A DNA stretch of 64,000 nucleotides, taken from the NCBI GenBank assembly GCA_016286055.1, contig JAEERW010000001.1, positions 388,189 to 452,188 of the forward strand, written 5' to 3'. The position numbers and the translations under genes are program-made. The notes below the pieces were generated by a model. That model ran no database searches. It was not told the DNA's origin and worked only from the letters and a program-made list of their open reading frames with translations. The first letter of the stretch is position 1. Every line of letters starts with the position of its first letter. Below are positions 1-64,000 of the stretch, piece by piece. This DNA comes from Bacteroidales bacterium (lineage in GTDB: Bacteria; Bacteroidota; Bacteroidia; Bacteroidales; UBA3824).

Positions 1-290
1 ATATGCACGACCTCCATTTGCGTTTGTTGCGTTCGCCATTACATCCCGACTACAAGGCTGCATATCAAGAAGCTGCGCCTGTAATTGGGCAGAGCATTCA
101 AAAAACTCGTAGTGAGGGTGTTTCGGAAATCGAAGTGTGCTTGCAAATGATGTATATGATACTCTTACTTAAACTTCAGCACAAAGAGATATCAAACGAT
201 ACTATGTTTGGCGTACAAAAAATCAGCCGTTTGTTGGCTATCCTCAGCGCAAAATACAAGGTGTGGGAAGAGGATAAATTAGAATTGTAG
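1..290 (+). CDS. C-terminal end of a DUF4924-like protein (partial)
   Basis: The reading frame is open from the left edge to a TAG at 288-290, so only the last 95 or so codons are seen and the Met at position 3 is probably internal. The visible part is helical, with a DLHLRLLRSP segment near its start and a VCLQMMYMILLLKLQHKEI helix. That resembles the C-terminal half of the DUF4924 family, a Bacteroidetes protein of unknown function; the match is from memory. No function can be given. It is followed directly by a palindromic repeat block. Confidence 0.6.
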   Translation, partial: MHDLHLRLLRSPLHPDYKAAYQEAAPVIGQSIQKTRSEGVSEIEVCLQMMYMILLLKLQHKEISNDTMFGVQKISRLLAILSAKYKVWEEDKLEL

Positions 291-295
291 AAACG

Positions 296-406
296 CCATA
301 ATGTAGGGACGTCATTATGTAGAGACGTCATATTATGGCGTCTCTACATTATGACGTCATATTATGGCGTCTCTACATAATGACGTCATATTATGGCGTC
401 TCTACA
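296..406. repeat. GTAGAGACG-type palindromic repeat block
   Basis: Two near-identical 29-bp direct repeats occupy 331-359 and 360-388 (one base differs), followed by a partial third copy at 389-406. Inverted copies lie upstream at 302-330. The core is TATTATGGCGTCTCTACA joined to TGACGTCA, and the block can fold into several alternative hairpins. Short GTAGAGACG / CGTCTCTAC palindromes are known as dispersed intergenic repeats in Bacteroidetes. The block may also act as a terminator between the convergent genes on either side. Confidence 0.85.
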
Positions 407-414
407 AATATGGA

Positions 415-1215
415 TTATTTTTTATTTTTTACTACACGAAATCCGTAGTTGTAGTTTGTGAATGTGGGTTTTGGACCATCCCTACCTGTAACACGCGCCA
501 TATCATCGACATAATACCAGCTGCCACCTCGGATAATGCGGAAATCGCCTTTTGAAGGACCTTGTGGGTCGCGTTGATTGTTTGACGGATATTTGCCATA
601 AAAATCTAAGCACCATTCCCACGCATTGCCGCTCATATCGTAGATACCCAGTTCGTTTGGTTTTAATCTGCCAACTTGTTTCAGACCTTTTTCTCCTGTG
701 GTTTCGTCATACCAAGCCACATCGTCGATATTATTGCTACCAGCGTAGGTGTAGTTTTTTGACTGCTGCCCACCACGTGCGGCGTATTCCCATTGTGCTT
801 CGGTGGGAAGGTCGTATTTTTCGCCAGTAGTTTCCGATAGCCATTTGCAGTAAGCTTTTGCATCATAATATGTTACGTTGACAATTGGATAGGTGTCGTT
901 CCATTGCCATTTGATAGCCTTTTCGTGTTCTTCGTACCATGAAGGTGGCGGGTCGCTCGGCATAGCGTGCCCTGTGGCTTTGCAGTATGCGCGGTATTGA
1001 GCCACGGTAACTTCATATTTGCCTATGTAAAAGTCGGACAGATGGACGTTGTGCACAGGAATTTCGTCACCCCCGCACGAAGCACAGCCCATCTTGAACT
1101 GCCCGCCTTTTACAAAAATCATGTCTGGCGGGTTTGTCGTCTGAGCATACGAACACTGCTGCCATGCCATAGCAAGCAGCAGTGCCGATAATGCTATAAA
1201 CTGAGTTGCTTTCAT
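415..1215 (-). CDS. Secreted SUMF1-fold (formylglycine-generating-enzyme-like) protein
   Basis: 266 residues: an N-terminal signal peptide (about 1-24, ending SYAQ), then a complete SUMF1/FGE-sulfatase domain. Hallmarks are the opening MIFVKGGQFKMG, the GKYEVTVAQYRAYC segment, LPTEAQWEYAARGG, ELGIYDMSGNAWEWC and RGGSWYYVDD near the end. True FGE has two copper-binding cysteines just after RGGSW; here the positions are Tyr/Asp, so sulfatase activation is unlikely. Such proteins are often exported ligand-binding or gliding-lipoprotein relatives. It lies 29 bp after a paralogue read in the same direction, so the two are probably co-transcribed. Confidence 0.85.
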   Translation of the reverse strand: MKATQFIALSALLLAMAWQQCSYAQTTNPPDMIFVKGGQFKMGCASCGGDEIPVHNVHLSDFYIGKYEVTVAQYRAYCKATGHAMPSDPPPSWYEEHEKAIKWQWNDTYPIVNVTYYDAKAYCKWLSETTGEKYDLPTEAQWEYAARGGQQSKNYTYAGSNNIDDVAWYDETTGEKGLKQVGRLKPNELGIYDMSGNAWEWCLDFYGKYPSNNQRDPQGPSKGDFRIIRGGSWYYVDDMARVTGRDGPKPTFTNYNYGFRVVKNKK

Positions 1216-1244
1216 CCGCTTAAATTTATAACCGCTGAAAAATA

Positions 1245-2156
1245 TTATTGTGCGTTGCGGGCTAGACGCATACCGTAGTTGAAGTTAGCGAATGCTGGCT
1301 CTGGACCATCGCGGCTGGTGAGTGTGGCATAGTCGGCATTGTAGTGCCAACCGCCGCCGCGTATTACACGATACGGTGATATGTTGGTGTTAACCGGATT
1401 GTCTTTTTTGCTCTTTGTATAAAAATCTTTTGCATAAAAGTCGGTGCACCATTCCCAAACGTTTCCGCTCATATCATAGATGCCAAGCTCGTTGGGAGTT
1501 TTTGTGCCAATTTTTTGCGGACCACGAAGTTTGGAAGTTTCATCGTACCAAGCCACAGAAGCAGGGGTAGCGCTACCAGCGTATGCGGTGCGTTTCGATA
1601 GTTTTCCACCACGTGCGGCGTATTCCCATTCGGCTTCGGTGGGCAAACGGTATCCGTTTTTGGATAGGTTGCAATCTATGCCGCCGTCTTCGTTTTCAAA
1701 GTAGCATTTTTCTAAACCTTCTTTGTCGCTTAGCCAGTTGCAGAAAGCCACGGCATCGTACCACGAAATCTTGTGCATTGGATAGTCATCAACCCAACCC
1801 CACCATTTCTGGGTGGGTAGTGGGTAGTATTTCCTGGTGTCGGGATGCTCTGCAAGCCAACTTGAGTCGGGAATTGCGGGCATTTGATGTATGCCACGTT
1901 TCCCTGAAAAATACTTGGCTCCTTGCTTGTCGTTAACAAACTGCTTGTATTCCTTTACTGTAACTTCGTACTTGCCTATGTAAAAGGTGTTTATCTTTAC
2001 ATCGTGTACTGGGCGTTCGTCGGCATCGCCTTTGGGGGCCGAAGTGCCAGGATTTCCCATTGAGAAACTTCCGCCTTCTACCTTAACCATTTGTGGCTGT
2101 GCCATAACCGTGAGCGACAAACAGATTAGCGCTGTTAGAATTGTAAGTCTATTCAT
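1245..2156 (-). CDS. Secreted SUMF1-fold protein, paralogue of the next gene
   Basis: 303 residues with a signal peptide (about 1-19, ending VMAQ) and a full SUMF1 domain: MVKVEGGSFSMG, GKYEVTVKEYKQF, LPTEAEWEYAARGG, ELGIYDMSGNVWEWC, RGGGWHYNAD. It lacks the paired catalytic cysteines of FGE. Compared with its downstream paralogue it carries a longer middle segment (about residues 80-165). It is the first gene of the pair; no TAnnTTTG promoter is clear in the 120 bp upstream. Function unknown beyond the fold. Confidence 0.85.
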   Translation of the reverse strand: MNRLTILTALICLSLTVMAQPQMVKVEGGSFSMGNPGTSAPKGDADERPVHDVKINTFYIGKYEVTVKEYKQFVNDKQGAKYFSGKRGIHQMPAIPDSSWLAEHPDTRKYYPLPTQKWWGWVDDYPMHKISWYDAVAFCNWLSDKEGLEKCYFENEDGGIDCNLSKNGYRLPTEAEWEYAARGGKLSKRTAYAGSATPASVAWYDETSKLRGPQKIGTKTPNELGIYDMSGNVWEWCTDFYAKDFYTKSKKDNPVNTNISPYRVIRGGGWHYNADYATLTSRDGPEPAFANFNYGMRLARNAQ

Positions 2157-2193
2157 CTTTCTCGTTGTTTTATGTTAAAAAATGTCTATTATT

Positions 2194-2228
2194 AAAAAGT
2201 GATTTTGGTTTTCTCCATTACACTTTTT
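2194..2228 (-). terminator. Weak stem-loop after the HerA-like gene
   Basis: AAAAAGTG at 2194-2201 pairs with CACTTTTT at 2221-2228 around a 19-nt loop, about 50 bp past the stop of the minus-strand ATPase gene. On the minus strand the stem runs into further A/T. The stem is short, so this is a tentative call. Confidence 0.35.
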
Positions 2229-2278
2229 ACAAACGTTTGCGGTTTTATTATGTTGCCTTATTTAAACTTATTTATGAT

Positions 2279-3850
2279 TTATTTGAAAATGTTTTTAAGT
2301 ATTGAACCTAGAAGGCCACCGCCAGATGATGATTTTTTTGACGATGATTTCTTGGTTGTGGACTTGCCAGTGATGCTTTTTGCCACAGATTTACCAAGGT
2401 CGCGAGCCATGGCGGTACCCGCTGTGGCTATGAGTGTGCCAAAGATTGTGCGTTTGAAACTTGACGACGACGATTTGGATGCTTTGGCTTTTTCTTTCTC
2501 TTTTTTGGCTTTTTCTTTCTCTTTTTCTTCGAGTTCGCGCTGTTTTTCGGCTTCGCGGGCTGCCTCTTCTTGCGCAGCGAGTATCACTTCGTAGGCGCTC
2601 TCACGGTCGAAGAATTTTTCGTATTCTTTGATTTTTACAGGAACGGCTGCTCTGATTTGCGCTCTCTGCTCGGGTGTAACTGCGCCAATCTGGCTCAGTG
2701 GGAAGAGTATCTTTGCTTTTTGAACTATCGACGGCGAGCCCGACTGGTCTAAGAATGATACAAGAGCCTCGCCAGTGCCAAGGTTAGTGATGGCTTCGGT
2801 GGTATCGAACGACGGATTGGCTCTGAATGTCTGTGCTGCTGCCTTTACAGCTTTTTGGTCTTTGGGTGTAAATGCGCGGAGGGCGTGTTGGATACGGTTG
2901 CCAAGCTGTCCGAGTATGTCGTCGGGTACGTCGGATGGAGACTGTGTGATAAAGTATATGCCCACGCCTTTGGAGCGTATGAGACGGATAATCTGTTCCA
3001 TTTTTTCTACCAATGCCTTGGATGTGCCTTCAAAAAGCATGTGTGCCTCGTCGAAGAAGAATACGAGTTTGGGTAGTTCAAGGTCGCCTACTTCGGGAAG
3101 CCTTGAGTATAATTCAGTCATCATCCACAATAGGAATGTGGAGTAGAGTTTGGGGTGCATCATCAACTTGTCGGCTGCGAGAACGTTAACTACACCGAGC
3201 CCCTTGTCGGTGTCGATGAGGTCTTCGATGTCGAATGCGGGTTCTCCGAAAAATTTGTCGCCGCCTTCGCTCTCAATGGCGAGTATGGCGCGGCTGATAG
3301 CTCCGAGACTTGCCGTGGATATGTTGCCGTATGTGGTGGTAAACTTGGAGGTGTTTTGCCCTACAAAGTCGATTATAGTGCGGAGGTCTTTGAGGTCGAT
3401 GAGTAGCAGTTCGTTGTCGTCGGCTATTTTGAATATGATGTTGAGCACTCCTGTCTGAGTTTCGTTGAGCTCAAATAGACGCCCCAACAACTGAGGACCC
3501 ATGGCAGAGATGGTGGTGCGCATAGGTACACCTTGTTCGCCATATACATCGTAAAAGCGTGTAGGACAGCCGTGGAATGGCGGGTTTTCGATGCCAAACT
3601 CAGCGCAGCGTTTTTCAATAAAACCTGTCATCTTGCCTGTTTGCGAAATGCCAGAGAGGTCGCCCTTCATGTCGGCAGCGAAACAGGGAACGCCTGCCTG
3701 TGAGAATGTTTCTGTCATTACTTGGAGGCTTACGGTTTTGCCCGTGCCTGTAGCACCTGCGATTAGTCCGTGTCTATTTGCCATTTTGCCTATTAGGTTT
3801 ATAGGTCCTTCGGCGCAGTGAGCTATGTATAAGTTCTGGTTTGTGTACAT
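2279..3850 (-). CDS. HerA-like ATPase (DUF853 family)
   Basis: 523 residues. A P-loop ATPase of the HerA/FtsK superfamily: Walker A GATGTGKT at residues 32-39, Walker B LVFFFDEAH at about 263-271, and a FITQSPSDVP sensor-like motif after it. It matches the DUF853 group (E. coli YjgR), whose role is not established; relatives are DNA translocases or helicases. After residue 420 comes a Lys/Glu-rich coiled-coil stretch, then Ser/Lys- and Gly-rich tails, typical of the family. It stands alone, with a TAnnTTTG-type -7 box 25 bp upstream. Confidence 0.88.
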   Translation of the reverse strand: MYTNQNLYIAHCAEGPINLIGKMANRHGLIAGATGTGKTVSLQVMTETFSQAGVPCFAADMKGDLSGISQTGKMTGFIEKRCAEFGIENPPFHGCPTRFYDVYGEQGVPMRTTISAMGPQLLGRLFELNETQTGVLNIIFKIADDNELLLIDLKDLRTIIDFVGQNTSKFTTTYGNISTASLGAISRAILAIESEGGDKFFGEPAFDIEDLIDTDKGLGVVNVLAADKLMMHPKLYSTFLLWMMTELYSRLPEVGDLELPKLVFFFDEAHMLFEGTSKALVEKMEQIIRLIRSKGVGIYFITQSPSDVPDDILGQLGNRIQHALRAFTPKDQKAVKAAAQTFRANPSFDTTEAITNLGTGEALVSFLDQSGSPSIVQKAKILFPLSQIGAVTPEQRAQIRAAVPVKIKEYEKFFDRESAYEVILAAQEEAAREAEKQRELEEKEKEKAKKEKEKAKASKSSSSSFKRTIFGTLIATAGTAMARDLGKSVAKSITGKSTTKKSSSKKSSSGGGLLGSILKNIFK

Positions 3851-3874
3851 AATCTAAGATATTTTTTGTTTCTA

Positions 3875-3882
3875 CAAATATA
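3875..3882 (-). promoter_or_regulatory. -7 box of the HerA-like ATPase gene
   Basis: On the minus strand the bases read TATATTTG, an exact match to the Bacteroidetes -7 consensus TAnnTTTG, 25 bp before the start codon. No good TTTG -33 element was seen. Confidence 0.5.
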
Positions 3883-3965
3883 AGAAAATATGTATAAGGT
3901 TTGACGAAAATTAGAAAAAAAATCGATTTTTGTTGTAAATTTATCACCGAATAAAACTAATAAAA

Positions 3966-4310
3966 ATGAAAGCACGATTATTTATTATGTCAGTTTCAGC
4001 CTCTGCAATGATGCTGGCAGGATGCTCTACCGTGAAAATCGGGAACATAAATTCGCAGCCTTTCCGTTACCACGAAGACGCTGTTACTATTAAGGGACAT
4101 GTAGTAAACACCACCAACCTTTTTGTGGTAAAAACTTTTAAAGTGGCCGACAAGAGCGGAGAAATTACCGTGGTTGCCGATGAAAGCCGTACAGTGTTGC
4201 CTCCAGTAGGTCAGAAAGTTAAGGTTAGCGGCAAGGTGTACGAGGCCTTTAAATTAGGTTCGCTGCAAAAGATTGTGGTGGTAGAGGGTGTGGCCCCGCT
4301 AAAAAAATAG
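3966..4310 (+). CDS. Small lipoprotein with OB-fold-like domain
   Basis: 114 residues. The N-terminus is a lipoprotein signal with lipobox LAGC (Cys20). The mature part of about 95 residues is beta-rich, with VTIKGHVVNTTNLFVVKTF and EITVVADE segments that resemble small OB-fold nucleic-acid or ligand binders (tRNA_anti-like / BOF type). This is a judgement on pattern only. It is probably held at the periplasmic membrane face. The gene is divergent from the ATPase gene and convergent with the TPR kinase gene 20 bp away. Confidence 0.7.
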   Translation: MKARLFIMSVSASAMMLAGCSTVKIGNINSQPFRYHEDAVTIKGHVVNTTNLFVVKTFKVADKSGEITVVADESRTVLPPVGQKVKVSGKVYEAFKLGSLQKIVVVEGVAPLKK

Positions 4311-4330
4311 TGCGGTTATCTACGGCTTGC

Positions 4331-7300
4331 TTATTTGGTAAGTTCTATGATGTAGCTTTCTACCTTGCGCAGGGCAAAGGTAATGGAGTTGATGTCGAAG
4401 TTTTTGATGGAGTGGATAATGCTCGTGGCCATGGTTGCGGCTTTGTCCATCTGGTGCTGTTGTGCCTTTTCTTTGAAGCTTTCGGCAAAATTTAACAGAC
4501 CTTCGAACGAGATGTTCTTTTTGAGCTGGCGGTATTCGGGGATGATTTGCTCTTTTAGCAGTGCTACAAACTCGCGCTGCGATTCGTCTTTCTTTTTGCT
4601 CGACGATGTGGCGGCTATGTCTATAATGTCTTTTGCCTCGTCGCTGTTGGTGTTGTAAATGCTTAAATCTTTGATTGTTACTGTAAATGTAGAGCCTTGA
4701 CCTATAGAACTGTCGATGGTGATGGTGCCTTTGAGGTTTTCTACAAGACGTGCTGTCAGCTCCATTCCAGTAGAGCGGTTAATCTTTTCGCCGATGGCAA
4801 AAATGGTGTCGGTTTGCTGTTTCGATAGTCCTACGCCAGTGTCAGACACAGTAATAATCAGTGTGGTGTGGTTGTTTGAGGTGTCCATAGCAGCCACATG
4901 AAGCCTTACGCTACCCGAGTCGGTAAATTTGATGGCGTTGCTTACAAGGTTAAAGAGTATCTGTCTGAGTTTTACACCGTCGGCAATTAAGAGTTTTGGA
5001 ACGTCGGAAGCCACATCGAGAGTGTATTTGAGGTTTTTCTCTTCGGCGTTTTGCTTAAAGATGTTGAAAATGTCGTCGGCAATTTGTCTTGGGTCGGCAA
5101 TGCGGGTGTAAAGGTTTTTGCCAGATTCTATTCGTGCGAGATTCCAAATTTCTGTAAGTGTTTCGTGTACCGAAACAGCGTCTTTGAGTATTCCAGTGGC
5201 CTTTGCAGCAGTTTCGGGCTGTGCGGTGTTGGCAGAAAGGTTTTCGGCAGATACAATTATATTTTCAATCGGCTGCTTTGTGTTTTGTGTCATGTTGAGC
5301 AGTAGCTCGCTTTTTGCCTTGGATGCGGTACTAATGTCGCTGTTGTTTCCTATGTTTCTTATGGCAGGAATGTCGCGAATTGTCATAAGCACGGTGTTGT
5401 TGTGGCTGTGAGCAAAGCGTGCTTCTAAATATTTTCCATCTTTTTGATACTCAACATATTGTGGGTCGTCGCTGTTTTGCGCCTCGTTGAATGCCACAAG
5501 AAATTGTAGTAGCAAGTCGGCGTCAAATTTGTCGCGCATATTTCGACCAATATATTGTTTTTCGGCATCTGCGTCGCCTGGAATTTTGGCATAGGTGAAG
5601 GTGCCGTTTTGGTCAATGCTGAAAATGGTTTCGGGTAGGATATTGAGGATTGAAGATTGTTTTTGTGATAGTTGCGATGCGTTTTCTTCTGCTATTTTGC
5701 GGTCGGTGATGTCTTCCACAATCATAATTCCGCCCTTTTCAACCTCTCTGCCGGTGTTGTAATGGTATGGCTTGAGTGTGATTGAGGCGTATACCTTGCC
5801 ATTGTCGGTGTGGATTTCGTATTCTTGCTTAGATGTTTTGTCGTTTTGGCTTGAATGCTCAGAAGATATGTCGAATCCCCGCAACACCTCTTGTGGAACC
5901 ACAGTTGTAATGTCTTGTCCAGTCAGGTTTTTGTTCTTGAGGTTAAAAATCTGCGCAATGCGTTCATTGGCGGTGGTTATCTTGAAGTTGTCGTTGAACT
6001 GGATAATGCCGATAGGGGTTTTGCGGAATAGCAGACGGTATTTTTCTTCGCTGTTGCGTAGCTCGGCTTCGGCAAGTTTGCGTTCTTGGATTTCGATTTG
6101 CATTCGCTGGTTTGATTCTGACAGCTGCTTGTTGTGGTTGTTTTTTTCTTTGTAGCGGAAATAGTAGATGGCCACTACCACAAACACTAACAGTATCACA
6201 ACAATGAGGAAGATAATGTTTCGGTTGTTTTGCTTACGTTCAAGGTTAAACTTGTCGCGTTCTGCCTGATATTGGATAGCTTCGATTTCTTTTTGCTGTT
6301 TTTGGTTTTCGAGGCTGACTTGAAATTCTGAAAACTGCTCCTTTTTCTTTTGTTCAAAAATGCTGTCGGAAGTTTCAGCGTAGCGTTCGCTATAAAAAAG
6401 AGCTTTGTCGAATTGTCCGTGGCGTTTGAAAAAAGTTCGCAGAATGTCGCATGACTTGTTTTTTATGCGGAGTTCAGAAATACCAGTGTTCATCTCCTCC
6501 ATTTCGGCATCGTGAAGCACAGCTTCTGCGTTGATTCTGGCTTGTTCGTCCATTTTGTAGTCTATCTGCAACGATGCCAATCTAGTGCGTGCAACGAGAG
6601 ATTCGTGCTGTCGGCCTGCTTTTGCGTAATGTTCGTAAGCTGATTTGAGCCATTCGGCGGCTTTTTCAGCATTGTCGTCGGTGAGGTATACGTAGGCGTA
6701 GGTCTCCATAGTGTTGGCTAGGCCAAAAATATCTTTTTTCTGCTGATATTGATCAAGGCAGGTTTCAAGAATTTCCATGGCACTATCTTGCTCGTTGATA
6801 ATGGCGTATGCTTGTGCGATTTTGATATTGGTTTCAAGTATTTTGTCAACGGCTTCGAGATCTTCGTATAGGGTGCGAGCGGCTATAAGGTTTTTGAGTG
6901 CGTCGTCTTCATCGTTTTTGATGGTAATGTCGCCTAGGAGTGTAAGCGCAGTGGCTTGAATGTTTGGATATTTGTATTGACGGCATATTTCAATAGCCTT
7001 TGAACAGTATTCTTCGGCGAGGTCGTATGCCTCTTGGGCGTAGTATGTGCGGGCTATGTCGATTTGACAGAGAGCCATCTTGTCGTTTTGGTTGAATTTG
7101 GCGTATATTTCGTAAGCCTTAAACTGTGCTTCGATAGCAAGGTAGTAAACACGTGTTTTGTAGTATCCAAAACCAATGTTTTTGTATGCTGTGGCAATAT
7201 TCGCAGAGTCAGACGATTGTTCCGCGATTTGCTTTGCTTGTGCTGCGAACTCAAGAGCCACAAAGGGTTCTGTGTTGATATATTCGTTGTATTGCTCGGT

Positions 7301-7405
7301 AAGCGACTTGTATTGCTCGGCAAGCGAGTCGGTTTGAGCCTTGGCCTGCCCCACAAGCAACATCAATGTTATTGCCAATATGTATGCTAATGTTTGTTTC
7401 ATCAT
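4331..7405 (-). CDS. TPR-PAS histidine-kinase-like protein without the phospho-acceptor His
   Basis: 1024 residues. Signal peptide (1-23), periplasmic TPR repeats (about 30-350), a coiled coil, one membrane helix (about 397-415), two PAS domains (about 450-570 and 580-690), a HisKA-like helical pair, a HATPase_c domain and a C-terminal helical bundle resembling Hpt (about 930-1024) without an obvious Hpt His. In the H-box, where kinases have His-Glu, it reads NMTQNTKQP: the His is Gln707. The ATPase N-box (LFNLVSNAIKFT) and DTGVG are kept, but the G2 loop is GMELTA rather than GLGL. It is therefore probably a sensing pseudokinase. Its start overlaps the preceding kinase gene by 4 bp, which implies translational coupling. 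Confidence 0.88.
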   Translation of the reverse strand: MMKQTLAYILAITLMLLVGQAKAQTDSLAEQYKSLTEQYNEYINTEPFVALEFAAQAKQIAEQSSDSANIATAYKNIGFGYYKTRVYYLAIEAQFKAYEIYAKFNQNDKMALCQIDIARTYYAQEAYDLAEEYCSKAIEICRQYKYPNIQATALTLLGDITIKNDEDDALKNLIAARTLYEDLEAVDKILETNIKIAQAYAIINEQDSAMEILETCLDQYQQKKDIFGLANTMETYAYVYLTDDNAEKAAEWLKSAYEHYAKAGRQHESLVARTRLASLQIDYKMDEQARINAEAVLHDAEMEEMNTGISELRIKNKSCDILRTFFKRHGQFDKALFYSERYAETSDSIFEQKKKEQFSEFQVSLENQKQQKEIEAIQYQAERDKFNLERKQNNRNIIFLIVVILLVFVVVAIYYFRYKEKNNHNKQLSESNQRMQIEIQERKLAEAELRNSEEKYRLLFRKTPIGIIQFNDNFKITTANERIAQIFNLKNKNLTGQDITTVVPQEVLRGFDISSEHSSQNDKTSKQEYEIHTDNGKVYASITLKPYHYNTGREVEKGGIMIVEDITDRKIAEENASQLSQKQSSILNILPETIFSIDQNGTFTYAKIPGDADAEKQYIGRNMRDKFDADLLLQFLVAFNEAQNSDDPQYVEYQKDGKYLEARFAHSHNNTVLMTIRDIPAIRNIGNNSDISTASKAKSELLLNMTQNTKQPIENIIVSAENLSANTAQPETAAKATGILKDAVSVHETLTEIWNLARIESGKNLYTRIADPRQIADDIFNIFKQNAEEKNLKYTLDVASDVPKLLIADGVKLRQILFNLVSNAIKFTDSGSVRLHVAAMDTSNNHTTLIITVSDTGVGLSKQQTDTIFAIGEKINRSTGMELTARLVENLKGTITIDSSIGQGSTFTVTIKDLSIYNTNSDEAKDIIDIAATSSSKKKDESQREFVALLKEQIIPEYRQLKKNISFEGLLNFAESFKEKAQQHQMDKAATMATSIIHSIKNFDINSITFALRKVESYIIELTK

Positions 7406-9438
7406 AATATATTGTTTTGCTGCAACAGTCCTGCTTTTTGGTACGGTATATAAAAGGTGAAAGTGGTTCCTACGTTTTGTTTTGATTTTACTTCGATTCT
7501 TCCGCCCATTCGTTTTACAAGTTCGTTTGCGATAGACAGCCCGAGTCCGTTGCCTCCGTACTGTCGCGCTGCGCCTTCGTCGCCTTGGCGGAATTTTTCA
7601 AAAATTACGCTCAGCTTGTCTTCTGGTATTCCAATTCCAGTGTCGCTTACATAGAAAGCTGTGTCGGCTGGGGTGTCGCCCTGAGCTGGTACTATGCGAG
7701 CTCCGATCGAAATTTTACCTTCGTTTGTGAAGGTTACAGCGTTTGTTATCAGTTTTTTGAATATCTGGTTGATGCACATTGAGTCGGCGTATACCAAACT
7801 GTCGAGGTCTTCGGCGGGCTTGTTTTTTTCAGTTTTGATGTTTTTGCCCGATTCGCCAATAAGCTGGTTGAGGTACGATGCCGATTCTTCCACTATGCTG
7901 TTGATACTGCATATTTCGTGCCTTAGTTTTTTCTGTCCGGTTTCTATCATGGATAGTTCCACGATGTCGTCGATGATGCCTAAAAGTTTTTTGCAGTTGG
8001 TGTTGATAAGGTTGAGATAGTCTTTGTGTTTTTCGGTCGACATGCCGTTTTGTATCATTTGCACAAATCCGTTGATAATGTTAGCTGGTGTGCGTGTTTC
8101 GTGGGCAATGTTGGCAAGGAATACGGTTTTGAGCCTGTTAGATTCTTCGGCTTTCTTTTTCTGTCCGAGTAGTTCGGTTTGGTAACGTTTGATTTCGGTA
8201 ATGTCGTTGGATATTATCTGTATAACCTTTTCGCCAAAAAAGTCGTTGATAGGCTGCATGGTGCTGAGGTACCAACGTTCTTCACCATTGATGGTTACAC
8301 AGGTTTTGCGTGTTTGTGTAACGCCCGTTTCAGATATTTTTTTGATGAGCTCAAGGTCGATGAGCTGCGATGCTGGCACGTTGTCGCCTGATGAGATTTC
8401 TTTGTCGTCTTCTTCAAAGAGTTCCACCGCGGTGCTGTTGAGCATTATGATGTTGCCTTCGGTGTCTACCACTATTATTGGTTGACTGATGCCGTTGAAA
8501 AGAGTTTTGTAGCGGGTTTCGCTTTCGGCTAATTCGCGGCGTGCTTTTATCATGCGGTCAATATCCTGCATAACACCAAGGATGCCAGCAAATTCGCCGT
8601 CGCTGTTTTTGATGAGGGTTTTGTTTACGATATACTCTCTCACAGTGCCGTCGGCGCACTTGATGGGTCCTTGGTATATCTGAATTCCCTTGTCTTTGAT
8701 AAGCTGGATGTCTTTTTCTTGGTAAAAGTCGGCGTATTCTTTTGGAAAGAAGTTTTCGAGTTGGAGAGCGGTACGTCCTATAATGGTGTCGGGAGAAACA
8801 CCGAGCACGTTGGTGGCGTAGCTCTTGTTGCAAAGTATGTAGCGTCCTTCCATGTCTTTGCAGAACACTGGAGTTGGAAGAGCGTCGAGCATCATTTGAG
8901 TGAGGCTAAGACTTTGTCGTATGCGGCTTTCTGATTCAACGTTGATGTCGGTGTTTTGGAAAGTGGCAATGAAAGAGCCCTTAGCAGTGGCGAAAGCCGA
9001 CACGATGTAGGAGTAGTTGCCGTCGTGAATAGTGCCAGAGCTTTGGTTTCCGGCTTCTGCGGCTTGCGCCAAGAGTGGCAACCATGCATCTTTAGAGAGT
9101 ACACCCGAAAGCGAGGCTTTGCGTCCTATAATAGATTCGGGTCTCTGCTTGGCAAAATTTAAGAAAACAGGGTTTGCTTTTTTTATAATAAAATCGTTTG
9201 GCAAACCTTTGTCGTCGTAAATGATGTCGCCGGCAAATGCAGCCGTGAGCATGTTGTCAAAAATGCGCGAATTTACCTCCTCGGCATATCGGAGTTGTTT
9301 TGAAAGGTCGGCTTCAAGGTTGTTGAACTTGCCGTATTCGCCAAATATAAGATAACGCCGCAGCATAGTTCTAAGTGTGGCGTTTTCTTCTTTGAGGCGT
9401 TTGTACTCGGATATGTCGATGGTTTCGTTGTCGGTCAT
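7402..9438 (-). CDS. Cytoplasmic PAS-domain sensor histidine kinase
   Basis: 678 residues with no membrane segment. A short N-terminal coiled coil is followed by a degenerate PAS (about 55-165), two clearer PAS domains (about 180-295 and 305-415), HisKA with the intact H-box NIAHETRTP (His446), and HATPase_c with DTGIGIP and GNGLGLSI. It should autophosphorylate on His446. No receiver domain or adjacent response regulator is present. It lies between the SiaC-like gene (6 bp away) and the TPR pseudokinase gene (4-bp overlap). An active kinase coupled to a kinase-dead partner suggests a heteromeric sensor; that is an inference. Confidence 0.9.
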   Translation of the reverse strand: MTDNETIDISEYKRLKEENATLRTMLRRYLIFGEYGKFNNLEADLSKQLRYAEEVNSRIFDNMLTAAFAGDIIYDDKGLPNDFIIKKANPVFLNFAKQRPESIIGRKASLSGVLSKDAWLPLLAQAAEAGNQSSGTIHDGNYSYIVSAFATAKGSFIATFQNTDINVESESRIRQSLSLTQMMLDALPTPVFCKDMEGRYILCNKSYATNVLGVSPDTIIGRTALQLENFFPKEYADFYQEKDIQLIKDKGIQIYQGPIKCADGTVREYIVNKTLIKNSDGEFAGILGVMQDIDRMIKARRELAESETRYKTLFNGISQPIIVVDTEGNIIMLNSTAVELFEEDDKEISSGDNVPASQLIDLELIKKISETGVTQTRKTCVTINGEERWYLSTMQPINDFFGEKVIQIISNDITEIKRYQTELLGQKKKAEESNRLKTVFLANIAHETRTPANIINGFVQMIQNGMSTEKHKDYLNLINTNCKKLLGIIDDIVELSMIETGQKKLRHEICSINSIVEESASYLNQLIGESGKNIKTEKNKPAEDLDSLVYADSMCINQIFKKLITNAVTFTNEGKISIGARIVPAQGDTPADTAFYVSDTGIGIPEDKLSVIFEKFRQGDEGAARQYGGNGLGLSIANELVKRMGGRIEVKSKQNVGTTFTFYIPYQKAGLLQQNNIL

Positions 9439-9444
9439 TTGTTG

Positions 9445-9819
9445 TTACTCTATTTCAACGAGTTCGAAAGGCACGTTGACGAGTTTTTTGTAGCGGTTTC
9501 CGAGTGCTTTCATATCTTCGTCGATCGACTCGTAGTACCACCTTACCTTAACGTCACTTTTTTCGGCCACTTTTTGTAGCGAGAGGATTACCTGAATAAC
9601 CTGTTTGCTTGAGGCGGTGTTTACATATTCGAGGTCGAAATCAAATACAGTCTGTACGTTTGGATTTTCGGCGTATGTCTTGATCCATTCGAGAACGGGC
9701 TTGTAAAAGTCGAGCGCGTTTTCAGGTACTGAGATTTTGGATATCTTAAATATGTTTTGCTCGGGGTCTAAGATGATTTCCGGCGTGTCTTCTGTTTCTT
9801 CAATTATTAATTTTTCCAT
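9445..9819 (-). CDS. siaC: SiaC-family phosphoprotein (DUF1987)
   Basis: 124 residues, the whole length of the SiaC/DUF1987 family. The family motif YVNTASSK is present and its Thr is residue 68, the same number as the threonine phosphorylated in Pseudomonas aeruginosa SiaC. There SiaB phosphorylates SiaC, the PP2C phosphatase SiaA removes the phosphate, and the unphosphorylated form binds the diguanylate cyclase SiaD. The gene is 15 bp after the tandem SiaB gene. No GGDEF protein lies in this window, so the downstream partner here is unknown. Confidence 0.88.
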   Translation of the reverse strand: MEKLIIEETEDTPEIILDPEQNIFKISKISVPENALDFYKPVLEWIKTYAENPNVQTVFDFDLEYVNTASSKQVIQVILSLQKVAEKSDVKVRWYYESIDEDMKALGNRYKKLVNVPFELVEIE

Positions 9820-9834
9820 TTTGCTTAGGTGTTG

Positions 9835-10995
9835 TTAATTCTTAATTGTTACTGCTGTCTGTAATATGTAGAACTGCTGGGCTTCGTTGATGTTCATAAA
9901 GCGGTATTTGAGCGGACGGTCGCTCTTGATACGCAGGTCGGAGAATCCGAGGCCAGTTTTTTTTGCGTCGGCAGTGTCGAAGTCGAGAAGAATGTCGTCG
10001 TAATAGTCGCTCAATTCGTCTTTTGACATGCCGTTGACAAATTCGAGACGTTCGGAAATGATGTCTTTTGCTTCGTTTTTGATAATGTTGCCCGAAGTAA
10101 GCATTATTTCTTTGCCTGTCTGTCCCATAAAGAACACTCCCGAAACACCTGCGGATGTGGATGTGCGACGGTCGCCGTGCTTGATTATGTTTTGGAGCAT
10201 CTCTACCATTACGTTCGACACTTTGATGGTGGTTAGGGGCATATTCATGCGTCCCTTGATAATGGCTAATAGGCTTAACAGGTTCTCTTGGTTGAAGAAT
10301 CCGTTGAAATAGAGCAGAAGGTTTTCGTTGTTCATCTGCTTGTGTAGTTGCTTGACACTGTCGAGCGAGCTGTGTCCTTTGGTGTTTTGTCCGTCGGGGT
10401 CGGTGTTTCCGTAGTTTTTGTCGTTGGGAATCAGAGTCTGCAGGTAGAAGTATGTGTACTCGTTGTCTAATTGTTCAAAACTATAAAGTAGTTTGTTGCC
10501 CGATTTGCGGCTCATTTCGATAAGTCCGAGACCAGCTCCGCCTTTGTCGCTCATGCTGCCTGTGGTGAGCATTTCGCGGTGAAACTTTTTTAGTTCGTCG
10601 GGGTTGAGGCTATTGATGGTGTCGAGCTTTTCTTTTAATGCTGGTATGTTTTCGTTAGCCACAATGTTGCCTGTGGATATGTAGTATCGCTCGCCGTTTT
10701 TTTGGATGGCAAATATTCCTGGGTATTTTTCTGTGTTGAGGTTTGCTATCTCGTCTTGGTGTCGGGTTATGTTTTGCAGGCCTTCTACCATTATGTAGTA
10801 GATGCGTTTTTGCAATGTCTGCTGTGATGTTACTTTTGAGATGTTAGTGTCGGCGAGGAACAATATCTTTTTGGTGATATTGTGAGAGAAGTATCCCCGG
10901 TAGACGTATTCAAAGTCGTCGTTAGATATCCTTTGAAATAGAGGATATGCTATGTCGAATAATTTTGAACCGAGTTCTGGTGTCATAGGCTTCAT
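9835..10995 (-). CDS. siaB: Tandem SiaB-family protein kinase (two DUF6272 domains)
   Basis: 386 residues made of two copies of the SiaB kinase fold, a GHKL-type ATP-binding domain. The first (about 1-190) has the N-box EGLQNITRHQ (Asn75) and the glycine loop KGGAGLGL (151-158). The second (about 210-386) has EMLQNIIKHGD (Asn269) and a weaker loop KKTGLGF (345-351). SiaB proteins are usually one domain of about 180 residues, so this is an internal duplication. It should phosphorylate the SiaC product encoded next to it. The weaker loop suggests the second copy may be regulatory. It lies 94 bp after ftsZ on the same strand. Confidence 0.85.
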   Translation of the reverse strand: MKPMTPELGSKLFDIAYPLFQRISNDDFEYVYRGYFSHNITKKILFLADTNISKVTSQQTLQKRIYYIMVEGLQNITRHQDEIANLNTEKYPGIFAIQKNGERYYISTGNIVANENIPALKEKLDTINSLNPDELKKFHREMLTTGSMSDKGGAGLGLIEMSRKSGNKLLYSFEQLDNEYTYFYLQTLIPNDKNYGNTDPDGQNTKGHSSLDSVKQLHKQMNNENLLLYFNGFFNQENLLSLLAIIKGRMNMPLTTIKVSNVMVEMLQNIIKHGDRRTSTSAGVSGVFFMGQTGKEIMLTSGNIIKNEAKDIISERLEFVNGMSKDELSDYYDDILLDFDTADAKKTGLGFSDLRIKSDRPLKYRFMNINEAQQFYILQTAVTIKN

Positions 10996-11088
10996 TTGTT
11001 ATAATTTAGTTTACCGCTTTTTAGTGCAATAAAAGTGCCATTGTTGGCTCTTTTGCCGGGGCTGTTACTTATTTTTGTGTTAATAATA

Positions 11089-12429
11089 CTACTCTTCTGC
11101 AAGTGGGAAACGCTTGGCGTCTTTTGGTACGTCGAACGAAAGCTTGATACCTTTGCGCTCGTAGGCTGGCGTGTTTTCCATCTCTTCCAAGTTTTGTATT
11201 TCAGCAAAATTGATTTTTTGAAATTTGCTTTGGATTACAGCTTCGGATATTGTTTCGCTTTCGTTGTCATCGTTGATGTTGTCGGAGTCGTCACCACCAA
11301 GATCTACAGTGTTGCCTATTGATACGGTAGCGTCTTCGGTTTTGTTGTCGCCGCCTTCGGCTTTTGCAGTATCGGGGTTGTTGAGGTGACGTAAAACGTT
11401 TGAAGAAGATGGCCGCTCGTACGGGTTTAGTATTTCGGTTTTGTCGAATCCAGTGGCTACGAGTGTTACACAAATTTTGGTGCCGAGGTTTTCGTCTTTG
11501 GTTTGACCCCAGATGAGGTTGCCGCCTTCGCCAGCCTGTCCTGCGGTGGCTTGTACGTATTCGTTGATGTCGGTAACTTCGTCGAGGGTGGGCTCGTGTT
11601 CAGATGATGATATGATGTTTACGAGCATGTTTTTTGCACCACGTATGTCGCTGTTGTTGAGCAATGGCGAGTTGAGGGCTGCTTTGATGGCATTGATAGC
11701 ACGGTCTTCGCCATCGGCCTCGCCGCGACCCATTAGCGCTACTCCGCTGTTTTCCATTACGGCTTTAACGTCGGCAAAGTCAACGTTGATTTCGCCGGGC
11801 ACCGTGATTATTTCTGCGATGCCTTTGGCTGCCATGGTTAATATGTCATCGGCTTTGGAGAATGCCTGACGTGCTGGCATGTTGCCGTACATTTCGCGGA
11901 TTTTTTCGTTGTCGATAACGAGCATGGCATCAACGCTTTCCGAAAGTTGCTCTAATCCAGTGAGAGCCTGTTTTACTCGTTTGGGACCTTCGTATCTGAA
12001 TGGTATTGTAACGATTGCCACGGTAAGTATGCCCATCTCTTTGGCAGTTTTGGCAATGATTGGCGCAGCACCTGTTCCTGTGCCGCCGCCCATTCCCGCA
12101 GTCACGAACAACATTTTTGTGTCGTTGTCGAGGGCTTTTTTTATTTTTTCTATGCTTTCGATGGCGGCTTGCTTACCGTTTTCGGGGTTGTTGCCAGCTC
12201 CAAGACCTTCGGTAAGTCTTTCACCGAGAGCTACTTTTACAGGTATAGGACTTGCCTGGAGCGCTTGCTGGTCGGTGTTGGCTAGTATGAAATCAACATC
12301 GTGGATGCCGTAGTTGTACATATAGCTAGCAGCGTTGCCTCCGCCTCCGCCTACACCTATTACTTTTATTATGTTTTTCTTGGTGTCCATTTCGAAACCA
12401 AGAAGGTCTTCGTCTATTTCTGGGGTCAT
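11089..12429 (-). CDS. ftsZ: Cell division GTPase FtsZ
   Basis: 446 residues. The tubulin signature GGGTGTG is at 114-120, preceded by GVGGGGGNA (25-33), and the T7-loop region follows VPGEINVDFADVKAVM. After the globular part (to about 335) comes an acidic linker and a conserved tail PAYERKGIKL, the peptide that binds FtsA in Bacteroidetes. It polymerises into the Z ring at midcell. It is the last dcw gene, 32 bp after ftsA. Confidence 0.98.
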   Translation of the reverse strand: MTPEIDEDLLGFEMDTKKNIIKVIGVGGGGGNAASYMYNYGIHDVDFILANTDQQALQASPIPVKVALGERLTEGLGAGNNPENGKQAAIESIEKIKKALDNDTKMLFVTAGMGGGTGTGAAPIIAKTAKEMGILTVAIVTIPFRYEGPKRVKQALTGLEQLSESVDAMLVIDNEKIREMYGNMPARQAFSKADDILTMAAKGIAEIITVPGEINVDFADVKAVMENSGVALMGRGEADGEDRAINAIKAALNSPLLNNSDIRGAKNMLVNIISSSEHEPTLDEVTDINEYVQATAGQAGEGGNLIWGQTKDENLGTKICVTLVATGFDKTEILNPYERPSSSNVLRHLNNPDTAKAEGGDNKTEDATVSIGNTVDLGGDDSDNINDDNESETISEAVIQSKFQKINFAEIQNLEEMENTPAYERKGIKLSFDVPKDAKRFPLAEE

Positions 12430-12461
12430 AATTGTTTTCCTTATTAAGTTAGTTTTTTAAG

Positions 12462-13808
12462 TTACATTTTGCTGTCGTCGGGCTCGGTAAACAGCTTGTT
12501 GGCAATAGATTTGATTAATCCACGGAAACCTCCAGAGCTTTCTTTGCCGTTGTTGGCTTTTGGGTCTTTGCCGTTTTTTGCACCTTTGGCATCGGTGGCG
12601 CTGCTTGATGCGCCGCCTTCTTTTTGCTGTTCTTCGGCCTTTTCTTGTTCGGCTTTTTTGCGCTGACGTGCGATAATGTCTTCGGTGTACTCCATGCCTT
12701 TGATTATAAGGCCTATGGCAGTAGCGTAACATTCCGACGCATATTCTGGACCTGTGTATAGCGGAGTGCCGGTGCGGGCTTCGATGGCGAGACTAAATTT
12801 GGCGAGCTGAAGCAAGTTTTTGAGTTTTGCGGTGCCTCCTGTAATTACAAGTCCGCCGTTGATAGCAGTGTTTTTCCTTACGGCGTCTATCTCGTAGGCA
12901 ATGCCACCGAGTATCTCTTCTGCTCTTGCGCTGATGATTGTAGCTATGGTAGAGATTGGTATCTCTTTGTTTTTGCCATTTACACCTTTAATTATAACAG
13001 CTTTTTTGGCGAAGTCTTTTTGCAAGAGGGCTGCACCGTGCTGAATTTTGATTTGTTCGGCTTGACGTTCGAGAACACCGCAGCCTTTTTTAATGTCGTT
13101 GGTAATGGCCTTTCCTCCAATGGGGATTACGCCGGTGTATCGCAGTATGTTGTCTTGGAATACGGCTATGTCGGCGGTGCCGGCACCTATGTCGGCGAGT
13201 GCTACACCAATCTCTTTTTCGTCTTTTGACAATACTGCCTCAGCCGAAGCAAGAGGTTCGAGTATGAGTTTGATTATTTTTAAGCCTGCCATCTCCACAG
13301 CTTGCTTGATGTTGTTGACGGCTTTTTCTTTGCCTTTAACCACGTAGAAAGTGCCTTCGAGCTTGCGCCCGTTGTAGCCTTTTGGGTTGATGCCTACAGG
13401 AGCGTTGTCGACCGAATATCCTTGTGGAATTACGTGTATGATGTTTTCGCCCTGACCTGCCGAAATCTGATAAAGCTCTTCGGTAAGCTGGTTGATGTCT
13501 TGGTCGGTGATGATGTTGCTGATGATTTTGGAATGACTGTTGACCTCACCGCTGATGTTGCGGCCGTCGATGCCCACGTACACGTTTTTGAAAAGCACGT
13601 TTGATGCTTTTTCGCATTTTTGTACGGCTTCTCTAACAGATGCGCTTGCAAGCACAATGTTTTGTACAGTGCCTCTGATCACTCCTTTCGTTTCGGCTTC
13701 GCCTATTCCGAGTATCATTATTTTTCCTTGTTCGTCTTTGGTGCCGGCTATGGCCACCGTTTTCGACGTGCCAATGTCGATGGCTGCGATAATGTTTTTA
13801 CACGGCAT
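12462..13808 (-). CDS. ftsA: Cell division protein FtsA
   Basis: 448 residues, an actin-fold ATPase that tethers FtsZ to the membrane. It opens with the phosphate-1 motif AAIDIGTSKTVAIAG, has ADIGAGTADIAVF in the middle and VITGGTAKL later. After a charged, alanine- and serine-rich linker it ends with an amphipathic helix (GFRGLIKSIANKLF), the membrane-targeting sequence. It lies between ftsQ (49 bp upstream) and ftsZ. Confidence 0.97.
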   Translation of the reverse strand: MPCKNIIAAIDIGTSKTVAIAGTKDEQGKIMILGIGEAETKGVIRGTVQNIVLASASVREAVQKCEKASNVLFKNVYVGIDGRNISGEVNSHSKIISNIITDQDINQLTEELYQISAGQGENIIHVIPQGYSVDNAPVGINPKGYNGRKLEGTFYVVKGKEKAVNNIKQAVEMAGLKIIKLILEPLASAEAVLSKDEKEIGVALADIGAGTADIAVFQDNILRYTGVIPIGGKAITNDIKKGCGVLERQAEQIKIQHGAALLQKDFAKKAVIIKGVNGKNKEIPISTIATIISARAEEILGGIAYEIDAVRKNTAINGGLVITGGTAKLKNLLQLAKFSLAIEARTGTPLYTGPEYASECYATAIGLIIKGMEYTEDIIARQRKKAEQEKAEEQQKEGGASSSATDAKGAKNGKDPKANNGKESSGGFRGLIKSIANKLFTEPDDSKM

Positions 13809-13857
13809 AGTAGTTTAAAATATTAGTTCTATTTATATGTTTTTCCTTGTTAATAAA

Positions 13858-14655
13858 TTATATTGCTTTTGTGCATACAATTTGTCCTTTGTATTTAACA
13901 CTTATCGACTGGTATTTGTTCCAGCCGGTTTTTTTTAGTCCGTTGGTGAAGAACGATTTAAGGTAGAATAGTTTTTCGTCGTAGTTTTCTATTGTGCCTA
14001 ATTCCAGTATCTTAGGACCTACGAGCGGTACTATTTCGTATTCGTTGGCTTCGGTAACGTATATTTGTTCTACTTGGTCTCTCCAAAAGTCGTCTTTTGC
14101 GATAAGCCGCGCCAGACGGAAAATTTCTGCTTCTTTGGAGGTTTTGATGTTTTCGTTGTAGATGTTGTATGTGTTTTGCTTAGAAAAATCGTATTTGTCG
14201 TTGATGAACCCGTTGGCCACCATGATGTTGGGTGCGCGTCCTTTTTTGCTTGCGGGAAAAATAGTGCCGTCGTCGTCGATGTAGAAACTATTGTTGCTGT
14301 TTGTGATGATTTCTACAATGGGATGGCGCTGCTGGATGTCGATTTTAAGGTGTCCGTTTACTGTTTTGTAGATGTCGGCTTTGCGGATGTATGGCTGATT
14401 TTTTAGGAAAGTCTCCATTTCGTCGAGGTTGATTTCGCTTAGCTTGTTGCCCAATATCGACACTTTGCTGCTGTTGTGAATTATTCGGAGCACGTCGTTA
14501 TAGTTGATAAAGCCTATCTGAGCCGAGTCTTTGATGGTGACGTCGATAGATGCGCATAATGTATCGCGAAATTTTGACGAAGAGTATATGACGGCTGCGG
14601 CAAAGAAAACTGAGCCTATTATTATTCCGATATTTTTTAACGTGCCTTTCTTCAC
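13858..14655 (-). CDS. ftsQ: Cell division protein FtsQ/DivIB
   Basis: 265 residues: a short cytoplasmic N-terminus, one membrane helix (about 9-25), a POTRA-like segment (about 40-115) and a beta domain. It links early and late divisome proteins, and FtsQ normally binds FtsL and the FtsB role. The first codon is GTG (14653-14655); no better ATG exists at the N-terminus. The identity rests on length, topology and position between murC and ftsA as much as on sequence. Confidence 0.9.
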   Translation of the reverse strand: MKKGTLKNIGIIIGSVFFAAAVIYSSSKFRDTLCASIDVTIKDSAQIGFINYNDVLRIIHNSSKVSILGNKLSEINLDEMETFLKNQPYIRKADIYKTVNGHLKIDIQQRHPIVEIITNSNNSFYIDDDGTIFPASKKGRAPNIMVANGFINDKYDFSKQNTYNIYNENIKTSKEAEIFRLARLIAKDDFWRDQVEQIYVTEANEYEIVPLVGPKILELGTIENYDEKLFYLKSFFTNGLKKTGWNKYQSISVKYKGQIVCTKAI

Positions 14656-14669
14656 TTTTGTGTAAGTTT

Positions 14670-16076
14670 TTAAAGTTTTGAAAATGCGTCTGAGAGCGGT
14701 TTTACGAGTTTATCGATATTTCCTGCGCCCAAAGTTAGTAAAAGTTTTGTATTTTTTTGCTTTATGTGATTAATTATTTGAGATATTTCGTTTAAAATTA
14801 CTACATTTTTATTTTTCATCAAGTCGGCAATCATCTGCGATGATACGTTTTCTATTGGTTTTTCGCGAGCAGGATATATGTCCATAAGGATTATATCGTC
14901 CAATAAATCAAGACTTTTAGCGAATCCTTCGGCGAAATCTTTTGTTCTTGAGTAAAGGTGCGGCTGGAAAATGCCTAAGGTTTTGCGTTCGGGATATAGT
15001 TGCTTAGCCGATGTGATTGTGGCTTCTAGTTCGCGGGGATGGTGTGCGTAGTCGTCGATGTATACCATTTCTGGCGTGTAGATGTGTATGTCCATCCTTC
15101 GCTGAACGCCTTTGAATGTGGCGATTCCTTGCTTTATTCCAGCCATTTTGATGCCTATGTTCTGGCAAGTGGCTAAACAAGCCATTGTGTTTTCGATGTT
15201 TACTCTTCCTCTTGCTCCGATTGTGATGTCGGCAACGGTGCCCAAAGGTGTGTGAGCATCGATAGTGTATTTTCCGTTTTCTAAGCGGATGTTGTCGGCG
15301 TAGTAGTCGGCAGAGGGGTCTGATTCTGAGTAAGTGATTTTTTTGATGCCTGCTGTGTCGATTAGACTATCGATCTTTTTGTTTACAACAACAAATCCGT
15401 TGTGATGTGTTGATTGTGCAAATCTGTTGAATGTAGATACAATGTCGTCGCGGTTTTTGTAGATGTCGAGATGGTCGGCGTCGACATAGGTGATGATTGT
15501 TGCAAACGGGTTGATCCATAAAAACGAACGGTCGTATTCGTCGGCCTCGGCTACAAGTAAGGTTTCGGTATCAGCAAAGCTCTCGTTTTTTGATGGGAGC
15601 ATTAGGTTGCTGTTGAGATTTTTTGATATTCCGCCGAGAAAAGCAAAGCTGTCGATGCCCGACTCTTGTAAAATATTGGCAATTGTGCATGAGTTAGTGG
15701 TTTTGCCGTGGGTGCCTGATACCGCGATTGTTTTGTAGCTGTTGGCAATGATTCCGAGTACCTTGGCGCGTTTGAGCATGAGGTACTCGCCTTCTATAAA
15801 AAAGTTGTAAAGTTTGTTTTCTTTGGGAATTGCAGGTGTGAAAATTACCATGGTGCTCTTGTTTGTGAGCACAAGCTCGTCGGGAATCTGTTGTGGGTCG
15901 TCTTGATAGATAATAGAGATGCCTTCGCTTTGTAGTTGACGAGTGAGAGATGTTTCGGTAAGGTCGTAGCCATATACGTTGAACCCTTCCGCATTAAAAT
16001 ATCTTGCGAGAGCGCTCATTCCTATGCCGCCTATGCCGAGTAGGTAAACGTTTTTTATGTTTTCAAACTGGTTCAT
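14670..16076 (-). CDS. murC: UDP-N-acetylmuramate--L-alanine ligase MurC
   Basis: 468 residues. It has the N-terminal Rossmann motif GIGGIGMSALARYF (about 15-28), the ATP loop GTHGKTTNSC, EADEYDRSFL, and the C-terminal YDDYAHHPRE-type motif (IDDYAHHPREL). It adds the first amino acid, L-Ala, to UDP-MurNAc in the cytoplasm. Its ATG overlaps the TGA of the upstream lipoprotein gene (ATGA), so the two are translationally coupled. Confidence 0.97.
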   Translation of the reverse strand: MNQFENIKNVYLLGIGGIGMSALARYFNAEGFNVYGYDLTETSLTRQLQSEGISIIYQDDPQQIPDELVLTNKSTMVIFTPAIPKENKLYNFFIEGEYLMLKRAKVLGIIANSYKTIAVSGTHGKTTNSCTIANILQESGIDSFAFLGGISKNLNSNLMLPSKNESFADTETLLVAEADEYDRSFLWINPFATIITYVDADHLDIYKNRDDIVSTFNRFAQSTHHNGFVVVNKKIDSLIDTAGIKKITYSESDPSADYYADNIRLENGKYTIDAHTPLGTVADITIGARGRVNIENTMACLATCQNIGIKMAGIKQGIATFKGVQRRMDIHIYTPEMVYIDDYAHHPRELEATITSAKQLYPERKTLGIFQPHLYSRTKDFAEGFAKSLDLLDDIILMDIYPAREKPIENVSSQMIADLMKNKNVVILNEISQIINHIKQKNTKLLLTLGAGNIDKLVKPLSDAFSKL

Positions 16077-16960
16077 TGTGCATCGTTGTTTTGTCCGTAG
16101 TTGACCGAATTGAGCGCAGCCTCGGCTTTGCTAATGTCGTTGTTGATTTGTTCAATGTCTTTTACATTAAGAAGGGCTTTGGATACTTCGCAGAGATGTT
16201 TCAACGCGATGGTGATGTTGTCTTGACTGTTTACAAATCCACGGATATAGTCGTAACGTTCTTTAATGAGATTGAGCTTGTATGCTTGTACTAGGGCTGT
16301 TTTGCCTTCGTATGGTTGGTAGACGTATTTTGCAAGCTTTTCTTCGTTGAAACTTTCTTCGGGGATGTTGTTGATGGCGTCTTGATATGAGGTGAACGAT
16401 TCGTTGAGAAGGTTGTTCCAGTTTTTTGTGTCGTTTTGCCAAATGATGTCGAGGCTGTTGATTAAAAGTTTCATCACTTGGTCGATGTTGAATCTTTGAG
16501 AAGAGATGTAAGAGTTGATTGAGTTGGCAATATTCACGAGTACAGTGTCTTGCGAATTACTGAATTTTTTTGTGATTGACGAGCAAGCGTTGCTAAATGG
16601 TGCAAGCGATTTGAGGTTTGATTCAGCGCTTGTGAGTTTTGAATATTCGTGAACTGCTATTCTGTATAGATTAAAGATAGTGATTTTTTCTCTGAGGGTC
16701 TCGTTGGTGGCTGCAATTGGGTTGTAGTTGAGTTCTTGGTTTGAAAGAACACCAGCAAGGGCGTTGTCAAATTCGTTGGTGATGGTAACGTCCTCTATGT
16801 TGGCGTAGATTTCGCTCATATCTGTGATTGCCTGTTGGGTAACGCTTGCCAGACGGTTTTTGGCGTTGGTTTTTTGATATGGAGCATTGTTGCAGCTTTG
16901 GATTCCCGTAGCTGAAATTAATACAGCTGCCGATATGATTAATGATTTGATGCGTTTCAT
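16073..16960 (-). CDS. Predicted lipoprotein inserted in the dcw cluster
   Basis: 295 residues. The N-terminus is basic, then hydrophobic, and ends in IQSC, a relaxed Bacteroidetes lipobox (Cys23). The rest is helical and Asn/Ile/Ser-rich without a domain I recognise. It is placed between murG (12 bp) and murC (4-bp overlap), so it must be made together with them. A role in envelope or division is suggested by position only. Its style (a predicted all-helical lipoprotein of about 300 residues) recalls the two lipoprotein paralogues at 39 and 44 kb, but no clear residue match was seen. Confidence 0.8.
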   Translation of the reverse strand: MKRIKSLIISAAVLISATGIQSCNNAPYQKTNAKNRLASVTQQAITDMSEIYANIEDVTITNEFDNALAGVLSNQELNYNPIAATNETLREKITIFNLYRIAVHEYSKLTSAESNLKSLAPFSNACSSITKKFSNSQDTVLVNIANSINSYISSQRFNIDQVMKLLINSLDIIWQNDTKNWNNLLNESFTSYQDAINNIPEESFNEEKLAKYVYQPYEGKTALVQAYKLNLIKERYDYIRGFVNSQDNITIALKHLCEVSKALLNVKDIEQINNDISKAEAALNSVNYGQNNDAQ

Positions 16961-16972
16961 CGTTGTATTTAT

Positions 16973-18085
16973 TTATTGTTGTTTTAATTTATTATTAGCA
17001 TATTTTATAACTTCTTCGGCGATAATATCCGCCGAGTTTTTAACTGCTAATTTATAAATATTTTTTGAATATGTATGCATTGTTTCGCTATCATTGCATA
17101 AATTTTGTATTTTTTCGAAAAAAATATCTTCTGCCTCGCAATCTTTGATAATTCCAGCAGCGTTTTCGTTGACAAGTGCCATTGCATTTTTGGTCTGATG
17201 GTCTTCGGCGACGTTTGGCGATGGTATGAAAATTACTGGTTTTGCAGCGAGGCACAATTCTGAAACCGATAGCGCACCCGAACGCGAAACCACAATGTCG
17301 GCAGCCTTGTAAGCTAGGTCCATGCGTTTAACAAATGCCGTAGGATGTATGTCGGGGCATTTTTTGGTTTTCATTGCAGCTTCGATATTATCCCAATAGT
17401 ATTTGCCAGTTTGCCAAATGATTTGTATGTTGCCTTCGGCTTGGAATTTTTCGGCAAATTTGAGCATGCTTTTGTTGATAGTGCCGGCTCCGAGACTTCC
17501 TCCTATTATCAAAATAGTTTTTTTGTCGGGGTTGAGATTGAAATGTTGTATTGCCTCTTCGCGCGAGGAGTTGTTTTCGGCTATGTCGGCGCGTACAGGA
17601 TTGCCTGTGAGCATAGTTTTGGCTGGGTCGAAATATTTGTCCATGTTTTTGTAGGCGGTGAAAATCTTAACCGCCTTATCGGCGAGCATTTTGTTGGTGA
17701 GTCCTGCGTGTGAATTCTGCTCTTGGAGCATGATAGGTACTCCGGCTTTGGACGCGGCACGTAGAATGGGTCCTGAGGCATATCCACCTACGCCAATTGC
17801 AATGTCGGGTTTGAAGTCTTTGATTATCTTCTTTGACATTCTGGCGCATTTAAGCAGTTTGAACGGCAAGGCGAGGTTTTTGAGTGTGAGCTTGCGTTGC
17901 AAACCCGCCGCTGGCAGTCCAATGATTTTGAATCCGGCGGCTGGCACTTTCTCCATCTCAATTTTGTCTTGCGCTCCCACAAAAAGTATGTCTGTGTCGG
18001 GTGCGGCTTTTTTTATGGCTTGTGCTATGGCAATGGCTGGAAAAACGTGTCCGCCTGTGCCTCCGCCTCCAATTATTACTTTCAT
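16973..18085 (-). CDS. murG: MurG, lipid II-forming N-acetylglucosaminyltransferase
   Basis: 370 residues from the chosen ATG at 18083-18085, giving the usual MurG start MKVIIGGGGTGGHVFPAI. An earlier TTG at 18110-18112 would add 9 residues and overlap ftsW; it is less likely. The donor-binding region includes GGSLGAGTINK, SRSGALSVSEL and PSPNVAEDHQTKNA. It transfers GlcNAc from UDP-GlcNAc to lipid I at the inner face of the membrane. Confidence 0.96.
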   Translation of the reverse strand: MKVIIGGGGTGGHVFPAIAIAQAIKKAAPDTDILFVGAQDKIEMEKVPAAGFKIIGLPAAGLQRKLTLKNLALPFKLLKCARMSKKIIKDFKPDIAIGVGGYASGPILRAASKAGVPIMLQEQNSHAGLTNKMLADKAVKIFTAYKNMDKYFDPAKTMLTGNPVRADIAENNSSREEAIQHFNLNPDKKTILIIGGSLGAGTINKSMLKFAEKFQAEGNIQIIWQTGKYYWDNIEAAMKTKKCPDIHPTAFVKRMDLAYKAADIVVSRSGALSVSELCLAAKPVIFIPSPNVAEDHQTKNAMALVNENAAGIIKDCEAEDIFFEKIQNLCNDSETMHTYSKNIYKLAVKNSADIIAEEVIKYANNKLKQQ

Positions 18086-18104
18086 AATGCTCGGTGTTAA
18101 GTTT

Positions 18105-19328
18105 TTATCCAATGATGAAGGGGTAGTCGGTTATGTCCTCGATGTTTTGTTCTCGGTCGTTTTCTTCCACTTCTTGTTTTTCTTTTTCTTTGCCTTCTTG
18201 TTCTGAATAGCGGCTTATGTTAAGTATAATACCAACTGAAACCGACGATATTATCAGTGCTGTTCCGCCCATGCTTATCATTGGTAATGGTTGCCCCGTT
18301 ACTGGCATTAGGTTAACCGCCACTATCATATTTGAGATGGCTTGCAGCACAATGTTGAGCGCAAGCCCTATGCAGAGAAAGGCTGGGAACGAACTCGATT
18401 GGTATTTTGCCGTTATTACGCTTCTGTGCATAAGCACTATGTACATCGCTATGATGAACAACCCAGCAATAAGGCCTCGTTCTTCGATGATGGATGCGAA
18501 AATAAAGTCGGAGTAGGGGTGCGGAAGAACGTTTTTCTGCATGCTGGCGCTAGATCCCTGCCCTATTAAGCCGCCTCGCGAAATAGCAATTTTGGCTTGT
18601 TCTGCTTGAAAGTTGTCTTTTTTTGTTTTTGTGTCGTCGTTTTGAACAAATGCTTCAATACGGTTTACCCAAGTTTCGGCACGTTTGAGGGTACCTGTTT
18701 TTCCTAAGGCCATTACTCCGAGTAGCCCTATAAGGGCAGCGCAACTACCCACAATAAGTATGTGCTTGATTTTTACACGCGTTATAATCAAAAGTACTAC
18801 GGTGGTGATTCCGATAAGGAGCGCCGTAGAAAGGTTGGCAGGCAGAATCAGCACACAAACAATAGCTGTGGCAATAGCCGAAATGATAGCTCCTTTTTTG
18901 ATGTCCTCGTCGTCGCGCTGGTGGGTGGCCATGGTTTTCGCCACAAAAATTGTCAGGCATATTTTCGCAAGGTCGGAGGTCTGGATGGTTTGGTCGATGA
19001 TGGGGATGTGCAGCCATCGCTTGGCATCGTTGGTGGCATCGCCAAAAATCAGCGTAATTAGCAAAAGCAACACACTGGTTCCGAGTAGGAAATTGGCAAG
19101 GTTGAATAGCTTTTTGTACGAAATGTTGCTCATAACCAATGCCACCAAGATAGCTCCAATAACAAACACGCTCTGGCTAATCAAATAGTGCACTGGGGTG
19201 TTGTGCCTATGGTATTCGAGTGAGCCAGTGGTACTGTGTATAAACATCAGCGATACTCCTAACAAGACCAGGAAACAGCTCCAGATCCATTTATCGCCTT
19301 TGAAAATACTGAATAATTTGTTTTTCAT
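18105..19328 (-). CDS. ftsW: FtsW, SEDS-family septal glycosyltransferase
   Basis: 407 residues from the ATG at 19326-19328. The frame is open further up to 19505, but that would overlap murD by 113 bp, and FtsW proteins begin shortly before the first membrane helix as here (GDKWIWSCFLVLLGVSLMF). There are about ten membrane helices, with the SEDS features DAKRWLHIP and, near the end, NLMPVTGQPLPMISMGGTA. It polymerises lipid II at the septum together with FtsI. The C-terminus is a charged Glu/Lys tail. Confidence 0.95.
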   Translation of the reverse strand: MKNKLFSIFKGDKWIWSCFLVLLGVSLMFIHSTTGSLEYHRHNTPVHYLISQSVFVIGAILVALVMSNISYKKLFNLANFLLGTSVLLLLITLIFGDATNDAKRWLHIPIIDQTIQTSDLAKICLTIFVAKTMATHQRDDEDIKKGAIISAIATAIVCVLILPANLSTALLIGITTVVLLIITRVKIKHILIVGSCAALIGLLGVMALGKTGTLKRAETWVNRIEAFVQNDDTKTKKDNFQAEQAKIAISRGGLIGQGSSASMQKNVLPHPYSDFIFASIIEERGLIAGLFIIAMYIVLMHRSVITAKYQSSSFPAFLCIGLALNIVLQAISNMIVAVNLMPVTGQPLPMISMGGTALIISSVSVGIILNISRYSEQEGKEKEKQEVEENDREQNIEDITDYPFIIG

Positions 19329-19392
19329 TTTCCGTATGCTTTTTGAGTTTTTTGAGTGTCGGTGATAGATAAAAAGAGGATTCGCACCTAAT

Positions 19393-20727
19393 TTATAGGT
19401 TGCGAACGCACTCTTTGAACTGCTCGCCACGATCTTCGTAGCAAGAGAAGAGGTCGAAACTTGCGCAGGCAGGCGAAAGTAGTACAGTGTCGCCTTTGTC
19501 GGCAAGTAGGAAGCAGGTTTTTACGCAGTTTTCCATGCTTTGTGTGTCGATAACTTCTACCATTCCATCAAAAGCGTCGTGGATGGGTTTGTTGTTGACG
19601 CCGAGAGCAACAATAGCTTTAACCTTTTGTTTTACAAGGCTGAAAAGCTCGCTGTAATCGTTACCCTTGTCGATACCACCAAGGATTAAGATAACTTTAG
19701 TTTTGATGCTTTCGAGGGCATACCAAACCGAGTTGACGTTGGTGGCTTTGGAGTCGTTGACAAACTCAACTCCGCGAACCGATAAGAAATGCTCTAAACG
19801 GTGCTCTAGACCCTTGAAGGTTTCGAAACTTTTGCGTATGGAGTTGCTGCGGATGTTGCAAGCCATAGCCGCAATGCCCGCCGCCATGCTGTTGTACATG
19901 TTGTGCTGTCCTTCTAATTGGAAGTCGGCCGTGGATATTACGGCCTCGTTGTGTTCAAGTTTGATAATCATATTTCCGTTATTTATGTAGGAGCCTGTAA
20001 CTTGTTCGTTTTTAATTGAAAACGGCGCTAGTTTTTGAATAAACTTGCGTTTTTTTACTTCGTCGGCTGTAACCGGATCGTCGGCACAATAGATGAAGAT
20101 GTCTTCTGGGGTTTGGTTTTGGGTTATTCTGAATTTTGAATCGGTGTAATTCTGCATCTTGTAGTCGTAACGGTCGAGATGATCGGGGGTTACATTTAGC
20201 AGAATGGCAATTTCAGCTTTAAACTTGTACATATTGTCAAGTTGAAAACTGCTTAGCTCAATTATATAATAATCATAGTCATTTTCAGCAACTTGTAGTG
20301 CAAAACTCTTGCCAACGTTTCCTGCGATGGCGACATTAAGTCCAGCATCCTTGAAAATTTTGTATGTTAATTCTGTGGTAGTTGTCTTGCCGTTGCTTCC
20401 TGTAATGCACACTTTTACTGCATTGGTGTATCTAGCGGCAAATTCTATTTCGGATATCACTGGAATGCTTTTTTCAACTAGTTTGAGTATCAAAGGAGCA
20501 TTGTTTCTGATGCCGGGACTCTTTATTACTTCGTCGGATAATAGTATTTTTTCTTCGCTATGGCTACCTTGTTCAAAGGGTATATTATATTTTTGCAATT
20601 GTGCTATATAATTTTCTTTGATAGTACCACAGTCGGACACAAAAACGTCGAATCCTTTTTTCTTCGCCAATATTGCTGCGCCTATTCCGCTTTCGCCAGC
20701 TCCGAGTATCGATATTTTTTTTGCCAT
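19393..20727 (-). CDS. murD: UDP-MurNAc-L-alanine--D-glutamate ligase MurD
   Basis: 444 residues. It opens ISILGAGESGIGAAILAKKKG, has the ATP loop GSNGKTTTTEL (about 110-120), LNVTPDHLDRY and the C-terminal LSPACASFDLF motif that is characteristic of MurD. It adds D-Glu to UDP-MurNAc-L-Ala in the cytoplasm. It starts 2 bp after the mraY stop codon. Confidence 0.97.
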   Translation of the reverse strand: MAKKISILGAGESGIGAAILAKKKGFDVFVSDCGTIKENYIAQLQKYNIPFEQGSHSEEKILLSDEVIKSPGIRNNAPLILKLVEKSIPVISEIEFAARYTNAVKVCITGSNGKTTTTELTYKIFKDAGLNVAIAGNVGKSFALQVAENDYDYYIIELSSFQLDNMYKFKAEIAILLNVTPDHLDRYDYKMQNYTDSKFRITQNQTPEDIFIYCADDPVTADEVKKRKFIQKLAPFSIKNEQVTGSYINNGNMIIKLEHNEAVISTADFQLEGQHNMYNSMAAGIAAMACNIRSNSIRKSFETFKGLEHRLEHFLSVRGVEFVNDSKATNVNSVWYALESIKTKVILILGGIDKGNDYSELFSLVKQKVKAIVALGVNNKPIHDAFDGMVEVIDTQSMENCVKTCFLLADKGDTVLLSPACASFDLFSCYEDRGEQFKECVRNL

Positions 20728-20729
20728 TT

Positions 20730-21977
20730 TTATCTGATTTTTAATGTGATAACTGATATTACTGCCAAAATGATGGCCACTATTATAAACCTCGCCACTA
20801 TTTTGGGTTCGGGGATTCCTTTCTTTTGATAATGATGGTGCAACGGCGCCATCAAAAACAGGTGCATGCCGCAGCCGTATTTTTTGAGAGTACGCTTAAA
20901 GTACCACACCTGAGCCATTACGCTGATGTTTTCGATTAAGAAAATACCGCAGAAAATGGGTATGAGCAACTCCTTGCGCACCAATATGGCAATTACAGCA
21001 ATTATGCCGCCGATGGTAAGGCTGCCTGTGTCGCCCATAAATATCTGGGCAGGATAGGCATTGTACCAAAGGAAACCTATAGTGGCTCCGATAAATGCCG
21101 AGGAGAATACCACAAGTTCGCCTATGCCAGGTAGATACATTATTTTTAGATATTGCGAAAATATGGCATTGCCCGAAAGGTAGGCAAATACAAGCAATGT
21201 GGCTGCCGACACCGCCGACGTGCCAGATGCAAGTCCGTCTAATCCGTCGGTCATATTGGCTCCGTTTGAAACTGCTGTAATTATAAATGTTACAATTCCA
21301 ATGAAAATTACCCAGCCAACCCAAGGATACTTGTTGCTGTCAATAAAGAAGGCTATTTTTGAATAGTCGAACTCGTTGTCTTTTACAAACGGAAGTGTGG
21401 TCTTGAGCGATTTGACATCGTTGGGTGTGTAGTTGATATCCTCAAGTCCATCTTCTTCAATAAACTGCTCCACGTCTTCAGGTGTGGTGATAACGGGATT
21501 TTCGCGGACAAGAATATCGGGGCTAAGATAGATTGAAAGCCCTATTGCCACTCCGAGAAATATCTGTGCGGCAAGTTTAGTGCGGCTGTTGAGTCCGTCT
21601 TTGTTTTTGCGGAACACCTTTATATAATCATCGGCGAATCCAACACCTCCAAGCCAGATGGTGGTGAACAGCAACAATAATATATAGGTGTTGCTAAGTT
21701 CAGCAAATAGTAGCACAGGTATCACTATGGCGGCTATTATCATTATTCCGCCCATGGTGGGAGTACCAGTTTTCTGCTTTTGTCCATCGAGATATAGGTC
21801 GCGAACCGATTCTCCAATTTGTCGGCGGCGCATATAGTTGATAAACCGCTTGCCGAATATCATTGTTATGAGCAGCGACGTGATGACAGCCATGCCAGAG
21901 CGGAAGGATATGTAGTTGAACAATCCTGAGCCCGGTACGCCTAATTCTTGCAAATATTTAAAGAGATAATAGAGCAT
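20730..21977 (-). CDS. mraY: Phospho-MurNAc-pentapeptide transferase MraY
   Basis: 415 residues with about ten membrane helices. Diagnostic motifs are GQKQKTGTPTMGG, ADDYIKV (Asp pair), NMTDGLDGLASG and PLHHHYQKKG. It makes lipid I from UDP-MurNAc-pentapeptide and undecaprenyl phosphate. A soluble insert of about 60 residues (about 165-225) lies between helices, longer than in E. coli and usual for Bacteroidetes. The ATG shares one base with the murE stop (TAATG). Confidence 0.97.
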   Translation of the reverse strand: MLYYLFKYLQELGVPGSGLFNYISFRSGMAVITSLLITMIFGKRFINYMRRRQIGESVRDLYLDGQKQKTGTPTMGGIMIIAAIVIPVLLFAELSNTYILLLLFTTIWLGGVGFADDYIKVFRKNKDGLNSRTKLAAQIFLGVAIGLSIYLSPDILVRENPVITTPEDVEQFIEEDGLEDINYTPNDVKSLKTTLPFVKDNEFDYSKIAFFIDSNKYPWVGWVIFIGIVTFIITAVSNGANMTDGLDGLASGTSAVSAATLLVFAYLSGNAIFSQYLKIMYLPGIGELVVFSSAFIGATIGFLWYNAYPAQIFMGDTGSLTIGGIIAVIAILVRKELLIPIFCGIFLIENISVMAQVWYFKRTLKKYGCGMHLFLMAPLHHHYQKKGIPEPKIVARFIIVAIILAVISVITLKIR

Positions 21978-23443
21978 TATTTAGTTGTATTTAAAAGTTC
22001 TAACTGTTGTGTTACAATTTCTTTGTCGTCGAAATGAGATTTTACTCCCATAACGTCTTGATATGTTTCGTGACCCTTGCCAGCAATGAGGATGATGTCG
22101 CCTTTTTGGGCGGCAAAGCATGCTGCCTGTATAGCGGCGCGGCGGTCGGTGATGCGTATGGCAACCGATTTGAGCGCAGGAGTGTCTAATCCAGCGAACA
22201 TGTCGTCGAGAATAGCGTCTGGGTTTTCTGTGCGCGGATTGTCGGATGTGAGGATAACCTTGTCGGAATATTGAACGGCTATTTTTGCCATAATGGGACG
22301 CTTGCTCTTGTCGCGGTCGCCACCGCAGCCGCATACAGTGATGATTTTTTGTGGAGCAATGCGAATTTGTCCGATGGTTTTGAGTACGTTTTCGAGTGCG
22401 TCGGGAGTGTGGGCGTAGTCAACGATGGCTGTAATGCCTGCAAGGTTTACTATGTCGAAACGTCCGCGTACCGAACGCATTGCGCTGAGAGCGGTGAGCA
22501 CGTCGTCGGGATTCTGCCCAAGAAGCACCGCAGCACTATAAACTGCGAGAACGTTGTAGGCGTTGAACTGCCCGGGAAGGAATGTCCACATCTCTTTGCC
22601 GCAGATATTGAGTAGCATACCTTCAAAGTTGCTCTCCAAAACTGTGGCTTTAAAGTCGTAGAAATTTTTTAATCCGTAGGTCTTAACTTGCGCCTTTGTG
22701 TTCTGCACCATCACCATGCCGTTTTTGTCGTCGCCGTTGGTGAGGGCGAATGCTGTGGCGGGCAGGTTGTCGAAAAAGAGTTTCTTGGCTTTGATGTACT
22801 CCAAGAATGTTTTGTGATAGTCTAAGTGGTCGAGTGTGATGTTTGAGAATATGCCTAGGCGGAAGTTTAATCCGCTGATTCGTTTCTGGACAATTGAGTG
22901 CGAGCTTACCTCCATAAAGCAGTATTCGCAGCCCGATTCTACCATCTCTGCCATCAGACGGTTAATGGTGATGGGGTCGGGAGTGGTTTGCACGGCAGGA
23001 TATACTTTGTCGTCGATTCGGTTTTCAACGGTGGAGAGAAGTCCTGCCTTGTGTCCCATCAGACGGAACATATTATATAAAAGTGTGGCGGTGGTGGTTT
23101 TGCCGTTGGTACCTGTTACACCTGCGAGTGTGAGATGCTCAGATGGAAAGCCGTAGAAAGCCGAGGCAATCTTGCCAATGGCATCGGCGGTGTCGTCTAC
23201 TACAACAAATGCTACATTTTCGGGGGCGTTGCTTGGCATGTGCATGCACACCACAGCCGCAACACCCTTGCTGATGGTGTCGGCTATGTATGCGTGTCCG
23301 TCGGTTTTTGTTCCCGGAACAGCAATAAAGCATACTCCCGGAGCTGCTTTTCGCGAATCGGATGTAATTTCAGTAATATCTACCGAAAGATTACCCTGTG
23401 TTTGTTCGGTTTTAATGCCTTGTATCAGTTGTTGCAATTGCAT
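21977..23443 (-). CDS. murE: MurE, UDP-MurNAc-tripeptide synthetase
   Basis: 488 residues. It has the ATP loop GTNGKTTTATLLYN, FMEVSSHS and, in the C-terminal domain, DNPRTENP. DNPR is the signature of enzymes that add meso-diaminopimelate rather than lysine, so the peptidoglycan is predicted to be DAP-type. Upstream is ftsI, 19 bp away, and mraY follows with a one-base overlap. Confidence 0.97.
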   Translation of the reverse strand: MQLQQLIQGIKTEQTQGNLSVDITEITSDSRKAAPGVCFIAVPGTKTDGHAYIADTISKGVAAVVCMHMPSNAPENVAFVVVDDTADAIGKIASAFYGFPSEHLTLAGVTGTNGKTTTATLLYNMFRLMGHKAGLLSTVENRIDDKVYPAVQTTPDPITINRLMAEMVESGCEYCFMEVSSHSIVQKRISGLNFRLGIFSNITLDHLDYHKTFLEYIKAKKLFFDNLPATAFALTNGDDKNGMVMVQNTKAQVKTYGLKNFYDFKATVLESNFEGMLLNICGKEMWTFLPGQFNAYNVLAVYSAAVLLGQNPDDVLTALSAMRSVRGRFDIVNLAGITAIVDYAHTPDALENVLKTIGQIRIAPQKIITVCGCGGDRDKSKRPIMAKIAVQYSDKVILTSDNPRTENPDAILDDMFAGLDTPALKSVAIRITDRRAAIQAACFAAQKGDIILIAGKGHETYQDVMGVKSHFDDKEIVTQQLELLNTTK

Positions 23444-23462
23444 ATTGTTGAATATTAAATTG

Positions 23463-25631
23463 TTATCCTAATTCTATTGTGATGTTCATGCCTTTTTTTA
23501 CTTGGGTGTCTGGCGGAATGCTCTGTCGTTTAACAACGCCGTGTCCGATAACCTTTACCGAGAGGTCCAGACTTCGGAGTAAATATAAGGCGTCTTTTAG
23601 CCCCATTCCTTTAACGTTAGGAATAGTTCCGTGTATTGGAGTGTAGCTGTCGATGGCTATTTTTTTGTTGTTGTCGGTGGGGCGAGTCTGCACCCAAGTG
23701 GTGTTGGATTGTTCGTCGGTAACAGCCTCAACGCGCAGTTTTGATAATACTCTGTCTATTACAGCCCTGTGTCCAATTCGTGTGGAAGGTACTGATTTTG
23801 AGTCTTCTAGTTTGGCAATGTTAAACTCTTTACGTTGCATGTCGTAATCGTAGGTGTAGATCTTGTCGGCAATCTCTTTGAAAACCGGAGCTGCCACCCT
23901 GTTGCCATAGATGCTGCCTTCGGGTTCGTATATTACCACTATGCACGAGTATTTAGGATTGTCGGCGGGGAAGTATCCTGCAAACGAGGCTTGATGCTTG
24001 TTGGTTTTTATGCGACCTTTGTAAATTTGCGCAGTACCAGTTTTGCCGGCAATTATATATTTGTCGGATTTGATGTTTTGAGCTGTACCTCTCTGTACAA
24101 CGCTAACAAGCATCTGCTGCACTTTTTTGAGTGTCGACTGGCTGCAGATTGAAGAGTTGATGATTTCGGTTTCAAATTCTTGTTTTACATCGCCGTATAG
24201 CTTTACCGATTCAATAGTCTGTGGACGAACCATCACACCATTGTTGGCAACTGCATTGTATAGCGTAAGAGTTTGAAGAGGTGTTACCTTGAGCTCGTAT
24301 CCAATTGAGTTTTGGGGCAATGTGGTGATAGAGTATTTTGGATTTTTGTCGGGATATAGGATTCCTGGCCGAGTTTCACCTTTTATTTTTATGCCTGTAG
24401 GTTCGTTGAGCTTCATGTTGTATAGAAGGTCGTAGAAATAGGTGATAGATCGGCTCGCTCTTCGGTTGTTGAGCCTCGGATCGGCGTACTTGGTGTTGCT
24501 GTTGTCGAATCCAGTGATGGCCATAATTCCGAATCCTACATTTGAAGATTGTGCAAACACGTCTTTGACAGTTATTTTGCCGAAGCCCTCCTTGTGGTCG
24601 TCGCGCATGGTAAATTGGTCGGAGATGATGAGTGTTCCATCGCCAGTGTCGATAGTGTCGTTGACGTCGTAAGCACCGGATTCCAAGATTGCTATCATGG
24701 ATGCCAGTTTGAAGGTAGAACCAGGTTCTGATGGGTTGGCAACAGCGAGATTGCGTGTTTCGGAGTATCTGCCTGATACAGAGTCGCGCAAGAGGCTTAT
24801 CATTGAACGGATTTTGCCTGTTTTTACTTCCATTACCACTGCCGTGCCTGCCTGTGCCTTATATTTTTGTAACTGCTTGAGGAGGCTTTTTTCTGTAATG
24901 TCCTGAATGTTGAGGTTAATTGAGCTAACCACGTCACAACCAGGAATTTTGTCTTCCTCTTCCCAAATGTTGTAAGGGACGAATTCACCGCTTGGAAGCT
25001 TGTGCATTTGCTGTACATATTTGTTTCCTTGGAGAATATCGTTGTATGCGCCTTCGATGCCAATAATAAACCGTCCGTTGGTATCAGGTATGCCTATTGT
25101 GCGACGAGCCATAAGGTTGTCGATCACTTGGCGCTTATAGTCGGTTTCGCGAATAAATCCCGATTTGTTTTTTGACATTCGGAAAATGGGAAATTTGCTT
25201 ATGTGGTTGAGTTGCTGGGTTGTAAGACCTGTTTTGATTTTGAAATAGCGTTTGCCTGCTTGTTTGGCTTTGATAAAATCTTGTTTGTATGCATCTTTGG
25301 GTTGGTCTTTGAAATAGCCGCTCATACATGCAGCAAGAGTGTCGACATATTTGTTGAATGTGTCGGGTTTCACTACTTGGAGATCCCAGAATGCCGAGCA
25401 TACAGGAACAGATGCAGCCAGATAGTATCCGTCGGACGAGAGAATGTCGCCGCGTTTGGTGTATTTGTTCTCGGTGCGTTCTGCACGCATCTTGTCGGCC
25501 CACACCTCTTCTGGTATTGATTGTAGGTATATTATCTGAACTATTATGGCTACTGTAATCAACAATATCATAATGTAGACAAATACCATTTTGTATATTA
25601 TGTTCTTCCTTATGTCGTTTCCAGGTCCCAT
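23463..25631 (-). CDS. ftsI: Septal penicillin-binding protein FtsI (PBP3) with C-terminal PASTA domain
   Basis: 722 residues: cytoplasmic start, one membrane helix (about 12-36), a dimerisation domain, and a transpeptidase with SxxK at 305-308 (STFK), SSN at 362-364 and KTG at 530-532. The last 60 residues (GTIPNVKGMGLKDALYLL onward) form one PASTA domain, thought to bind muropeptides or stabilise the enzyme. It cross-links septal peptidoglycan with FtsW. A PASTA tail is common in FtsI of this phylum but absent from E. coli. Confidence 0.97.
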   Translation of the reverse strand: MGPGNDIRKNIIYKMVFVYIMILLITVAIIVQIIYLQSIPEEVWADKMRAERTENKYTKRGDILSSDGYYLAASVPVCSAFWDLQVVKPDTFNKYVDTLAACMSGYFKDQPKDAYKQDFIKAKQAGKRYFKIKTGLTTQQLNHISKFPIFRMSKNKSGFIRETDYKRQVIDNLMARRTIGIPDTNGRFIIGIEGAYNDILQGNKYVQQMHKLPSGEFVPYNIWEEEDKIPGCDVVSSINLNIQDITEKSLLKQLQKYKAQAGTAVVMEVKTGKIRSMISLLRDSVSGRYSETRNLAVANPSEPGSTFKLASMIAILESGAYDVNDTIDTGDGTLIISDQFTMRDDHKEGFGKITVKDVFAQSSNVGFGIMAITGFDNSNTKYADPRLNNRRASRSITYFYDLLYNMKLNEPTGIKIKGETRPGILYPDKNPKYSITTLPQNSIGYELKVTPLQTLTLYNAVANNGVMVRPQTIESVKLYGDVKQEFETEIINSSICSQSTLKKVQQMLVSVVQRGTAQNIKSDKYIIAGKTGTAQIYKGRIKTNKHQASFAGYFPADNPKYSCIVVIYEPEGSIYGNRVAAPVFKEIADKIYTYDYDMQRKEFNIAKLEDSKSVPSTRIGHRAVIDRVLSKLRVEAVTDEQSNTTWVQTRPTDNNKKIAIDSYTPIHGTIPNVKGMGLKDALYLLRSLDLSVKVIGHGVVKRQSIPPDTQVKKGMNITIELG

Positions 25632-25643
25632 GGTGGTTCTGTT

Positions 25644-26408
25644 TTATTTTGCGTTATTTTGCTGTTTCTGTTTTTGAAGCTGTTTCCAGTGCTCTTTGAA
25701 TAGTTGTTTCTCGTCTTTGAGAGTGTCAGGACGATTGTATTTTGCTACTACAAAATATTGAGCTGGTTCTTTGAGTGGGTGTATTCCAAGAGATTGTGTT
25801 TCCACTCTTTCGGCAACTTCGCTCTCTTTGCAGAATTTTGCAAGTTCGTTTGTGATTATGATCGACTCACCTTTGCAGTTTTCAATCTTTTTTGTGAGTT
25901 TGGATATTTCTGTAAGGTCGTATTCTATTATCCTATTGTAAGTGGTTACTAAAATGCTCATTGTTACAATAAACATCATAGGCTTAATTATTTTGCGAAT
26001 GAGTTTAGGGAAAGGTACATGCTTGCTGTTGAGCATCTGCAGCAATGAAAGATCCTCGTCATCGTCTTCGTTTTCTTCGTTGTATTCGCCTTCGGTTTGG
26101 TTTTCGTCGTATCCGGGCAGTGGTGGAGGCATGTAGCCCATGCTGAAGTCGTCTCCATTGTATCCGAAGTTTGCTCCGTCGTTCATCATGCGGTTTGAAA
26201 ACGGGTCATCGATTTCGTTGCCAGTTTCGCTGAAACCGTATGCAGCGGGGTCGGGCATGGCACCGTTGCGCGAAACACGGTCGTATGCCTCGTTTAGACG
26301 TTCTTCCTCGTTCTCCAAGGTGTTGTTGCCTAATTCGGGTGGCATTTCAGCAATGTCGTTGCTGATGTCGATGTCGGTGTCGGTGTCAAATAGAAAGTCG
26401 TTTGTCAT
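25644..26408 (-). CDS. ftsL: FtsL-like division protein with long acidic N-terminus
   Basis: 254 residues. Residues 1-130 are acidic, Asn/Pro/Gly-rich and probably disordered. One membrane helix follows (about 142-158), then a predicted coiled coil (TEISKLTKKIENCKGESIII) and a short tail. The layout after residue 130, and the position between rsmH and ftsI, match the Bacteroidetes FtsL-like family, which is usually only a little over 100 residues. FtsL connects FtsQ to FtsW/FtsI. The extension is the unusual part. Confidence 0.85.
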   Translation of the reverse strand: MTNDFLFDTDTDIDISNDIAEMPPELGNNTLENEEERLNEAYDRVSRNGAMPDPAAYGFSETGNEIDDPFSNRMMNDGANFGYNGDDFSMGYMPPPLPGYDENQTEGEYNEENEDDDEDLSLLQMLNSKHVPFPKLIRKIIKPMMFIVTMSILVTTYNRIIEYDLTEISKLTKKIENCKGESIIITNELAKFCKESEVAERVETQSLGIHPLKEPAQYFVVAKYNRPDTLKDEKQLFKEHWKQLQKQKQQNNAK

Positions 26409-26419
26409 AACCTTGCAAT

Positions 26420-27340
26420 TTAATGAGTAGTAAGAACTTGTCTTTGAGCAATTCGGAGTTTTGCGCTGCGAGAACGGGGGTTGAGAGAGAGTTCTTGCTC
26501 CGACGGAGTAATAACCTTGCGGTTAACGGCGGAGAAGGGTGCGATAATGTTTCCGTATACGTCTTTTTGTTCGATACCTTGAATGTTGCCCGATTTGATA
26601 AAGTTTTTTACGGGGCGGTCTTCGAGCGAATGGTAGGTCATTATTACAAGGCGTCCTCCCTCGTTAACCACGTCGGGTGTGGAGAGTAGGAACTCTTCGA
26701 GAACGTCGATTTCGCCGTTGACTTCGATTCTGAGGGCTTGGAATAGTGTAGCGAGGTATTTGTTTTCGCTGTGTGCAGGTATGCAGTTGCCAGCGGCGGC
26801 AATAAGGTCGGCAGTGGTGCTGATAGAGTGCTGTGCGCGGTAGGCTACGATGTTCTGTGCAAGTTTCCATGCATTTTTGATTTCGCCATACTCCACAAAA
26901 ACGTTTTTGAGTTGTTCTTGTGAATAGGAAGATAAGAGAGTGGCTGCGGTAAAGTCTGACTGACGGTTCATACGCATATCTAATGGTGCGTTTTCAAATC
27001 GGAAAGAGAATCCGCGCTGTTCGTCGTCGAAATGGTGGCTCGAAACTCCGAGGTCGGCGATGATGCCATCGGCTTTCACACCTTCGAGAAGCAGAAAGTT
27101 TGCAAAATATCTGAAATTGGTCTGGTAAAATGTTATCCGCTTGTCGTTTGGGAGGTTTTTGGCAGCATCTGAATCTTGATCAAAAGCGATTAAACGACCT
27201 TTGTTGCTGAGTTTCTGTAATATAGCCTTAGAATGTCCACCTCCGCCAAAAGTAACGTCAACATAAATGCCGTCGGGGTTGATATTCAGCCCTTCGATGC
27301 ACTCTTGCAACATTACCGGTATGTGATAGTTAGTGGTCAT
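26420..27340 (-). CDS. rsmH: 16S rRNA m4C1402 methyltransferase RsmH
   Basis: 306 residues. It starts YHIPVMLQECIEGL, with the SAM-binding motif DVTFGGGGHSKAIL (about 28-41), IIADLGVSSHHFDDEQRGFSF and the C-terminal NPRSRSAKLR. It N4-methylates C1402 of 16S rRNA. This is the second gene of the dcw cluster, 43 bp after mraZ. Confidence 0.97.
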   Translation of the reverse strand: MTTNYHIPVMLQECIEGLNINPDGIYVDVTFGGGGHSKAILQKLSNKGRLIAFDQDSDAAKNLPNDKRITFYQTNFRYFANFLLLEGVKADGIIADLGVSSHHFDDEQRGFSFRFENAPLDMRMNRQSDFTAATLLSSYSQEQLKNVFVEYGEIKNAWKLAQNIVAYRAQHSISTTADLIAAAGNCIPAHSENKYLATLFQALRIEVNGEIDVLEEFLLSTPDVVNEGGRLVIMTYHSLEDRPVKNFIKSGNIQGIEQKDVYGNIIAPFSAVNRKVITPSEQELSLNPRSRSAKLRIAQRQVLTTH

Positions 27341-27383
27341 TCAAATTATTTGTTAATTAATATTGTGCAAATGTAAAAAAAAA

Positions 27384-27845
27384 TTATATTTCATCTAAGT
27401 TCCCAAGAATATTTTCTGCTAATAGTGCAAAATTTTCAGGTGTCGGGTGACTTTTTTCATAGTCTTCTTTTGACCATATTTCAATCTTTGTATCGAGACC
27501 TAAAATGCAGATGTCGCTTTGTAAATTTACTGCTTGAACAAGCCTTTTTGGTATTACCATTCGGTTGTTGGAGTCTAACGAACATTCCGCGGTGTCTTTG
27601 AAAAATTCGCGCAAAAAGATATTGTGCTGACGGTTGAAAGGATTGAGATTTTTGCGTATGGTTTCCACTTGACGCTCCCATTCCCCCTTTGTGAATACCG
27701 TGAGGCAGGGTTCGTAGATGTCTTTTTTGATGACAAAAGTTTCCTGTCCTTCTTCTCCGGCTTGCTGCAACAGCGAGGCGGGGAAGAGGAATCTGCCTTT
27801 GGCATCGAGTTTTACGTCAAAATCTCCTGTAAAAACCGTCATCAT
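27384..27845 (-). CDS. mraZ: Transcriptional regulator MraZ
   Basis: 153 residues from the ATG at 27843-27845 (a second ATG follows directly). The frame reaches an earlier ATG at 27863, but the -7 promoter box ends only 5 bp before that codon, so transcription should start at about 27861 and exclude it. The protein has the two SpoVT/AbrB-like halves of MraZ with DAKGRFLFPASLL and SNNRMVIPKRL. MraZ forms octamer rings, binds repeats in front of the dcw operon and controls it. Candidate boxes are seen just upstream. Confidence 0.93.
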   Translation of the reverse strand: MMTVFTGDFDVKLDAKGRFLFPASLLQQAGEEGQETFVIKKDIYEPCLTVFTKGEWERQVETIRKNLNPFNRQHNIFLREFFKDTAECSLDSNNRMVIPKRLVQAVNLQSDICILGLDTKIEIWSKEDYEKSHPTPENFALLAENILGNLDEI

Positions 27846-27867
27846 TTTTGGCTTTAATTTCACACTC

Positions 27868-27899
27868 CAAAATTAGACGGTTTTTTTGAGAAATGCAAC
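27868..27899 (-). promoter_or_regulatory. mraZ / dcw operon promoter
   Basis: On the minus strand GTTG at 27896-27899 is followed, after a 20-bp spacer, by TAATTTTG at 27868-27875. This fits the Bacteroidetes consensus TTTG-N19-21-TAnnTTTG with one mismatch in the -33 box. Transcription would begin near 27861. Confidence 0.7.
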
Positions 27900-27905
27900 C
27901 ATTTG

Positions 27906-27935
27906 CCACCACTTTTTACCACTTTTTACCACAAA
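27906..27935 (-). promoter_or_regulatory. MraZ-type box: three GTGG repeats at 10-bp spacing
   Basis: Read on the minus strand the region is TTTGTGG-TAA, AAAGTGG-TAA, AAAGTGG-TGG. This is close to the MraZ site described in Mollicutes (AAAGTG[TG] repeated three times with 3-bp spacers) and in spacing to the TGGG repeats of E. coli. It lies directly upstream of the -33 box. Confidence 0.75.
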
Positions 27936-27937
27936 AA

Positions 27938-27970
27938 TTATCCACATTGCTGTTGATAACTTGTTGATAA
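27938..27970. promoter_or_regulatory. Cluster of three DnaA-box-like 9-mers
   Basis: TTATCCACA at 27938-27946 is a perfect DnaA box. TGTTGATAA occurs at 27951-27959 and again at 27962-27970, the inverse of TTATCAACA, one base from consensus. The last two are spaced 11 bp, about one helical turn, and an A/T-rich stretch follows. They sit upstream of the MraZ-type repeats. Confidence 0.5.
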
Positions 27971-28051
27971 ATTTTTAACGATAATTGGTTCAGATGATTG
28001 CGTTTTTTTTTGAGATGTTTTTTTGTAAAAATTGTCAGTTGGAGATTGCAA

Positions 28052-28088
28052 AAAAAACGTGGCACATTGTAAATGCGCCACGTTTTTT
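28052..28088. terminator. Bidirectional rho-independent terminator
   Basis: AAAAAACGTGGC (28052-28063) pairs perfectly with GCCACGTTTTTT (28077-28088) around a 13-nt loop. It ends the minus-strand oxidoreductase operon 30 bp past its last stop codon and separates it from the mraZ control region. Confidence 0.88.
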
Positions 28089-28117
28089 AAGATTGTAGCC
28101 TTTAATATAGCTGAATA

Positions 28118-28666
28118 TTACCTTATCTTCTGTATTATCTCCGCGCCGAGTTTGAGTCCCTCGATGTTGGCGGGGATGAGTTTGTGGTGGCGTTCGGGGA
28201 GAGATTTTTTGAGTCCTGCCTCCACGTTTTCGAGCGATACTATCGGGTTTACTTTGAGGTAGCCGCCGAGAACTATCATATTGAATATCTTGCTCATATT
28301 CTTTTCTGATGCTGCTTTGGCTGCCTGCACAAGGTATACGCTGATGTCTTTGCGCGACGGGGGAACGGATATGCCGTTGTCGTCGTAGATAAGTGTGCCG
28401 CCGGGTTTTACCATAGGCTCAAACTTGTCGAGACTCTGTTGGTTGAGTATTATGGCGGTGTCGTATGCGCTGAGGATGGGCGACGAAATGCGTTCGTTGC
28501 TGAGTATTACGGTAACATTGGCTGTTCCGCCGCGCATCTCGGGTCCGTATGAGGGCATCCAACTTACTTCCAAATTCTGCATTATACCGCTGTATGCGAG
28601 TATCTTGCCCATGGAGAGAACGCCCTGTCCGCCGAATCCTGCTATTATTATTTCTTCGTTTGTCAT
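28118..28666 (-). CDS. vorC: 2-oxoacid:ferredoxin oxidoreductase, gamma subunit
   Basis: 182 residues, one complete gamma domain beginning EEIIIAGFGGQGVLSMGKILA, with SYGPEMRGGTANVTV, a core motif of this subunit. It works with the three proteins encoded upstream to convert a branched-chain or other 2-oxoacid plus CoA to acyl-CoA, CO2 and reduced ferredoxin. The substrate (2-oxoisovalerate versus 2-oxoglutarate) cannot be told with confidence; the Vor name follows the usual Bacteroides four-gene order. It is the last gene of the operon. Confidence 0.88.
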   Translation of the reverse strand: MTNEEIIIAGFGGQGVLSMGKILAYSGIMQNLEVSWMPSYGPEMRGGTANVTVILSNERISSPILSAYDTAIILNQQSLDKFEPMVKPGGTLIYDDNGISVPPSRKDISVYLVQAAKAASEKNMSKIFNMIVLGGYLKVNPIVSLENVEAGLKKSLPERHHKLIPANIEGLKLGAEIIQKIR

Positions 28667-28678
28667 TGTGGTAAGTGC

Positions 28679-29497
28679 TTAGTTTTCTTTATTAAAGTTG
28701 GTTACCTCGCGGAGAAGTTTGTAATCGTCCTTGATGTCGCCGGGCACGTAATATTTAAAGGTGTTTTCTTCCATCCACTTGTTGGCTTGCGAGGGAGTCA
28801 TTTTCCAACCGCTGTTGCAGTTCGACACCACTTCGATAAAGCATGTGCCTTGTTTGCCTTCACTCTGGTATTGGAATGCCTTTTTGATAGCGGCTTTGGC
28901 TTTGCGTACTGCGGCGGGTGTGTGAACGCTCTGACGGGTTACATACCTTACGCCGGGCAATTGTGCTACTAATTCGGTGATGCGGATCGGGTAGCCCATT
29001 GTGGTAACGTCGCGACCGTAGGGGCAGGTGGCTGTTTTTGCGCCTTCGAGGGTGGTGGGAGCCATCTGTCCGCCTGTCATACCGTAGATGCCGTTGTTTA
29101 CAAAGATGATGAGGATGTTTTCGCCACGGTTGCAAGAGTGCATTGTTTCGGCAGTGCCGATGGCTGCGAGGTCGCCGTCGCCTTGGTAGGTGAACACGTA
29201 TTTTTTAGGATAAACGCGTTTGATACCTGTTGCAAGTGCGGGTGCGCGTCCGTGCGCTGCTTCTTGCATATCAATATCGAAAAACTCGTATGCCAATACT
29301 GCGCATCCTACGGGTGCTATGCCTATGGTTTCTTCTTCGATGCCGAGTTCTTCAATGGCCTCCATCGTTATGCGGTGAATTACACCGTGTCCGCAGCCGG
29401 GACAGAAGGAGAGGGGCTTGTCGGTAAGAAGGCGTGTTTTCTTAAACACGCAGTTTTCTTCTTTTATTATGTCGTTGATATTAAGTTCTTCTGCCAT
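28679..29497 (-). CDS. vorA: 2-oxoacid:ferredoxin oxidoreductase, TPP-binding beta subunit
   Basis: 272 residues. It has the thiamine diphosphate and Mg2+ binding region GDGDLAAIGTAETMHSCNRG with NNGIYGMTGGQ downstream, and a CPGCGHG motif (about 32-38) that in the family carries a cysteine near the active site or an Fe-S cluster. It forms the catalytic centre with the alpha subunit. It overlaps nothing but is only 12 bp before the gamma gene. Confidence 0.92.
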   Translation of the reverse strand: MAEELNINDIIKEENCVFKKTRLLTDKPLSFCPGCGHGVIHRITMEAIEELGIEEETIGIAPVGCAVLAYEFFDIDMQEAAHGRAPALATGIKRVYPKKYVFTYQGDGDLAAIGTAETMHSCNRGENILIIFVNNGIYGMTGGQMAPTTLEGAKTATCPYGRDVTTMGYPIRITELVAQLPGVRYVTRQSVHTPAAVRKAKAAIKKAFQYQSEGKQGTCFIEVVSNCNSGWKMTPSQANKWMEENTFKYYVPGDIKDDYKLLREVTNFNKEN

Positions 29498-29499
29498 GA

Positions 29500-30585
29500 T
29501 TATTTAGTGCTGTTGATGAAGTTTTCTAATGCTGCAAGTATGTCGCCGGGCGATGCTATCATGCCGCCCATGCGTCCGTAGTGCTGTACGGGAACTTTGC
29601 CGTTTACTGCAAGGCGAACGTCTTCTACCATTTGTCCTGCGCTCATTTCTACGGTAAGGAATCCTTTGGCGTGTGCGCAGAGTGCCTGAATTTGTTTTTC
29701 GGGGAATGGCCACAGGGTTTGAGGACGGAGCAAGCCTGCTTTGATGCCTTTGGCGCGGGCAAGGTCTACCGCCTTCATACTTGTGCGTGCGCTACTGCCG
29801 TATGCCACAATGATATATTCTGCATCGTCGCAGTTGATAAGTTCGCAGCGTACTTCGTTTTCCTGAATTTTGGCGTATTTGTCTTGAAGTTTCTGGTTGA
29901 AAGCCTCTTGAACCGATGCAACAAGGTTGAGCGATGTGATAACGCGGTGGGGAGTGCCTTTTTTGCGGCCTGTGGTAGCCCACGGACATTGCTCTTTTAC
30001 CTCTTCGTCGGTGCGTCGTGGAATGGGGTCGAAAAGTTCTACTTTTTCCATCATCTGACCTATTACACCGTCGCTGAGTATCATTGCCGGATTGCGGTAT
30101 TTGAATGCGAGGTCGAAGGCAAGTTTAAGAAAATCAGCCATTTCTTGAACGCTTGCGGGGGCGAGTGTGATAAGTTTGTAGTCGCCGTGTCCGCCGCCTT
30201 TAACAGTTTGGAAATAATCTGCTTGTGAAGGCTGAATTGTGCCAAGTCCTGGACCTCCGCGTACAACGTTTACCGTTACACAGGGTAATTCTGCGCCTGC
30301 GATGTACGAAATACCCTCTTGCATAAGGCTTACGCCCGGCGAAGAAGATGATGTCATAGCCTTTTTGCCTGCTCCGGCGGCTCCATATACCATGTTGATA
30401 GAAGCAACTTCGCTTTCGGCCTGCAACACTACCATGCCAGTGGTTTTGATAGGGTTGGCTGCCATAAGGTATTCCATAACCTCGCTCTGCGGGGTAATGG
30501 GATAGCCGTAGTAAGCGTCCACGCCTGCGCGGATGGCTGCTTCAGCAAGGGCTTCGTTGCCCTTCATTAGTCTGAGTTCTCCCAT
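29500..30585 (-). CDS. vorB: 2-oxoacid:ferredoxin oxidoreductase, alpha subunit VorB
   Basis: 361 residues. The N-terminus LMKGNEALAEAAIRAGVDAYYGYPITPQSE is the pyrimidine-binding domain of the alpha subunit (quoted in two parts around residue 18). SSSSPGVSLMQEGISY, NVVRGGPGLGT and a C-terminal transketolase-C-like domain follow. It matches the Bacteroides protein annotated VorB. It lies 2 bp before the beta gene and 17 bp after the ferredoxin gene. Confidence 0.93.
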   Translation of the reverse strand: MGELRLMKGNEALAEAAIRAGVDAYYGYPITPQSEVMEYLMAANPIKTTGMVVLQAESEVASINMVYGAAGAGKKAMTSSSSPGVSLMQEGISYIAGAELPCVTVNVVRGGPGLGTIQPSQADYFQTVKGGGHGDYKLITLAPASVQEMADFLKLAFDLAFKYRNPAMILSDGVIGQMMEKVELFDPIPRRTDEEVKEQCPWATTGRKKGTPHRVITSLNLVASVQEAFNQKLQDKYAKIQENEVRCELINCDDAEYIIVAYGSSARTSMKAVDLARAKGIKAGLLRPQTLWPFPEKQIQALCAHAKGFLTVEMSAGQMVEDVRLAVNGKVPVQHYGRMGGMIASPGDILAALENFINSTK

Positions 30586-30602
30586 TTCGATATGTTTGTT
30601 TT

Positions 30603-30833
30603 TTAATTGTCGGTTTTTGCCCTATAAACTGTTATTACTGTGTCGGGACAAACTGTGGCACAGTTGGTACATCCGGTGCAGTTTGCCGGATTTTTCATTT
30701 CTGCGAAGTTGTAGCCTTTGAGGTTCACTTTGTGCGAAAGTGCCAAAACATCAAATTTGCAGGCTTCTACACAAAGTCCACAACCCTTGCAATGCTCGGT
30801 GTCTACTACTACCGCACCTCTTACTTTTGCCAT
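30603..30833 (-). CDS. vorD: 2x[4Fe-4S] ferredoxin subunit of the oxidoreductase
   Basis: 76 residues with two CxxCxxCxxxC/P clusters: CKGCGLCVEAC (about 15-25) and CTGCTNCATVCP (about 52-63). As the delta subunit it passes electrons from the thiamine centre to external ferredoxin. It is the first gene of the operon, with a promoter box about 50 bp upstream. Confidence 0.93.
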   Translation of the reverse strand: MAKVRGAVVVDTEHCKGCGLCVEACKFDVLALSHKVNLKGYNFAEMKNPANCTGCTNCATVCPDTVITVYRAKTDN

Positions 30834-30880
30834 TTTATTAGTTTTAATGTTCTGATTGAAATTGTTTTTTTATCAATGTG

Positions 30881-30912
30881 CAAAATTATAATTTATTTTT
30901 TGAATAGAGAAA
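30881..30912 (-). promoter_or_regulatory. Promoter of the oxidoreductase operon
   Basis: On the minus strand TTTC (30909-30912), a 20-bp spacer, then TAATTTTG (30881-30888). The -7 box is an exact TAnnTTTG match; the -33 box has one mismatch. The leader would be about 40 nt. Confidence 0.6.
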
Positions 30913-30954
30913 TTGAAAATGGAAATAATGTTTATTGATGGGGTGATTTTTGGT

Positions 30955-32130
30955 TTATACGGTTTTGAGGTTCCTGAAATTGATTATGCCGTCAAAATCT
31001 TGGTTGTTTTCCTGATCCCCGTCGTAAATTACTCGGGTGGAGATGATTTTGTTGCCGAGGGTTTTGCGGATGTACGATAATTGTGTAAAGAAATCTTGGC
31101 GGTAGGTCATTGCTGATTTTACTTCGTAGGCTCGCAAACTTCCGTCTGGCATTTCTTCGAGAATGTCAACCTCGTGTTGTTGCTGGTCTCGGTAAAAAAA
31201 TAGTTGCGGATTTTGTCCTCGATTTAATTTCTGTTTAATTATTTCGTTAACAACCATATTTTCAAATAGTGAACCGCGTAAAGGATGAACATCAAGTTGT
31301 TCTTTGGTGTTGATACCAAGAAGCCAAGTGGCAAGCCCTGTGTCGTGGAAAAACAATTTTGGTGATTTGGTCAGCCTTTTATTGATGTTGGCATAATATG
31401 GTTGCACAAAATGCACAATGTAAGACGTTTCTAAAATGCTAATCCACGACCTAACTGTTGTAGCGCTTACGCCAATATCGCTTGCCAACGACGATGCGTT
31501 GAATTCAGTACCTATTCTGCCTGCGCACAATCGCACAAATGTATTAAACAGATGTAGGTCTTTGATGTTGATGAGTTGCCGCAGGTCTCTCTCGATGTAT
31601 GTTGTATAGTAGTTTGAAATCAATAACTGCCTAGCCTCGTTGCCCGAAGTCCACACAGCAGGGTAACCGCCGTTCAATATTAGTTGCGAAGTTTCTGTTT
31701 TGGGATATTGGGACAGAATTTCTTCTACCGACAATGGTAATAAGGTTAGCACAGCCGTTCTGCCTGCCATTGATTGAGTAGCATTTTGCATCAAGGCAAA
31801 ATTAGAACTTCCTGTAACTATGTAACGTCGTTTTGTTGAATCGGTCATTCTATCTTCGTCAACAGCCACTTGAAGGTAAGAAAATATTTTTGCAAAGCGT
31901 TGAGCCTCATCGATAATTACTCCGTTGGGGTATTTGGCGAGAAACCGTTTTGGGTCGTAATCTATTTCTGACAATACACTTTCGTCTTCGAGATTTACAT
32001 ACGGCAGTTCGCTAAATAGTTTTCGGCATAATGTGGTTTTGCCCGACTGACGCGGACCAGTGAGAGTTACTACCGGCAAATAATCAAATACCGACGAAAG
32101 AATGTCTTTTAATATTCTGTTTATCAGCAT
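30955..32130 (-). CDS. AAA-type ATPase with DUF4143 C-terminal domain
   Basis: 391 residues. Walker A GPRQSGKTT (about 25-33), Walker B with NGVIIDEAQRF (about 69-79), an arginine-containing sensor region YIVTGSSNF, then a DUF4143 domain with the usual SYIVHFVQPYY and LFFHDTGLATWLLG, and an ending that resembles a PD-(D/E)XK nuclease fold (HEVDILEEM, YEVKSAMTY). Such genes are abundant and mobile-like in Bacteroidales, are often multi-copy, and have no proven role. The promoter carries a large palindrome. Confidence 0.88.
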   Translation of the reverse strand: MLINRILKDILSSVFDYLPVVTLTGPRQSGKTTLCRKLFSELPYVNLEDESVLSEIDYDPKRFLAKYPNGVIIDEAQRFAKIFSYLQVAVDEDRMTDSTKRRYIVTGSSNFALMQNATQSMAGRTAVLTLLPLSVEEILSQYPKTETSQLILNGGYPAVWTSGNEARQLLISNYYTTYIERDLRQLINIKDLHLFNTFVRLCAGRIGTEFNASSLASDIGVSATTVRSWISILETSYIVHFVQPYYANINKRLTKSPKLFFHDTGLATWLLGINTKEQLDVHPLRGSLFENMVVNEIIKQKLNRGQNPQLFFYRDQQQHEVDILEEMPDGSLRAYEVKSAMTYRQDFFTQLSYIRKTLGNKIISTRVIYDGDQENNQDFDGIINFRNLKTV

Positions 32131-32139
32131 AATATCTTA

Positions 32140-32182
32140 ATTTGTGACAAATTGAAAGTTCAACTTTCAATTTGTCACAAAT
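32140..32182. promoter_or_regulatory. 43-bp perfect palindrome over the DUF4143 gene promoter
   Basis: The arm 32140-32160 is an exact reverse complement of 32162-32182, with a single C at 32161 between them. Each arm also holds a small TTGTGACAA hairpin. The palindrome overlaps the -7 box and covers the predicted transcription start and most of the leader, ending 9 bp before the start codon. Confidence 0.9.
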
Positions 32183-32209
32183 GTATAAAACATTTTGTAA
32201 ATGAGCAAA
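32178..32209 (-). promoter_or_regulatory. Promoter of the DUF4143 ATPase gene
   Basis: On the minus strand TTTG (32206-32209), a 20-bp spacer and TACATTTG (32178-32185): a perfect match to the Bacteroidetes promoter consensus. The -7 box overlaps the edge of the 43-bp palindrome. Confidence 0.8.
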
Positions 32210-32227
32210 TTATTGTGATGATTTTTG

Positions 32228-32289
32228 CAAAAAAAATCCCATCCCTTTGGTTGCCGGCTATGTGAGGCGTCAACAAAAGGGGGTGGGAT
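32228..32289 (-). terminator. Terminator after the 32.3-32.8 kb gene
   Basis: On the minus strand a long imperfect stem (32271-32289 with 32236-32253, pairing ATCCCA/TGGGAT and flanking bases) is followed by a run of T (32228-32236). Confidence 0.65.
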
Positions 32290-32338
32290 ATGAATTGGTA
32301 TCGAAAATAATGAGTTATTTGGATGATTATTTTTATCA

Positions 32339-32848
32339 TCAAAATTTTAATGTGCGAGTTATCTTAGTGGTTTCAATCCCTTTGCCTGGTAGACGGTATG
32401 ATATGATGAATGGGTAGTCTCCCGGAGTGTACGATTCAAGAGATGAATTAAGTATTCGCTGTTCGTCATCGGTGTATTTTCTAGTAACTTTTTTCTGGAT
32501 TAAATTTTTAACACTTCGTGCGTCGTCACGGCAATAGAATATCACGTTGTATGTTATCATACCACTATCATATATCCCACTTGCTATTCCGTTATTAATT
32601 TCGGTGTCGGTGAGGTGATCATGGTTTAAGGAAAATGGATTAAAGATTGTCATAGCATCTGCTGGCGGATATGATAACTGACGGGGTACCCGAAGATTAT
32701 TTTTTAATATGTAGTCGTAGACAACCTTGTAAATGGAATTATTGTACCATTCGGTGTTCTCTAAGTCGGCTTCTAAATGTACGAGGGTGTTGGTGTTGTC
32801 AATCTGCTGTTGTTCGAAAATATCGAAAAAGTCATCGGTTGCATACAA
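32339..32848 (-). CDS. Hypothetical protein, probably truncated at its 5' end
   Basis: 169 codons with no ATG near the beginning: the frame opens at a TAG (32852-32854), and the first possible start is a TTG at 32846-32848. The first in-frame ATG comes only after about 64 codons. The encoded protein (TEWYNNSIYKVVYDYILKN, FIISYRLPGKG) has no domain I know and no signal peptide. Upstream DNA is filled with inverted repeats, so this may be the 3' remnant of a longer gene cut by a repeat insertion. A TTG start cannot be excluded. Confidence 0.5.
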   Translation of the reverse strand: MYATDDFFDIFEQQQIDNTNTLVHLEADLENTEWYNNSIYKVVYDYILKNNLRVPRQLSYPPADAMTIFNPFSLNHDHLTDTEINNGIASGIYDSGMITYNVIFYCRDDARSVKNLIQKKVTRKYTDDEQRILNSSLESYTPGDYPFIISYRLPGKGIETTKITRTLKF

Positions 32849-32880
32849 ATTCTATGATGTATCTTTGATCTGTTTGCGTA

Positions 32881-33023
32881 TAACCCTACACATCATCGCC
32901 GACGGGCGGCTCGATGTGCAGGGTTACAAAAAAATACCGTCTTCCAGACGGTTAGCATTTAAGTCGTTTGGAAAACGGTATTTCTGTAACCTCGAACATA
33001 AATGGCTCAGCCGTTTATGTTCG
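32881..33023. repeat. Run of three inverted repeats
   Basis: Three hairpins follow each other. The first pairs 32881-32894 with 32913-32926 (14 bp, one mismatch). The second pairs about 32923-32952 with 32963-32990, a long imperfect stem that also holds the perfect small hairpin CCGTCT/AGACGG at 32937-32951. The third pairs 32993-33007 with 33009-33023 (15 bp, one mismatch). The third may terminate the HtrA gene; the rest looks like a decayed repetitive element. Confidence 0.75.
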
Positions 33024-33050
33024 GGGTGAGTAATGTGTGCTGTCAGTGCT

Positions 33051-34505
33051 CTACAATCCAAATGCGTAGTAGGCCGCTTTGCCGTTGGGGTATTTGCCTT
33101 CGATGAAGACGCCGCCTTTGGTTTTCTCTATCATGCGTTGGATGTCGCTGATGGAGGTGATGGCTGTGCCGTTGATTTCGGTGATGATGAAGCCTTTGCG
33201 TACTCCTGCGCTGAGGAGTTTGCCGCTATTGATTTCGGCTACTTGTACGCCGTTGGTAATATGGTATTTTTTAAGGTCGTCTTTGGAGAGTTCCTCAAAC
33301 GATGCGCCGAGCATTTCGAGCGACGAGGCTTTCTTTATCTCCATAGTGTTTTCTGAATTTTTGAATGTTACCTCGGCGGTTTGAGTTTTGCCGTTGTGGA
33401 TAAATTCAATTGAGGTCTTGTCGCCGGGACGGAACTGTGATACAGCCTCTTGCAATTCGGCTACGCTGTTGGTCTTTTTGCCGCCAACCGAAAGAATAAT
33501 GTCTTTTTCTTTGATACCGGCATCTTCGGCAGATGATTTTTCACCTACACGACCCACGTATACGCCTTTGATTTTGTCGAGACCGGCTTCGTCGGCTATC
33601 TCTTGTGTTACGTCGCCGATGTTGATACCGAGGAGAGCACGCTGTACTGTGCCGTATTCCATAAGGTCGCTGATAACTTTCTGCACAATGCTTACAGGTA
33701 CTGCAAATGCGTATCCGGCAAAGTTTCCTGTTTGAGAGGCAATGGCGGTGTTGATGCCAATTAATTGACCCTCAGTATTTACGAGTGCGCCGCCGCTGTT
33801 GCCCGGGTTAACTGCTGCATCGGTTTGTATAAACGATTCTACCGAACCTTTGGCATTGTTGATAATGTTGATGTTGCGTGCTTTGGCGCTAACAATTCCG
33901 GCTGTAACTGTGGATGTTAGGTTGAAGGGGTTGCCAATAGCCAATACCCATTCGCCCACTTTGATGTCGTTGCTATTGCCAAAGGGGATAACGGTGAGGT
34001 CGGGAGCGTCGATTTTTAAAAGAGCGAGGTCGGTGGCAGGGTCGCGACCAATAAGTTTGGCGTCGAACGAGCGGCGGTCGTTGAGAACCACTTCGATTGA
34101 TGTGCTGTTTTCTACCACGTGGTTGTTGGTAACGATGTAACCGTCCTTAGAGATAATTACACCAGAGCCAGATGCCTGTGAGGGCTGACCCTGCATATCG
34201 GGCATTCCAAAAAAGTAGCGGAAGAAGGGGTCGATCTGCTCCTCGTTTTGCTCGTATTTGGTTTTAACGTGCACCACACCGTCGATACATTTTTCGGCAG
34301 CGGTGGTAAAGTTGATATTTTCGGCTACGCTGCTTTTGGCATCGAAAAGCGTGGGCATAGTGGCGGGAGCCTGAACAATGGTTTTTATTTCGGATTCCTT
34401 TTCGGGCGAGAGAGCGTTTGCTATGGCAAATCCGCCCAAACCACCTGCCAATCCTATGGCGAATATTATCAATGCTGTTTTAGGGGTGAAGTTCTGTTCT
34501 TTCAT
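33051..34505 (-). CDS. degP: Periplasmic HtrA/Deg-type serine protease
   Basis: 484 residues from the ATG at 34503-34505, which has a GGAGG seven bases upstream, rare here; an ATG at 34520 would add five residues. A signal anchor (about 8-30) is followed by a trypsin-like domain with His129 (TNNHVV), Asp159 (DLALL) and Ser237 (GNSGGA), then two PDZ domains (about 270-360 and 385-480). It degrades or refolds misfolded envelope proteins. The gene stands alone with its own -7 box. Whether it is closer to DegP, DegQ or DegS is not certain. Confidence 0.93.
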   Translation of the reverse strand: MKEQNFTPKTALIIFAIGLAGGLGGFAIANALSPEKESEIKTIVQAPATMPTLFDAKSSVAENINFTTAAEKCIDGVVHVKTKYEQNEEQIDPFFRYFFGMPDMQGQPSQASGSGVIISKDGYIVTNNHVVENSTSIEVVLNDRRSFDAKLIGRDPATDLALLKIDAPDLTVIPFGNSNDIKVGEWVLAIGNPFNLTSTVTAGIVSAKARNINIINNAKGSVESFIQTDAAVNPGNSGGALVNTEGQLIGINTAIASQTGNFAGYAFAVPVSIVQKVISDLMEYGTVQRALLGINIGDVTQEIADEAGLDKIKGVYVGRVGEKSSAEDAGIKEKDIILSVGGKKTNSVAELQEAVSQFRPGDKTSIEFIHNGKTQTAEVTFKNSENTMEIKKASSLEMLGASFEELSKDDLKKYHITNGVQVAEINSGKLLSAGVRKGFIITEINGTAITSISDIQRMIEKTKGGVFIEGKYPNGKAAYYAFGL

Positions 34506-34569
34506 GGTTTTTTCCTCCATTTATGTTTTTTGTTGTTGATGTCAGTAATTAAATTCGATTTTGATATTG

Positions 34570-34577
34570 CAAAGATA
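34570..34577 (-). promoter_or_regulatory. -7 box of the htrA gene
   Basis: TATCTTTG on the minus strand is an exact TAnnTTTG match, about 65 bp before the chosen start. No clear -33 box was found. Confidence 0.5.
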
Positions 34578-34701
34578 ATGCACGGCACAATAAGTTGTAT
34601 CACCGTTTAACAAGGGTTAACATTTGTTGTACCAAATTAAAAGAAATAGGGTGATTTTGGTTAAAATTATATAATTTTGGAGGGGGTTGGTGACAATGTG
34701 G

Positions 34702-34742
34702 CAGTTGATAATTGACAATTGACAGTTGACAATTGACAGTTG
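34702..34742. repeat. Short tandem repeat of TTGACAATTGACAG
   Basis: Two exact 14-bp copies at 34712-34725 and 34726-34739, flanked by near copies (CAGTTGATAATTGACAATTG). The unit is itself made of TTGACA and CAATTG pieces. It lies just past the stop codon of the antitoxin-like gene. Confidence 0.8.
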
Positions 34743-34763
34743 GTACGTGACAGAATGGCATAA

Positions 34764-35054
34764 TTACAATGCCCGCATTGATTTTTCAAATTCTTCAAAA
34801 GATGAGTATGTTGTACATTGTTCTTTGCCGCTGCGTACATCCTCTATTACCTTCATAGTTTCTTCGCTGAGGAACTCTCCGGTTTCAGGGTCGTAGAGCG
34901 ATGGTTTGGCTTTCTGTGGTTTTGCATTTTGAGTCTTTACAGAATCCACTCCTTTGAGCATACTTATGGCTTTTTTAATATCTTTCAACATAGAGATGTC
35001 GCTGATATTAACAAGTAACTGTGCTCCAACGGGCATTGATAACGTTGCGTTCAT
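34764..35054 (-). CDS. Small antitoxin-like protein without a toxin gene
   Basis: 96 residues. The pattern is a beta/helix N-terminal half (MLKDIKKAISMLKGV) and an acidic C-terminal part (DPETGEFLSEETMKVIEDV, then FEEFEKSM), similar to small Bacteroidales proteins that precede RelE/HigB-type toxins. No toxin follows: the next 240 bp holds only repeats and the htrA promoter. The antitoxin reading is a pattern judgement and may be wrong. A -7 box lies 28 bp upstream. Confidence 0.6.
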   Translation of the reverse strand: MNATLSMPVGAQLLVNISDISMLKDIKKAISMLKGVDSVKTQNAKPQKAKPSLYDPETGEFLSEETMKVIEDVRSGKEQCTTYSSFEEFEKSMRAL

Positions 35055-35082
35055 ATTCGTTGTCTATTAATAATCTATGTGG

Positions 35083-35090
35083 CAAAGATA
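35083..35090 (-). promoter_or_regulatory. -7 box of the antitoxin-like gene
   Basis: TATCTTTG on the minus strand, an exact TAnnTTTG match, 28 bp before the start codon. Confidence 0.5.
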
Positions 35091-35157
35091 CAAAACTATT
35101 TGCTAAACGAGGACATTCTTTGATGTTTTTTTGTTTCAAAATGTCATCAAATATTTC

Positions 35158-37518
35158 TTACCGCACTATCAGTTTGAATCCTTTCTTTCTGCCGCCGCTT
35201 ATCAACGCGCCTGAGTATACTCCGCGGGGAAGGGCAATGGTGGAAATCTGCGTGGCATCGTGTATCTCCTTTACTATTACGCCGTTGCTGTTGGATATCT
35301 TGATAGCGTATGATACTTCGGAATCAAAATCCATAATTTCGATGGAGAACTCCTGATTGGCTACTGCGGGGTTTGGATAGGTGTTAACGGGGTTGGGAGA
35401 GGATTTGGATATGTCAATACCTCCTGCAGCTACGCAGGTATATACCGTTATATTGTCTTTGATTGTAACCATTCGAGCCGCATACGTATGATTGTTCATC
35501 TCTTTATCGTAGAGATATTGTTGGTTGGCGTTGGGAATTATTTTGCCGTCTTTATACCATTGGTAAGTTCCATTGCCTCCGTATAGACTATCGTGGTTGT
35601 TTACAAAAATAACATCTTCGTAAAGGTGAAGAATTGCGTTTTGATCTATTGCTACGGTTAGATGTACAGAAACTTCATGAGGTTGGCCTTTTTCTCTAAA
35701 ATAGAGTGTGATAATGCCGTCATATCGACCGGGTTTTGTTTCTTTGGAAATAGGAATGTCAAATATGCGTTGATATCCATCTATAGTTGGATCCATTTCT
35801 TCGTTACAAATGTTAGGTATATTAAGATTGTATTTTGAAGGGTTCACACCTTCAGGCAAAGTAATAGTAAGTGTAACATTTGTTTCTTTGCCGTTGCAAG
35901 CATCATCGTTTTCTTCAGGATTTATGGGATAGATGAGGTTGTCGGGGATGGTGATATTAATAGGTTGTTCTTCCCAAACAGCGGTGTATATTCTATTGCC
36001 TATGTCATCTTTTGTGATAGTGATGTTTTGGGTAGGCTTAGTTAAGCCTGTAATGGGTGTGCCTATCCAACCTTTGAATATTTTGCCCTTTTGGTTTTTA
36101 AGATTTGGAATATTAATTGTGGAGTTTCTATTGTCAATATCAAATTTTTCAGGTGGGGTATATTCCCATTCATATTGGGAAACATTATCTATTTCGCCAT
36201 CACCGTCAAGGTCGTAGAAAATTTTGTAGCTGTCGGTGGTGAAGTAGCCATTATCGACCTTGGCGTAATTGATATCTTGATGATAATTGTCATATTTTTC
36301 ATTGGCTGTAAATTGATCTAAGGATGGATCTGTGTATTTAGTTCCGTCGTTGCCAATGAGGTTTTCGCACCTAGAAAAGATATGAAGATGATTGTCTGAA
36401 GCTTGGTCGTCATCAAAATGGTTTAATAGGTTGGATAAATCCCAATTGTCAGATACAATAATCGTTGTCAAATATTTACAATTATCAAACATACCACGCA
36501 TATCGGTAACTGATTGAGTATTGAAAGAGGATAAATTAACGACTTGTAGATTGCTGCAATCTTGAAACATAACACGCATATTGGTGACATTATGAGTATC
36601 AAAAGTGTGTAAATCAAGAATCGTAAATCCATCACATTCATAGAACATACCTTGCATTGATGTTACCTTGCTTGTGTTCAATGAACTGATGAAATCTATA
36701 TCATAAAATTTGTAACAAGAGCTGAACATTCCGCTCATGTCTTCTACGTTATCGGTTTTGAATAATTCTGGATTAAAGATAATTTTCTCAAGATTTCTAC
36801 ACCCAGCAAACATACCTTGCATATTTTTAACATTTCGTGTATCAAATTCGCTTAAATCAAAGACTGTAGTTTCTGTCCAACTATTTAACATGTAACTCAT
36901 ATCTTCTACCATAGAAGTATTTAGCCTGTGTAAATCGAAATTTTGAAGTTTATGGCATCCGTTGAACAAACCACCCATATTGATAACGTTTCCGGTATTC
37001 CATCCATCGCCTATTTTGATACTTTCTAAGTCGTCGCATCTACAAAACATGCGATCCATATTTTTAACATTGGCCGTATTAAAATTACTTAAATCAAGGC
37101 TTTTTAGTTTATAGCAGAAAGCAAACATATAGCTCATATCCGCAACTTCGTCGGTGTGCAGATATTGTAGATTTGTAATTTCGGTAAGGTTTTCAAAATT
37201 ATAGAACCAATATGCACAACTATTCAGAGTAGTGTAGTCTTCTAATGATTGGTCAATTTCAGCCGTGGTGATAGTTTTACGAAGACTTTCAGGCCATTCG
37301 TTGTAATTTTCAATAGGTAATGCATTGGTAGGCTTGTTTTCTTTGTAGTAATATGTCATTTTTGTACCATTTACCACAACATACGCTTCTTTCACCTGCG
37401 CCAAGCTTTTATTAGGCAACAAAATACTGAGCGCTAAAATTAGCGAAAGGGCAAAGAGAATGATAGGTTGCTTTCCTGTTTGTTGGAAAGAATCGGGGTG
37501 GGGGATGGGTGTTTTCAT
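35158..37518 (-). CDS. BspA-type repeat surface protein with T9SS sorting domain
   Basis: 786 residues from the ATG at 37516-37518. An earlier ATG (37572) would lie at the promoter -7 box and be untranscribed. A signal peptide (about 20-41) is followed by roughly nine DUF285 / BspA-like leucine-rich repeats of 23-25 residues, each with a V-x-x-M-x-x-M-F-x-x-C core. Next comes an InlB B-repeat-like segment (GNRIYTAVWEE), an Ig-like part, and a C-terminal type IX secretion sorting domain (TYPNPAVANQEFSI to the end). It should be exported through T9SS and attached to the cell surface; BspA relatives bind host or bacterial surfaces. Confidence 0.88.
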   Translation of the reverse strand: MKTPIPHPDSFQQTGKQPIILFALSLILALSILLPNKSLAQVKEAYVVVNGTKMTYYYKENKPTNALPIENYNEWPESLRKTITTAEIDQSLEDYTTLNSCAYWFYNFENLTEITNLQYLHTDEVADMSYMFAFCYKLKSLDLSNFNTANVKNMDRMFCRCDDLESIKIGDGWNTGNVINMGGLFNGCHKLQNFDLHRLNTSMVEDMSYMLNSWTETTVFDLSEFDTRNVKNMQGMFAGCRNLEKIIFNPELFKTDNVEDMSGMFSSCYKFYDIDFISSLNTSKVTSMQGMFYECDGFTILDLHTFDTHNVTNMRVMFQDCSNLQVVNLSSFNTQSVTDMRGMFDNCKYLTTIIVSDNWDLSNLLNHFDDDQASDNHLHIFSRCENLIGNDGTKYTDPSLDQFTANEKYDNYHQDINYAKVDNGYFTTDSYKIFYDLDGDGEIDNVSQYEWEYTPPEKFDIDNRNSTINIPNLKNQKGKIFKGWIGTPITGLTKPTQNITITKDDIGNRIYTAVWEEQPINITIPDNLIYPINPEENDDACNGKETNVTLTITLPEGVNPSKYNLNIPNICNEEMDPTIDGYQRIFDIPISKETKPGRYDGIITLYFREKGQPHEVSVHLTVAIDQNAILHLYEDVIFVNNHDSLYGGNGTYQWYKDGKIIPNANQQYLYDKEMNNHTYAARMVTIKDNITVYTCVAAGGIDISKSSPNPVNTYPNPAVANQEFSIEIMDFDSEVSYAIKISNSNGVIVKEIHDATQISTIALPRGVYSGALISGGRKKGFKLIVR

Positions 37519-37569
37519 AGCGGTGAAGGGGTTTGTGTTTGACGTTGGGTTTTGTCTTGTCTTGACTGG

Positions 37570-37577
37570 CAAATATA
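37570..37577 (-). promoter_or_regulatory. -7 box of the BspA-like gene
   Basis: TATATTTG on the minus strand. It places the transcription start near 37563 and so supports the downstream start codon at 37518. Confidence 0.5.
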
Positions 37578-37618
37578 ATCAATAATAATTACATTACCAA
37601 TAGTTTAGACAATTTTTT

Positions 37619-38704
37619 TTACACCATCGCCAAGCCTATCAACGCTGCCAAAACCACTTTGATTCCTTTGGCTATGAAGAAATATTTTTTGCTTTCGGCA
37701 AAGAGGGGAATTGCGCCGTGTCCGTCTTGCACTATGCAGTTGGCAAGGAGAATGCCGAGGGGAATATTGCCACCGAGATAGAGCGTTATGAAAATAAGGT
37801 GCGGACCCGATTCGGGTATCAAGCCTATGGCAAGCGCGGCTATTAATATATATAAGGTGTTGCCGCTAACAAACGATTCCACATCCATATATTTGTTGAG
37901 CACAAAAATGGCGGCAAGTGCGGCAAATGTCCATAGTGCAATTTTTACTAAGTGCTTTTTAATTACGTGGTTAATGATATGCTCTTCTAAAAAATGGTCG
38001 GGAACGGTGGCTGCCACAAACAGCGACAATGCTGCCAGCACTATAAAAGTGATGGTTACCGGATCGGTATCGTGATGGTGTTCATCGTTGTGGTGTTCTA
38101 TGGTTTCGGTTTCTTGATGATGGATTTCGCCATGGTTGTGGTTGCTGTGGAGTATTCCTGTGGCAGCCATTACGCCAAAAGCGAGTATCGATACTATCAA
38201 TATTATTCGTCGTGTTGATGGATGTTTTAATCCTTGCAGCGATGGGCGGAGGTTTGGCGTGTGGGTGTCGTGATGGTGGTGAATTTCAAAATGGTTTTCT
38301 TGTCCGCACGAATTTTTGTGTTTTTTGGTGATGAAAGCCGCTATGTATCCGCACGTTATGGCAAGCACTGCAAGTATACCCGCAATTATCAACGCCTGCT
38401 TAGGCATAAGGGTTAGCATAAAAAAAGCCTCGTCGCCGGTGGTGGCTATCAGGTTGGCAATCAATGCTCCAAAGCCTATCACATCGTGGGTAAAGAGCGA
38501 TACAGCGGTGTATGTGCCTATGCATCCGGGAATTAGTCCCAACACTGTGGCAATTACAATTTGCAAACCTTGGTGCTGACGCATAAAGCGGTTGGCTGCT
38601 CCTTGCGAAAACACGTTGATGTACTCAATCACCATTATCATGGCGAGTACAAAGAAAGTGATAAGTATTGTTTGGACTAATACGTCGTTGATAAATTCTG
38701 ACAT
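37619..38704 (-). CDS. Predicted heavy-metal exporter (ArsP_2 / putative manganese transporter type)
   Basis: 361 residues with about ten membrane helices and His-rich loops (EIHHHHDTHTP and HHNDEHHHD). The helices include conserved GLIPGCIGTY and, in the second half, IGLIPESGPH, an inverted-repeat layout typical of the ArsP_2 (10-TM heavy-metal exporter) family, also annotated as putative manganese transporters. Substrate is not known. It is the last of three genes with 6-10 bp spacing. Confidence 0.8.
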   Translation of the reverse strand: MSEFINDVLVQTILITFFVLAMIMVIEYINVFSQGAANRFMRQHQGLQIVIATVLGLIPGCIGTYTAVSLFTHDVIGFGALIANLIATTGDEAFFMLTLMPKQALIIAGILAVLAITCGYIAAFITKKHKNSCGQENHFEIHHHHDTHTPNLRPSLQGLKHPSTRRIILIVSILAFGVMAATGILHSNHNHGEIHHQETETIEHHNDEHHHDTDPVTITFIVLAALSLFVAATVPDHFLEEHIINHVIKKHLVKIALWTFAALAAIFVLNKYMDVESFVSGNTLYILIAALAIGLIPESGPHLIFITLYLGGNIPLGILLANCIVQDGHGAIPLFAESKKYFFIAKGIKVVLAALIGLAMV

Positions 38705-38710
38705 TTTAAC

Positions 38711-39088
38711 TTAAAAGAATTTCCACCATTTTTTGGATTTTTCTGCATTGCTTTCACCGCCTTCGATGGCATGATAAATTTCGCCCCAAGAGGGAAGTCC
38801 ACCGAGCGAGCGGTCGTCGATATAGATGTCGGCGTCGATTTTGCGGCAGAAATAGCCGTTGTCGTCTTCCTCAGGATAGTTTTTGTTTACAGCGTAGAGG
38901 TCGATTCCGTTTTGTTGGCAAAATGACACCGCGTCTTCTAACTGACGGCCTTCGCGGCATGTCCACAATATCAGACGGTGCTTTTTAGCGAGCATTTGAA
39001 GTGTTTTGATGGCAAAGGGTCGCGGTTTTCCTACTTCGGGATATGCGTCTTCTACTATTGTTCCGTCAAAATCTACTGCTATTTTCAT
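38711..39088 (-). CDS. BT0820-like HAD phosphatase
   Basis: 125 residues, a compact HAD fold without a cap domain. Catalytic DFDGT holds the nucleophile Asp6 and acid/base Asp8; LWTCREG is motif II; IDADIYIDDRSLGG holds motif IV. It resembles Bacteroides thetaiotaomicron BT_0820, of known structure but unknown substrate. It lies between a lipoprotein gene and a metal transporter gene. Confidence 0.85.
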   Translation of the reverse strand: MKIAVDFDGTIVEDAYPEVGKPRPFAIKTLQMLAKKHRLILWTCREGRQLEDAVSFCQQNGIDLYAVNKNYPEEDDNGYFCRKIDADIYIDDRSLGGLPSWGEIYHAIEGGESNAEKSKKWWKFF

Positions 39089-39098
39089 TGTTGGATGG

Positions 39099-39926
39099 TT
39101 AGCGGATTTTTTTCTGCGGAGGAGTTACAATCTCGTTGCGCATAGTTACTATTTTGCTGCAAATATCGGAATACAACTGCGGGTCGATGTCTTTGTCGAT
39201 AATCTTCTCGTAGATGGTTTTGAGGTTGTTCAACTTCCAAATCATCAGTTTTATATCCATATTGTAGTAAAATGCCGAACTCTCAATCATTACTTCGTAG
39301 AGGTAACTTATAAGGTTCAAAAGACCTTGCTTCTGATTGATAATCTGCGTTTTGGTGGCGTTTAAATCGTTCGACTTGATGGTGAGATAAAGACTCTCTA
39401 CCCAACTGCTGTATATTACGAACGGAAGGATGTTGTTTTTGCCGTTTTCGTCGAGAAAATTGCACGCTGTCCAATACGAGTTGGATGCAATCGACGACAG
39501 TGAGTCGGCACATTCGATGTTGTTTTCAAAACGGTCGATGTACGATTGGTCAAATCCTGCCGAGAGGTTGAGGTTTTCGGCAATGTCTTGCGAACAGTTG
39601 AAAAAATCCATCACTGCCTGCTGCTTGTTGTATACCGAGCAATAAGCGAGGTCGGCGCTGTATAGCCCGAGTGCAGCAGCCTGCTCAGTCTCCTTGGTGT
39701 ATTGTTTGCCTTTGTCGGGATTGTTGAGAATGTCGGGGTTGAACGGTATGTTTTCATCTATCAGATAGGTGAAAAGTTCCACAGGTAGCGGAATGTCGTA
39801 TTTGGTGTATGTTACTTTTTGCTGCTCCTTGTCGGAATTGCCACTGCCTTGGTATTTGTAGCCGTTCCCGCTGCAACCTATCAGTATTACCGAAAGAGTG
39901 AGGGCAAGTATGGTAGTTTTGCTCAT
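39099..39926 (-). CDS. Lipoprotein, paralogue of the 43.8-kb lipoprotein
   Basis: 275 residues from the ATG at 39924-39926; the open frame reaches 39974 but that codon overlaps the -7 box. A lipobox LIGC (Cys18) precedes a helical domain. It shares an aligned core with the 43.8-kb protein: ALGLYSADLAYCSVYNK against ALGLGVYCADLGYLNVYNK, and WVESLYL in both. The family is not one I can name. It begins an operon with a HAD phosphatase and a metal transporter. Confidence 0.8.
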   Translation of the reverse strand: MSKTTILALTLSVILIGCSGNGYKYQGSGNSDKEQQKVTYTKYDIPLPVELFTYLIDENIPFNPDILNNPDKGKQYTKETEQAAALGLYSADLAYCSVYNKQQAVMDFFNCSQDIAENLNLSAGFDQSYIDRFENNIECADSLSSIASNSYWTACNFLDENGKNNILPFVIYSSWVESLYLTIKSNDLNATKTQIINQKQGLLNLISYLYEVMIESSAFYYNMDIKLMIWKLNNLKTIYEKIIDKDIDPQLYSDICSKIVTMRNEIVTPPQKKIR

Positions 39927-39971
39927 AGTATGGATATTTTTTATTGTTCCTTGTTGTGGTAAAAAATTTTG

Positions 39972-39979
39972 CAAATATA
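39972..39979 (-). promoter_or_regulatory. -7 box of the lipoprotein-HAD-transporter operon
   Basis: TATATTTG on the minus strand, 46 bp before the chosen start. A divergent TAACTTTG box for the glycosyltransferase gene lies at 40025-40032. Confidence 0.5.
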
Positions 39980-40024
39980 AAAATTTTATACGTCAAAAAA
40001 TCTTTTTTTATCTACTTAATGTTT

Positions 40025-40032
40025 TAACTTTG
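40025..40032 (+). promoter_or_regulatory. -7 box of the glycosyltransferase gene
   Basis: TAACTTTG, an exact TAnnTTTG match, ends 9 bp before the ATG. If it is used the messenger would be nearly leaderless. The -33 region is poor. Confidence 0.4.
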
Positions 40033-40041
40033 TAAAAAAAA

Positions 40042-41400
40042 ATGGTAAACTCAATTGCATTCATCTATTCAGACCAAATAGATATCAACAACGGCACAGT
40101 GCTGCGCGAAATCATAAGCCATATAGAGCAAAAATATATGGCATTCTGCTTCAAAAGGATTCAACTTATTTCGGAAAACGATTTTGTGGCAACTCTCGAA
40201 CGCACCATTGGTATCAATATGGCTGCGGGCATTTATTCATATTATTGCAAAACCGATGGCAGCGTGGTGCGCCTACAAGATTACACTTTGGGCTCGGCTC
40301 TACGCGATGGTTTCGATTTTGGCGGTATGGTGGTGGTGAAATCCGAATGTGCCATAAATGCGGCTATGGAGGTGAATCCCTCTTTAAAAAAGGCTGCGTT
40401 TTACGATTTCCTGCTTCGTCTTATTCCTATGGGCGGAATTAAGATTGTGCCTGAACCACTGTATATTATGCCCGATGAAAAGGACCACGATTTTGAAACT
40501 AAGAATTTTGCATACGTTGACCCTCGCAACCGTGAATATCAGCAAGAGTGCGAAACGGTTTTTAAAGTGGTTTTGGAGGATATGGGGGCTATGCTGCCCG
40601 AAATCAACAAGGTGCCAGAGGATTTTAATCAAGAGGTTAATAAATTTAAAAACCTTGTGTCGGTGATTATCCCTGTTAAAAACCGCGAATCCACTATTGA
40701 GACCGCTCTGCGAAGTGCTGCCCAGCAGAAAACAGATTTTCCTTATAATATAATTGTGGTGGATAATCACAGCACCGACCATACTCCCGATGTAATTGCC
40801 AAAATGCAAGGGCTTTATCCCAACAAGATTATTCGCATAGTGCCTGACAACAATGGGTTTGGCATTGGTGGCTGCTGGAATCTTGCCATCGACCATCCTG
40901 AGTGCGGTGCGTTTGCCGTTCAATTAGATAGCGACGACGGATATTCTAACGAAAATGTGCTGCAAACCATAGCCGACAAATTCCGCAAGGATAAATGCGC
41001 TATGCTTGTGGGTTCGTACCGTCTTACTAATGAGAATTTTGAGCCGCTCGATGTGCCGCCAATAACACACAGCGAATACACTCCCGAAAATGGTCACAAC
41101 AATCTTTTGCGTGTTAATGGTGTGGGTGCGCCACGATGCTTTTTTACGCCAGTGATTCGCCAAATACGCTTTCCCAATGTAAGTTACGGCGAAGATTATG
41201 CTGTGGCTCTGCGCATTTCGGGCGAATACAAGGTGTCGCGCATTTTTGATGTGCTTTACAATTGTCGCCGTTGGAGTGGAAATTCGGATGCCAATCCATC
41301 GCACGAGGCTCAGATCAGAAACAATTATGTAAAAGACCTTTTCCGCGAGCGTGAACTTTCGCGCCGATACACTATAATTAATTATCCAGATGAAATATGA
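40042..41400 (+). CDS. Family 2 glycosyltransferase with unknown N-terminal domain
   Basis: 452 residues. From about residue 213 it is a GT-A fold: VSVIIPVKNRESTIETAL, IIVVDNHSTDHTPDV, and the DxD-type metal motif QLDSDDGYSN (about 293-302). The first 200 residues (IAFIYSDQIDINNGTVLREI onward) are conserved-looking but not a known domain to me. The stop codon overlaps the next start (ATGA), coupling it to a HIT-like nucleotidyl-transfer protein. The donor and acceptor are unknown. Confidence 0.85.
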   Translation: MVNSIAFIYSDQIDINNGTVLREIISHIEQKYMAFCFKRIQLISENDFVATLERTIGINMAAGIYSYYCKTDGSVVRLQDYTLGSALRDGFDFGGMVVVKSECAINAAMEVNPSLKKAAFYDFLLRLIPMGGIKIVPEPLYIMPDEKDHDFETKNFAYVDPRNREYQQECETVFKVVLEDMGAMLPEINKVPEDFNQEVNKFKNLVSVIIPVKNRESTIETALRSAAQQKTDFPYNIIVVDNHSTDHTPDVIAKMQGLYPNKIIRIVPDNNGFGIGGCWNLAIDHPECGAFAVQLDSDDGYSNENVLQTIADKFRKDKCAMLVGSYRLTNENFEPLDVPPITHSEYTPENGHNNLLRVNGVGAPRCFFTPVIRQIRFPNVSYGEDYAVALRISGEYKVSRIFDVLYNCRRWSGNSDANPSHEAQIRNNYVKDLFRERELSRRYTIINYPDEI

Positions 41401-42317
41401 TTGAGGTTGAATCATTTATATATAGGCAGTTAGAGTCGTCGCCGCTGTTTTACACCAATTTCAGTAATATGCGGCAATCGGCATTGCGCACGGTGCAGTT
41501 CAACGGTTTTTCGTACACTTTGCAGATGAACCCTGCACGCATTCAGAGCGCCACTGCCGACATCTCCAAAAAGCCCGACACGAGTAGATGTTTTCTTTGT
41601 CGTGCCAATTTGATTCAGGGGCAAATTCCATACGAATACAACGATGATTTTTTTATCGCTGTAAATCCTTTTCCCATAGGCGAAAACCATCTCACAATTA
41701 TTTCGCAAAGTCATCAGAATCAGGGTATTATGAATATCGTTGACAAGTTTGTGACTATGGCTGACGATATGCCCGGGTATGTGGTTTTTTACAACGGACC
41801 AAAATGCGGTGCTTCTGCTCCGTTTCATCTGCATTTGCAGGCTTGCAAGGTTGTTTCGCTGCCTGTGTTTGCGCAGATAGAAAGTCTTAAACGCCTCTAT
41901 ACTATTGATTCTGCGGAATTTAGCAGTACTAATGTTTACAAGATTGACGACACTACACGCCGTTTTATTGTTATTCAGACCATCGACCGCAGTCAGTTGC
42001 AATATCATATCGAAAAAATTCTCCGCGAAATCAATATAATTTATCAATCCACAGAACCTGAGGTAAATATGGGAATTTTGTTTGAAGATGGATATTACAC
42101 TGTTACAATTTTCCCGCGCGACAAGCACCGTCCCGAGGAGTATTTTCGCTCAGGTGCCGACCGTATAGTGTGCAGTCCCGGATATGCCGACCTTGCAGGG
42201 ATGATTCCTGTGAGCGTGAGAGAAAATTTTTATTCTATCACCGACAACGACATCCGCAGCATTATGCGTCAGGTGTGTATTTCGGCAGAAAGATTTGCGG
42301 CTTTGAATATTTCGTAG
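41397..42317 (+). CDS. DUF4922 protein, HIT/GalT-like nucleotidyl-transferase fold
   Basis: 306 residues. The central part has CFLCRANL (a zinc-type Cys pair), VNPFPIGENHLTII, and CGASAPFHLHLQAC. HxHxQ is the histidine-triad motif of the GalT / Ap4A phosphorylase branch of the HIT superfamily, in which the middle His forms a nucleotidyl intermediate. It matches the DUF4922 family from memory. Being coupled to a glycosyltransferase, it might supply or recycle a nucleotide sugar; this is inference. Confidence 0.8.
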   Translation: MIEVESFIYRQLESSPLFYTNFSNMRQSALRTVQFNGFSYTLQMNPARIQSATADISKKPDTSRCFLCRANLIQGQIPYEYNDDFFIAVNPFPIGENHLTIISQSHQNQGIMNIVDKFVTMADDMPGYVVFYNGPKCGASAPFHLHLQACKVVSLPVFAQIESLKRLYTIDSAEFSSTNVYKIDDTTRRFIVIQTIDRSQLQYHIEKILREINIIYQSTEPEVNMGILFEDGYYTVTIFPRDKHRPEEYFRSGADRIVCSPGYADLAGMIPVSVRENFYSITDNDIRSIMRQVCISAERFAALNIS

Positions 42318-42333
42318 TTTTTTTTTATTTTTG
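42302..42333 (+). promoter_or_regulatory. Aminotransferase promoter
   Basis: TTTG at 42302-42305, a 20-bp spacer, and TATTTTTG at 42326-42333: a perfect Bacteroidetes promoter. It begins inside the end of the DUF4922 gene. Confidence 0.8.
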
Positions 42334-42349
42334 CAAAAAAAATACAGTT

Positions 42350-43663
42350 ATGTACCAATATCCAATACAAAAATCAGTTTTAGACCAAAAAATATCCGCG
42401 CTCGGAGTAGCCGACTCGGAAAAAATGTCGATACGCGAAACTGTGCGCCTCGCCAATATGCTTGAACAGGAAACTGGCGAAAAGTTCGTCCGCTTGGAGA
42501 TGGGCGTTCCCGGTTTGAAACCTCCGCAAATAGCCCTCGACGCCGAGCGTGAAGCCGCCGAAAAGGGTCTCTGCGCCATTTATCCTCCTGTCGACGGTGT
42601 TCCAGCATTGAAAGAGGCTGCCGCAAGGTTTGCCAAATGCTTTATCAATGTGGACGTTCCCGCTAAAAACTGCCTTGCCACTACTGGTAGTATGCAGGCT
42701 TGTTTTGCATCGTTTATGGTTGCCAACCGCACCGACAAAAAACGTGGCAAAACTCTCTTCATCGACCCCGGTTTCCCTGTAAACAAGGCTCAGTTGCGTG
42801 TGCTCGGTATGCAATACGAAACTTTCGACGTGTACGACTATCGTGGCGACAAACTCGAAGCCAAACTTGAATCGTATTTGAAGAAGGGCGACATCAGCAC
42901 CATACTTTATTCAAGTCCCAACAACCCTGCGTGGATCAATTTTACCGAACAAGAACTCAAAACTATCGGTACACTCGCCACAAAATACGATGTTATTGTA
43001 ATGGAAGACCTTGCATATTTTGGTATGGACTTCCGTCGCGATATTTCTAAGCCGGGCGTTGCACCGTATAATCCTACTGTGGCAAAATACACCGACAATT
43101 GGATTATTATGCTTTCGGGCAGCAAGAGTTTCAGTTATGCGGGTCAACGTATTGCAGTTATGATGGTTAGTCCGGCAATTTTCGACCGCCGCTACCCCGA
43201 CCTCAAAGCATATTTCGGCAACGACAATTTCGGTCACGCTATGATTTTCGATGCTCTCTACACTTTGTCAACCGGCACTACACATACTCCTCAATACGGT
43301 TTTGCCGCTATGCTCAACGCTTGCTGCGACGGTACTTACAATTTTGTAGAGCCCATCAAGGAGTACGCCCGTCGTGCCAACATTCTCAAAAAGGCATTTT
43401 TCAGCAATGGTTTCGAGGCTGTTTACGACAAAGACGGCGACGAGGATGTGGCAGACGGTTTCTATTTCACTGTCACCTATCCCGGCATGACCAGCGGTGA
43501 ACTTGTGAAGAATCTTTTGCAGTTTGGTATCTCGGCAGTTGGGCTCAACATCTGCGGTAGCGTTCACCACGGCATACGCGTATGTGTATCGCAACTTGGC
43601 GACGAGGCTCTTGCCAACGCCGAAGCACGCATTAAGGCTTTCAACGCCTATTTCAAGAAATAA
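42350..43663 (+). CDS. Class I/II PLP-dependent aminotransferase
   Basis: 437 residues from the ATG at 42350-42352, 17 bp after a perfect promoter; the open frame extends upstream but is inside the previous gene. Fold type I features: TTGSMQ (phosphate site), SSPNNPAWINF, EDLAYFGMDF, and the PLP lysine Lys259 in SGSKSFSYAGQRIAV. The C-terminal domain has the substrate-binding Arg in IRVCVSQ. The substrate is not evident. It is followed by a strong terminator. Confidence 0.92.
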   Translation: MYQYPIQKSVLDQKISALGVADSEKMSIRETVRLANMLEQETGEKFVRLEMGVPGLKPPQIALDAEREAAEKGLCAIYPPVDGVPALKEAAARFAKCFINVDVPAKNCLATTGSMQACFASFMVANRTDKKRGKTLFIDPGFPVNKAQLRVLGMQYETFDVYDYRGDKLEAKLESYLKKGDISTILYSSPNNPAWINFTEQELKTIGTLATKYDVIVMEDLAYFGMDFRRDISKPGVAPYNPTVAKYTDNWIIMLSGSKSFSYAGQRIAVMMVSPAIFDRRYPDLKAYFGNDNFGHAMIFDALYTLSTGTTHTPQYGFAAMLNACCDGTYNFVEPIKEYARRANILKKAFFSNGFEAVYDKDGDEDVADGFYFTVTYPGMTSGELVKNLLQFGISAVGLNICGSVHHGIRVCVSQLGDEALANAEARIKAFNAYFKK

Positions 43664-43684
43664 ATTAAAAATGCGTCTATATAT

Positions 43685-43726
43685 AAAAGGTGCGGTAAAA
43701 AAAATGTTTTACCGCACCTTTTTTTT
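43685..43726. terminator. Strong bidirectional terminator
   Basis: A perfect 16-bp stem, 43685-43700 with 43707-43722, around the loop AAAATG, flanked by A-rich and T-rich runs. It serves the aminotransferase gene and the convergent lipoprotein gene. Confidence 0.93.
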
Positions 43727-43751
43727 ATTAAACAACTAATTGGGGACTTGT

Positions 43752-44735
43752 TTATAGCGATTGAGCAATGCTGGTTCTGAATGATTCCACAGCCTTAACA
43801 ATGTTTGTCATCTGCTCATCGGTAACAGTGATTTTGGTTTGCGCTCCCTGTGTGGTAACTAATTGACCGTCGATTATTTCGGTTTTGTCTTCACCGTCAA
43901 TCACTTCAATCTTTACTGGTTCAAACGCCTTGGTGAGTTCTTTAAGACCTGCCACCATTTTCACATAGTTGACATCGTTTTCCATAAACCTAACCAAAAC
44001 GGCCATAAGGTCGGTGAGAAGTGTCTTCTGGCTGGCTATGTGCTCTTTCATTCTTTTGTTTTCTTTGGTGGCGTACACCTCGCAAGCAAGGTAGAGACTT
44101 TCTACCCAAACGCCAGTAACGAGCAATGCGCTGATATTGCTACGGTCGTTTTGTCTGAGGTAAGCATCCATTGCAAAGTAACTTTGAACACTTGTAATAA
44201 GCAGAGAATCAAGGTTGTCGCTGCTTGTGGCAATGCGTTTGAGAGCGGCAAAGTCGAAAAACTGACCAATCTGCAACTGTTCGCTGAGTTTGCGGATAGC
44301 CACAAGGTACTGGATAACGTCACCTGTTTTGTTGTAAACATTGAGGTAACCAAGGTCGGCACAGTAAACGCCAAGACCAAGAGCCTTTTTGAAACTTGTT
44401 TCAAAATTGTCGGCATAGTCGGGGTTGTAGAGGTATTTGGGCGTGTAGGGCACTTTCATGTCTTGAATAATAGCCGACACCTCAACAGGCGAAGGGAAAC
44501 TCTGAATAATTTCGCCCACATCGCCGATGTTCATTTCCTTGTATTTCTTAATGAACTCATCGTCGAGACCATATTGGGCATAATCAATTTGTGTTTGGGC
44601 CTCGGGATTGTACTGGAGTTGTCCATCGTCGTTGCCGTTTTGCTGCTCTCCTCCTGATGTGCTGCCGCCGCAAGATATCATAAATGTTGCAGCCGACAAT
44701 GCGAGAGCCATTGTGAATATCTTTTTATATTTCAT
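43752..44735 (-). CDS. Lipoprotein, paralogue of the 39.1-kb lipoprotein
   Basis: 327 residues from the ATG at 44733-44735. The lipobox MISC (Cys22) is followed by a Gly/Asn/Gln-rich linker and a helical domain that aligns with the lipoprotein at 39.1 kb (ALGLGVYCADLGYLNVYNK, WVESLYL, the same order of helices). The last 60 residues form a beta-rich tail with a Thr/Gln-containing linker not present in the paralogue. Function unknown. A -7 box lies 46 bp upstream. Confidence 0.82.
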   Translation of the reverse strand: MKYKKIFTMALALSAATFMISCGGSTSGGEQQNGNDDGQLQYNPEAQTQIDYAQYGLDDEFIKKYKEMNIGDVGEIIQSFPSPVEVSAIIQDMKVPYTPKYLYNPDYADNFETSFKKALGLGVYCADLGYLNVYNKTGDVIQYLVAIRKLSEQLQIGQFFDFAALKRIATSSDNLDSLLITSVQSYFAMDAYLRQNDRSNISALLVTGVWVESLYLACEVYATKENKRMKEHIASQKTLLTDLMAVLVRFMENDVNYVKMVAGLKELTKAFEPVKIEVIDGEDKTEIIDGQLVTTQGAQTKITVTDEQMTNIVKAVESFRTSIAQSL

Positions 44736-44781
44736 AATGCAAAGTGATATGTTTATATATTTCTTCAATTTCTTTAAGAAA

Positions 44782-44789
44782 CAAAGATA
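44782..44789 (-). promoter_or_regulatory. -7 box of the second lipoprotein gene
   Basis: TATCTTTG on the minus strand, an exact TAnnTTTG match, 46 bp before the chosen start. Confidence 0.5.
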
Positions 44790-44816
44790 CGGAAATTTTT
44801 TAATAAAATCTATTAA

Positions 44817-44848
44817 TTGCTTTTTTTTTTCAAAAAATATTAATTTTA
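44817..44848 (+). promoter_or_regulatory. Candidate promoter of the LytTR regulator gene
   Basis: TTGC at 44817-44820, a 20-bp spacer, and TAATTTTA at 44841-44848; each box departs from consensus, so this is tentative. Confidence 0.4.
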
Positions 44849-44882
44849 CGCTGTAAATATCAACTTTTTTTTGCGTGATAAT

Positions 44883-45605
44883 ATGAAATTTATTGTTATT
44901 GATTACGACACTCCGGCACTTAAAACCTTGTGCAATACTTTGTCAACTATTGCAGATATGGAACTTGTTTCCTTTTTTAGAACCACCACACGGGCACAAC
45001 GTTATTTGCAAACCCACACCGTGGATTTGGCTTTTGTAGAGATGAATATGCAGAATCTTTCTGGCGTTCAGTTCGTTAAAACGCTCGTAAATCCGCCTGT
45101 TATTGTTTTTACCACTGCTGATACCAATGTGGAAGTGTCTGACATCAAGGTAGATTATGCCGACATACTCGTAAAACCATACGACATCAAAAAGATTAAA
45201 CATTCTCTTTCTCGGGTACGTGAGTTTGAGCAAATCCGCCGCGAAAAAATGCTTGTCAACAGCAACTACGTTAACAACGGCAAGTATATGTTTGTGAAAA
45301 GCGAATACAAGGTGGTGCGTATCAATTTCGACGACATATTATATATAGAGAGTATGCGCGAATATGTAAGGTTTCATTTGCAAAATGGCGACACTGTGAT
45401 GAGTTTGCTGAGTATCAAGCGCATAGGTTTCTATCTCCCCGAAAATATGTTTTTGCGAGTTCACCGCAGTTATATAGTCAACTTAGAAAAGATAGTTGGT
45501 GTGGAAAGATTGCGAGTGGTTTTTGTTAATGGAATGTCAGTGCCTGTAAGTGACCAGTTTAAGGAATCATTCCAGAATTATATCAACAAGAGTTTTGCCC
45601 TTTAA
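44883..45605 (+). CDS. LytTR response regulator with Glu replacing the phospho-acceptor Asp
   Basis: 240 residues from the ATG at 44883. The N-terminal receiver fold (about 1-120) begins MKFIVIDYDTPAL, keeps the conserved Lys (VKPYD), but at the phosphorylation site reads FVEMNMQNLSG: Glu53 (GAG, 45039-45041) stands where Asp is expected. A Glu there often mimics phosphorylation, so the protein may be constitutively active or controlled in another way. The C-terminal LytTR domain (about 140-240; VKSEYKVVRINFDDILYIES, LRVHRSYIVNLEKI) binds DNA. No kinase gene adjoins it. Confidence 0.9.
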   Translation: MKFIVIDYDTPALKTLCNTLSTIADMELVSFFRTTTRAQRYLQTHTVDLAFVEMNMQNLSGVQFVKTLVNPPVIVFTTADTNVEVSDIKVDYADILVKPYDIKKIKHSLSRVREFEQIRREKMLVNSNYVNNGKYMFVKSEYKVVRINFDDILYIESMREYVRFHLQNGDTVMSLLSIKRIGFYLPENMFLRVHRSYIVNLEKIVGVERLRVVFVNGMSVPVSDQFKESFQNYINKSFAL

Positions 45606-45637
45606 AAAGAAAAAATCGAAAAAAAATCGCAAAAAAA

Positions 45638-45669
45638 GTTGCTTTTTTAAAAAAAACGCAGTACATTTA
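45638..45669 (+). promoter_or_regulatory. Candidate promoter of the 45.7-kb gene pair
   Basis: GTTG at 45638-45641, a 20-bp spacer, and TACATTTA at 45662-45669; one mismatch in each box. It lies 35 bp before the 81-residue gene. Confidence 0.5.
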
Positions 45670-45703
45670 CGGAAATAATGAATAAAAAAACATCTTAGTT
45701 AAT

Positions 45704-45949
45704 ATGGATAATACTAATTCAACACTTGTTCCCCCGAGAGACCGTCCCGAATGGCGGCAACTTATTACGGGAGAGATACAGCACGAATTTAGAAATTACG
45801 TGTTACAACTTCGTATTTATCAAATTCGTAAGGACATAGAGTCTGGGCGTTCTACATTAGAGCCTTCTCTCGATAGCCTTTATGAGTTATGTATGAAATA
45901 TCAACTAGCCGTTGCGGCAGATTGTAAAGAAATTTTTAAATCGTGGTAG
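45704..45949 (+). CDS. Small hypothetical protein upstream of a DUF6976-like gene
   Basis: 81 residues, predicted mostly helical (RPEWRQLITGEIQHEF, LYELCMKYQLAVAADCKEIF), with no signal peptide or membrane segment. It is not a family I recognise. It ends 4 bp before the next start codon, so the two products are likely made together and may interact. Confidence 0.65.
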   Translation: MDNTNSTLVPPRDRPEWRQLITGEIQHEFRNYVLQLRIYQIRKDIESGRSTLEPSLDSLYELCMKYQLAVAADCKEIFKSW

Positions 45950-45953
45950 CCTT

Positions 45954-46949
45954 ATGGAAAACAGATTATATACTAGACAAGAAGTTGTCAACTTTATCAA
46001 TAGTGGTAGAGTTATGCTGCTAACTGGCAGTCAGAAAGCATTGAAAGGATTACCTAAGGGTAATTGGGTTGGTGGATCTTCTCCTTATTTTGTAGATTCT
46101 GTTGGTATAGAAGACCATGACAAAATATTTGTGGACGACTTTACGATGGTGGCGCAAAATTGCAAAACCGCTTCGTTTAACGAAACCAATATTCAGAACA
46201 TTGCAAAAGACGGATTTAAAAATGGCTTTGTGGTAGTGGTGATGCCTATCGACTCTAAGGTGCACATCACTTTTGCTACTAGTGCCCTCGGATACGACAA
46301 AATGTTTGATAATCCGGTAGTTGGATATGTATCGGCAACTACTCCCGACGAAAATGGTAACAATACTTCTATCTCTGTGTCGGGTAGCGACGGTATTATC
46401 ACTGATAAACTTGCGTCGGTACTTTATGTAGAATTGCCCGATTATTTAGCAGCCCGTGCAGAAATCGAAAATTTTGACACTATCGACGAGAAATCTCCTA
46501 AAATCATATTCCCGCATGACGGTTTTGTACAATCTTCATGTACTATCGACGGCAAGCAAGCCAACATTGCCGAATTTTGTGATCATACAATAAAACCGCT
46601 GAGCGGCCCTAATATGCAGATAATAACATCGCAAAATGGTGCATTGATCAACCGTGTAATTAGAAACGTAGACCTTGACAAGGGAGAAGTAACATTCTTT
46701 TCGTCAATTGTTGCAGGCGACGAGTACCGTCTTGTAAAAAGCGGAACCGACTATGTGGCAATATTTAACCGTTCGCTCGGTGCAAAACAATGCGATGTGC
46801 TTACGTGCTTTTCGTGTGTAACATATTTCTTCGGAGGAAACTTCCTTGGCAAGAATGTATGCAAAAACGGTATCTACGCATTCGGAGAAATCGGCTACCA
46901 GTTGCTCAACAAGACTATTGTTACGCTCGAAATCGACAAAGTGAAATAA
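45954..46949 (+). CDS. DUF6976-like protein of unknown function
   Basis: 331 residues from the ATG at 45954; the frame opens earlier at 45912 but that would overlap the small upstream gene. It reads GSQKALKGLPKGNWVGGSSPYF near the start (given in the two parts around residue 28), then VVVVMPIDSKVHITFA and a Cys-containing end with FSCVTYFFGGNFLGK. It recalls DUF6976, a FIST-like group found mainly in Proteobacteria; that link is from memory and uncertain. No signal peptide. A cytoplasmic sensing role is only a guess. Confidence 0.7.
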   Translation: MENRLYTRQEVVNFINSGRVMLLTGSQKALKGLPKGNWVGGSSPYFVDSVGIEDHDKIFVDDFTMVAQNCKTASFNETNIQNIAKDGFKNGFVVVVMPIDSKVHITFATSALGYDKMFDNPVVGYVSATTPDENGNNTSISVSGSDGIITDKLASVLYVELPDYLAARAEIENFDTIDEKSPKIIFPHDGFVQSSCTIDGKQANIAEFCDHTIKPLSGPNMQIITSQNGALINRVIRNVDLDKGEVTFFSSIVAGDEYRLVKSGTDYVAIFNRSLGAKQCDVLTCFSCVTYFFGGNFLGKNVCKNGIYAFGEIGYQLLNKTIVTLEIDKVK

Positions 46950-46985
46950 ACTCTCTCTTTATTTTATATCCCTCTGTTTTTTTAG

Positions 46986-47016
46986 CGTCTGCCTGTGATG
47001 GGCAGACGTTTTTTTT
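46986..47016 (+). terminator. Rho-independent terminator
   Basis: CGTCTGCC (46986-46993) pairs with GGCAGACG (47001-47008) around a 7-nt loop, followed by eight T (47009-47016), 37 bp past the DUF6976-like gene. Confidence 0.9.
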
Positions 47017-47087
47017 GGGGGATAATGCTCGGGTGATTGTCTTTTAATAGAAGTTAACATATTGCAAACTATTAAATCACAACGGTC

Positions 47088-47807
47088 ATGAAAAAGTTAT
47101 TTTACATCATTGTCTTTTCTGTGCTTGCACCGCTGATTGTCTCCGCACAGACTATCGACAGCCAGTTGCTCGAAAACTGTAAGAAAGAACTTGCTGATAT
47201 TTCGGCTAAAAAAGTAGCGATACACGACATTGCTTTCAATACCGACGGTCACTGGCTTATACTCTATGGCGACATCGGCTATAGTTACAGTTATATTCCA
47301 ACGCCTCTTGAAAATATGCTCAGCAAACTTAATTCAGCCGGAACATCTATCGACAAAGCACTTCTGTTGAGCGATACTTCGTGGGTGCTATTGTACGATG
47401 GCAAGGAGTTTACCTCTCAATCGTTGCCCACAGACCTATCCACCGACATTGCCGCCGCACAAAAAAAACAGAAAAATTTTCGTTGCGTTGCCTACAATAA
47501 CAGTTGCCGACTTACAGTTTTTGGAACTAACGGATTTATAGCCAAAGGAATACCGCAAAAAATGGCAGCCAAACTTGCACAACTCAACCAAAAGAAAGTT
47601 TCTATTCGCGAATCGGCATTTTACGGTTCTGATGGATGGGTGCTGCTTTACGGCCGCAATGGAATGGCGTTTCAAAATCTTCCCGACGACATTGTTCCTG
47701 TGTTGCAGAAATGCTCCAAGAATGGCACACCTGTAAACCTTGTGCGTTTTTATGGCAATAAGTGGGTAGTGGTGTACGATGGTTATAAGGTTGAGACAAA
47801 CATTTAG
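47088..47807 (+). CDS. Secreted protein of five 43-residue Trp/Tyr repeats
   Basis: 239 residues with a signal peptide (about 1-20, ending VSAQ). The rest is about five repeats of 42-43 residues, each with a W-x-[LV]-[LV]-Y-[GD] strand: WLILYG (56), WVLLYD (99), RLTVFG (141), WVLLYG (184), WVVVYD (226). Each is followed by a G-Y/F strand, a P-containing turn and an amphipathic helix. The pattern suggests a small repeat-built solenoid or propeller in the periplasm. I know no named family for it. Confidence 0.75.
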   Translation: MKKLFYIIVFSVLAPLIVSAQTIDSQLLENCKKELADISAKKVAIHDIAFNTDGHWLILYGDIGYSYSYIPTPLENMLSKLNSAGTSIDKALLLSDTSWVLLYDGKEFTSQSLPTDLSTDIAAAQKKQKNFRCVAYNNSCRLTVFGTNGFIAKGIPQKMAAKLAQLNQKKVSIRESAFYGSDGWVLLYGRNGMAFQNLPDDIVPVLQKCSKNGTPVNLVRFYGNKWVVVYDGYKVETNI

Positions 47808-47858
47808 TACAGATTTAAAAAAAAACGTTAAAAAACTCATTTTTTCAAAGCAATTGTT

Positions 47859-47866
47859 TATATTTG
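47859..47866 (+). promoter_or_regulatory. -7 box of the mutL operon
   Basis: TATATTTG, an exact TAnnTTTG match, 29 bp before the first gene of the operon. The -33 region is unclear. Confidence 0.5.
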
Positions 47867-47895
47867 CGCATTATTAACGATAAAAAACAATTACT

Positions 47896-48183
47896 ATGGG
47901 ACTTCCACGTTTTTTCCCTGAAATGAAAATACATGAGTTCGAGTACATTCCACGTTACTACGATCCTCGTAAAGAAAGTTTAAAAATACGCCGTGCACGC
48001 ATCCGCAAGGAACTTGGCAAAGAGGACGAAGAAGATATTCGGATATTGCAGCCCGGAACTTTCCGCCGCATGTACGACCGCCGCAAAGGCGATCTCAAGC
48101 AGGCAAACATCCGTCGTACTGTACTCTTTGTTGTACTTTTAGTGGGCGCTTATTTTGCCAACGAGTATTTCCATTTCTTTTAG
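47896..48183 (+). CDS. Small C-tail-anchored conserved protein upstream of mutL
   Basis: 95 residues. The first 70 are strongly charged, with many Arg/Lys and Tyr (IPRYYDPRKES, KIRRARIRKELGKEDEED). One membrane helix (about 75-91) is at the very end, so the protein is probably tail-anchored with its basic part in the cytoplasm. Similar short proteins precede mutL in other Bacteroidales as I remember it. No known function. Confidence 0.75.
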   Translation: MGLPRFFPEMKIHEFEYIPRYYDPRKESLKIRRARIRKELGKEDEEDIRILQPGTFRRMYDRRKGDLKQANIRRTVLFVVLLVGAYFANEYFHFF

Positions 48184-48201
48184 CACTATTAGTTATCCGC
48201 T

Positions 48202-50031
48202 ATGGCTGATGTTATAAGACTAATGTCGGATGCCCTTGCCAACCAGATAGCTGCGGGAGAAGTTATCCAACGTCCTGCATCGGTTGTGAAAGAGCTTGTA
48301 GAAAACTCTGTGGATGCTGGTGCCGATGAAATTACCGTCAATATCAAAGATGCCGGACGGACACTTGTTCAGGTTATCGACAATGGTTGCGGTATGAGTC
48401 CCGCCGACGCTCGTATGAGTTTTGAACGTCATGCTACGTCGAAGATTTATACTTCCGACGACCTTTTCTGTATATGTACAAAAGGGTTTAGGGGCGAGGC
48501 ACTCGCTTCTATAGCCGCTGTTGCCGAGGTGGAGCTTAAAACCCGCCGCGAAGAGGATTCTATTGGCACTCAGGTGATTATCAATGGCTCTCAGTTTGTA
48601 GGACAGAATCCAGTTAGCACGCTTGTGGGTACTAATTTCAGCGTTAAAAACCTATTTTTTAATGTACCAGCCCGACGTAAGTTTCTTAAATCAAACAGCA
48701 CCGAGCTACAGCACATAGTATCAGAGTTCCACAGAATTGTGCTTACCCATCCCAACATTAGTTTTTCGCTTTACCATAACGGAACGTTGATTTACAACCT
48801 GCCGCAGAGCAACCTTAAACAGAGGATTGTTAATGTATTCGGCAAAACCCTCAATCAGGAACTTATTCCGGTAGAAATCGACACTTCTATCGTTAAGATA
48901 ACAGGATTCACAGGTAAGCCGTCTTCGTCGAAGAAACGCAGCGACAAGGAGTTCTTCTTTGTCAACAGCCGTTTTATGAAAAGCCAGTATTTTCACCGTG
49001 CGGTTGCGTTGGCCTACGAAAAACTTGTTTATCCCGACTGTGTGCCACCGTATTTCCTATATTTCGAAATCGACCCTCACAACATAGATGTAAACGTGCA
49101 TCCCACCAAAACGGAGGTGAATTTTGAAAACGCTTCCGACGTGTTCCGCCTTTTGCAGGCAGGCATCCGCGAAACCCTCTCAAAATGCGACGTGGCTCCA
49201 GCTATTGATTTTGATTCGGAAGTTGGCGACATTGAGATGCCTTATTTTTCAAAAGACGACCCGATGCCCCCTATGCCCAAGGTCAATTTCAATCCCTTCT
49301 ACAATCCGTTTGAGCACGACAGCGAGGAAAATCACTATTCCAAAGCGCCGTCGGTGCCAGAACGCGACCGCAACAATTTAGACAATTGGCAGCAGCTTTA
49401 TTCTGGTGCAGGTCTTCATGCCGAAGATTCCGACCTTTCTGGTCACAACGGCATTTTCTCTGGCAAGGTAGAAAACCGACTTATCCAGGTTAAAAACAAA
49501 TATATAGTAAGTCCTTCAAAATCAGGTATAATGGTTATCGACCAGCGGCGTGCCCACAAACGTGTACTTTACCAAAAGTATATCGAAAAGGTTGACTCCA
49601 ATGTTGATTCTGTTCAGACTTTGCTCTATCCCATCAAACTAAACCTCGATGTTGCTAGTTATGCTATGGCTTACGACATAAGAGATGAGTTTCAAGTGGT
49701 GGGATTTGATATGGAGTTTGACGACAACAATGTGGTGATAATCAAAGGCATACCGCCGTTCTTGTCGCCCGATGCCGCCACCGCTGTAGTCAACGATATT
49801 ATAGTTAGTTATCAAGAAGGACATGGAAATGTATCTACCTCTATAAAAGATATTCTAGCAATTGCGGCGTCGAACCGCGAACTTATACCTAATGAGAAAT
49901 CGCTCACACCCGAGGAGATGCGGCAGCTGATTGATTCGCTGTTTGCTACCAACGCACCTAATTTTTCGCCCGAAGGCGATCCTGTGGTGGTGATTATCGG
50001 GTTAGATGAATTAGAAAAGCGGTTCTCTTAA
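48202..50031 (+). CDS. mutL: DNA mismatch repair protein MutL with degenerate endonuclease motif
   Basis: 609 residues. The N-terminal GHKL ATPase has LANQIAAGEVIQRPASVVKELVENSVDAGAD, here noted as its NQIAAGEV and ENSVDAGAD parts, and DNGCGM, GFRGEAL and FFNVPARRKFL. The C-terminal dimerisation domain begins at about residue 420. The metal-binding motif of nicking MutL proteins, DQHA(x2)E(x4)E, here reads DQRRAHKRVLYQ (from residue 447), so the His and both Glu are lost and nuclease activity is unlikely. It couples mismatch recognition by MutS to repair. Confidence 0.95.
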   Translation: MADVIRLMSDALANQIAAGEVIQRPASVVKELVENSVDAGADEITVNIKDAGRTLVQVIDNGCGMSPADARMSFERHATSKIYTSDDLFCICTKGFRGEALASIAAVAEVELKTRREEDSIGTQVIINGSQFVGQNPVSTLVGTNFSVKNLFFNVPARRKFLKSNSTELQHIVSEFHRIVLTHPNISFSLYHNGTLIYNLPQSNLKQRIVNVFGKTLNQELIPVEIDTSIVKITGFTGKPSSSKKRSDKEFFFVNSRFMKSQYFHRAVALAYEKLVYPDCVPPYFLYFEIDPHNIDVNVHPTKTEVNFENASDVFRLLQAGIRETLSKCDVAPAIDFDSEVGDIEMPYFSKDDPMPPMPKVNFNPFYNPFEHDSEENHYSKAPSVPERDRNNLDNWQQLYSGAGLHAEDSDLSGHNGIFSGKVENRLIQVKNKYIVSPSKSGIMVIDQRRAHKRVLYQKYIEKVDSNVDSVQTLLYPIKLNLDVASYAMAYDIRDEFQVVGFDMEFDDNNVVIIKGIPPFLSPDAATAVVNDIIVSYQEGHGNVSTSIKDILAIAASNRELIPNEKSLTPEEMRQLIDSLFATNAPNFSPEGDPVVVIIGLDELEKRFS

Positions 50032-50050
50032 TTTATTAATTTGTAATCAA

Positions 50051-50857
50051 ATGCCACAGTTAACACGCGGAGCCAAGTTTTTGTTGATAGCCAATATAGC
50101 TATGTTTGTTTTAACATGGTTGTGCCAATTTATGGGTTTTGATTTAACCAATTATCTGGCTCTGTTTTTTGTTAAATCAGAATATTTCCGCCCATACCAG
50201 TATGTTTCATATATGTTTATGCACAGTGGAGTGTTCCACTTGTTTTTCAATATGTATGCGCTATTCTTGTTCGGCGTGGTGTTGGAAAGAGTCTGGGGCA
50301 CAAAGCGTTTTGTTTTTTACTATTTTGTTACAGGTTTGGGTGCGGCTGTGGTGAACACAGTGGTGAATTATTATCAGTTTGCCCCACTGTTGCAGGCTTA
50401 CCACGATTTTATGGCATCGCCCTCTGCCAACGGTTTGGAGGCTATTGCCCAAAAGTGCGACGGTTTTAACCTTGCGGCTGTTTACGAAATTATTGAGCAT
50501 TGGAGCCAAGTGCAAAACGATGTCGACACGCTTGATAACATTCGTTCGCAGATAACCTCTGTAGTTACCAGCGTTACATCTGCACCCATGATTGGTGCTT
50601 CGGGTGCCGTGTTTGGATTGCTGTTGGCTTTTGCGATGATGTTCCCCGATTTGAAATTGCAGATTATCTTTATTCCCATAGGCATAAAGGCTAAATATTT
50701 TGTGCTGATTTACGGACTTTTGGAACTTTTTTTCGGAGTCAACAATTTCAGCGGCGACAATGTGGCACACTGGGCGCATTTAGGTGGACTTCTTGCCGGC
50801 CTTATTCTTATGCTTATTTGGAGAAAATATCCAAGCAATAATTTTTTTAATACTTAG
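50051..50857 (+). CDS. Rhomboid-family intramembrane serine protease 1
   Basis: 268 residues and about six membrane helices. The catalytic pair is Ser184 (GASGAV) and His243 (AHWAHLGG), and the HxxxN-type oxyanion region is at HSGVFHLFFN (58-67). A loop of about 70 residues (112-180) between two helices is longer than in E. coli GlpG. It should cleave membrane proteins within the bilayer; substrates are unknown. It follows mutL by 19 bp and precedes a second rhomboid gene by 3 bp. Confidence 0.92.
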   Translation: MPQLTRGAKFLLIANIAMFVLTWLCQFMGFDLTNYLALFFVKSEYFRPYQYVSYMFMHSGVFHLFFNMYALFLFGVVLERVWGTKRFVFYYFVTGLGAAVVNTVVNYYQFAPLLQAYHDFMASPSANGLEAIAQKCDGFNLAAVYEIIEHWSQVQNDVDTLDNIRSQITSVVTSVTSAPMIGASGAVFGLLLAFAMMFPDLKLQIIFIPIGIKAKYFVLIYGLLELFFGVNNFSGDNVAHWAHLGGLLAGLILMLIWRKYPSNNFFNT

Positions 50858-50860
50858 ATT

Positions 50861-51778
50861 ATGAGCAATTTAAAATCTATAGCGGTTAGCAGTATGCTCA
50901 CAAAACTGATTGCTGCAAATGTGATAGTTTTTGTAATATTGAAAGTTGCAGAACTCGTCACCTTTTTATTCTCCTCGCCATTGGCTATGGACGATGTTGC
51001 ATTTGAATATTTGGCAGTTCCGGCAGATTTGTCGAAACTTGCTTCAAGGTTTTGGACTCCGCTAACCTATATGTTTCTCCATGATGGTTTTTTGCATATT
51101 TTAGGTAATATGCTGTGGCTCTTCTTTTTAGGAAAGGTTTTTTTTGATATATTCAACGGACGTCGTCTGTTCGCAGTTTATATTCTCGGTGGCCTTAGCG
51201 GGGCGCTGTTTTATGTGGCGGCTTACAATCTGTTTCCAGCGTTTGAGTCGGTACGCCCTTTGTCGTGCTGTATGGGCGCAAGTGCGGCTGTGTCGGCAGT
51301 AGTGATTGCTGTATGTGTATATAAGCCCAAAGAAAAACTCTATTTCTTTGGTATCTTGCCGGTGGAGTTGAAATGGTTGGGCATAATCTATGTGCTTATC
51401 GACCTTCTTTCTATCGCTGGCAACAATCCTGGTGGTCATATTTCACATCTTGGTGGCGCGGCTTTTGGTGCAACTTTTGCACTTTGCCTTCAAAAAGGAA
51501 AAGATATTACGCAGTGGTTTTGCTCCATCACCGATACCGTGGTATCTTGGTTTGGTTCCGACAACTCTACCAAGCGTCCAAAAATGAAAGTAACATTCAA
51601 CAAGAGTTGCGATACAGAGTATGCCGAAGCCACTACAGTTTCCGACGAAGAGTATAATCGCCGCAAGCACGACGAAAACGAACAAATAGACCGTATTCTT
51701 GAAAAAATATCAAAAAGCGGTTACGACCACTTGACAAAAGAGGAAAAAGACTTTTTGTTTAGGGCGAGCCGCAAATAG
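50861..51778 (+). CDS. Rhomboid-family intramembrane serine protease 2
   Basis: 305 residues with about six membrane helices, then a cytoplasmic tail of about 90 residues (DEEYNRRKHDENEQIDRILEK). Catalytic residues are Ser141 (GASAAV) and His196 (ISHLGG). The tail ends KEEKDFLFRASRK; a comparable C-terminal motif is seen in rhomboids of this phylum. The two rhomboids share no long identical stretches and may form a heteromer or act on different substrates. Confidence 0.9.
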   Translation: MSNLKSIAVSSMLTKLIAANVIVFVILKVAELVTFLFSSPLAMDDVAFEYLAVPADLSKLASRFWTPLTYMFLHDGFLHILGNMLWLFFLGKVFFDIFNGRRLFAVYILGGLSGALFYVAAYNLFPAFESVRPLSCCMGASAAVSAVVIAVCVYKPKEKLYFFGILPVELKWLGIIYVLIDLLSIAGNNPGGHISHLGGAAFGATFALCLQKGKDITQWFCSITDTVVSWFGSDNSTKRPKMKVTFNKSCDTEYAEATTVSDEEYNRRKHDENEQIDRILEKISKSGYDHLTKEEKDFLFRASRK

Positions 51779-51787
51779 TTTCTGATT

Positions 51788-53995
51788 ATGTGCAGATTGT
51801 TTTGTATAATATTGACTTTGTGTGCGTTGACTGTTTCGGCGCAACAACAGACTACAAATAGTTTTTCGGTAACTCATCTTACGGTAGACCTTATTGAAGA
51901 AACCGATGTTGTGTATTCCAAGGGTTTTAAAACTTCGGTAGAGCTTCCGGAATATGATTTCGACAATCCTTTGATGCAGGTGGCTGAAATTAACACCACC
52001 CATCCGCGTTTTGGCTGGCAGGTAGAATCAAAGAAGGCTGAATTTTATCAAACTGCATACCGTTTGCTCGTGGCATCGTCGCTATTGCTTTTGCGTGAGG
52101 GCAGTGCCGACGTGTGGGACAGTGGCGATGTGCCTGACAGCAATTCTACCGGCATAGTTTTTCGAGGAAGGCCCCTTCCGGCTGGCGCTATATATTACTA
52201 TACAGTAAAGGTTTTCGACCAAAAACACCGTTGCTCGGCTTATGCTGCTCCCAAGGGCTTTATTGTTTCGCCCGAACCAGACGATGCCTGCGCTTCGCTT
52301 CCTTTGCAAAAGTCGCTACAGATGCCTGTGGTGATTACTCATCCAAACCATTCGCTTCTGCTTGATTTTGGCACTGACGCTTTTTCGCAGGTGCGTTTCC
52401 GTTTTACCAATGTTACGCCAAATCAACCTATTACAGTACGTTTGGGCGAATTGTCGGATAGTTGCGGCGTTTGTACTCGTCCTGGTGGCTCAAAACGTTA
52501 TGCGGTATACCATTTTACTCTCGATTCGGCAGGAGAATACTCTTTTGAAATTCGCAAAGACAAGCGTAATACCAATCCAAACGACAATGAGAGCGGTGTT
52601 TCGCCTATTTTTATGCCAAAATATATTGGTGAGGTTTATCCATTTAGGTATTGTCAGATAGAGGGTTATAACGGTTCGTTTCTTTACCGTGATGCCCTGA
52701 GGTCGTATGTGCACTATCCGTTTAACGATAATGCCGCCGATTTTTCTTCGTCCGACACTGTGTTGAACCGTTTGTGGGAGCTCTGCAAACATTCTATGAA
52801 AGCTACATCGTTTTCTGGAAAGTTTGTTGACGGCGACAGAGAGCGCATTCCTTACGCATCCGCGGCTCTGATCAATCAACTCAGTTTTTACGCTACCGAC
52901 GCACATTATTCCATAGCCCGCACCACTTTGGAACATATTATCAACAACCCTACCTGCCGTACTGAGGATATTTTGCTTACTCTTTTCCTTGCTTGGAACG
53001 ATTATCTCTACACAGGCGACGACTTTATTTTAAAGAAGTATTATCCCCAGCTGAAAAACAACACATTAATGTATCTTCGTAAATCCGACGGATTGCTTTA
53101 TACTGGTGATGGCGTTACTGGTATCGACAATTTGCAGAAAGTAGGATTCCGTGGCAACCGTTTTAGCGATCTTATTGATATATCCGACCACACGGCTGGT
53201 GTTTATGATCGTGGCAAATGCAATACAGTTACCAATGCTTTTCATTTTAAGTCGCTTATGCTTCTTGCCGACATAGCCACTGCCATTGGCAACAAGTTCG
53301 ATGCCGACAATTATAGGTCGTTGGCACGTGTTACACAAAACTCTGTCAACACTATGCTAACCGATAGTTGCGGTATCTATGTTGATGCTCTCGGAAGTGT
53401 AAATAAGTCGCTGTTAGCCAATATGTATGCTTTGAACTTTGGCTTGGTTGACGACCTTAACCGTGGCATTGTGAAAAATTACGTTCTTGGTTGCGGAATG
53501 GATTGCAGTGTTTATGGTGCGCAGTTTCTGTTAGATGCTTTGTTTGACCAAGGTTTGGAAGGATATGGATTGCGACTGCTCACCGACACTTCGTCGCGGA
53601 GTTTTTATAATATGATACGTTCTGGCAGCACCGTTACCACCGAGGCATGGAACGATGAAAGCAGACCCGACCAAGTGTGGAACTCCGCCTATGGTGCTGC
53701 TCCTGCCAATATCATTATGCGCAAGATTATGGGCATAGAGCCGCTTACCGCAGGATTTGCCACTGTGTCTATTGCACCTAAGCCGTCGTCGTTGTCGAAT
53801 GCTTCAATTACAGTGCCATCGCCACGAGGCAAAATTAGTGTGCGGTTTGAAAAATCAAGCAAAAAATTTGATATTTATGTGGAAATACCACCCAACTGTC
53901 GTGCACGGGTGCGTCTTCCATATAGTAAAAAATATGTGTGGGTGGGATGTGGTAAGCATCACCTCTCTGAGCCGCATTATTCAAACAAGAAATGA
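51788..53995 (+). CDS. Secreted GH78-like alpha-L-rhamnosidase-family enzyme
   Basis: 735 residues. A signal peptide (about 1-18, ending VSAQ) is followed by N-terminal beta domains (TTHPRFGWQVES, the Bac_rhamnosid_N-like opening) and an (alpha/alpha)6 barrel from about residue 315. The catalytic region has VDGDRERIPYASAALINQ, in which the Glu of DRER corresponds to the general acid of GH78, and a C-terminal beta domain. It probably removes terminal alpha-L-rhamnose in the periplasm or at the surface. Its 3' end overlaps the convergent HAD gene by 19 bp. Confidence 0.82.
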   Translation: MCRLFCIILTLCALTVSAQQQTTNSFSVTHLTVDLIEETDVVYSKGFKTSVELPEYDFDNPLMQVAEINTTHPRFGWQVESKKAEFYQTAYRLLVASSLLLLREGSADVWDSGDVPDSNSTGIVFRGRPLPAGAIYYYTVKVFDQKHRCSAYAAPKGFIVSPEPDDACASLPLQKSLQMPVVITHPNHSLLLDFGTDAFSQVRFRFTNVTPNQPITVRLGELSDSCGVCTRPGGSKRYAVYHFTLDSAGEYSFEIRKDKRNTNPNDNESGVSPIFMPKYIGEVYPFRYCQIEGYNGSFLYRDALRSYVHYPFNDNAADFSSSDTVLNRLWELCKHSMKATSFSGKFVDGDRERIPYASAALINQLSFYATDAHYSIARTTLEHIINNPTCRTEDILLTLFLAWNDYLYTGDDFILKKYYPQLKNNTLMYLRKSDGLLYTGDGVTGIDNLQKVGFRGNRFSDLIDISDHTAGVYDRGKCNTVTNAFHFKSLMLLADIATAIGNKFDADNYRSLARVTQNSVNTMLTDSCGIYVDALGSVNKSLLANMYALNFGLVDDLNRGIVKNYVLGCGMDCSVYGAQFLLDALFDQGLEGYGLRLLTDTSSRSFYNMIRSGSTVTTEAWNDESRPDQVWNSAYGAAPANIIMRKIMGIEPLTAGFATVSIAPKPSSLSNASITVPSPRGKISVRFEKSSKKFDIYVEIPPNCRARVRLPYSKKYVWVGCGKHHLSEPHYSNKK

Positions 53996-54672
53996 TCCTC
54001 TCGTGGCAAAACGATGTTTAAGTCTATGATGCTAAACGAGTCGTTGATATCTTCCAGCACCAAAGTGTCGTATTTTGAGCAGTCGTCGCCTGTACTGTTG
54101 ATTATCACTATTTTACCAGCACCAAAACGTTCTGCTGCTTCTATGCCGGCGGGCGAATCCTCAAACACCATTATCTCTTCCGGCTCTAAAAACAACTGCT
54201 TGGCTGCCTTTTGAAAAATATCTGGCTCTGGTTTGCTCTTGAATGTGTAGTCGTTGTAGATAAAGCGTCGGCGGGGAAACCATTTTTTGAGTTCGTAACG
54301 CTCGTAGTAGAAATCTGCATTGGTTTTGTCGCTACTTGTGGCAATTGCTATGGGTATGGAGCATGCAAGGCAGAAATCAAACAGCTTAGTAACGCCCGGC
54401 TGAAGATCAAATTCGTTATTAATAATAAGGTGTCGGTAAATCGCCTCCTTTTCGTCAGCGAGCGTGTTTAATTCGTGGGGCGTCAAGTCTTTTTTGAATA
54501 AATATTTGAATATTTCGGCATTGGTGCGGCCGTGCATGTTGTCGCGGATTTCTTGATCGGAAAGATTGATACGGTATTTTTTGAGAAAAATATTCCATGC
54601 CTTGTTGTGAAACGGAGTGTCCCACAGCAAGGTGCCGTTGAAATCGAATATGATTCCGCGAATCCTTGACAT
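53977..54672 (-). CDS. HAD-family phosphatase, beta-phosphoglucomutase-like
   Basis: 231 residues from the ATG at 54670-54672; the frame opens with a TTG at 54681. Motif I reads FDFNGTLLWDT: the nucleophile Asp is kept, but the second position is Asn, not the Asp of DxD; motif II is IATSSD, motif III KSKPEPDIF, motif IV FEDSPAGIEAA. It has a helical cap (about 20-85). DxN HADs exist, but the change should reduce leaving-group protonation. It converges with the GH78 gene. A perfect promoter lies upstream. Confidence 0.88.
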   Translation of the reverse strand: MSRIRGIIFDFNGTLLWDTPFHNKAWNIFLKKYRINLSDQEIRDNMHGRTNAEIFKYLFKKDLTPHELNTLADEKEAIYRHLIINNEFDLQPGVTKLFDFCLACSIPIAIATSSDKTNADFYYERYELKKWFPRRRFIYNDYTFKSKPEPDIFQKAAKQLFLEPEEIMVFEDSPAGIEAAERFGAGKIVIINSTGDDCSKYDTLVLEDINDSFSIIDLNIVLPREDHFLFE

Positions 54673-54701
54673 TTTTTCCAAAAAAACTTTTTAATTAAAC
54701 G

Positions 54702-54733
54702 CAAAATTAGAGCAAAAATCTGCTTTTTGCAAA
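54702..54733 (-). promoter_or_regulatory. Perfect promoter of the HAD gene
   Basis: On the minus strand TTTG (54730-54733), a 20-bp spacer and TAATTTTG (54702-54709), an exact consensus. The -33 box is only 9 bp from the divergent -7 box at 54742-54749. Confidence 0.8.
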
Positions 54734-54741
54734 TTTTTTTG

Positions 54742-54749
54742 TATATTTG
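54742..54749 (+). promoter_or_regulatory. -7 box of the slipin operon
   Basis: TATATTTG, exact consensus, about 92 bp before the slipin ATG; TCTG at 54719-54722 with a 19-bp spacer is a possible -33 box. The two divergent promoters interlock. Confidence 0.55.
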
Positions 54750-54841
54750 TGTCGTACATATCTCCTAGGTGGTAGTGTACTACTATATTTTGGCCATTGA
54801 AGGTCTGTTGTAATTGTTTAACTATTTAAAACTATTTAATT

Positions 54842-55612
54842 ATGGACGCAAGTGCTTCTTTATTAATCTTTGTGATTGTAGTGTTTGTGGTTATGTTCTT
54901 TTCTACAATCAAACAGGTTAACCAGTATGAACGTGGTATCAAATTCCGTTTTGGTAAGTTTGTAAAAATTCTTCAACCGGGATGGAAGGTGATAATTCCT
55001 GTAATAGAGTCTATTAGAAAAGTAGACGTAAGAACTAAGGCTGTTGACGTGCCTGCACAAGAGGCTATCACTCGCGATAATGTGTCGGTGCAGATCAACG
55101 CAGTTCTTTATTATAAGATATTTGATTCGAGCAAGGCTGTGCTCGAAGTTGAAAACTTTATGTATGCCGTTGGTCAGCTTGCCCAAACCACTATGCGAAA
55201 TGTAGTTGGCTCGGTAACACTCGATGAATTGCTTTCAGAACGCGATAAAATTAGTTCACAGATTTGCGAAATTATTGACAAGGATTCCGATCCTTGGGGT
55301 ATTACCGTTGAAAATGTGGAACTTAAAGATGTGGCTTTGCCCGTAGAGATGAAGCGCTCTCTTGCCGTGGCTGCTGAGGCTGAACGTGAAAAAACAGCAG
55401 TTATCACTAAGGCTCAGGGCGAACTCGAAGCTTCTAACAGCCTCGCCAAGGCTGCTCAGATTATGAGCCAAACTCCTGGTGCTATGCATCTCCGTACACT
55501 TGCTACTCTTAGCGACTTGTCGAGCGATCAATCTAACACTATCATATTCTGTCTGCCTGTTGAGGTGCTTACCGCACTGCAAAAACTTGGTGGCACAACT
55601 GATAAACAATAA
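54842..55612 (+). CDS. Slipin / stomatin-like SPFH protein
   Basis: 256 residues. An N-terminal membrane helix (about 5-22), then the SPFH/Band7 domain (YERGIKFRFGKFVKILQPGW, VDVRTKAVDVPAQEAITRDNV noted in its VDVPAQ core) and a helical, Ala/Glu-rich C-terminal region (about 180-235) that drives oligomerisation. Slipins form ring assemblies on the membrane and often act beside NfeD proteases; no nfeD gene is here. It leads an operon in which the next gene is a SpoIIE-type phosphatase. Confidence 0.92.
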   Translation: MDASASLLIFVIVVFVVMFFSTIKQVNQYERGIKFRFGKFVKILQPGWKVIIPVIESIRKVDVRTKAVDVPAQEAITRDNVSVQINAVLYYKIFDSSKAVLEVENFMYAVGQLAQTTMRNVVGSVTLDELLSERDKISSQICEIIDKDSDPWGITVENVELKDVALPVEMKRSLAVAAEAEREKTAVITKAQGELEASNSLAKAAQIMSQTPGAMHLRTLATLSDLSSDQSNTIIFCLPVEVLTALQKLGGTTDKQ

Positions 55613-55627
55613 GGTTTTGTTTGCACA

Positions 55628-56560
55628 ATGCAGGGGTTTCTCATTATCGTTATTGGTGTTTTGGTGTTGTCGCTTGTGGCGGTGCTTATGTTTATGCTCC
55701 GCAAAATCAAGCGTATAAATGCTGAATTGCAACGCCAAAAAAACGAGATTGAGCAACAAAAGAACCTTATTGAGCAAAAAAACTGCGAAATTACCGACTC
55801 CATCAACTATGCCCGAAAAATTCAGGACAATATACTCCTGCCCGAAACCAAGTTGAAACAATGGTTGCCGCAGATGTTTATCTACTTTAAACCCAAAGAT
55901 ATTGTCAGCGGCGATTTTTATTGGTTTTCAAAGTTTGAGAATAAATATGTGATTACCGCCATCGATTGCACGGGTCACGGAGTGCCGGGTGCGTTCCTCT
56001 CGATGGTAGGCAACACTCTCTTGCACGAGATTGTGAATATCAAGCACGTTTTCAAGCCCGATGTGATTCTTACCATGCTCCACACCGGCATCCGCCTTGC
56101 TCTAAATCAAAGCAACGAGGATTCCGACAGCGAAGATGGTATGGATATGAGCCTCTGCACCGTAGATGCCAAACTGCACCGTTTTCAGTTTGCCGGAGCC
56201 AAAAACAACCTCTATGTGGTGCAGGGCGACAAACTTAAAATCCTCAAAGCCAATTACTACTCAATAGGCGGACGTCAGTTGCGCCCCGATATGCAGATAG
56301 AGTTCACTTGCTACGACTTTATGTACGACGACAACACCTCTATTTATATGTTCTCCGATGGCTACCTCGACCAGTTTGGCGGCGACAACAATGAGAAATT
56401 CAACACGCAGCGTTTTCGCGAGATGATTCTCAACAACCGAAACCTGCCAATGGAACAGCAGAAGACGGTGCTTGCTGAAACTATGGACAAGTGGAAGGGT
56501 GAACGCCAACAAATAGACGATTTCCTAGTGTTGGGTGTAAAACTTGCTGATTTACAATAA
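55628..56560 (+). CDS. Membrane-anchored SpoIIE/PP2C-type phosphatase
   Basis: 310 residues: membrane helix (about 4-24), coiled coil (about 28-58), then a PP2C-like SpoIIE domain with metal-site motifs SGDFYW, DCTGHGVPGAFLSMVG, SDGYLDQFGG and the final QIDDFLVLGV. This is the domain of P. aeruginosa SiaA, which dephosphorylates SiaC. It is therefore the best candidate in the window for the phosphatase of the SiaB/SiaC switch at 9.4-11 kb. It has no HAMP domain and no periplasmic sensor. Confidence 0.88.
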   Translation: MQGFLIIVIGVLVLSLVAVLMFMLRKIKRINAELQRQKNEIEQQKNLIEQKNCEITDSINYARKIQDNILLPETKLKQWLPQMFIYFKPKDIVSGDFYWFSKFENKYVITAIDCTGHGVPGAFLSMVGNTLLHEIVNIKHVFKPDVILTMLHTGIRLALNQSNEDSDSEDGMDMSLCTVDAKLHRFQFAGAKNNLYVVQGDKLKILKANYYSIGGRQLRPDMQIEFTCYDFMYDDNTSIYMFSDGYLDQFGGDNNEKFNTQRFREMILNNRNLPMEQQKTVLAETMDKWKGERQQIDDFLVLGVKLADLQ

Positions 56561-56581
56561 TATTACTAATAACTTGCTATA

Positions 56582-58546
56582 ATGAAACGATTGTTACTGC
56601 TTTCAATTATTACAATTACCCTTGCGCTTTCGGTTGATGCGCAAAACTACACCGTCAATTCACCCGACGGACGTTTAAAGGTGGACATCAACTGCACAAG
56701 CGGCAAGGTATATTATTCTGTTTCGCTCAATGGCAAAGAGTTTTTGAAGCAGTCGCAGTTGGGACTTGTTACCACTGTGGGCGATTTTTCTGAAAACCTC
56801 ACACCTAAGGATTTCAAAACTGAGGCAATAGCGTTTAGTTACGATAGCAAAGTATTGAAACTTAGCCATATAGATGTTTCTGCCACACGTGCAGTGCTTA
56901 GCCTTTATCAAAACAACCGTCCCGCTATCGACTTGGTTTTCATGTTGAAAAACAACGACTTGGCATTTAAATACGTTGTTTATCCGCAACCGAATCCAAA
57001 ATCTCCCACCGAGCCATTTGCCTGTGCGGTGATTAACAACGAAAAATCATTCTTCAACTTCCCTGACGGCACTACCACCTTCCTCTCGCCGCAGATGAAG
57101 GGGCAGACAGGATGGGCACGCACCGCGCCAAGTTACGAGCAACCATATTTTGCCGACGACAAAACTGGCAAGAACGCCAACGGTTTGGGATTCATATTCC
57201 CAGCGTTGTTTCACGTGCCTAACGGATGGGTGCTGGTTTCTGAAACTGGCGTAACGTCAGCATATTGCGCATCGCATATCACTTGCGAGGGCGGAGCAAG
57301 TTACAAGGTGGCTTTCCCTTTGGAGGAGGATTACAACGGCAACGGCTCTTCCGCTCCGGGTATTTCGCTTTTGGGTGAAACTCCTTGGCGCACAATATCT
57401 TTGGGCGAAACACTTGCACCTATTGTTGAAACCACAATTCCGTGGGATTTTGTTGAACCCCTCTATGCTCCATCTAAAAACTATACCTACGGCGCTGGCA
57501 CTTGGAGTTGGATTATAGGTTTCGATGAGAGTGTCAACTTTCAGGAGCAAAAACGCTATATCGACTTTACCGCCGACCTTGGTTTCGTTTCGCAAATAGT
57601 TGACAACTGGTGGGATACGCAAATTACACGCGATTCTATTGAGATTCTTGCCAAATATGCCAAGCAGAAAGGCACGTCGCTCTGTCTTTGGTACAACTCA
57701 AACGGTTATTGGAACGACGCTCCGCAAGGTCCTAAGCATATTATGAACAATATTATCAAACGCCGCCGCGAGATGGCGTGGATGCAATCGATTGGCATCC
57801 GCGGTATCAAGGTAGATTTCTTAGGCTCTGACAAACAGCAGACTATGCAACTCTACGAGGATATTCTTGCCGACGCCAACGATTTTGGATTGGAGGTGAT
57901 TTTCCACGGGGCAACCCTGCCGAGAGGGTGGGAGATAATGTACCCCAACTTTATTGGTTCTGAGGCAGTTCTCGCAAGCGAGAACCTTCATTTTGGCGAT
58001 GATTTTTGCCGTCAAGAATCTTACAATGCAACCCTTCATCCTATAATTCGCAACTCTGTGGCTGCGATGGATTACGGCGGCATCACTTTCAATAATTATT
58101 TCAACTCCACCAACGACACCACTATGTGGGGCGGACACCGTGTTACTTCGGATGTTTTTCAGATGGCTGTGGCTGTCTTGTTCCAATGTCCGCTCAATCA
58201 CACTGCACTATATTATAATGTGTTGCCCAAAGAGCAATGGAAACTCGATTTTGTAAAGCAATGCCCCACGCTCTGGGACGACATCAAGTTTATCGACGGC
58301 TATCCCGGCAAGTATCTGATAATTGCCCGCCGAAGTGGTAGCAAGTGGTATATTGCAGCCATCAATGCTCAAAAAGAACCTTTGAAACGCACTCTCAATC
58401 TTGATTTTATAAATGGCGGTGTAACCGTTTATGCCGACGATGCCAAGCTTAACGGCTCTATGAAACAGGTAACGCCAAAGAAGAATATGTTGCAGATTAC
58501 CGTCCCCCACGACGGCGCAACCATAATTGTAGGTAACTCTAAATAA
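56582..58546 (+). CDS. GH97 glycoside hydrolase, probably the retaining subgroup
   Basis: 654 residues with a signal peptide (about 1-20, ending VDAQ). N-terminal beta-super-sandwich (to about 275), TIM barrel (to about 560), C-terminal beta domain: the layout of SusB. In the barrel GIRGIKVDFLGSDKQ has Asp where the retaining alpha-galactosidase of GH97 has its nucleophile and where SusB has Gly. The later HGATLPRGWEIMYPNFIGSEAV holds a conserved Glu. A retaining alpha-galactosidase or glucosidase is therefore suggested; substrate not fixed. Confidence 0.88.
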   Translation: MKRLLLLSIITITLALSVDAQNYTVNSPDGRLKVDINCTSGKVYYSVSLNGKEFLKQSQLGLVTTVGDFSENLTPKDFKTEAIAFSYDSKVLKLSHIDVSATRAVLSLYQNNRPAIDLVFMLKNNDLAFKYVVYPQPNPKSPTEPFACAVINNEKSFFNFPDGTTTFLSPQMKGQTGWARTAPSYEQPYFADDKTGKNANGLGFIFPALFHVPNGWVLVSETGVTSAYCASHITCEGGASYKVAFPLEEDYNGNGSSAPGISLLGETPWRTISLGETLAPIVETTIPWDFVEPLYAPSKNYTYGAGTWSWIIGFDESVNFQEQKRYIDFTADLGFVSQIVDNWWDTQITRDSIEILAKYAKQKGTSLCLWYNSNGYWNDAPQGPKHIMNNIIKRRREMAWMQSIGIRGIKVDFLGSDKQQTMQLYEDILADANDFGLEVIFHGATLPRGWEIMYPNFIGSEAVLASENLHFGDDFCRQESYNATLHPIIRNSVAAMDYGGITFNNYFNSTNDTTMWGGHRVTSDVFQMAVAVLFQCPLNHTALYYNVLPKEQWKLDFVKQCPTLWDDIKFIDGYPGKYLIIARRSGSKWYIAAINAQKEPLKRTLNLDFINGGVTVYADDAKLNGSMKQVTPKKNMLQITVPHDGATIIVGNSK

Positions 58547-58554
58547 TTTTGTAT

Positions 58555-59340
58555 ATGAAAAACGCTCTATTTGTAATCGACCCGCAGAACGATTTTTGCG
58601 AAAATACTGGCTCACTGTATGTTCCAGGTGCAACAGGCGATATGACTCGTCTCGCCTCGTTTCTTCGTCGCAATGCCGATAAGATCGACAATGTTATTAT
58701 GACCGCTGACGACCATCAGCCCAACGATATATCTCATCCCGCTTTCTGGGTAGACGTTCAGGGAAAACATCCCGCTCCTTTTACTTCCATTTCGGTGGAG
58801 GATGTAAATAATAAGGTGTGGTTGCCTGCCGATGGAAATGTTTCGAGGGCTGTGGATTATCTTGCACAACTCAAAGCCGCTGGCAAATACGCACATACCA
58901 TATGGCCTGTGCATTGTATTTCGGGTACTTGCGGTGCGGATATTTGCAAATCATTGATGGACGCTGTTTTGGAATGGGCTGCGCAGACCAAGGGTTATTT
59001 CACCATAGTCCGTAAGGGTGCTTTCCCGTTTTCGGAACATTTCGGTGCATTTCAGGCTGAGGTTACAAATCCGGATTTCCCTGATACAATGTTTAACTAC
59101 GCCCTTGCCGAAAAACTCTATGAATACGACAAAGTATATTTGGCAGGTGAAGCCAAGAGCCATTGTGTAGCCAACACCATTGCGCAATTGTTTGACAATA
59201 TGCCTAAATTGGTTTCTAAACTCGTTATCTTAGAAGATGCTATGGGTTGTGTGGCTGGCTTTGAGCACGCCGCCGACCAAATTTATGAAACTGCCAAAAT
59301 CCGTGGCGCACAATTTGCCGACACAAGCATAACTCTTTGA
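58555..59340 (+). CDS. Isochorismatase-fold hydrolase, nicotinamidase-like
   Basis: 261 residues from the ATG at 58555 (an earlier TTG at 58549 is less likely). The catalytic triad is Asp9 (VIDPQNDF), Lys154 (RKGAFPF) and Cys204 (AKSHCVANT). The DDHQPND..H pattern (Asp53, His54, His61) looks like the metal site of nicotinamidases. The protein is longer than PncA (about 210 residues), with an insert around residues 110-150, so the substrate may differ. It is 8 bp after the GH97 gene. Confidence 0.85.
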   Translation: MKNALFVIDPQNDFCENTGSLYVPGATGDMTRLASFLRRNADKIDNVIMTADDHQPNDISHPAFWVDVQGKHPAPFTSISVEDVNNKVWLPADGNVSRAVDYLAQLKAAGKYAHTIWPVHCISGTCGADICKSLMDAVLEWAAQTKGYFTIVRKGAFPFSEHFGAFQAEVTNPDFPDTMFNYALAEKLYEYDKVYLAGEAKSHCVANTIAQLFDNMPKLVSKLVILEDAMGCVAGFEHAADQIYETAKIRGAQFADTSITL

Positions 59341-59344
59341 TATT

Positions 59345-60130
59345 ATGGGTCTGTTTACACTTACCGACAAGCGTATCTACCGCCGCATGGGTTACGAACT
59401 CGACCAAAAGGAGTATTACCTTCGGTATTTGAGCGAGATACAGAATTGGAGCCAACATATACTTAATACTAAGCACTTTATAGTTAACTCTGCCAAAAAA
59501 TGCTCCGCCCATCATACTGCGGTGGTACTTGGTAGCGGTTGGTGTCTTGATGTACCTGTGATGGAACTCAGCCGTATGTTTGACAAGGTTTATTTTGTTG
59601 ACCTTCTGCATCCCCCTAAGGTGGTTGCCAAGTTCAAAGAGTTTGAAAATGTGAAGTTTGTAACCGAGGATATTACCAAAATTGTGGCGGAGACCTACAA
59701 CTGTGTCAACCGTTACAAAAATTTTTCGGTGGATATGCTTAGTTCGTCAACAAATTATAGCACAGCCGATTATAGCGACCTTTTGGTTAATTTCGACTTT
59801 GTGGTATCGGTTAATACTCTCGCATTTTTAGATGACCTGATTCTCGATTTCCTTATGCAGAAGGAACTTATCGACGAACTTTCGTCAAAAACACTCAGCC
59901 GTTTTATTCAGACTTATCACCTTGGAATGTTGCCCAAAGGCAAGTCGTGCGTGATAACTCCTGTTAAAATCAAGACTTTTAATGCCGAAGGGCTTGAAAT
60001 GTTTGACCGTCCGATGCTCTTTTTCGACGTTGAAGAAATTGCTGGCAGCAAGGAGTGGGTTTGGAATTATAGCAGCGGCCTTATCTCAACCGTTAGGCGA
60101 GAGTACACTGTTAAGGCTTGGAGTATTTAA
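59345..60130 (+). CDS. Rossmann-fold protein, possibly a degenerate methyltransferase
   Basis: 261 residues. The core TAVVLGSGWCLDVPVMEL and KVYFVDLLHPPKVV look like a class I methyltransferase SAM site (motif I G-x-G-x-x-x-D-x-P, then an acidic strand). The N-terminal 50 residues and the C-terminal DVEEIAGSKEWVW part match nothing I know. No signal peptide. It closes the slipin-phosphatase-GH97 operon and overlaps the convergent mutS2 stop by 4 bp. The product may methylate something or may just bind a nucleotide. Confidence 0.65.
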   Translation: MGLFTLTDKRIYRRMGYELDQKEYYLRYLSEIQNWSQHILNTKHFIVNSAKKCSAHHTAVVLGSGWCLDVPVMELSRMFDKVYFVDLLHPPKVVAKFKEFENVKFVTEDITKIVAETYNCVNRYKNFSVDMLSSSTNYSTADYSDLLVNFDFVVSVNTLAFLDDLILDFLMQKELIDELSSKTLSRFIQTYHLGMLPKGKSCVITPVKIKTFNAEGLEMFDRPMLFFDVEEIAGSKEWVWNYSSGLISTVRREYTVKAWSI

Positions 60131-62613
60131 TAGTCTAACTCTGCCACAGTGATTCCTGCGCCGCCAAGTTCTATCTTTTCATCGTGATATCTGCTAACTA
60201 TATCTTGCGTAGCAAGGTAGTCGCGGATAAGGCTACGTAGTGCCCCTGTGCCTGTGCCGTGGAGAATGCGAATTTCGTGCTTGCCTGTGGCGAGGGCGTC
60301 GTCGAGATGTTTTGCTACTTTCTCCAAGGCTTCGTCGCCACGCAACCCGCGCACATCCAAACCGAATAGAAATCCTCCGGACTTTTTCTCACTTTCGATG
60401 TTGACACGTATTTGCGGCGCTGTCTTTTTTTCTTCCTTTTTCTTGGCGGCTGGTTTCAAACGCGACAATTTTACAAATGTCTGCATGTAGCCTACTTGCA
60501 AAAGCGCTGTATTGTCTTTGATGTCCATTATTTCAAACACCTGTTCTCCATCGTCTAAGTGAACTTTGTCGCCTATTTTGAGTTGTATCGGTTCTGGTGG
60601 TTTGGGCGCAGCAGCCTCTTTTTCTGCTTTCTCTTGACGTTTTTTGGCGCGGCGTTCGGCACGTTCCTGTTGTTTTTGGCGCAGACGCTCTATTTTTGCG
60701 TCAAGAGCCTGTTGCTCTTCGGTCAACTGCGTGGATATCTGTTCTTTGGCTTGCTCAAAGTCGTGGCGTATTTCACGGGTTTTGAGTTTTTCTGCCTCGG
60801 CACGCTTAATGTCGTGTATAGTGTTTTCTATCAGTTTGTTGGCATTTTTGAGAATTTCATCGGCTTGCAGTTTGGCAGCTTTGAGTATGTTTTTGCGCTC
60901 GTTGAGGGTAAATTCGGTTTGTTCGGTGTACTGTTGCTGCTGGCGTGCGAGGTTTTTCTCGCGGTTTTCGGCATTTTCGAGTGTGATTTTTAAGCGGCGC
61001 CGGTCTTCTTCAAGTTCTTGAATGCGACGTTCGTAGTCGATATGGTCGCGACCTGCAATCTGTTCTGCCTTTTGTAGTATCTTGTGGCTGAGCCCCATCT
61101 TCTTGGCCATTTCAAAGGCAAATGAGTTTCCTGTTTTGCCGGTCTCCATCTGAAAGAGTGGTTTCATACAGGTGTTGTCGTATAGCATGGCGCCGTTAAC
61201 AATGCCCTCAGTGTCGGTGGCAAAGTTTTTTAGATTGGTGTAATGCGTTGTGATTACGCCTTTTACGTGACGTTGGTTGAGTTTCTCCAAAACCGCCTCG
61301 GCTATCGCTCCGCCAAGGATAGGCTCTGTGCCTGTACCAAATTCATCAATGAATATCAGCGAGTTGCGTCCTGCTCGGTCTACAAAGGTCTTCATATTTT
61401 TAAGGTGTCCGCTGTAGGTGCTCAGGTCGTTTTCTATCGACTGTTCATCGCCTATGTCGATAAATATGTCGTTGAAGATGCCCATTGTGCTATTGGGACT
61501 TATCGGTGTTAGCAGTCCGCATTGGTGCATATACTGTATCAGTGCCGTGGTTTTAAGGCAAACCGATTTGCCGCCCGCATTAGGACCTGAAATCATAATA
61601 ATTCTCTGATGCTCATTGAGTTCTATATTCAATGGCACAACCTTCCGCCCCTCGGCTTTGAGAGTTTTTTCCAAAATAGGATGTCGTGCCACACGCATAT
61701 CTATCAGCGGTTTGTCGGTGAGTATCGGCAGGTCGGCATTGGTATCGATAGCCATCTTGGCTTTGGCTCGTGCAAAATCCAATGTTCCAAGTATCGCACA
61801 ACCTTCTATTAGGTTGGGAATATGAGGACGTATCTTGTCGGATACAGCCGTAAGAATTTTCACAATCTCGCGCTTTTCGGCAAACTCAAGTTCGCGCACG
61901 GCGTTGTTGAGTTCCACACTTTCGATAGGCTCAATAAACGAAGTCTTGCCTGAGGCAGATTCGTCGGCCACAATTCCCGATATTTTGCGCTTGCTTCCGC
62001 TTTTAACTGGTATTAGCAGTTTGCCGTCGCGGATGTTGATTTCGGCGTCAGCCTCTGTCCAACCCTGTGCCTTGGCGTTGCGCAACAGACGGTTTACAAC
62101 ATTTGAGATTGACGCAGCCTTTACCTTTATCTCGTTGCGTATGCGGCGCAGTTCAGGCGAGGCGTTGTCGCTGATTTCGCCAGTTTCGGTCATTACGGCG
62201 TTGATGGCTGATATGATTTCGCGGCTTACAAGTATATTTTGACATGTTTCACGCATATAAGGGTATTCGCTTTCGGGGCGCGACGCAAAAAACTGAGTTA
62301 TAAGCCGGAGAGTTTCGGTGCAGCGTTTTAGGTCAAATAGCTCTTGTACCGAGAGAAAAGTGTTTTCTTTGGAGATTTTTTTCAAACCGTACCTTAAGTC
62401 AAAATACCCATCTTGAGGAAAGGTTACGGACATCATAATTATATGTTTGAACTCTGCTGTGAGGTTGAGGTCGCGTTTGATGTCGTTGAAACTGCTGCTG
62501 AATGTCATCTCGTCTACCTGACTTTTGCCAAGGTCGCAGATGCAGTAGTTTTTTATTGTTTCCCTAATCTTGTTGAATCCTGTTTTAACCTCAAAGTTTT
62601 TAGGATATATCAT
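60127..62613 (-). CDS. mutS2: MutS2 (ribosome-rescue / DNA recombination ATPase) with Smr domain
   Basis: 828 residues: helical core, MutS ATPase with Walker A GPNAGGKS (343-350), Walker B LIFIDEFGTGTEP, a long coiled coil rich in Glu/Arg (about 515-660), then a KOW-like region and the C-terminal Smr domain (about 752-828) with LDVRGLRG and HGTGTGALR. MutS2 lacks the mismatch-binding domain of MutS and acts in anti-recombination or on stalled ribosomes. It overlaps the upstream membrane protein gene by 14 bp. Confidence 0.96.
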   Translation of the reverse strand: MIYPKNFEVKTGFNKIRETIKNYCICDLGKSQVDEMTFSSSFNDIKRDLNLTAEFKHIIMMSVTFPQDGYFDLRYGLKKISKENTFLSVQELFDLKRCTETLRLITQFFASRPESEYPYMRETCQNILVSREIISAINAVMTETGEISDNASPELRRIRNEIKVKAASISNVVNRLLRNAKAQGWTEADAEINIRDGKLLIPVKSGSKRKISGIVADESASGKTSFIEPIESVELNNAVRELEFAEKREIVKILTAVSDKIRPHIPNLIEGCAILGTLDFARAKAKMAIDTNADLPILTDKPLIDMRVARHPILEKTLKAEGRKVVPLNIELNEHQRIIMISGPNAGGKSVCLKTTALIQYMHQCGLLTPISPNSTMGIFNDIFIDIGDEQSIENDLSTYSGHLKNMKTFVDRAGRNSLIFIDEFGTGTEPILGGAIAEAVLEKLNQRHVKGVITTHYTNLKNFATDTEGIVNGAMLYDNTCMKPLFQMETGKTGNSFAFEMAKKMGLSHKILQKAEQIAGRDHIDYERRIQELEEDRRRLKITLENAENREKNLARQQQQYTEQTEFTLNERKNILKAAKLQADEILKNANKLIENTIHDIKRAEAEKLKTREIRHDFEQAKEQISTQLTEEQQALDAKIERLRQKQQERAERRAKKRQEKAEKEAAAPKPPEPIQLKIGDKVHLDDGEQVFEIMDIKDNTALLQVGYMQTFVKLSRLKPAAKKKEEKKTAPQIRVNIESEKKSGGFLFGLDVRGLRGDEALEKVAKHLDDALATGKHEIRILHGTGTGALRSLIRDYLATQDIVSRYHDEKIELGGAGITVAELDY

Positions 62614-63022
62614 CGGTGTTTTGATTGTTGGGTTTGTCCTTCGGCGCTTTGGCTTTCTTAGCGGGAGGATTATACTTGAGAATCTTGTCTTGGGCTATGT
62701 ACATTCTCGAACCCTTGTCGCCATAGTCCTCTTGTACATATCTTCTGATCTCAACAGAAAACCTTTTGCGTATTTCTTGTGGTAAGATATTCTTTTTGAG
62801 TTGTTTGGCGTATTTGTTTATAATCGAAAGTTCTTCGTATTGCTCGTTTTCTTTGAGCACTTTCCTTGCCATAAGTAGCATCTTTGGCATCTCCTTGCGT
62901 ATAATCATACAGTCGTGGATATACATTACCAACCATATTAGCAATGCTATCAATAATATGGCGGCAATCACCCCGAACATGCCTCCGAAGCCTTTGCAAA
63001 ATCCTGATCCGATATTTTCCAT
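62600..63022 (-). CDS. Small membrane protein upstream of mutS2
   Basis: 140 residues. A Gly-rich helix at the N-terminus (GFCKGFGGMFGVIAAILLIALL, noted in the part IAAILLIALL) forms one membrane segment (about 16-37). A basic helical cytoplasmic part follows (KEMPKMLLMARKVLKENEQYEE), with a Lys/Pro-rich disordered tail. It is similar to the next upstream gene in the G-F-G-G, MPK and R-x-VL positions. Function unknown. Confidence 0.75.
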   Translation of the reverse strand: MENIGSGFCKGFGGMFGVIAAILLIALLIWLVMYIHDCMIIRKEMPKMLLMARKVLKENEQYEELSIINKYAKQLKKNILPQEIRKRFSVEIRRYVQEDYGDKGSRMYIAQDKILKYNPPAKKAKAPKDKPNNQNTDDIS

Positions 63023-63124
63023 TTTGATTTTTTACTATATATATAAGGTGTGGTTTTGCAAAATGAAACGGACACTTTTGCGGGCTTATTGCCTGAAGCC
63101 GGTTGTGAAAACATTTATTTTGCG

Positions 63125-63436
63125 TTACGCTTCCTGATGTTGCTTTAAAAAATCCTTAAGGTACTTTGCACTGTACCTCACCGATAGTTCGCGCGGCATC
63201 TCGTTGCGTTTGAGCTTTTCGAGGAACCGGTCGATTTCAATTATCTCGTCAAATTTTTCGAGCGAGATAAGTACGGTTCTGTATTCGAGGATTAGTTTTG
63301 GCATCTTACGCAAAGTACGACGCCTTTTGATAAAAATTTTGGCGGTAACCCAGACTCCCATACACAGTCCAAAGGCGCACAATACGCCCAACGCGCCTCC
63401 GAATGCCGTAGCAAATCCGGTTAATAGTTCATTCAT
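63125..63436 (-). CDS. Small membrane protein, paralogue of the next gene
   Basis: 103 residues from the ATG at 63434-63436. The open frame extends to a TTG at 63508, but that lies upstream of the promoter -7 box and cannot be on the messenger. One membrane helix (about 13-34) follows the start GFATAFGGALGV, then a basic helical region (TLRKMPKLILEYRTVL) and a segment MPRELSVRYSAKYLKDFL. It aligns with the 62.6-63.0 kb protein over most of its length. The pair probably shares a transcript with mutS2. Confidence 0.78.
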   Translation of the reverse strand: MNELLTGFATAFGGALGVLCAFGLCMGVWVTAKIFIKRRRTLRKMPKLILEYRTVLISLEKFDEIIEIDRFLEKLKRNEMPRELSVRYSAKYLKDFLKQHQEA

Positions 63437-63480
63437 AATGTTTTGTTTTTCGTAAAAGTACTTTTGAGTTTTTGAGTGAG

Positions 63481-63513
63481 CAAATATACAAAAAAATATT
63501 AATTCCAACCAAA
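63481..63513 (-). promoter_or_regulatory. Promoter of the membrane protein / mutS2 operon
   Basis: On the minus strand TTTG (63510-63513), a 21-bp spacer, TATATTTG (63481-63488): an exact Bacteroidetes promoter, 45 bp before the chosen start. Confidence 0.75.
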
Positions 63514-63640
63514 AAAAAGCGAATAAAAAATAATTGTTAAATTTTTTACATCTACTTTATAGTATAATATTGATTATCAATGTATTAATAAAAATGAAGC
63601 AAAATATCTACCTTAAAATAAAAAAAATATTTATAAAACT

Positions 63641-63671
63641 GTTGTTTGCATTTGAAAAAAACTTACCTTTG
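63641..63671 (+). promoter_or_regulatory. rpsL promoter
   Basis: TACCTTTG at 63664-63671 is an exact -7 box 34 bp before the rpsL ATG. GTTG at 63641-63644, 19 bp upstream, fits as the -33 box with one mismatch. The stretch before it is A/T-rich, as expected for a ribosomal promoter. Confidence 0.65.
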
Positions 63672-63705
63672 CGCTCTGAAATATATTAAATTTAAAGATA
63701 AGAAT

Positions 63706-64000
63706 ATGCCTACAATTCAACAGTTAGTAAGAAAAGGAAGGAAGACCATTACTTCTAAAAGTAAGGCTCCGGCATTAGATTCTTGTCCGCAACGTAGAGG
63801 CGTGTGCACACGTGTTTACACCACCACCCCCAAGAAACCTAACTCAGCAATGCGCAAAGTTGCTCGTGTAAGGCTCACCAACCAGAAGGAGGTTAACGCA
63901 TACATCCCCGGCGAAGGACACAATCTTCAGGAGCACTCTATCGTAATGGTAAGAGGCGGCCGTGTAAAAGACCTCCCTGGTGTACGTTATCACATCATCC
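63706..64000 (+). CDS. rpsL: Ribosomal protein S12 (partial, runs off the right edge)
   Basis: The ATG is at 63706-63708 and 98 codons are visible of a protein of about 130. It reads [38 protein letters not shown], noted in its part [10 protein letters not shown], and [12 protein letters not shown]. The lysines where streptomycin resistance mutations occur (in TPKKPNS and GRVKDLPG) are both wild type. S12 helps decode at the A site of the 30S subunit. In most genomes rpsG and fusA would follow, beyond this window. Confidence 0.98.

Follow-up and report, generated by a model that had tools for sequence, protein, structure and literature searches.

The closest described counterpart of the genes studied here is SiaABCD of Pseudomonas aeruginosa, which comprises the phosphatase SiaA, the kinase SiaB, the phosphoprotein SiaC and the cyclase SiaD. 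The portion of PMC7647112 available to us gives LLYLNTSSIK as the T68 peptide of P. aeruginosa SiaC, and papers on the system, in the portions available, name SiaD as the SiaC target. P. aeruginosa siaABCD is also a predicted target of FleQ, an RpoN-interacting regulator, according to an excerpt of PMC8125075, which we treat as a lead only. In Bacteroidota, sigma-54 regulation of genes has been predicted (PMC12316311, in part), and SiaB occurs nowhere in the main text of that paper. In an open-access library, a text search by SiaB and SiaC family names yielded a single paper, on Pseudomonas, and none of the titles listed by related searches reports siaBC behind ftsZ. Here we describe this arrangement in a 64-kb stretch of DNA (the window, meaning the whole stretch analysed) and its relatives, which belong to a genus of uncultured gut Bacteroidales.

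Organisation of the locus

Domain searches and motif inspection agreed with an earlier sequence-only reading of the window on gene content and order, namely a tandem SiaB, SiaC, a PAS histidine kinase and a TPR pseudokinase on the minus strand behind ftsZ. The ftsZ-siaB gap measures 93 bp (10996-11088), not the 94 bp given before. The features, all on the minus strand, are as follows:

murC-ftsQ-ftsA-ftsZ run, minus strand, ending at ftsZ, with FtsA and a Mur ligase upstream of ftsZ
11089..12429, minus strand: ftsZ (Pfam Tubulin and FtsZ_C), upstream neighbour of siaB
11025..11040, minus strand: predicted sigma-54 (-24/-12) promoter TGGCACTTTTATTGCA, an exact consensus match with the siaB start codon 29 bp on
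9835..10995, minus strand: siaB, 386 aa, two GHKL-type SiaB domains in tandem (DUF6272 twice; NCBIfam SiaB_fam_kinase)
9445..9819, minus strand: siaC, 124 aa, STAS-like phosphoprotein (PF09345, E=1e-34; aligned with P. aeruginosa SiaC in 6kko)
9616..9618, minus strand: SiaC Thr68 codon, which the alignment places opposite phosphorylated T68 in the P. aeruginosa protein
9439..9444, minus strand: siaC-kinase junction of 6 bp; in four relatives this place is taken by a terminator plus a TAnnTTTG motif (~110 bp), both missing from the window and locus L009
7402..9438, minus strand: PAS-PAS histidine kinase (HisKA, HATPase_c, PAS), catalytic motifs intact
4331..7405, minus strand: TPR-PAS pseudokinase (TPR_12, PAS, HATPase_c; no HisKA), H to Q, degenerate G2

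The assignment of ftsQ was made by position and by eye, as Pfam gave no FtsQ hit, and the Thr68 residue number and codon position were counted by hand from the alignment.

The window SiaB scored 242.7 against the NCBIfam SiaB_fam_kinase cut-off of 85; the NCBIfam equivalog cut-offs were reached neither by SiaB (94.3 against 225 bits) nor by SiaC (76.7 against 150 bits). Both SiaB domains keep the kinase-site Glu and the N-box Asn, and the G2 box of domain 2 is altered. The AlphaFold model of SiaB (pLDDT 80.5) had SiaB of 6kko as its best PDB match; among the 456 Foldseek matches listed, two had E at most 0.001, and 1tid (E about 0.009) and 6m37 (E about 0.03) were both weak matches. SiaC carries a Thr at the position of P. 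aeruginosa T68, where all 16 SiaC paralogues have Thr or Ser.

A conserved sigma-54-type element in the ftsZ-siaB gap

The sequence-only reading had described this gap as lacking both a TTTG/TAnnTTTG promoter and a terminator. There is indeed no TAnnTTTG motif, and a terminator-scanning tool called no minus-strand terminator in the window gap, but the gap does contain a conserved sigma-54 site. TGGCACTTTTATTGCA is the sole exact -24/-12 match in the 64 kb, although a single match in such a length is not rare by itself, at least one occurring in 23 of 100 shuffles. What is rare is its conservation: in every one of the 18 genomes of the family examined (one genus) the ftsZ-siaB gap contains the element TGGCA[CT]TTTTATTGCA, and each of the 16 aligned gaps has it, where approximately dinucleotide-preserving shuffling predicts 0.007 gaps per 16. 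Across these gaps 15 of its 16 columns are invariant, whereas the gap sequence outside it diverges between genomes of the genus. The GG and GC stand exactly at sigma-54 spacing, in sense orientation, 28-72 bp upstream of the siaB start codon, and TGGCAY-N5-TTGCW with GG and GC in register is found at the window locus and in 18/18 genomes. The same bases and spacing make up the sigma-54 consensus in the part of PMC12316311 available to us. At nine loci the element starts 2-11 bp past the ftsZ stop codon, and in several species the whole gap is down to 51-60 bp. We conclude that the gap holds a conserved predicted promoter of sigma-54 type. As siaBC has such a promoter of its own, the pair is probably induced by a separate signal and not simply together with the division genes.

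Other roles for this region were considered and rejected. As for a terminator, the one hairpin that a looser scan turned up in the window gap was weak and overlapped the promoter, and the ten relatives scanned had none. A structured RNA was discarded on a z-score of 0.23; Rfam over 3900-13000 returned nothing at gathering score. No activator site within ftsZ was detected either: synonymous codon identity among 14 ftsZ genes did not rise at the 3' end.

Linkage to ftsZ and the region downstream of siaC

The sequence-only reading had proposed comparing the genes downstream of ftsZ across Bacteroidales relatives. This comparison upheld the linkage, within one genus only: in 18/18 genomes of the family examined siaB immediately follows ftsZ, with FtsZ identity among them as low as about 50-56%. 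In other genera, ftsZ was found at none of 27 siaBC loci within the available upstream sequence (about 1.5 kb in 24 of them, 294-841 bp in three). Of seven orthologues from other families, at 58-64% identity, four carry a sigma-54-like site with ftsZ not nearby; at up to one mismatch, no site was found at the other three or at 20 of 20 more distant loci. The ftsZ-siaBC linkage is therefore genuine and seen in this genus only, and a tie of siaBC to division is hypothetical.

The four genes had also been presented as one module, but as such they are not conserved: of 16 loci, six have the kinase pair behind siaC, and the ten ftsZ-linked relatives with at least 3.5 kb of sequence past siaC lack it. 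At four of the six loci, the terminator and TAnnTTTG motif set the kinases apart from siaC; in the window and L009 this segment is deleted, leaving the 6-bp junction. The pair is a lineage-specific addition. The PAS histidine kinase has intact H, N, G1 and G2 boxes (HETRTP, ITNA, DTGIGI, GNGLGL), whereas the TPR-PAS protein has a degenerate core in which residue 707 has changed from H to Q and the G2 box is reduced to GMEL; Q707 is shared by all five aligned sequences, the window's included, with a G2 box of GMEL or GTEL. More generally, what follows siaC varies by species (the kinase pair, an outer-membrane barrel, a transposase-like gene, rpsL-fusA), and in a looser scan with a control, terminator-like hairpins stood 3' of siaC in 11/15 relatives against 1.65 expected. 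Given these hairpins, the sigma-54 promoter and the sigma-54-like sites of orthologues without ftsZ, siaBC looks like a separate transcription unit.

Sigma-54 sites and the Sia network genome-wide

Sigma54_DBD was detected in 15 of 18 genomes, including the window's; the three in which sigma-54 was not found are 61, 64 and 92% complete. The window's genome has seven PF00158 matches, three of them strong, and two of these activators, encoded on contigs 13 and 22, have GSFTGA. The strict pattern TTGGCAYWWWWWTTGCW matched 24 times across the 18 genomes, compared with 8 matches for a reversed control, and each of the 24 lies upstream of a gene. Thirteen precede ftsZ-linked siaB, with one locus present on two contigs and hence included twice; six precede a PKD/CHU_C-PorP_SprF operon, four a unit with a 141-aa siaC and one an ADP-ribosylglycohydrolase-like gene. 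At the 141-aa-siaC unit the spacers are AAAAA, AAATA and AAGAT, with unchanged -24 and -12 boxes. A loose pattern, TGGCAYNNNNNTTGCW, showed no genome-wide excess (168 against 160 control matches summed over 18 genomes; in the window's genome alone, 10 matches and 13 for the control). Among 20 loose-pattern regions, L165 and L166 sit where an FGE-type gene ends, and L170 and L171 precede unrelated genes. A scan of 231 genes listed sites with one or two mismatches, such as TGGCACGGTAAATGCA, which precedes the C22 paralogue and also L076, a relative of it. We claim none before the other tandem siaB paralogues, since, by eye, the -12 box is degraded and TAnnTTTG-like motifs are nearby in several relatives.

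The window's genome encodes 16 SiaC and 11 SiaB proteins and has 46 SpoIIE matches. Its 16 siaC genes are scattered among varied neighbours, and no SpoIIE/PP2C phosphatase gene adjoins siaBC. GGDEF (PF00990) was found in 0/18 genomes, while a control search was positive in 8/14 genomes, and a c-di-GMP output of SiaC was rejected on this ground. With no GGDEF found in a genus that has 16 SiaC matches in one genome, the SiaC target should therefore be something else.

Discussion

The explanation that we consider likely is that siaBC forms a SiaB/SiaC partner switch, induced through sigma-54 and directed at a target outside c-di-GMP signalling, and that it is fixed behind ftsZ in this genus. The gene pair, the -24/-12 element, the sigma-54 gene and its activators, Thr68 of SiaC and the kinase residues of SiaB can be read from the sequence. 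An enhancer-binding activator, once on, would let sigma-54 polymerase transcribe siaBC; SiaB would phosphorylate SiaC at Thr68, with domain 1 catalytic and domain 2 perhaps specialised or regulatory, and a SpoIIE-type phosphatase encoded elsewhere would remove the phosphate. One phosphorylation form of SiaC would then bind and control a target other than a diguanylate cyclase. The histidine kinase pair may have been fused onto the siaBC unit by the deletion seen in the window's species and a close relative; in four other species the pair apparently has its own promoter.

The sequence-only reading had instead suggested that read-through from the dcw operon reaches siaBC and the kinases and could thereby tie them to division or wall synthesis. 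The linkage in all 18 genomes, the shortness of the gap in several species and the lack of a tool-called coding-strand terminator between ftsZ and siaB, or of any in the ten relatives scanned, speak for it. Its no-promoter premise fails, however, on the conserved sigma-54 promoter inside the gap; the kinases are absent from ten of 16 loci and preceded by a terminator and TAnnTTTG at four of the rest, and orthologues in other genera lie away from ftsZ. We regard this account as unlikely. Some read-through from ftsZ may occur, given that no terminator was detected in between, yet nothing requires it. More probable than not in our judgement, and compatible with a sigma-54-induced switch, is that siaBC landed behind ftsZ once in the ancestor of the genus and stayed there with no division role. 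The confinement to one genus, the varied neighbours of the 16 siaC genes in one genome and the different neighbours of orthologues elsewhere all fit. The ftsZ side has stayed unbroken in 18 genomes while the downstream side varies, but this counts only weakly against a chance neighbourhood, as breaking dcw could be costly by itself.

The 16-mer could also be bound by another factor, for instance as the operator of a repressor. In favour of this, no activator site was detected, the spacer TTTTA is conserved beyond what sigma-54 needs, and by eye some more distant loci have GGCA-like blocks with a degraded -12 box. Nevertheless, the exact spacing of GG and GC in sense orientation 28-72 bp from the start codon, the 141-aa-siaC matches that share the boxes and differ in the spacer, and the presence of rpoN make this the least probable of the readings considered. 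Only slightly less doubtful is a broader proposal, that the genus runs a large Sia phosphoswitch network without c-di-GMP in which sigma-54 selectively induces a few nodes (the ftsZ-linked siaBC and the second siaC unit) and with them a surface or secretion operon (PKD/PorP_SprF); in this scheme SiaC from the ftsZ-linked pair would gate the surface programme against septation and be kept by ftsZ because both need balance. Whatever the target of the putative sigma-54-induced switch, the strict sigma-54 set (two SiaC loci and the PorP/SprF operon) offers concrete candidates for what it serves, and scanning Bacteroidales gaps for TTTG/TAnnTTTG alone misses sigma-54 promoters.

Comparison with known systems

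The window locus shares with SpoIIAB/SpoIIAA and RsbW/RsbV the kinase fold, to which the weak 1tid and 6m37 matches point, and its genome has SpoIIE-type phosphatases; its proteins nonetheless belong to different sequence families (PF19788, PF09345), and SiaC is not known to have a sigma-factor target. Its promoter resembles Bacteroidota sigma-54 promoters in being canonical -24/-12. With P. aeruginosa SiaABCD it has in common a SiaB kinase and SiaC, with Thr68 and the SiaB catalytic-site Glu conserved (as given in the available part of PMC7647112), and 6kko as the best match of its SiaB model. Unlike that system, siaBC here encodes SiaB as a tandem fusion and has neither a SiaA phosphatase nor a SiaD cyclase alongside, in a genus without detected GGDEF, and the pair has its own predicted sigma-54 promoter behind ftsZ.

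Genes behind ftsZ

The sequence-only reading had proposed that a four-gene kinase/phosphoswitch module could be reached by read-through from the dcw operon across a gap lacking a TTTG/TAnnTTTG promoter or terminator. Domain and motif searches bore out the gene set itself, that is tandem SiaB, SiaC, an active-type PAS histidine kinase and a TPR pseudokinase, all on the minus strand downstream of ftsZ:

11089-12429, minus: ftsZ, the gene immediately before siaB
9835-10995, minus: siaB (DUF6272 twice)
9445-9819, minus: siaC (PF09345)
7402-9438, minus: PAS histidine kinase (HisKA and HATPase)
4331-7405, minus: TPR-PAS kinase-like protein (TPR, PAS and HATPase, without HisKA)

SiaB received the NCBIfam assignment 'SiaB family protein kinase', well above the cut-off. 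Upstream of ftsZ lie ftsA and a Mur ligase; no Pfam match to FtsQ was found there, ftsQ being named by position and eye only. All four boxes (H, N, G1 and G2) are intact in the histidine kinase, and in the TPR-PAS protein the phospho-accepting H is replaced by Q and the G2 box has shrunk to GMEL. When this protein was aligned with those of four relatives (84-97% identity to the window; locus L010 left out), Q707 was invariant in 5/5 and the G2 box read GMEL or GTEL, so the protein is a maintained pseudokinase.

A conserved sigma-54 element in the ftsZ-siaB gap

The 93-bp gap between ftsZ and siaB (10996-11088) indeed lacks a TAnnTTTG motif. It is not promoterless, however: TGGCACTTTTATTGCA at 11025-11040 is an exact match to the sigma-54 -24/-12 promoter, and the only one in the 64-kb window. 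Taken singly this match proves little, since 23 of 100 shuffles also hold at least one (0.28 expected). We aligned 16 gaps, the window's and those of the 15 relatives with a contig extending as far as ftsZ. Gap length varies between 51 and 151 bp, and apart from the element the sequences share little. The element is present in 16/16, without variation at 15 of 16 positions, against a chance level of 0.007 matching gaps per set of 16 (approximate dinucleotide shuffling). Its start falls 2-11 bp past the ftsZ stop codon in nine loci. The element was placed between ftsZ and siaB for G000 (the window's genome) to G016 among the matches listed, and for G017 (locus L024) by a strict-pattern scan. 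At the sequence level the element is thus conserved within the genus, and siaBC would be transcribed by sigma-54.

That read-through from ftsZ and the dcw genes is the main driver of siaBC expression is in our view unlikely: the terminator-scanning tool found no coding-strand terminator in the gap, as had been claimed, and this favours read-through, but the element conserved in all the aligned loci speaks against it. Read-through and a sigma-54 promoter could also act together.

Sigma54_DBD was detected in 15/18 genomes, the three without a match being 61, 64 and 92% complete. PF00158, the sigma-54 activator domain, has seven matches in the window's genome, three of them strong: a response-regulator type with receiver, AAA and lid but no detected helix-turn-helix (L122 4859-6106, G000:C22), one with AAA and HTH_8 without a receiver, and one with receiver, AAA and HTH_8. 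GSFTGA occurs in the first two; the pattern used found no GAFTGA-like motif in the third. The L122 protein, with GSFTGA and no DNA-binding domain detected, is a candidate for action without an upstream site.

Across the 18 genomes a loose sigma-54 pattern was not enriched relative to the reversed control (168 vs 160, summed), and a strict AT-spacer pattern, TTGGCAYWWWWWTTGCW, gave 24 vs 8; the window's own siaB site begins with A and lies outside these 24. The strict matches fell at ftsZ-linked siaB (13, one locus twice, on two contigs), at an operon encoding PKD/CHU_C and PorP_SprF-OmpA proteins (6), at a unit in which siaC comes after a 141-aa gene (4) and at an ADP-ribosylglycohydrolase-like gene (1). 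Twenty further regions, chosen by loose-pattern match, comprised eight PorP-type operons, seven 141-aa-siaC units (three with the site between both genes), one actin-like gene, two FGE-type gene ends (L165, L166) and two sites before unrelated genes (L170, L171). Individual sites were as follows:

L115 15094-15109 (G000:C35:143093-143108): ahead of the PKD/CHU_C and PorP_SprF-OmpA genes, an arrangement with a site in eight further genomes, in regions chosen for having a match
L116 7538-7553: before a siaC that follows the 141-aa gene (product without Pfam match), with a second sigma-54-like site, TTGGAATGATTTTTGCA, ahead of the 141-aa gene, where four other species have a strict site
L209 1501-1517, in a relative: sigma-54-like, before the ADP-ribosylglycohydrolase-like gene (weak Pfam match)
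L173 1507-1522, in a relative: sigma-54-like, before the actin-like gene

Linkage to ftsZ inside and outside the genus

Within the family sample, made up of 18 genomes from a single genus, SiaB was found in 18/18 and FtsZ in 17/18 at the threshold used. By the search tables the two share contig and strand in 15 genomes; G011 (L010), whose siaB contig carries the FtsZ 3' end, is a 16th, and in G002 and G006 the siaB contig begins within the ftsZ 3' end, the bases ahead of the element translating to the FtsZ tail. Together these place ftsZ directly upstream of siaB in 18/18, so that at the level of gene order the proposed linkage holds throughout the genus. It was not seen outside the genus. SiaB was present at E <= 1e-90 in 27 of 295 genomes sampled from the order, 3 of them from the window's genus, and of the 30 loci returned only those 3 had ftsZ upstream, compared with 0/27 outside the genus, where the upstream stretch covered was about 1.5 kb in 24 loci and 294-841 bp in three. 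Within 350 bp upstream, 4/7 non-genus loci at 58-64% identity had a sigma-54-like site, [CT]GGCATTTT[TA]ATTGCT, with up to one mismatch allowed; the other three and 20/20 more distant loci had none there. Since these four orthologues have the site but no ftsZ in the stretch covered, the promoter may predate the relocation of siaBC behind ftsZ; the order of loss versus gain is not fixed by these loci alone.

The kinase pair, a lineage-specific addition

The four genes do not form one module. The kinase pair follows siaC in the window and five relatives (L009-L013), and is absent from 10 other ftsZ-linked loci reaching at least 3.5 kb past siaC, where the neighbours include rpsL and fusA (L015), an outer-membrane barrel (L022) and a transposase-like gene (L017). 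In L010-L013 siaC is separated from the kinase by a terminator-like, GC-rich hairpin together with a TAnnTTTG motif. Exactly this segment, some 110 bp, is missing from the window and L009, so that 6 bp lie between siaC and the kinase in the window. Within 300 bp downstream of siaC, 11/15 relatives have terminator-like hairpins (1.65 expected from shuffles), with none in L009, L014, L020 and L022. Gene order thus marks the joining as lineage-specific, and because the segment is gone in the window and present in L010-L013, the kinases of the window's species were probably brought under the siaBC promoter recently.

The Sia-type network and its output

The window's genome holds a large Sia-type network, with 16 SiaC matches, 11 proteins that carry 16 SiaB domains between them, and 46 SpoIIE matches. 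Phosphatase, SiaB and SiaC are grouped together in some loci (L115), and other Sia genes have unrelated neighbours, for example a UbiD-family gene. Further observations were:

Window 55628-56560, plus: SpoIIE phosphatase, its N-terminal stretch membrane-anchor- and coiled-coil-like by eye; a possible partner of siaBC
Window 415-2156, minus: two adjoining FGE-sulfatase (SUMF1-like) domain proteins
L110 7259-9760 (G000:C3): consecutive genes for three SiaC and two single-domain SiaB proteins, the latter with an unusual G2 box, GNIGL
L120 7054-7683 (G000:C5): single-domain SiaB near a chemotaxis-like set at 9393-13653 (STAS, CheY, CheA, CheW and CheR types, by eye)
G000:C3:23523-24599 and L109 8047-9858: tandem SiaB then a methyl-accepting chemotaxis protein; no SiaC detected in the 14 kb read

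In SiaB, Glu and Asn are kept in both domains; domain 1 reads GGAGLGL in 83/86 tandem proteins of the set, and domain 2 has mostly a K[KE]xGLG-type variant. The structural model (pLDDT 80.5) was closest to SiaB of the SiaB-SiaC complex 6kko (TM-score 0.84 on target), with SpoIIAB and RsbW lower among the fold matches and at weak E-values. In P. aeruginosa the Thr in LLYLNTSSIK of SiaC is phosphorylated by SiaB and dephosphorylated by SiaA (PMC7647112). Thr68 of the window's SiaC (counted by hand) aligns with it, and the position is Thr in 12/16 and Ser in 4/16 SiaC paralogues of the genome; phosphotransfer would be expected at Thr68.

GGDEF was found in 0/18 genomes, which rules out a SiaD-type (diguanylate cyclase) output, and the SiaC target would be a non-cyclase. 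Compared with SiaABCD of P. aeruginosa, the system differs in that no counterpart of the SiaD-type output was found in the 18 genomes, and resembles it in the aligned SiaC Thr and in a SiaB fold closest to that of 6kko.
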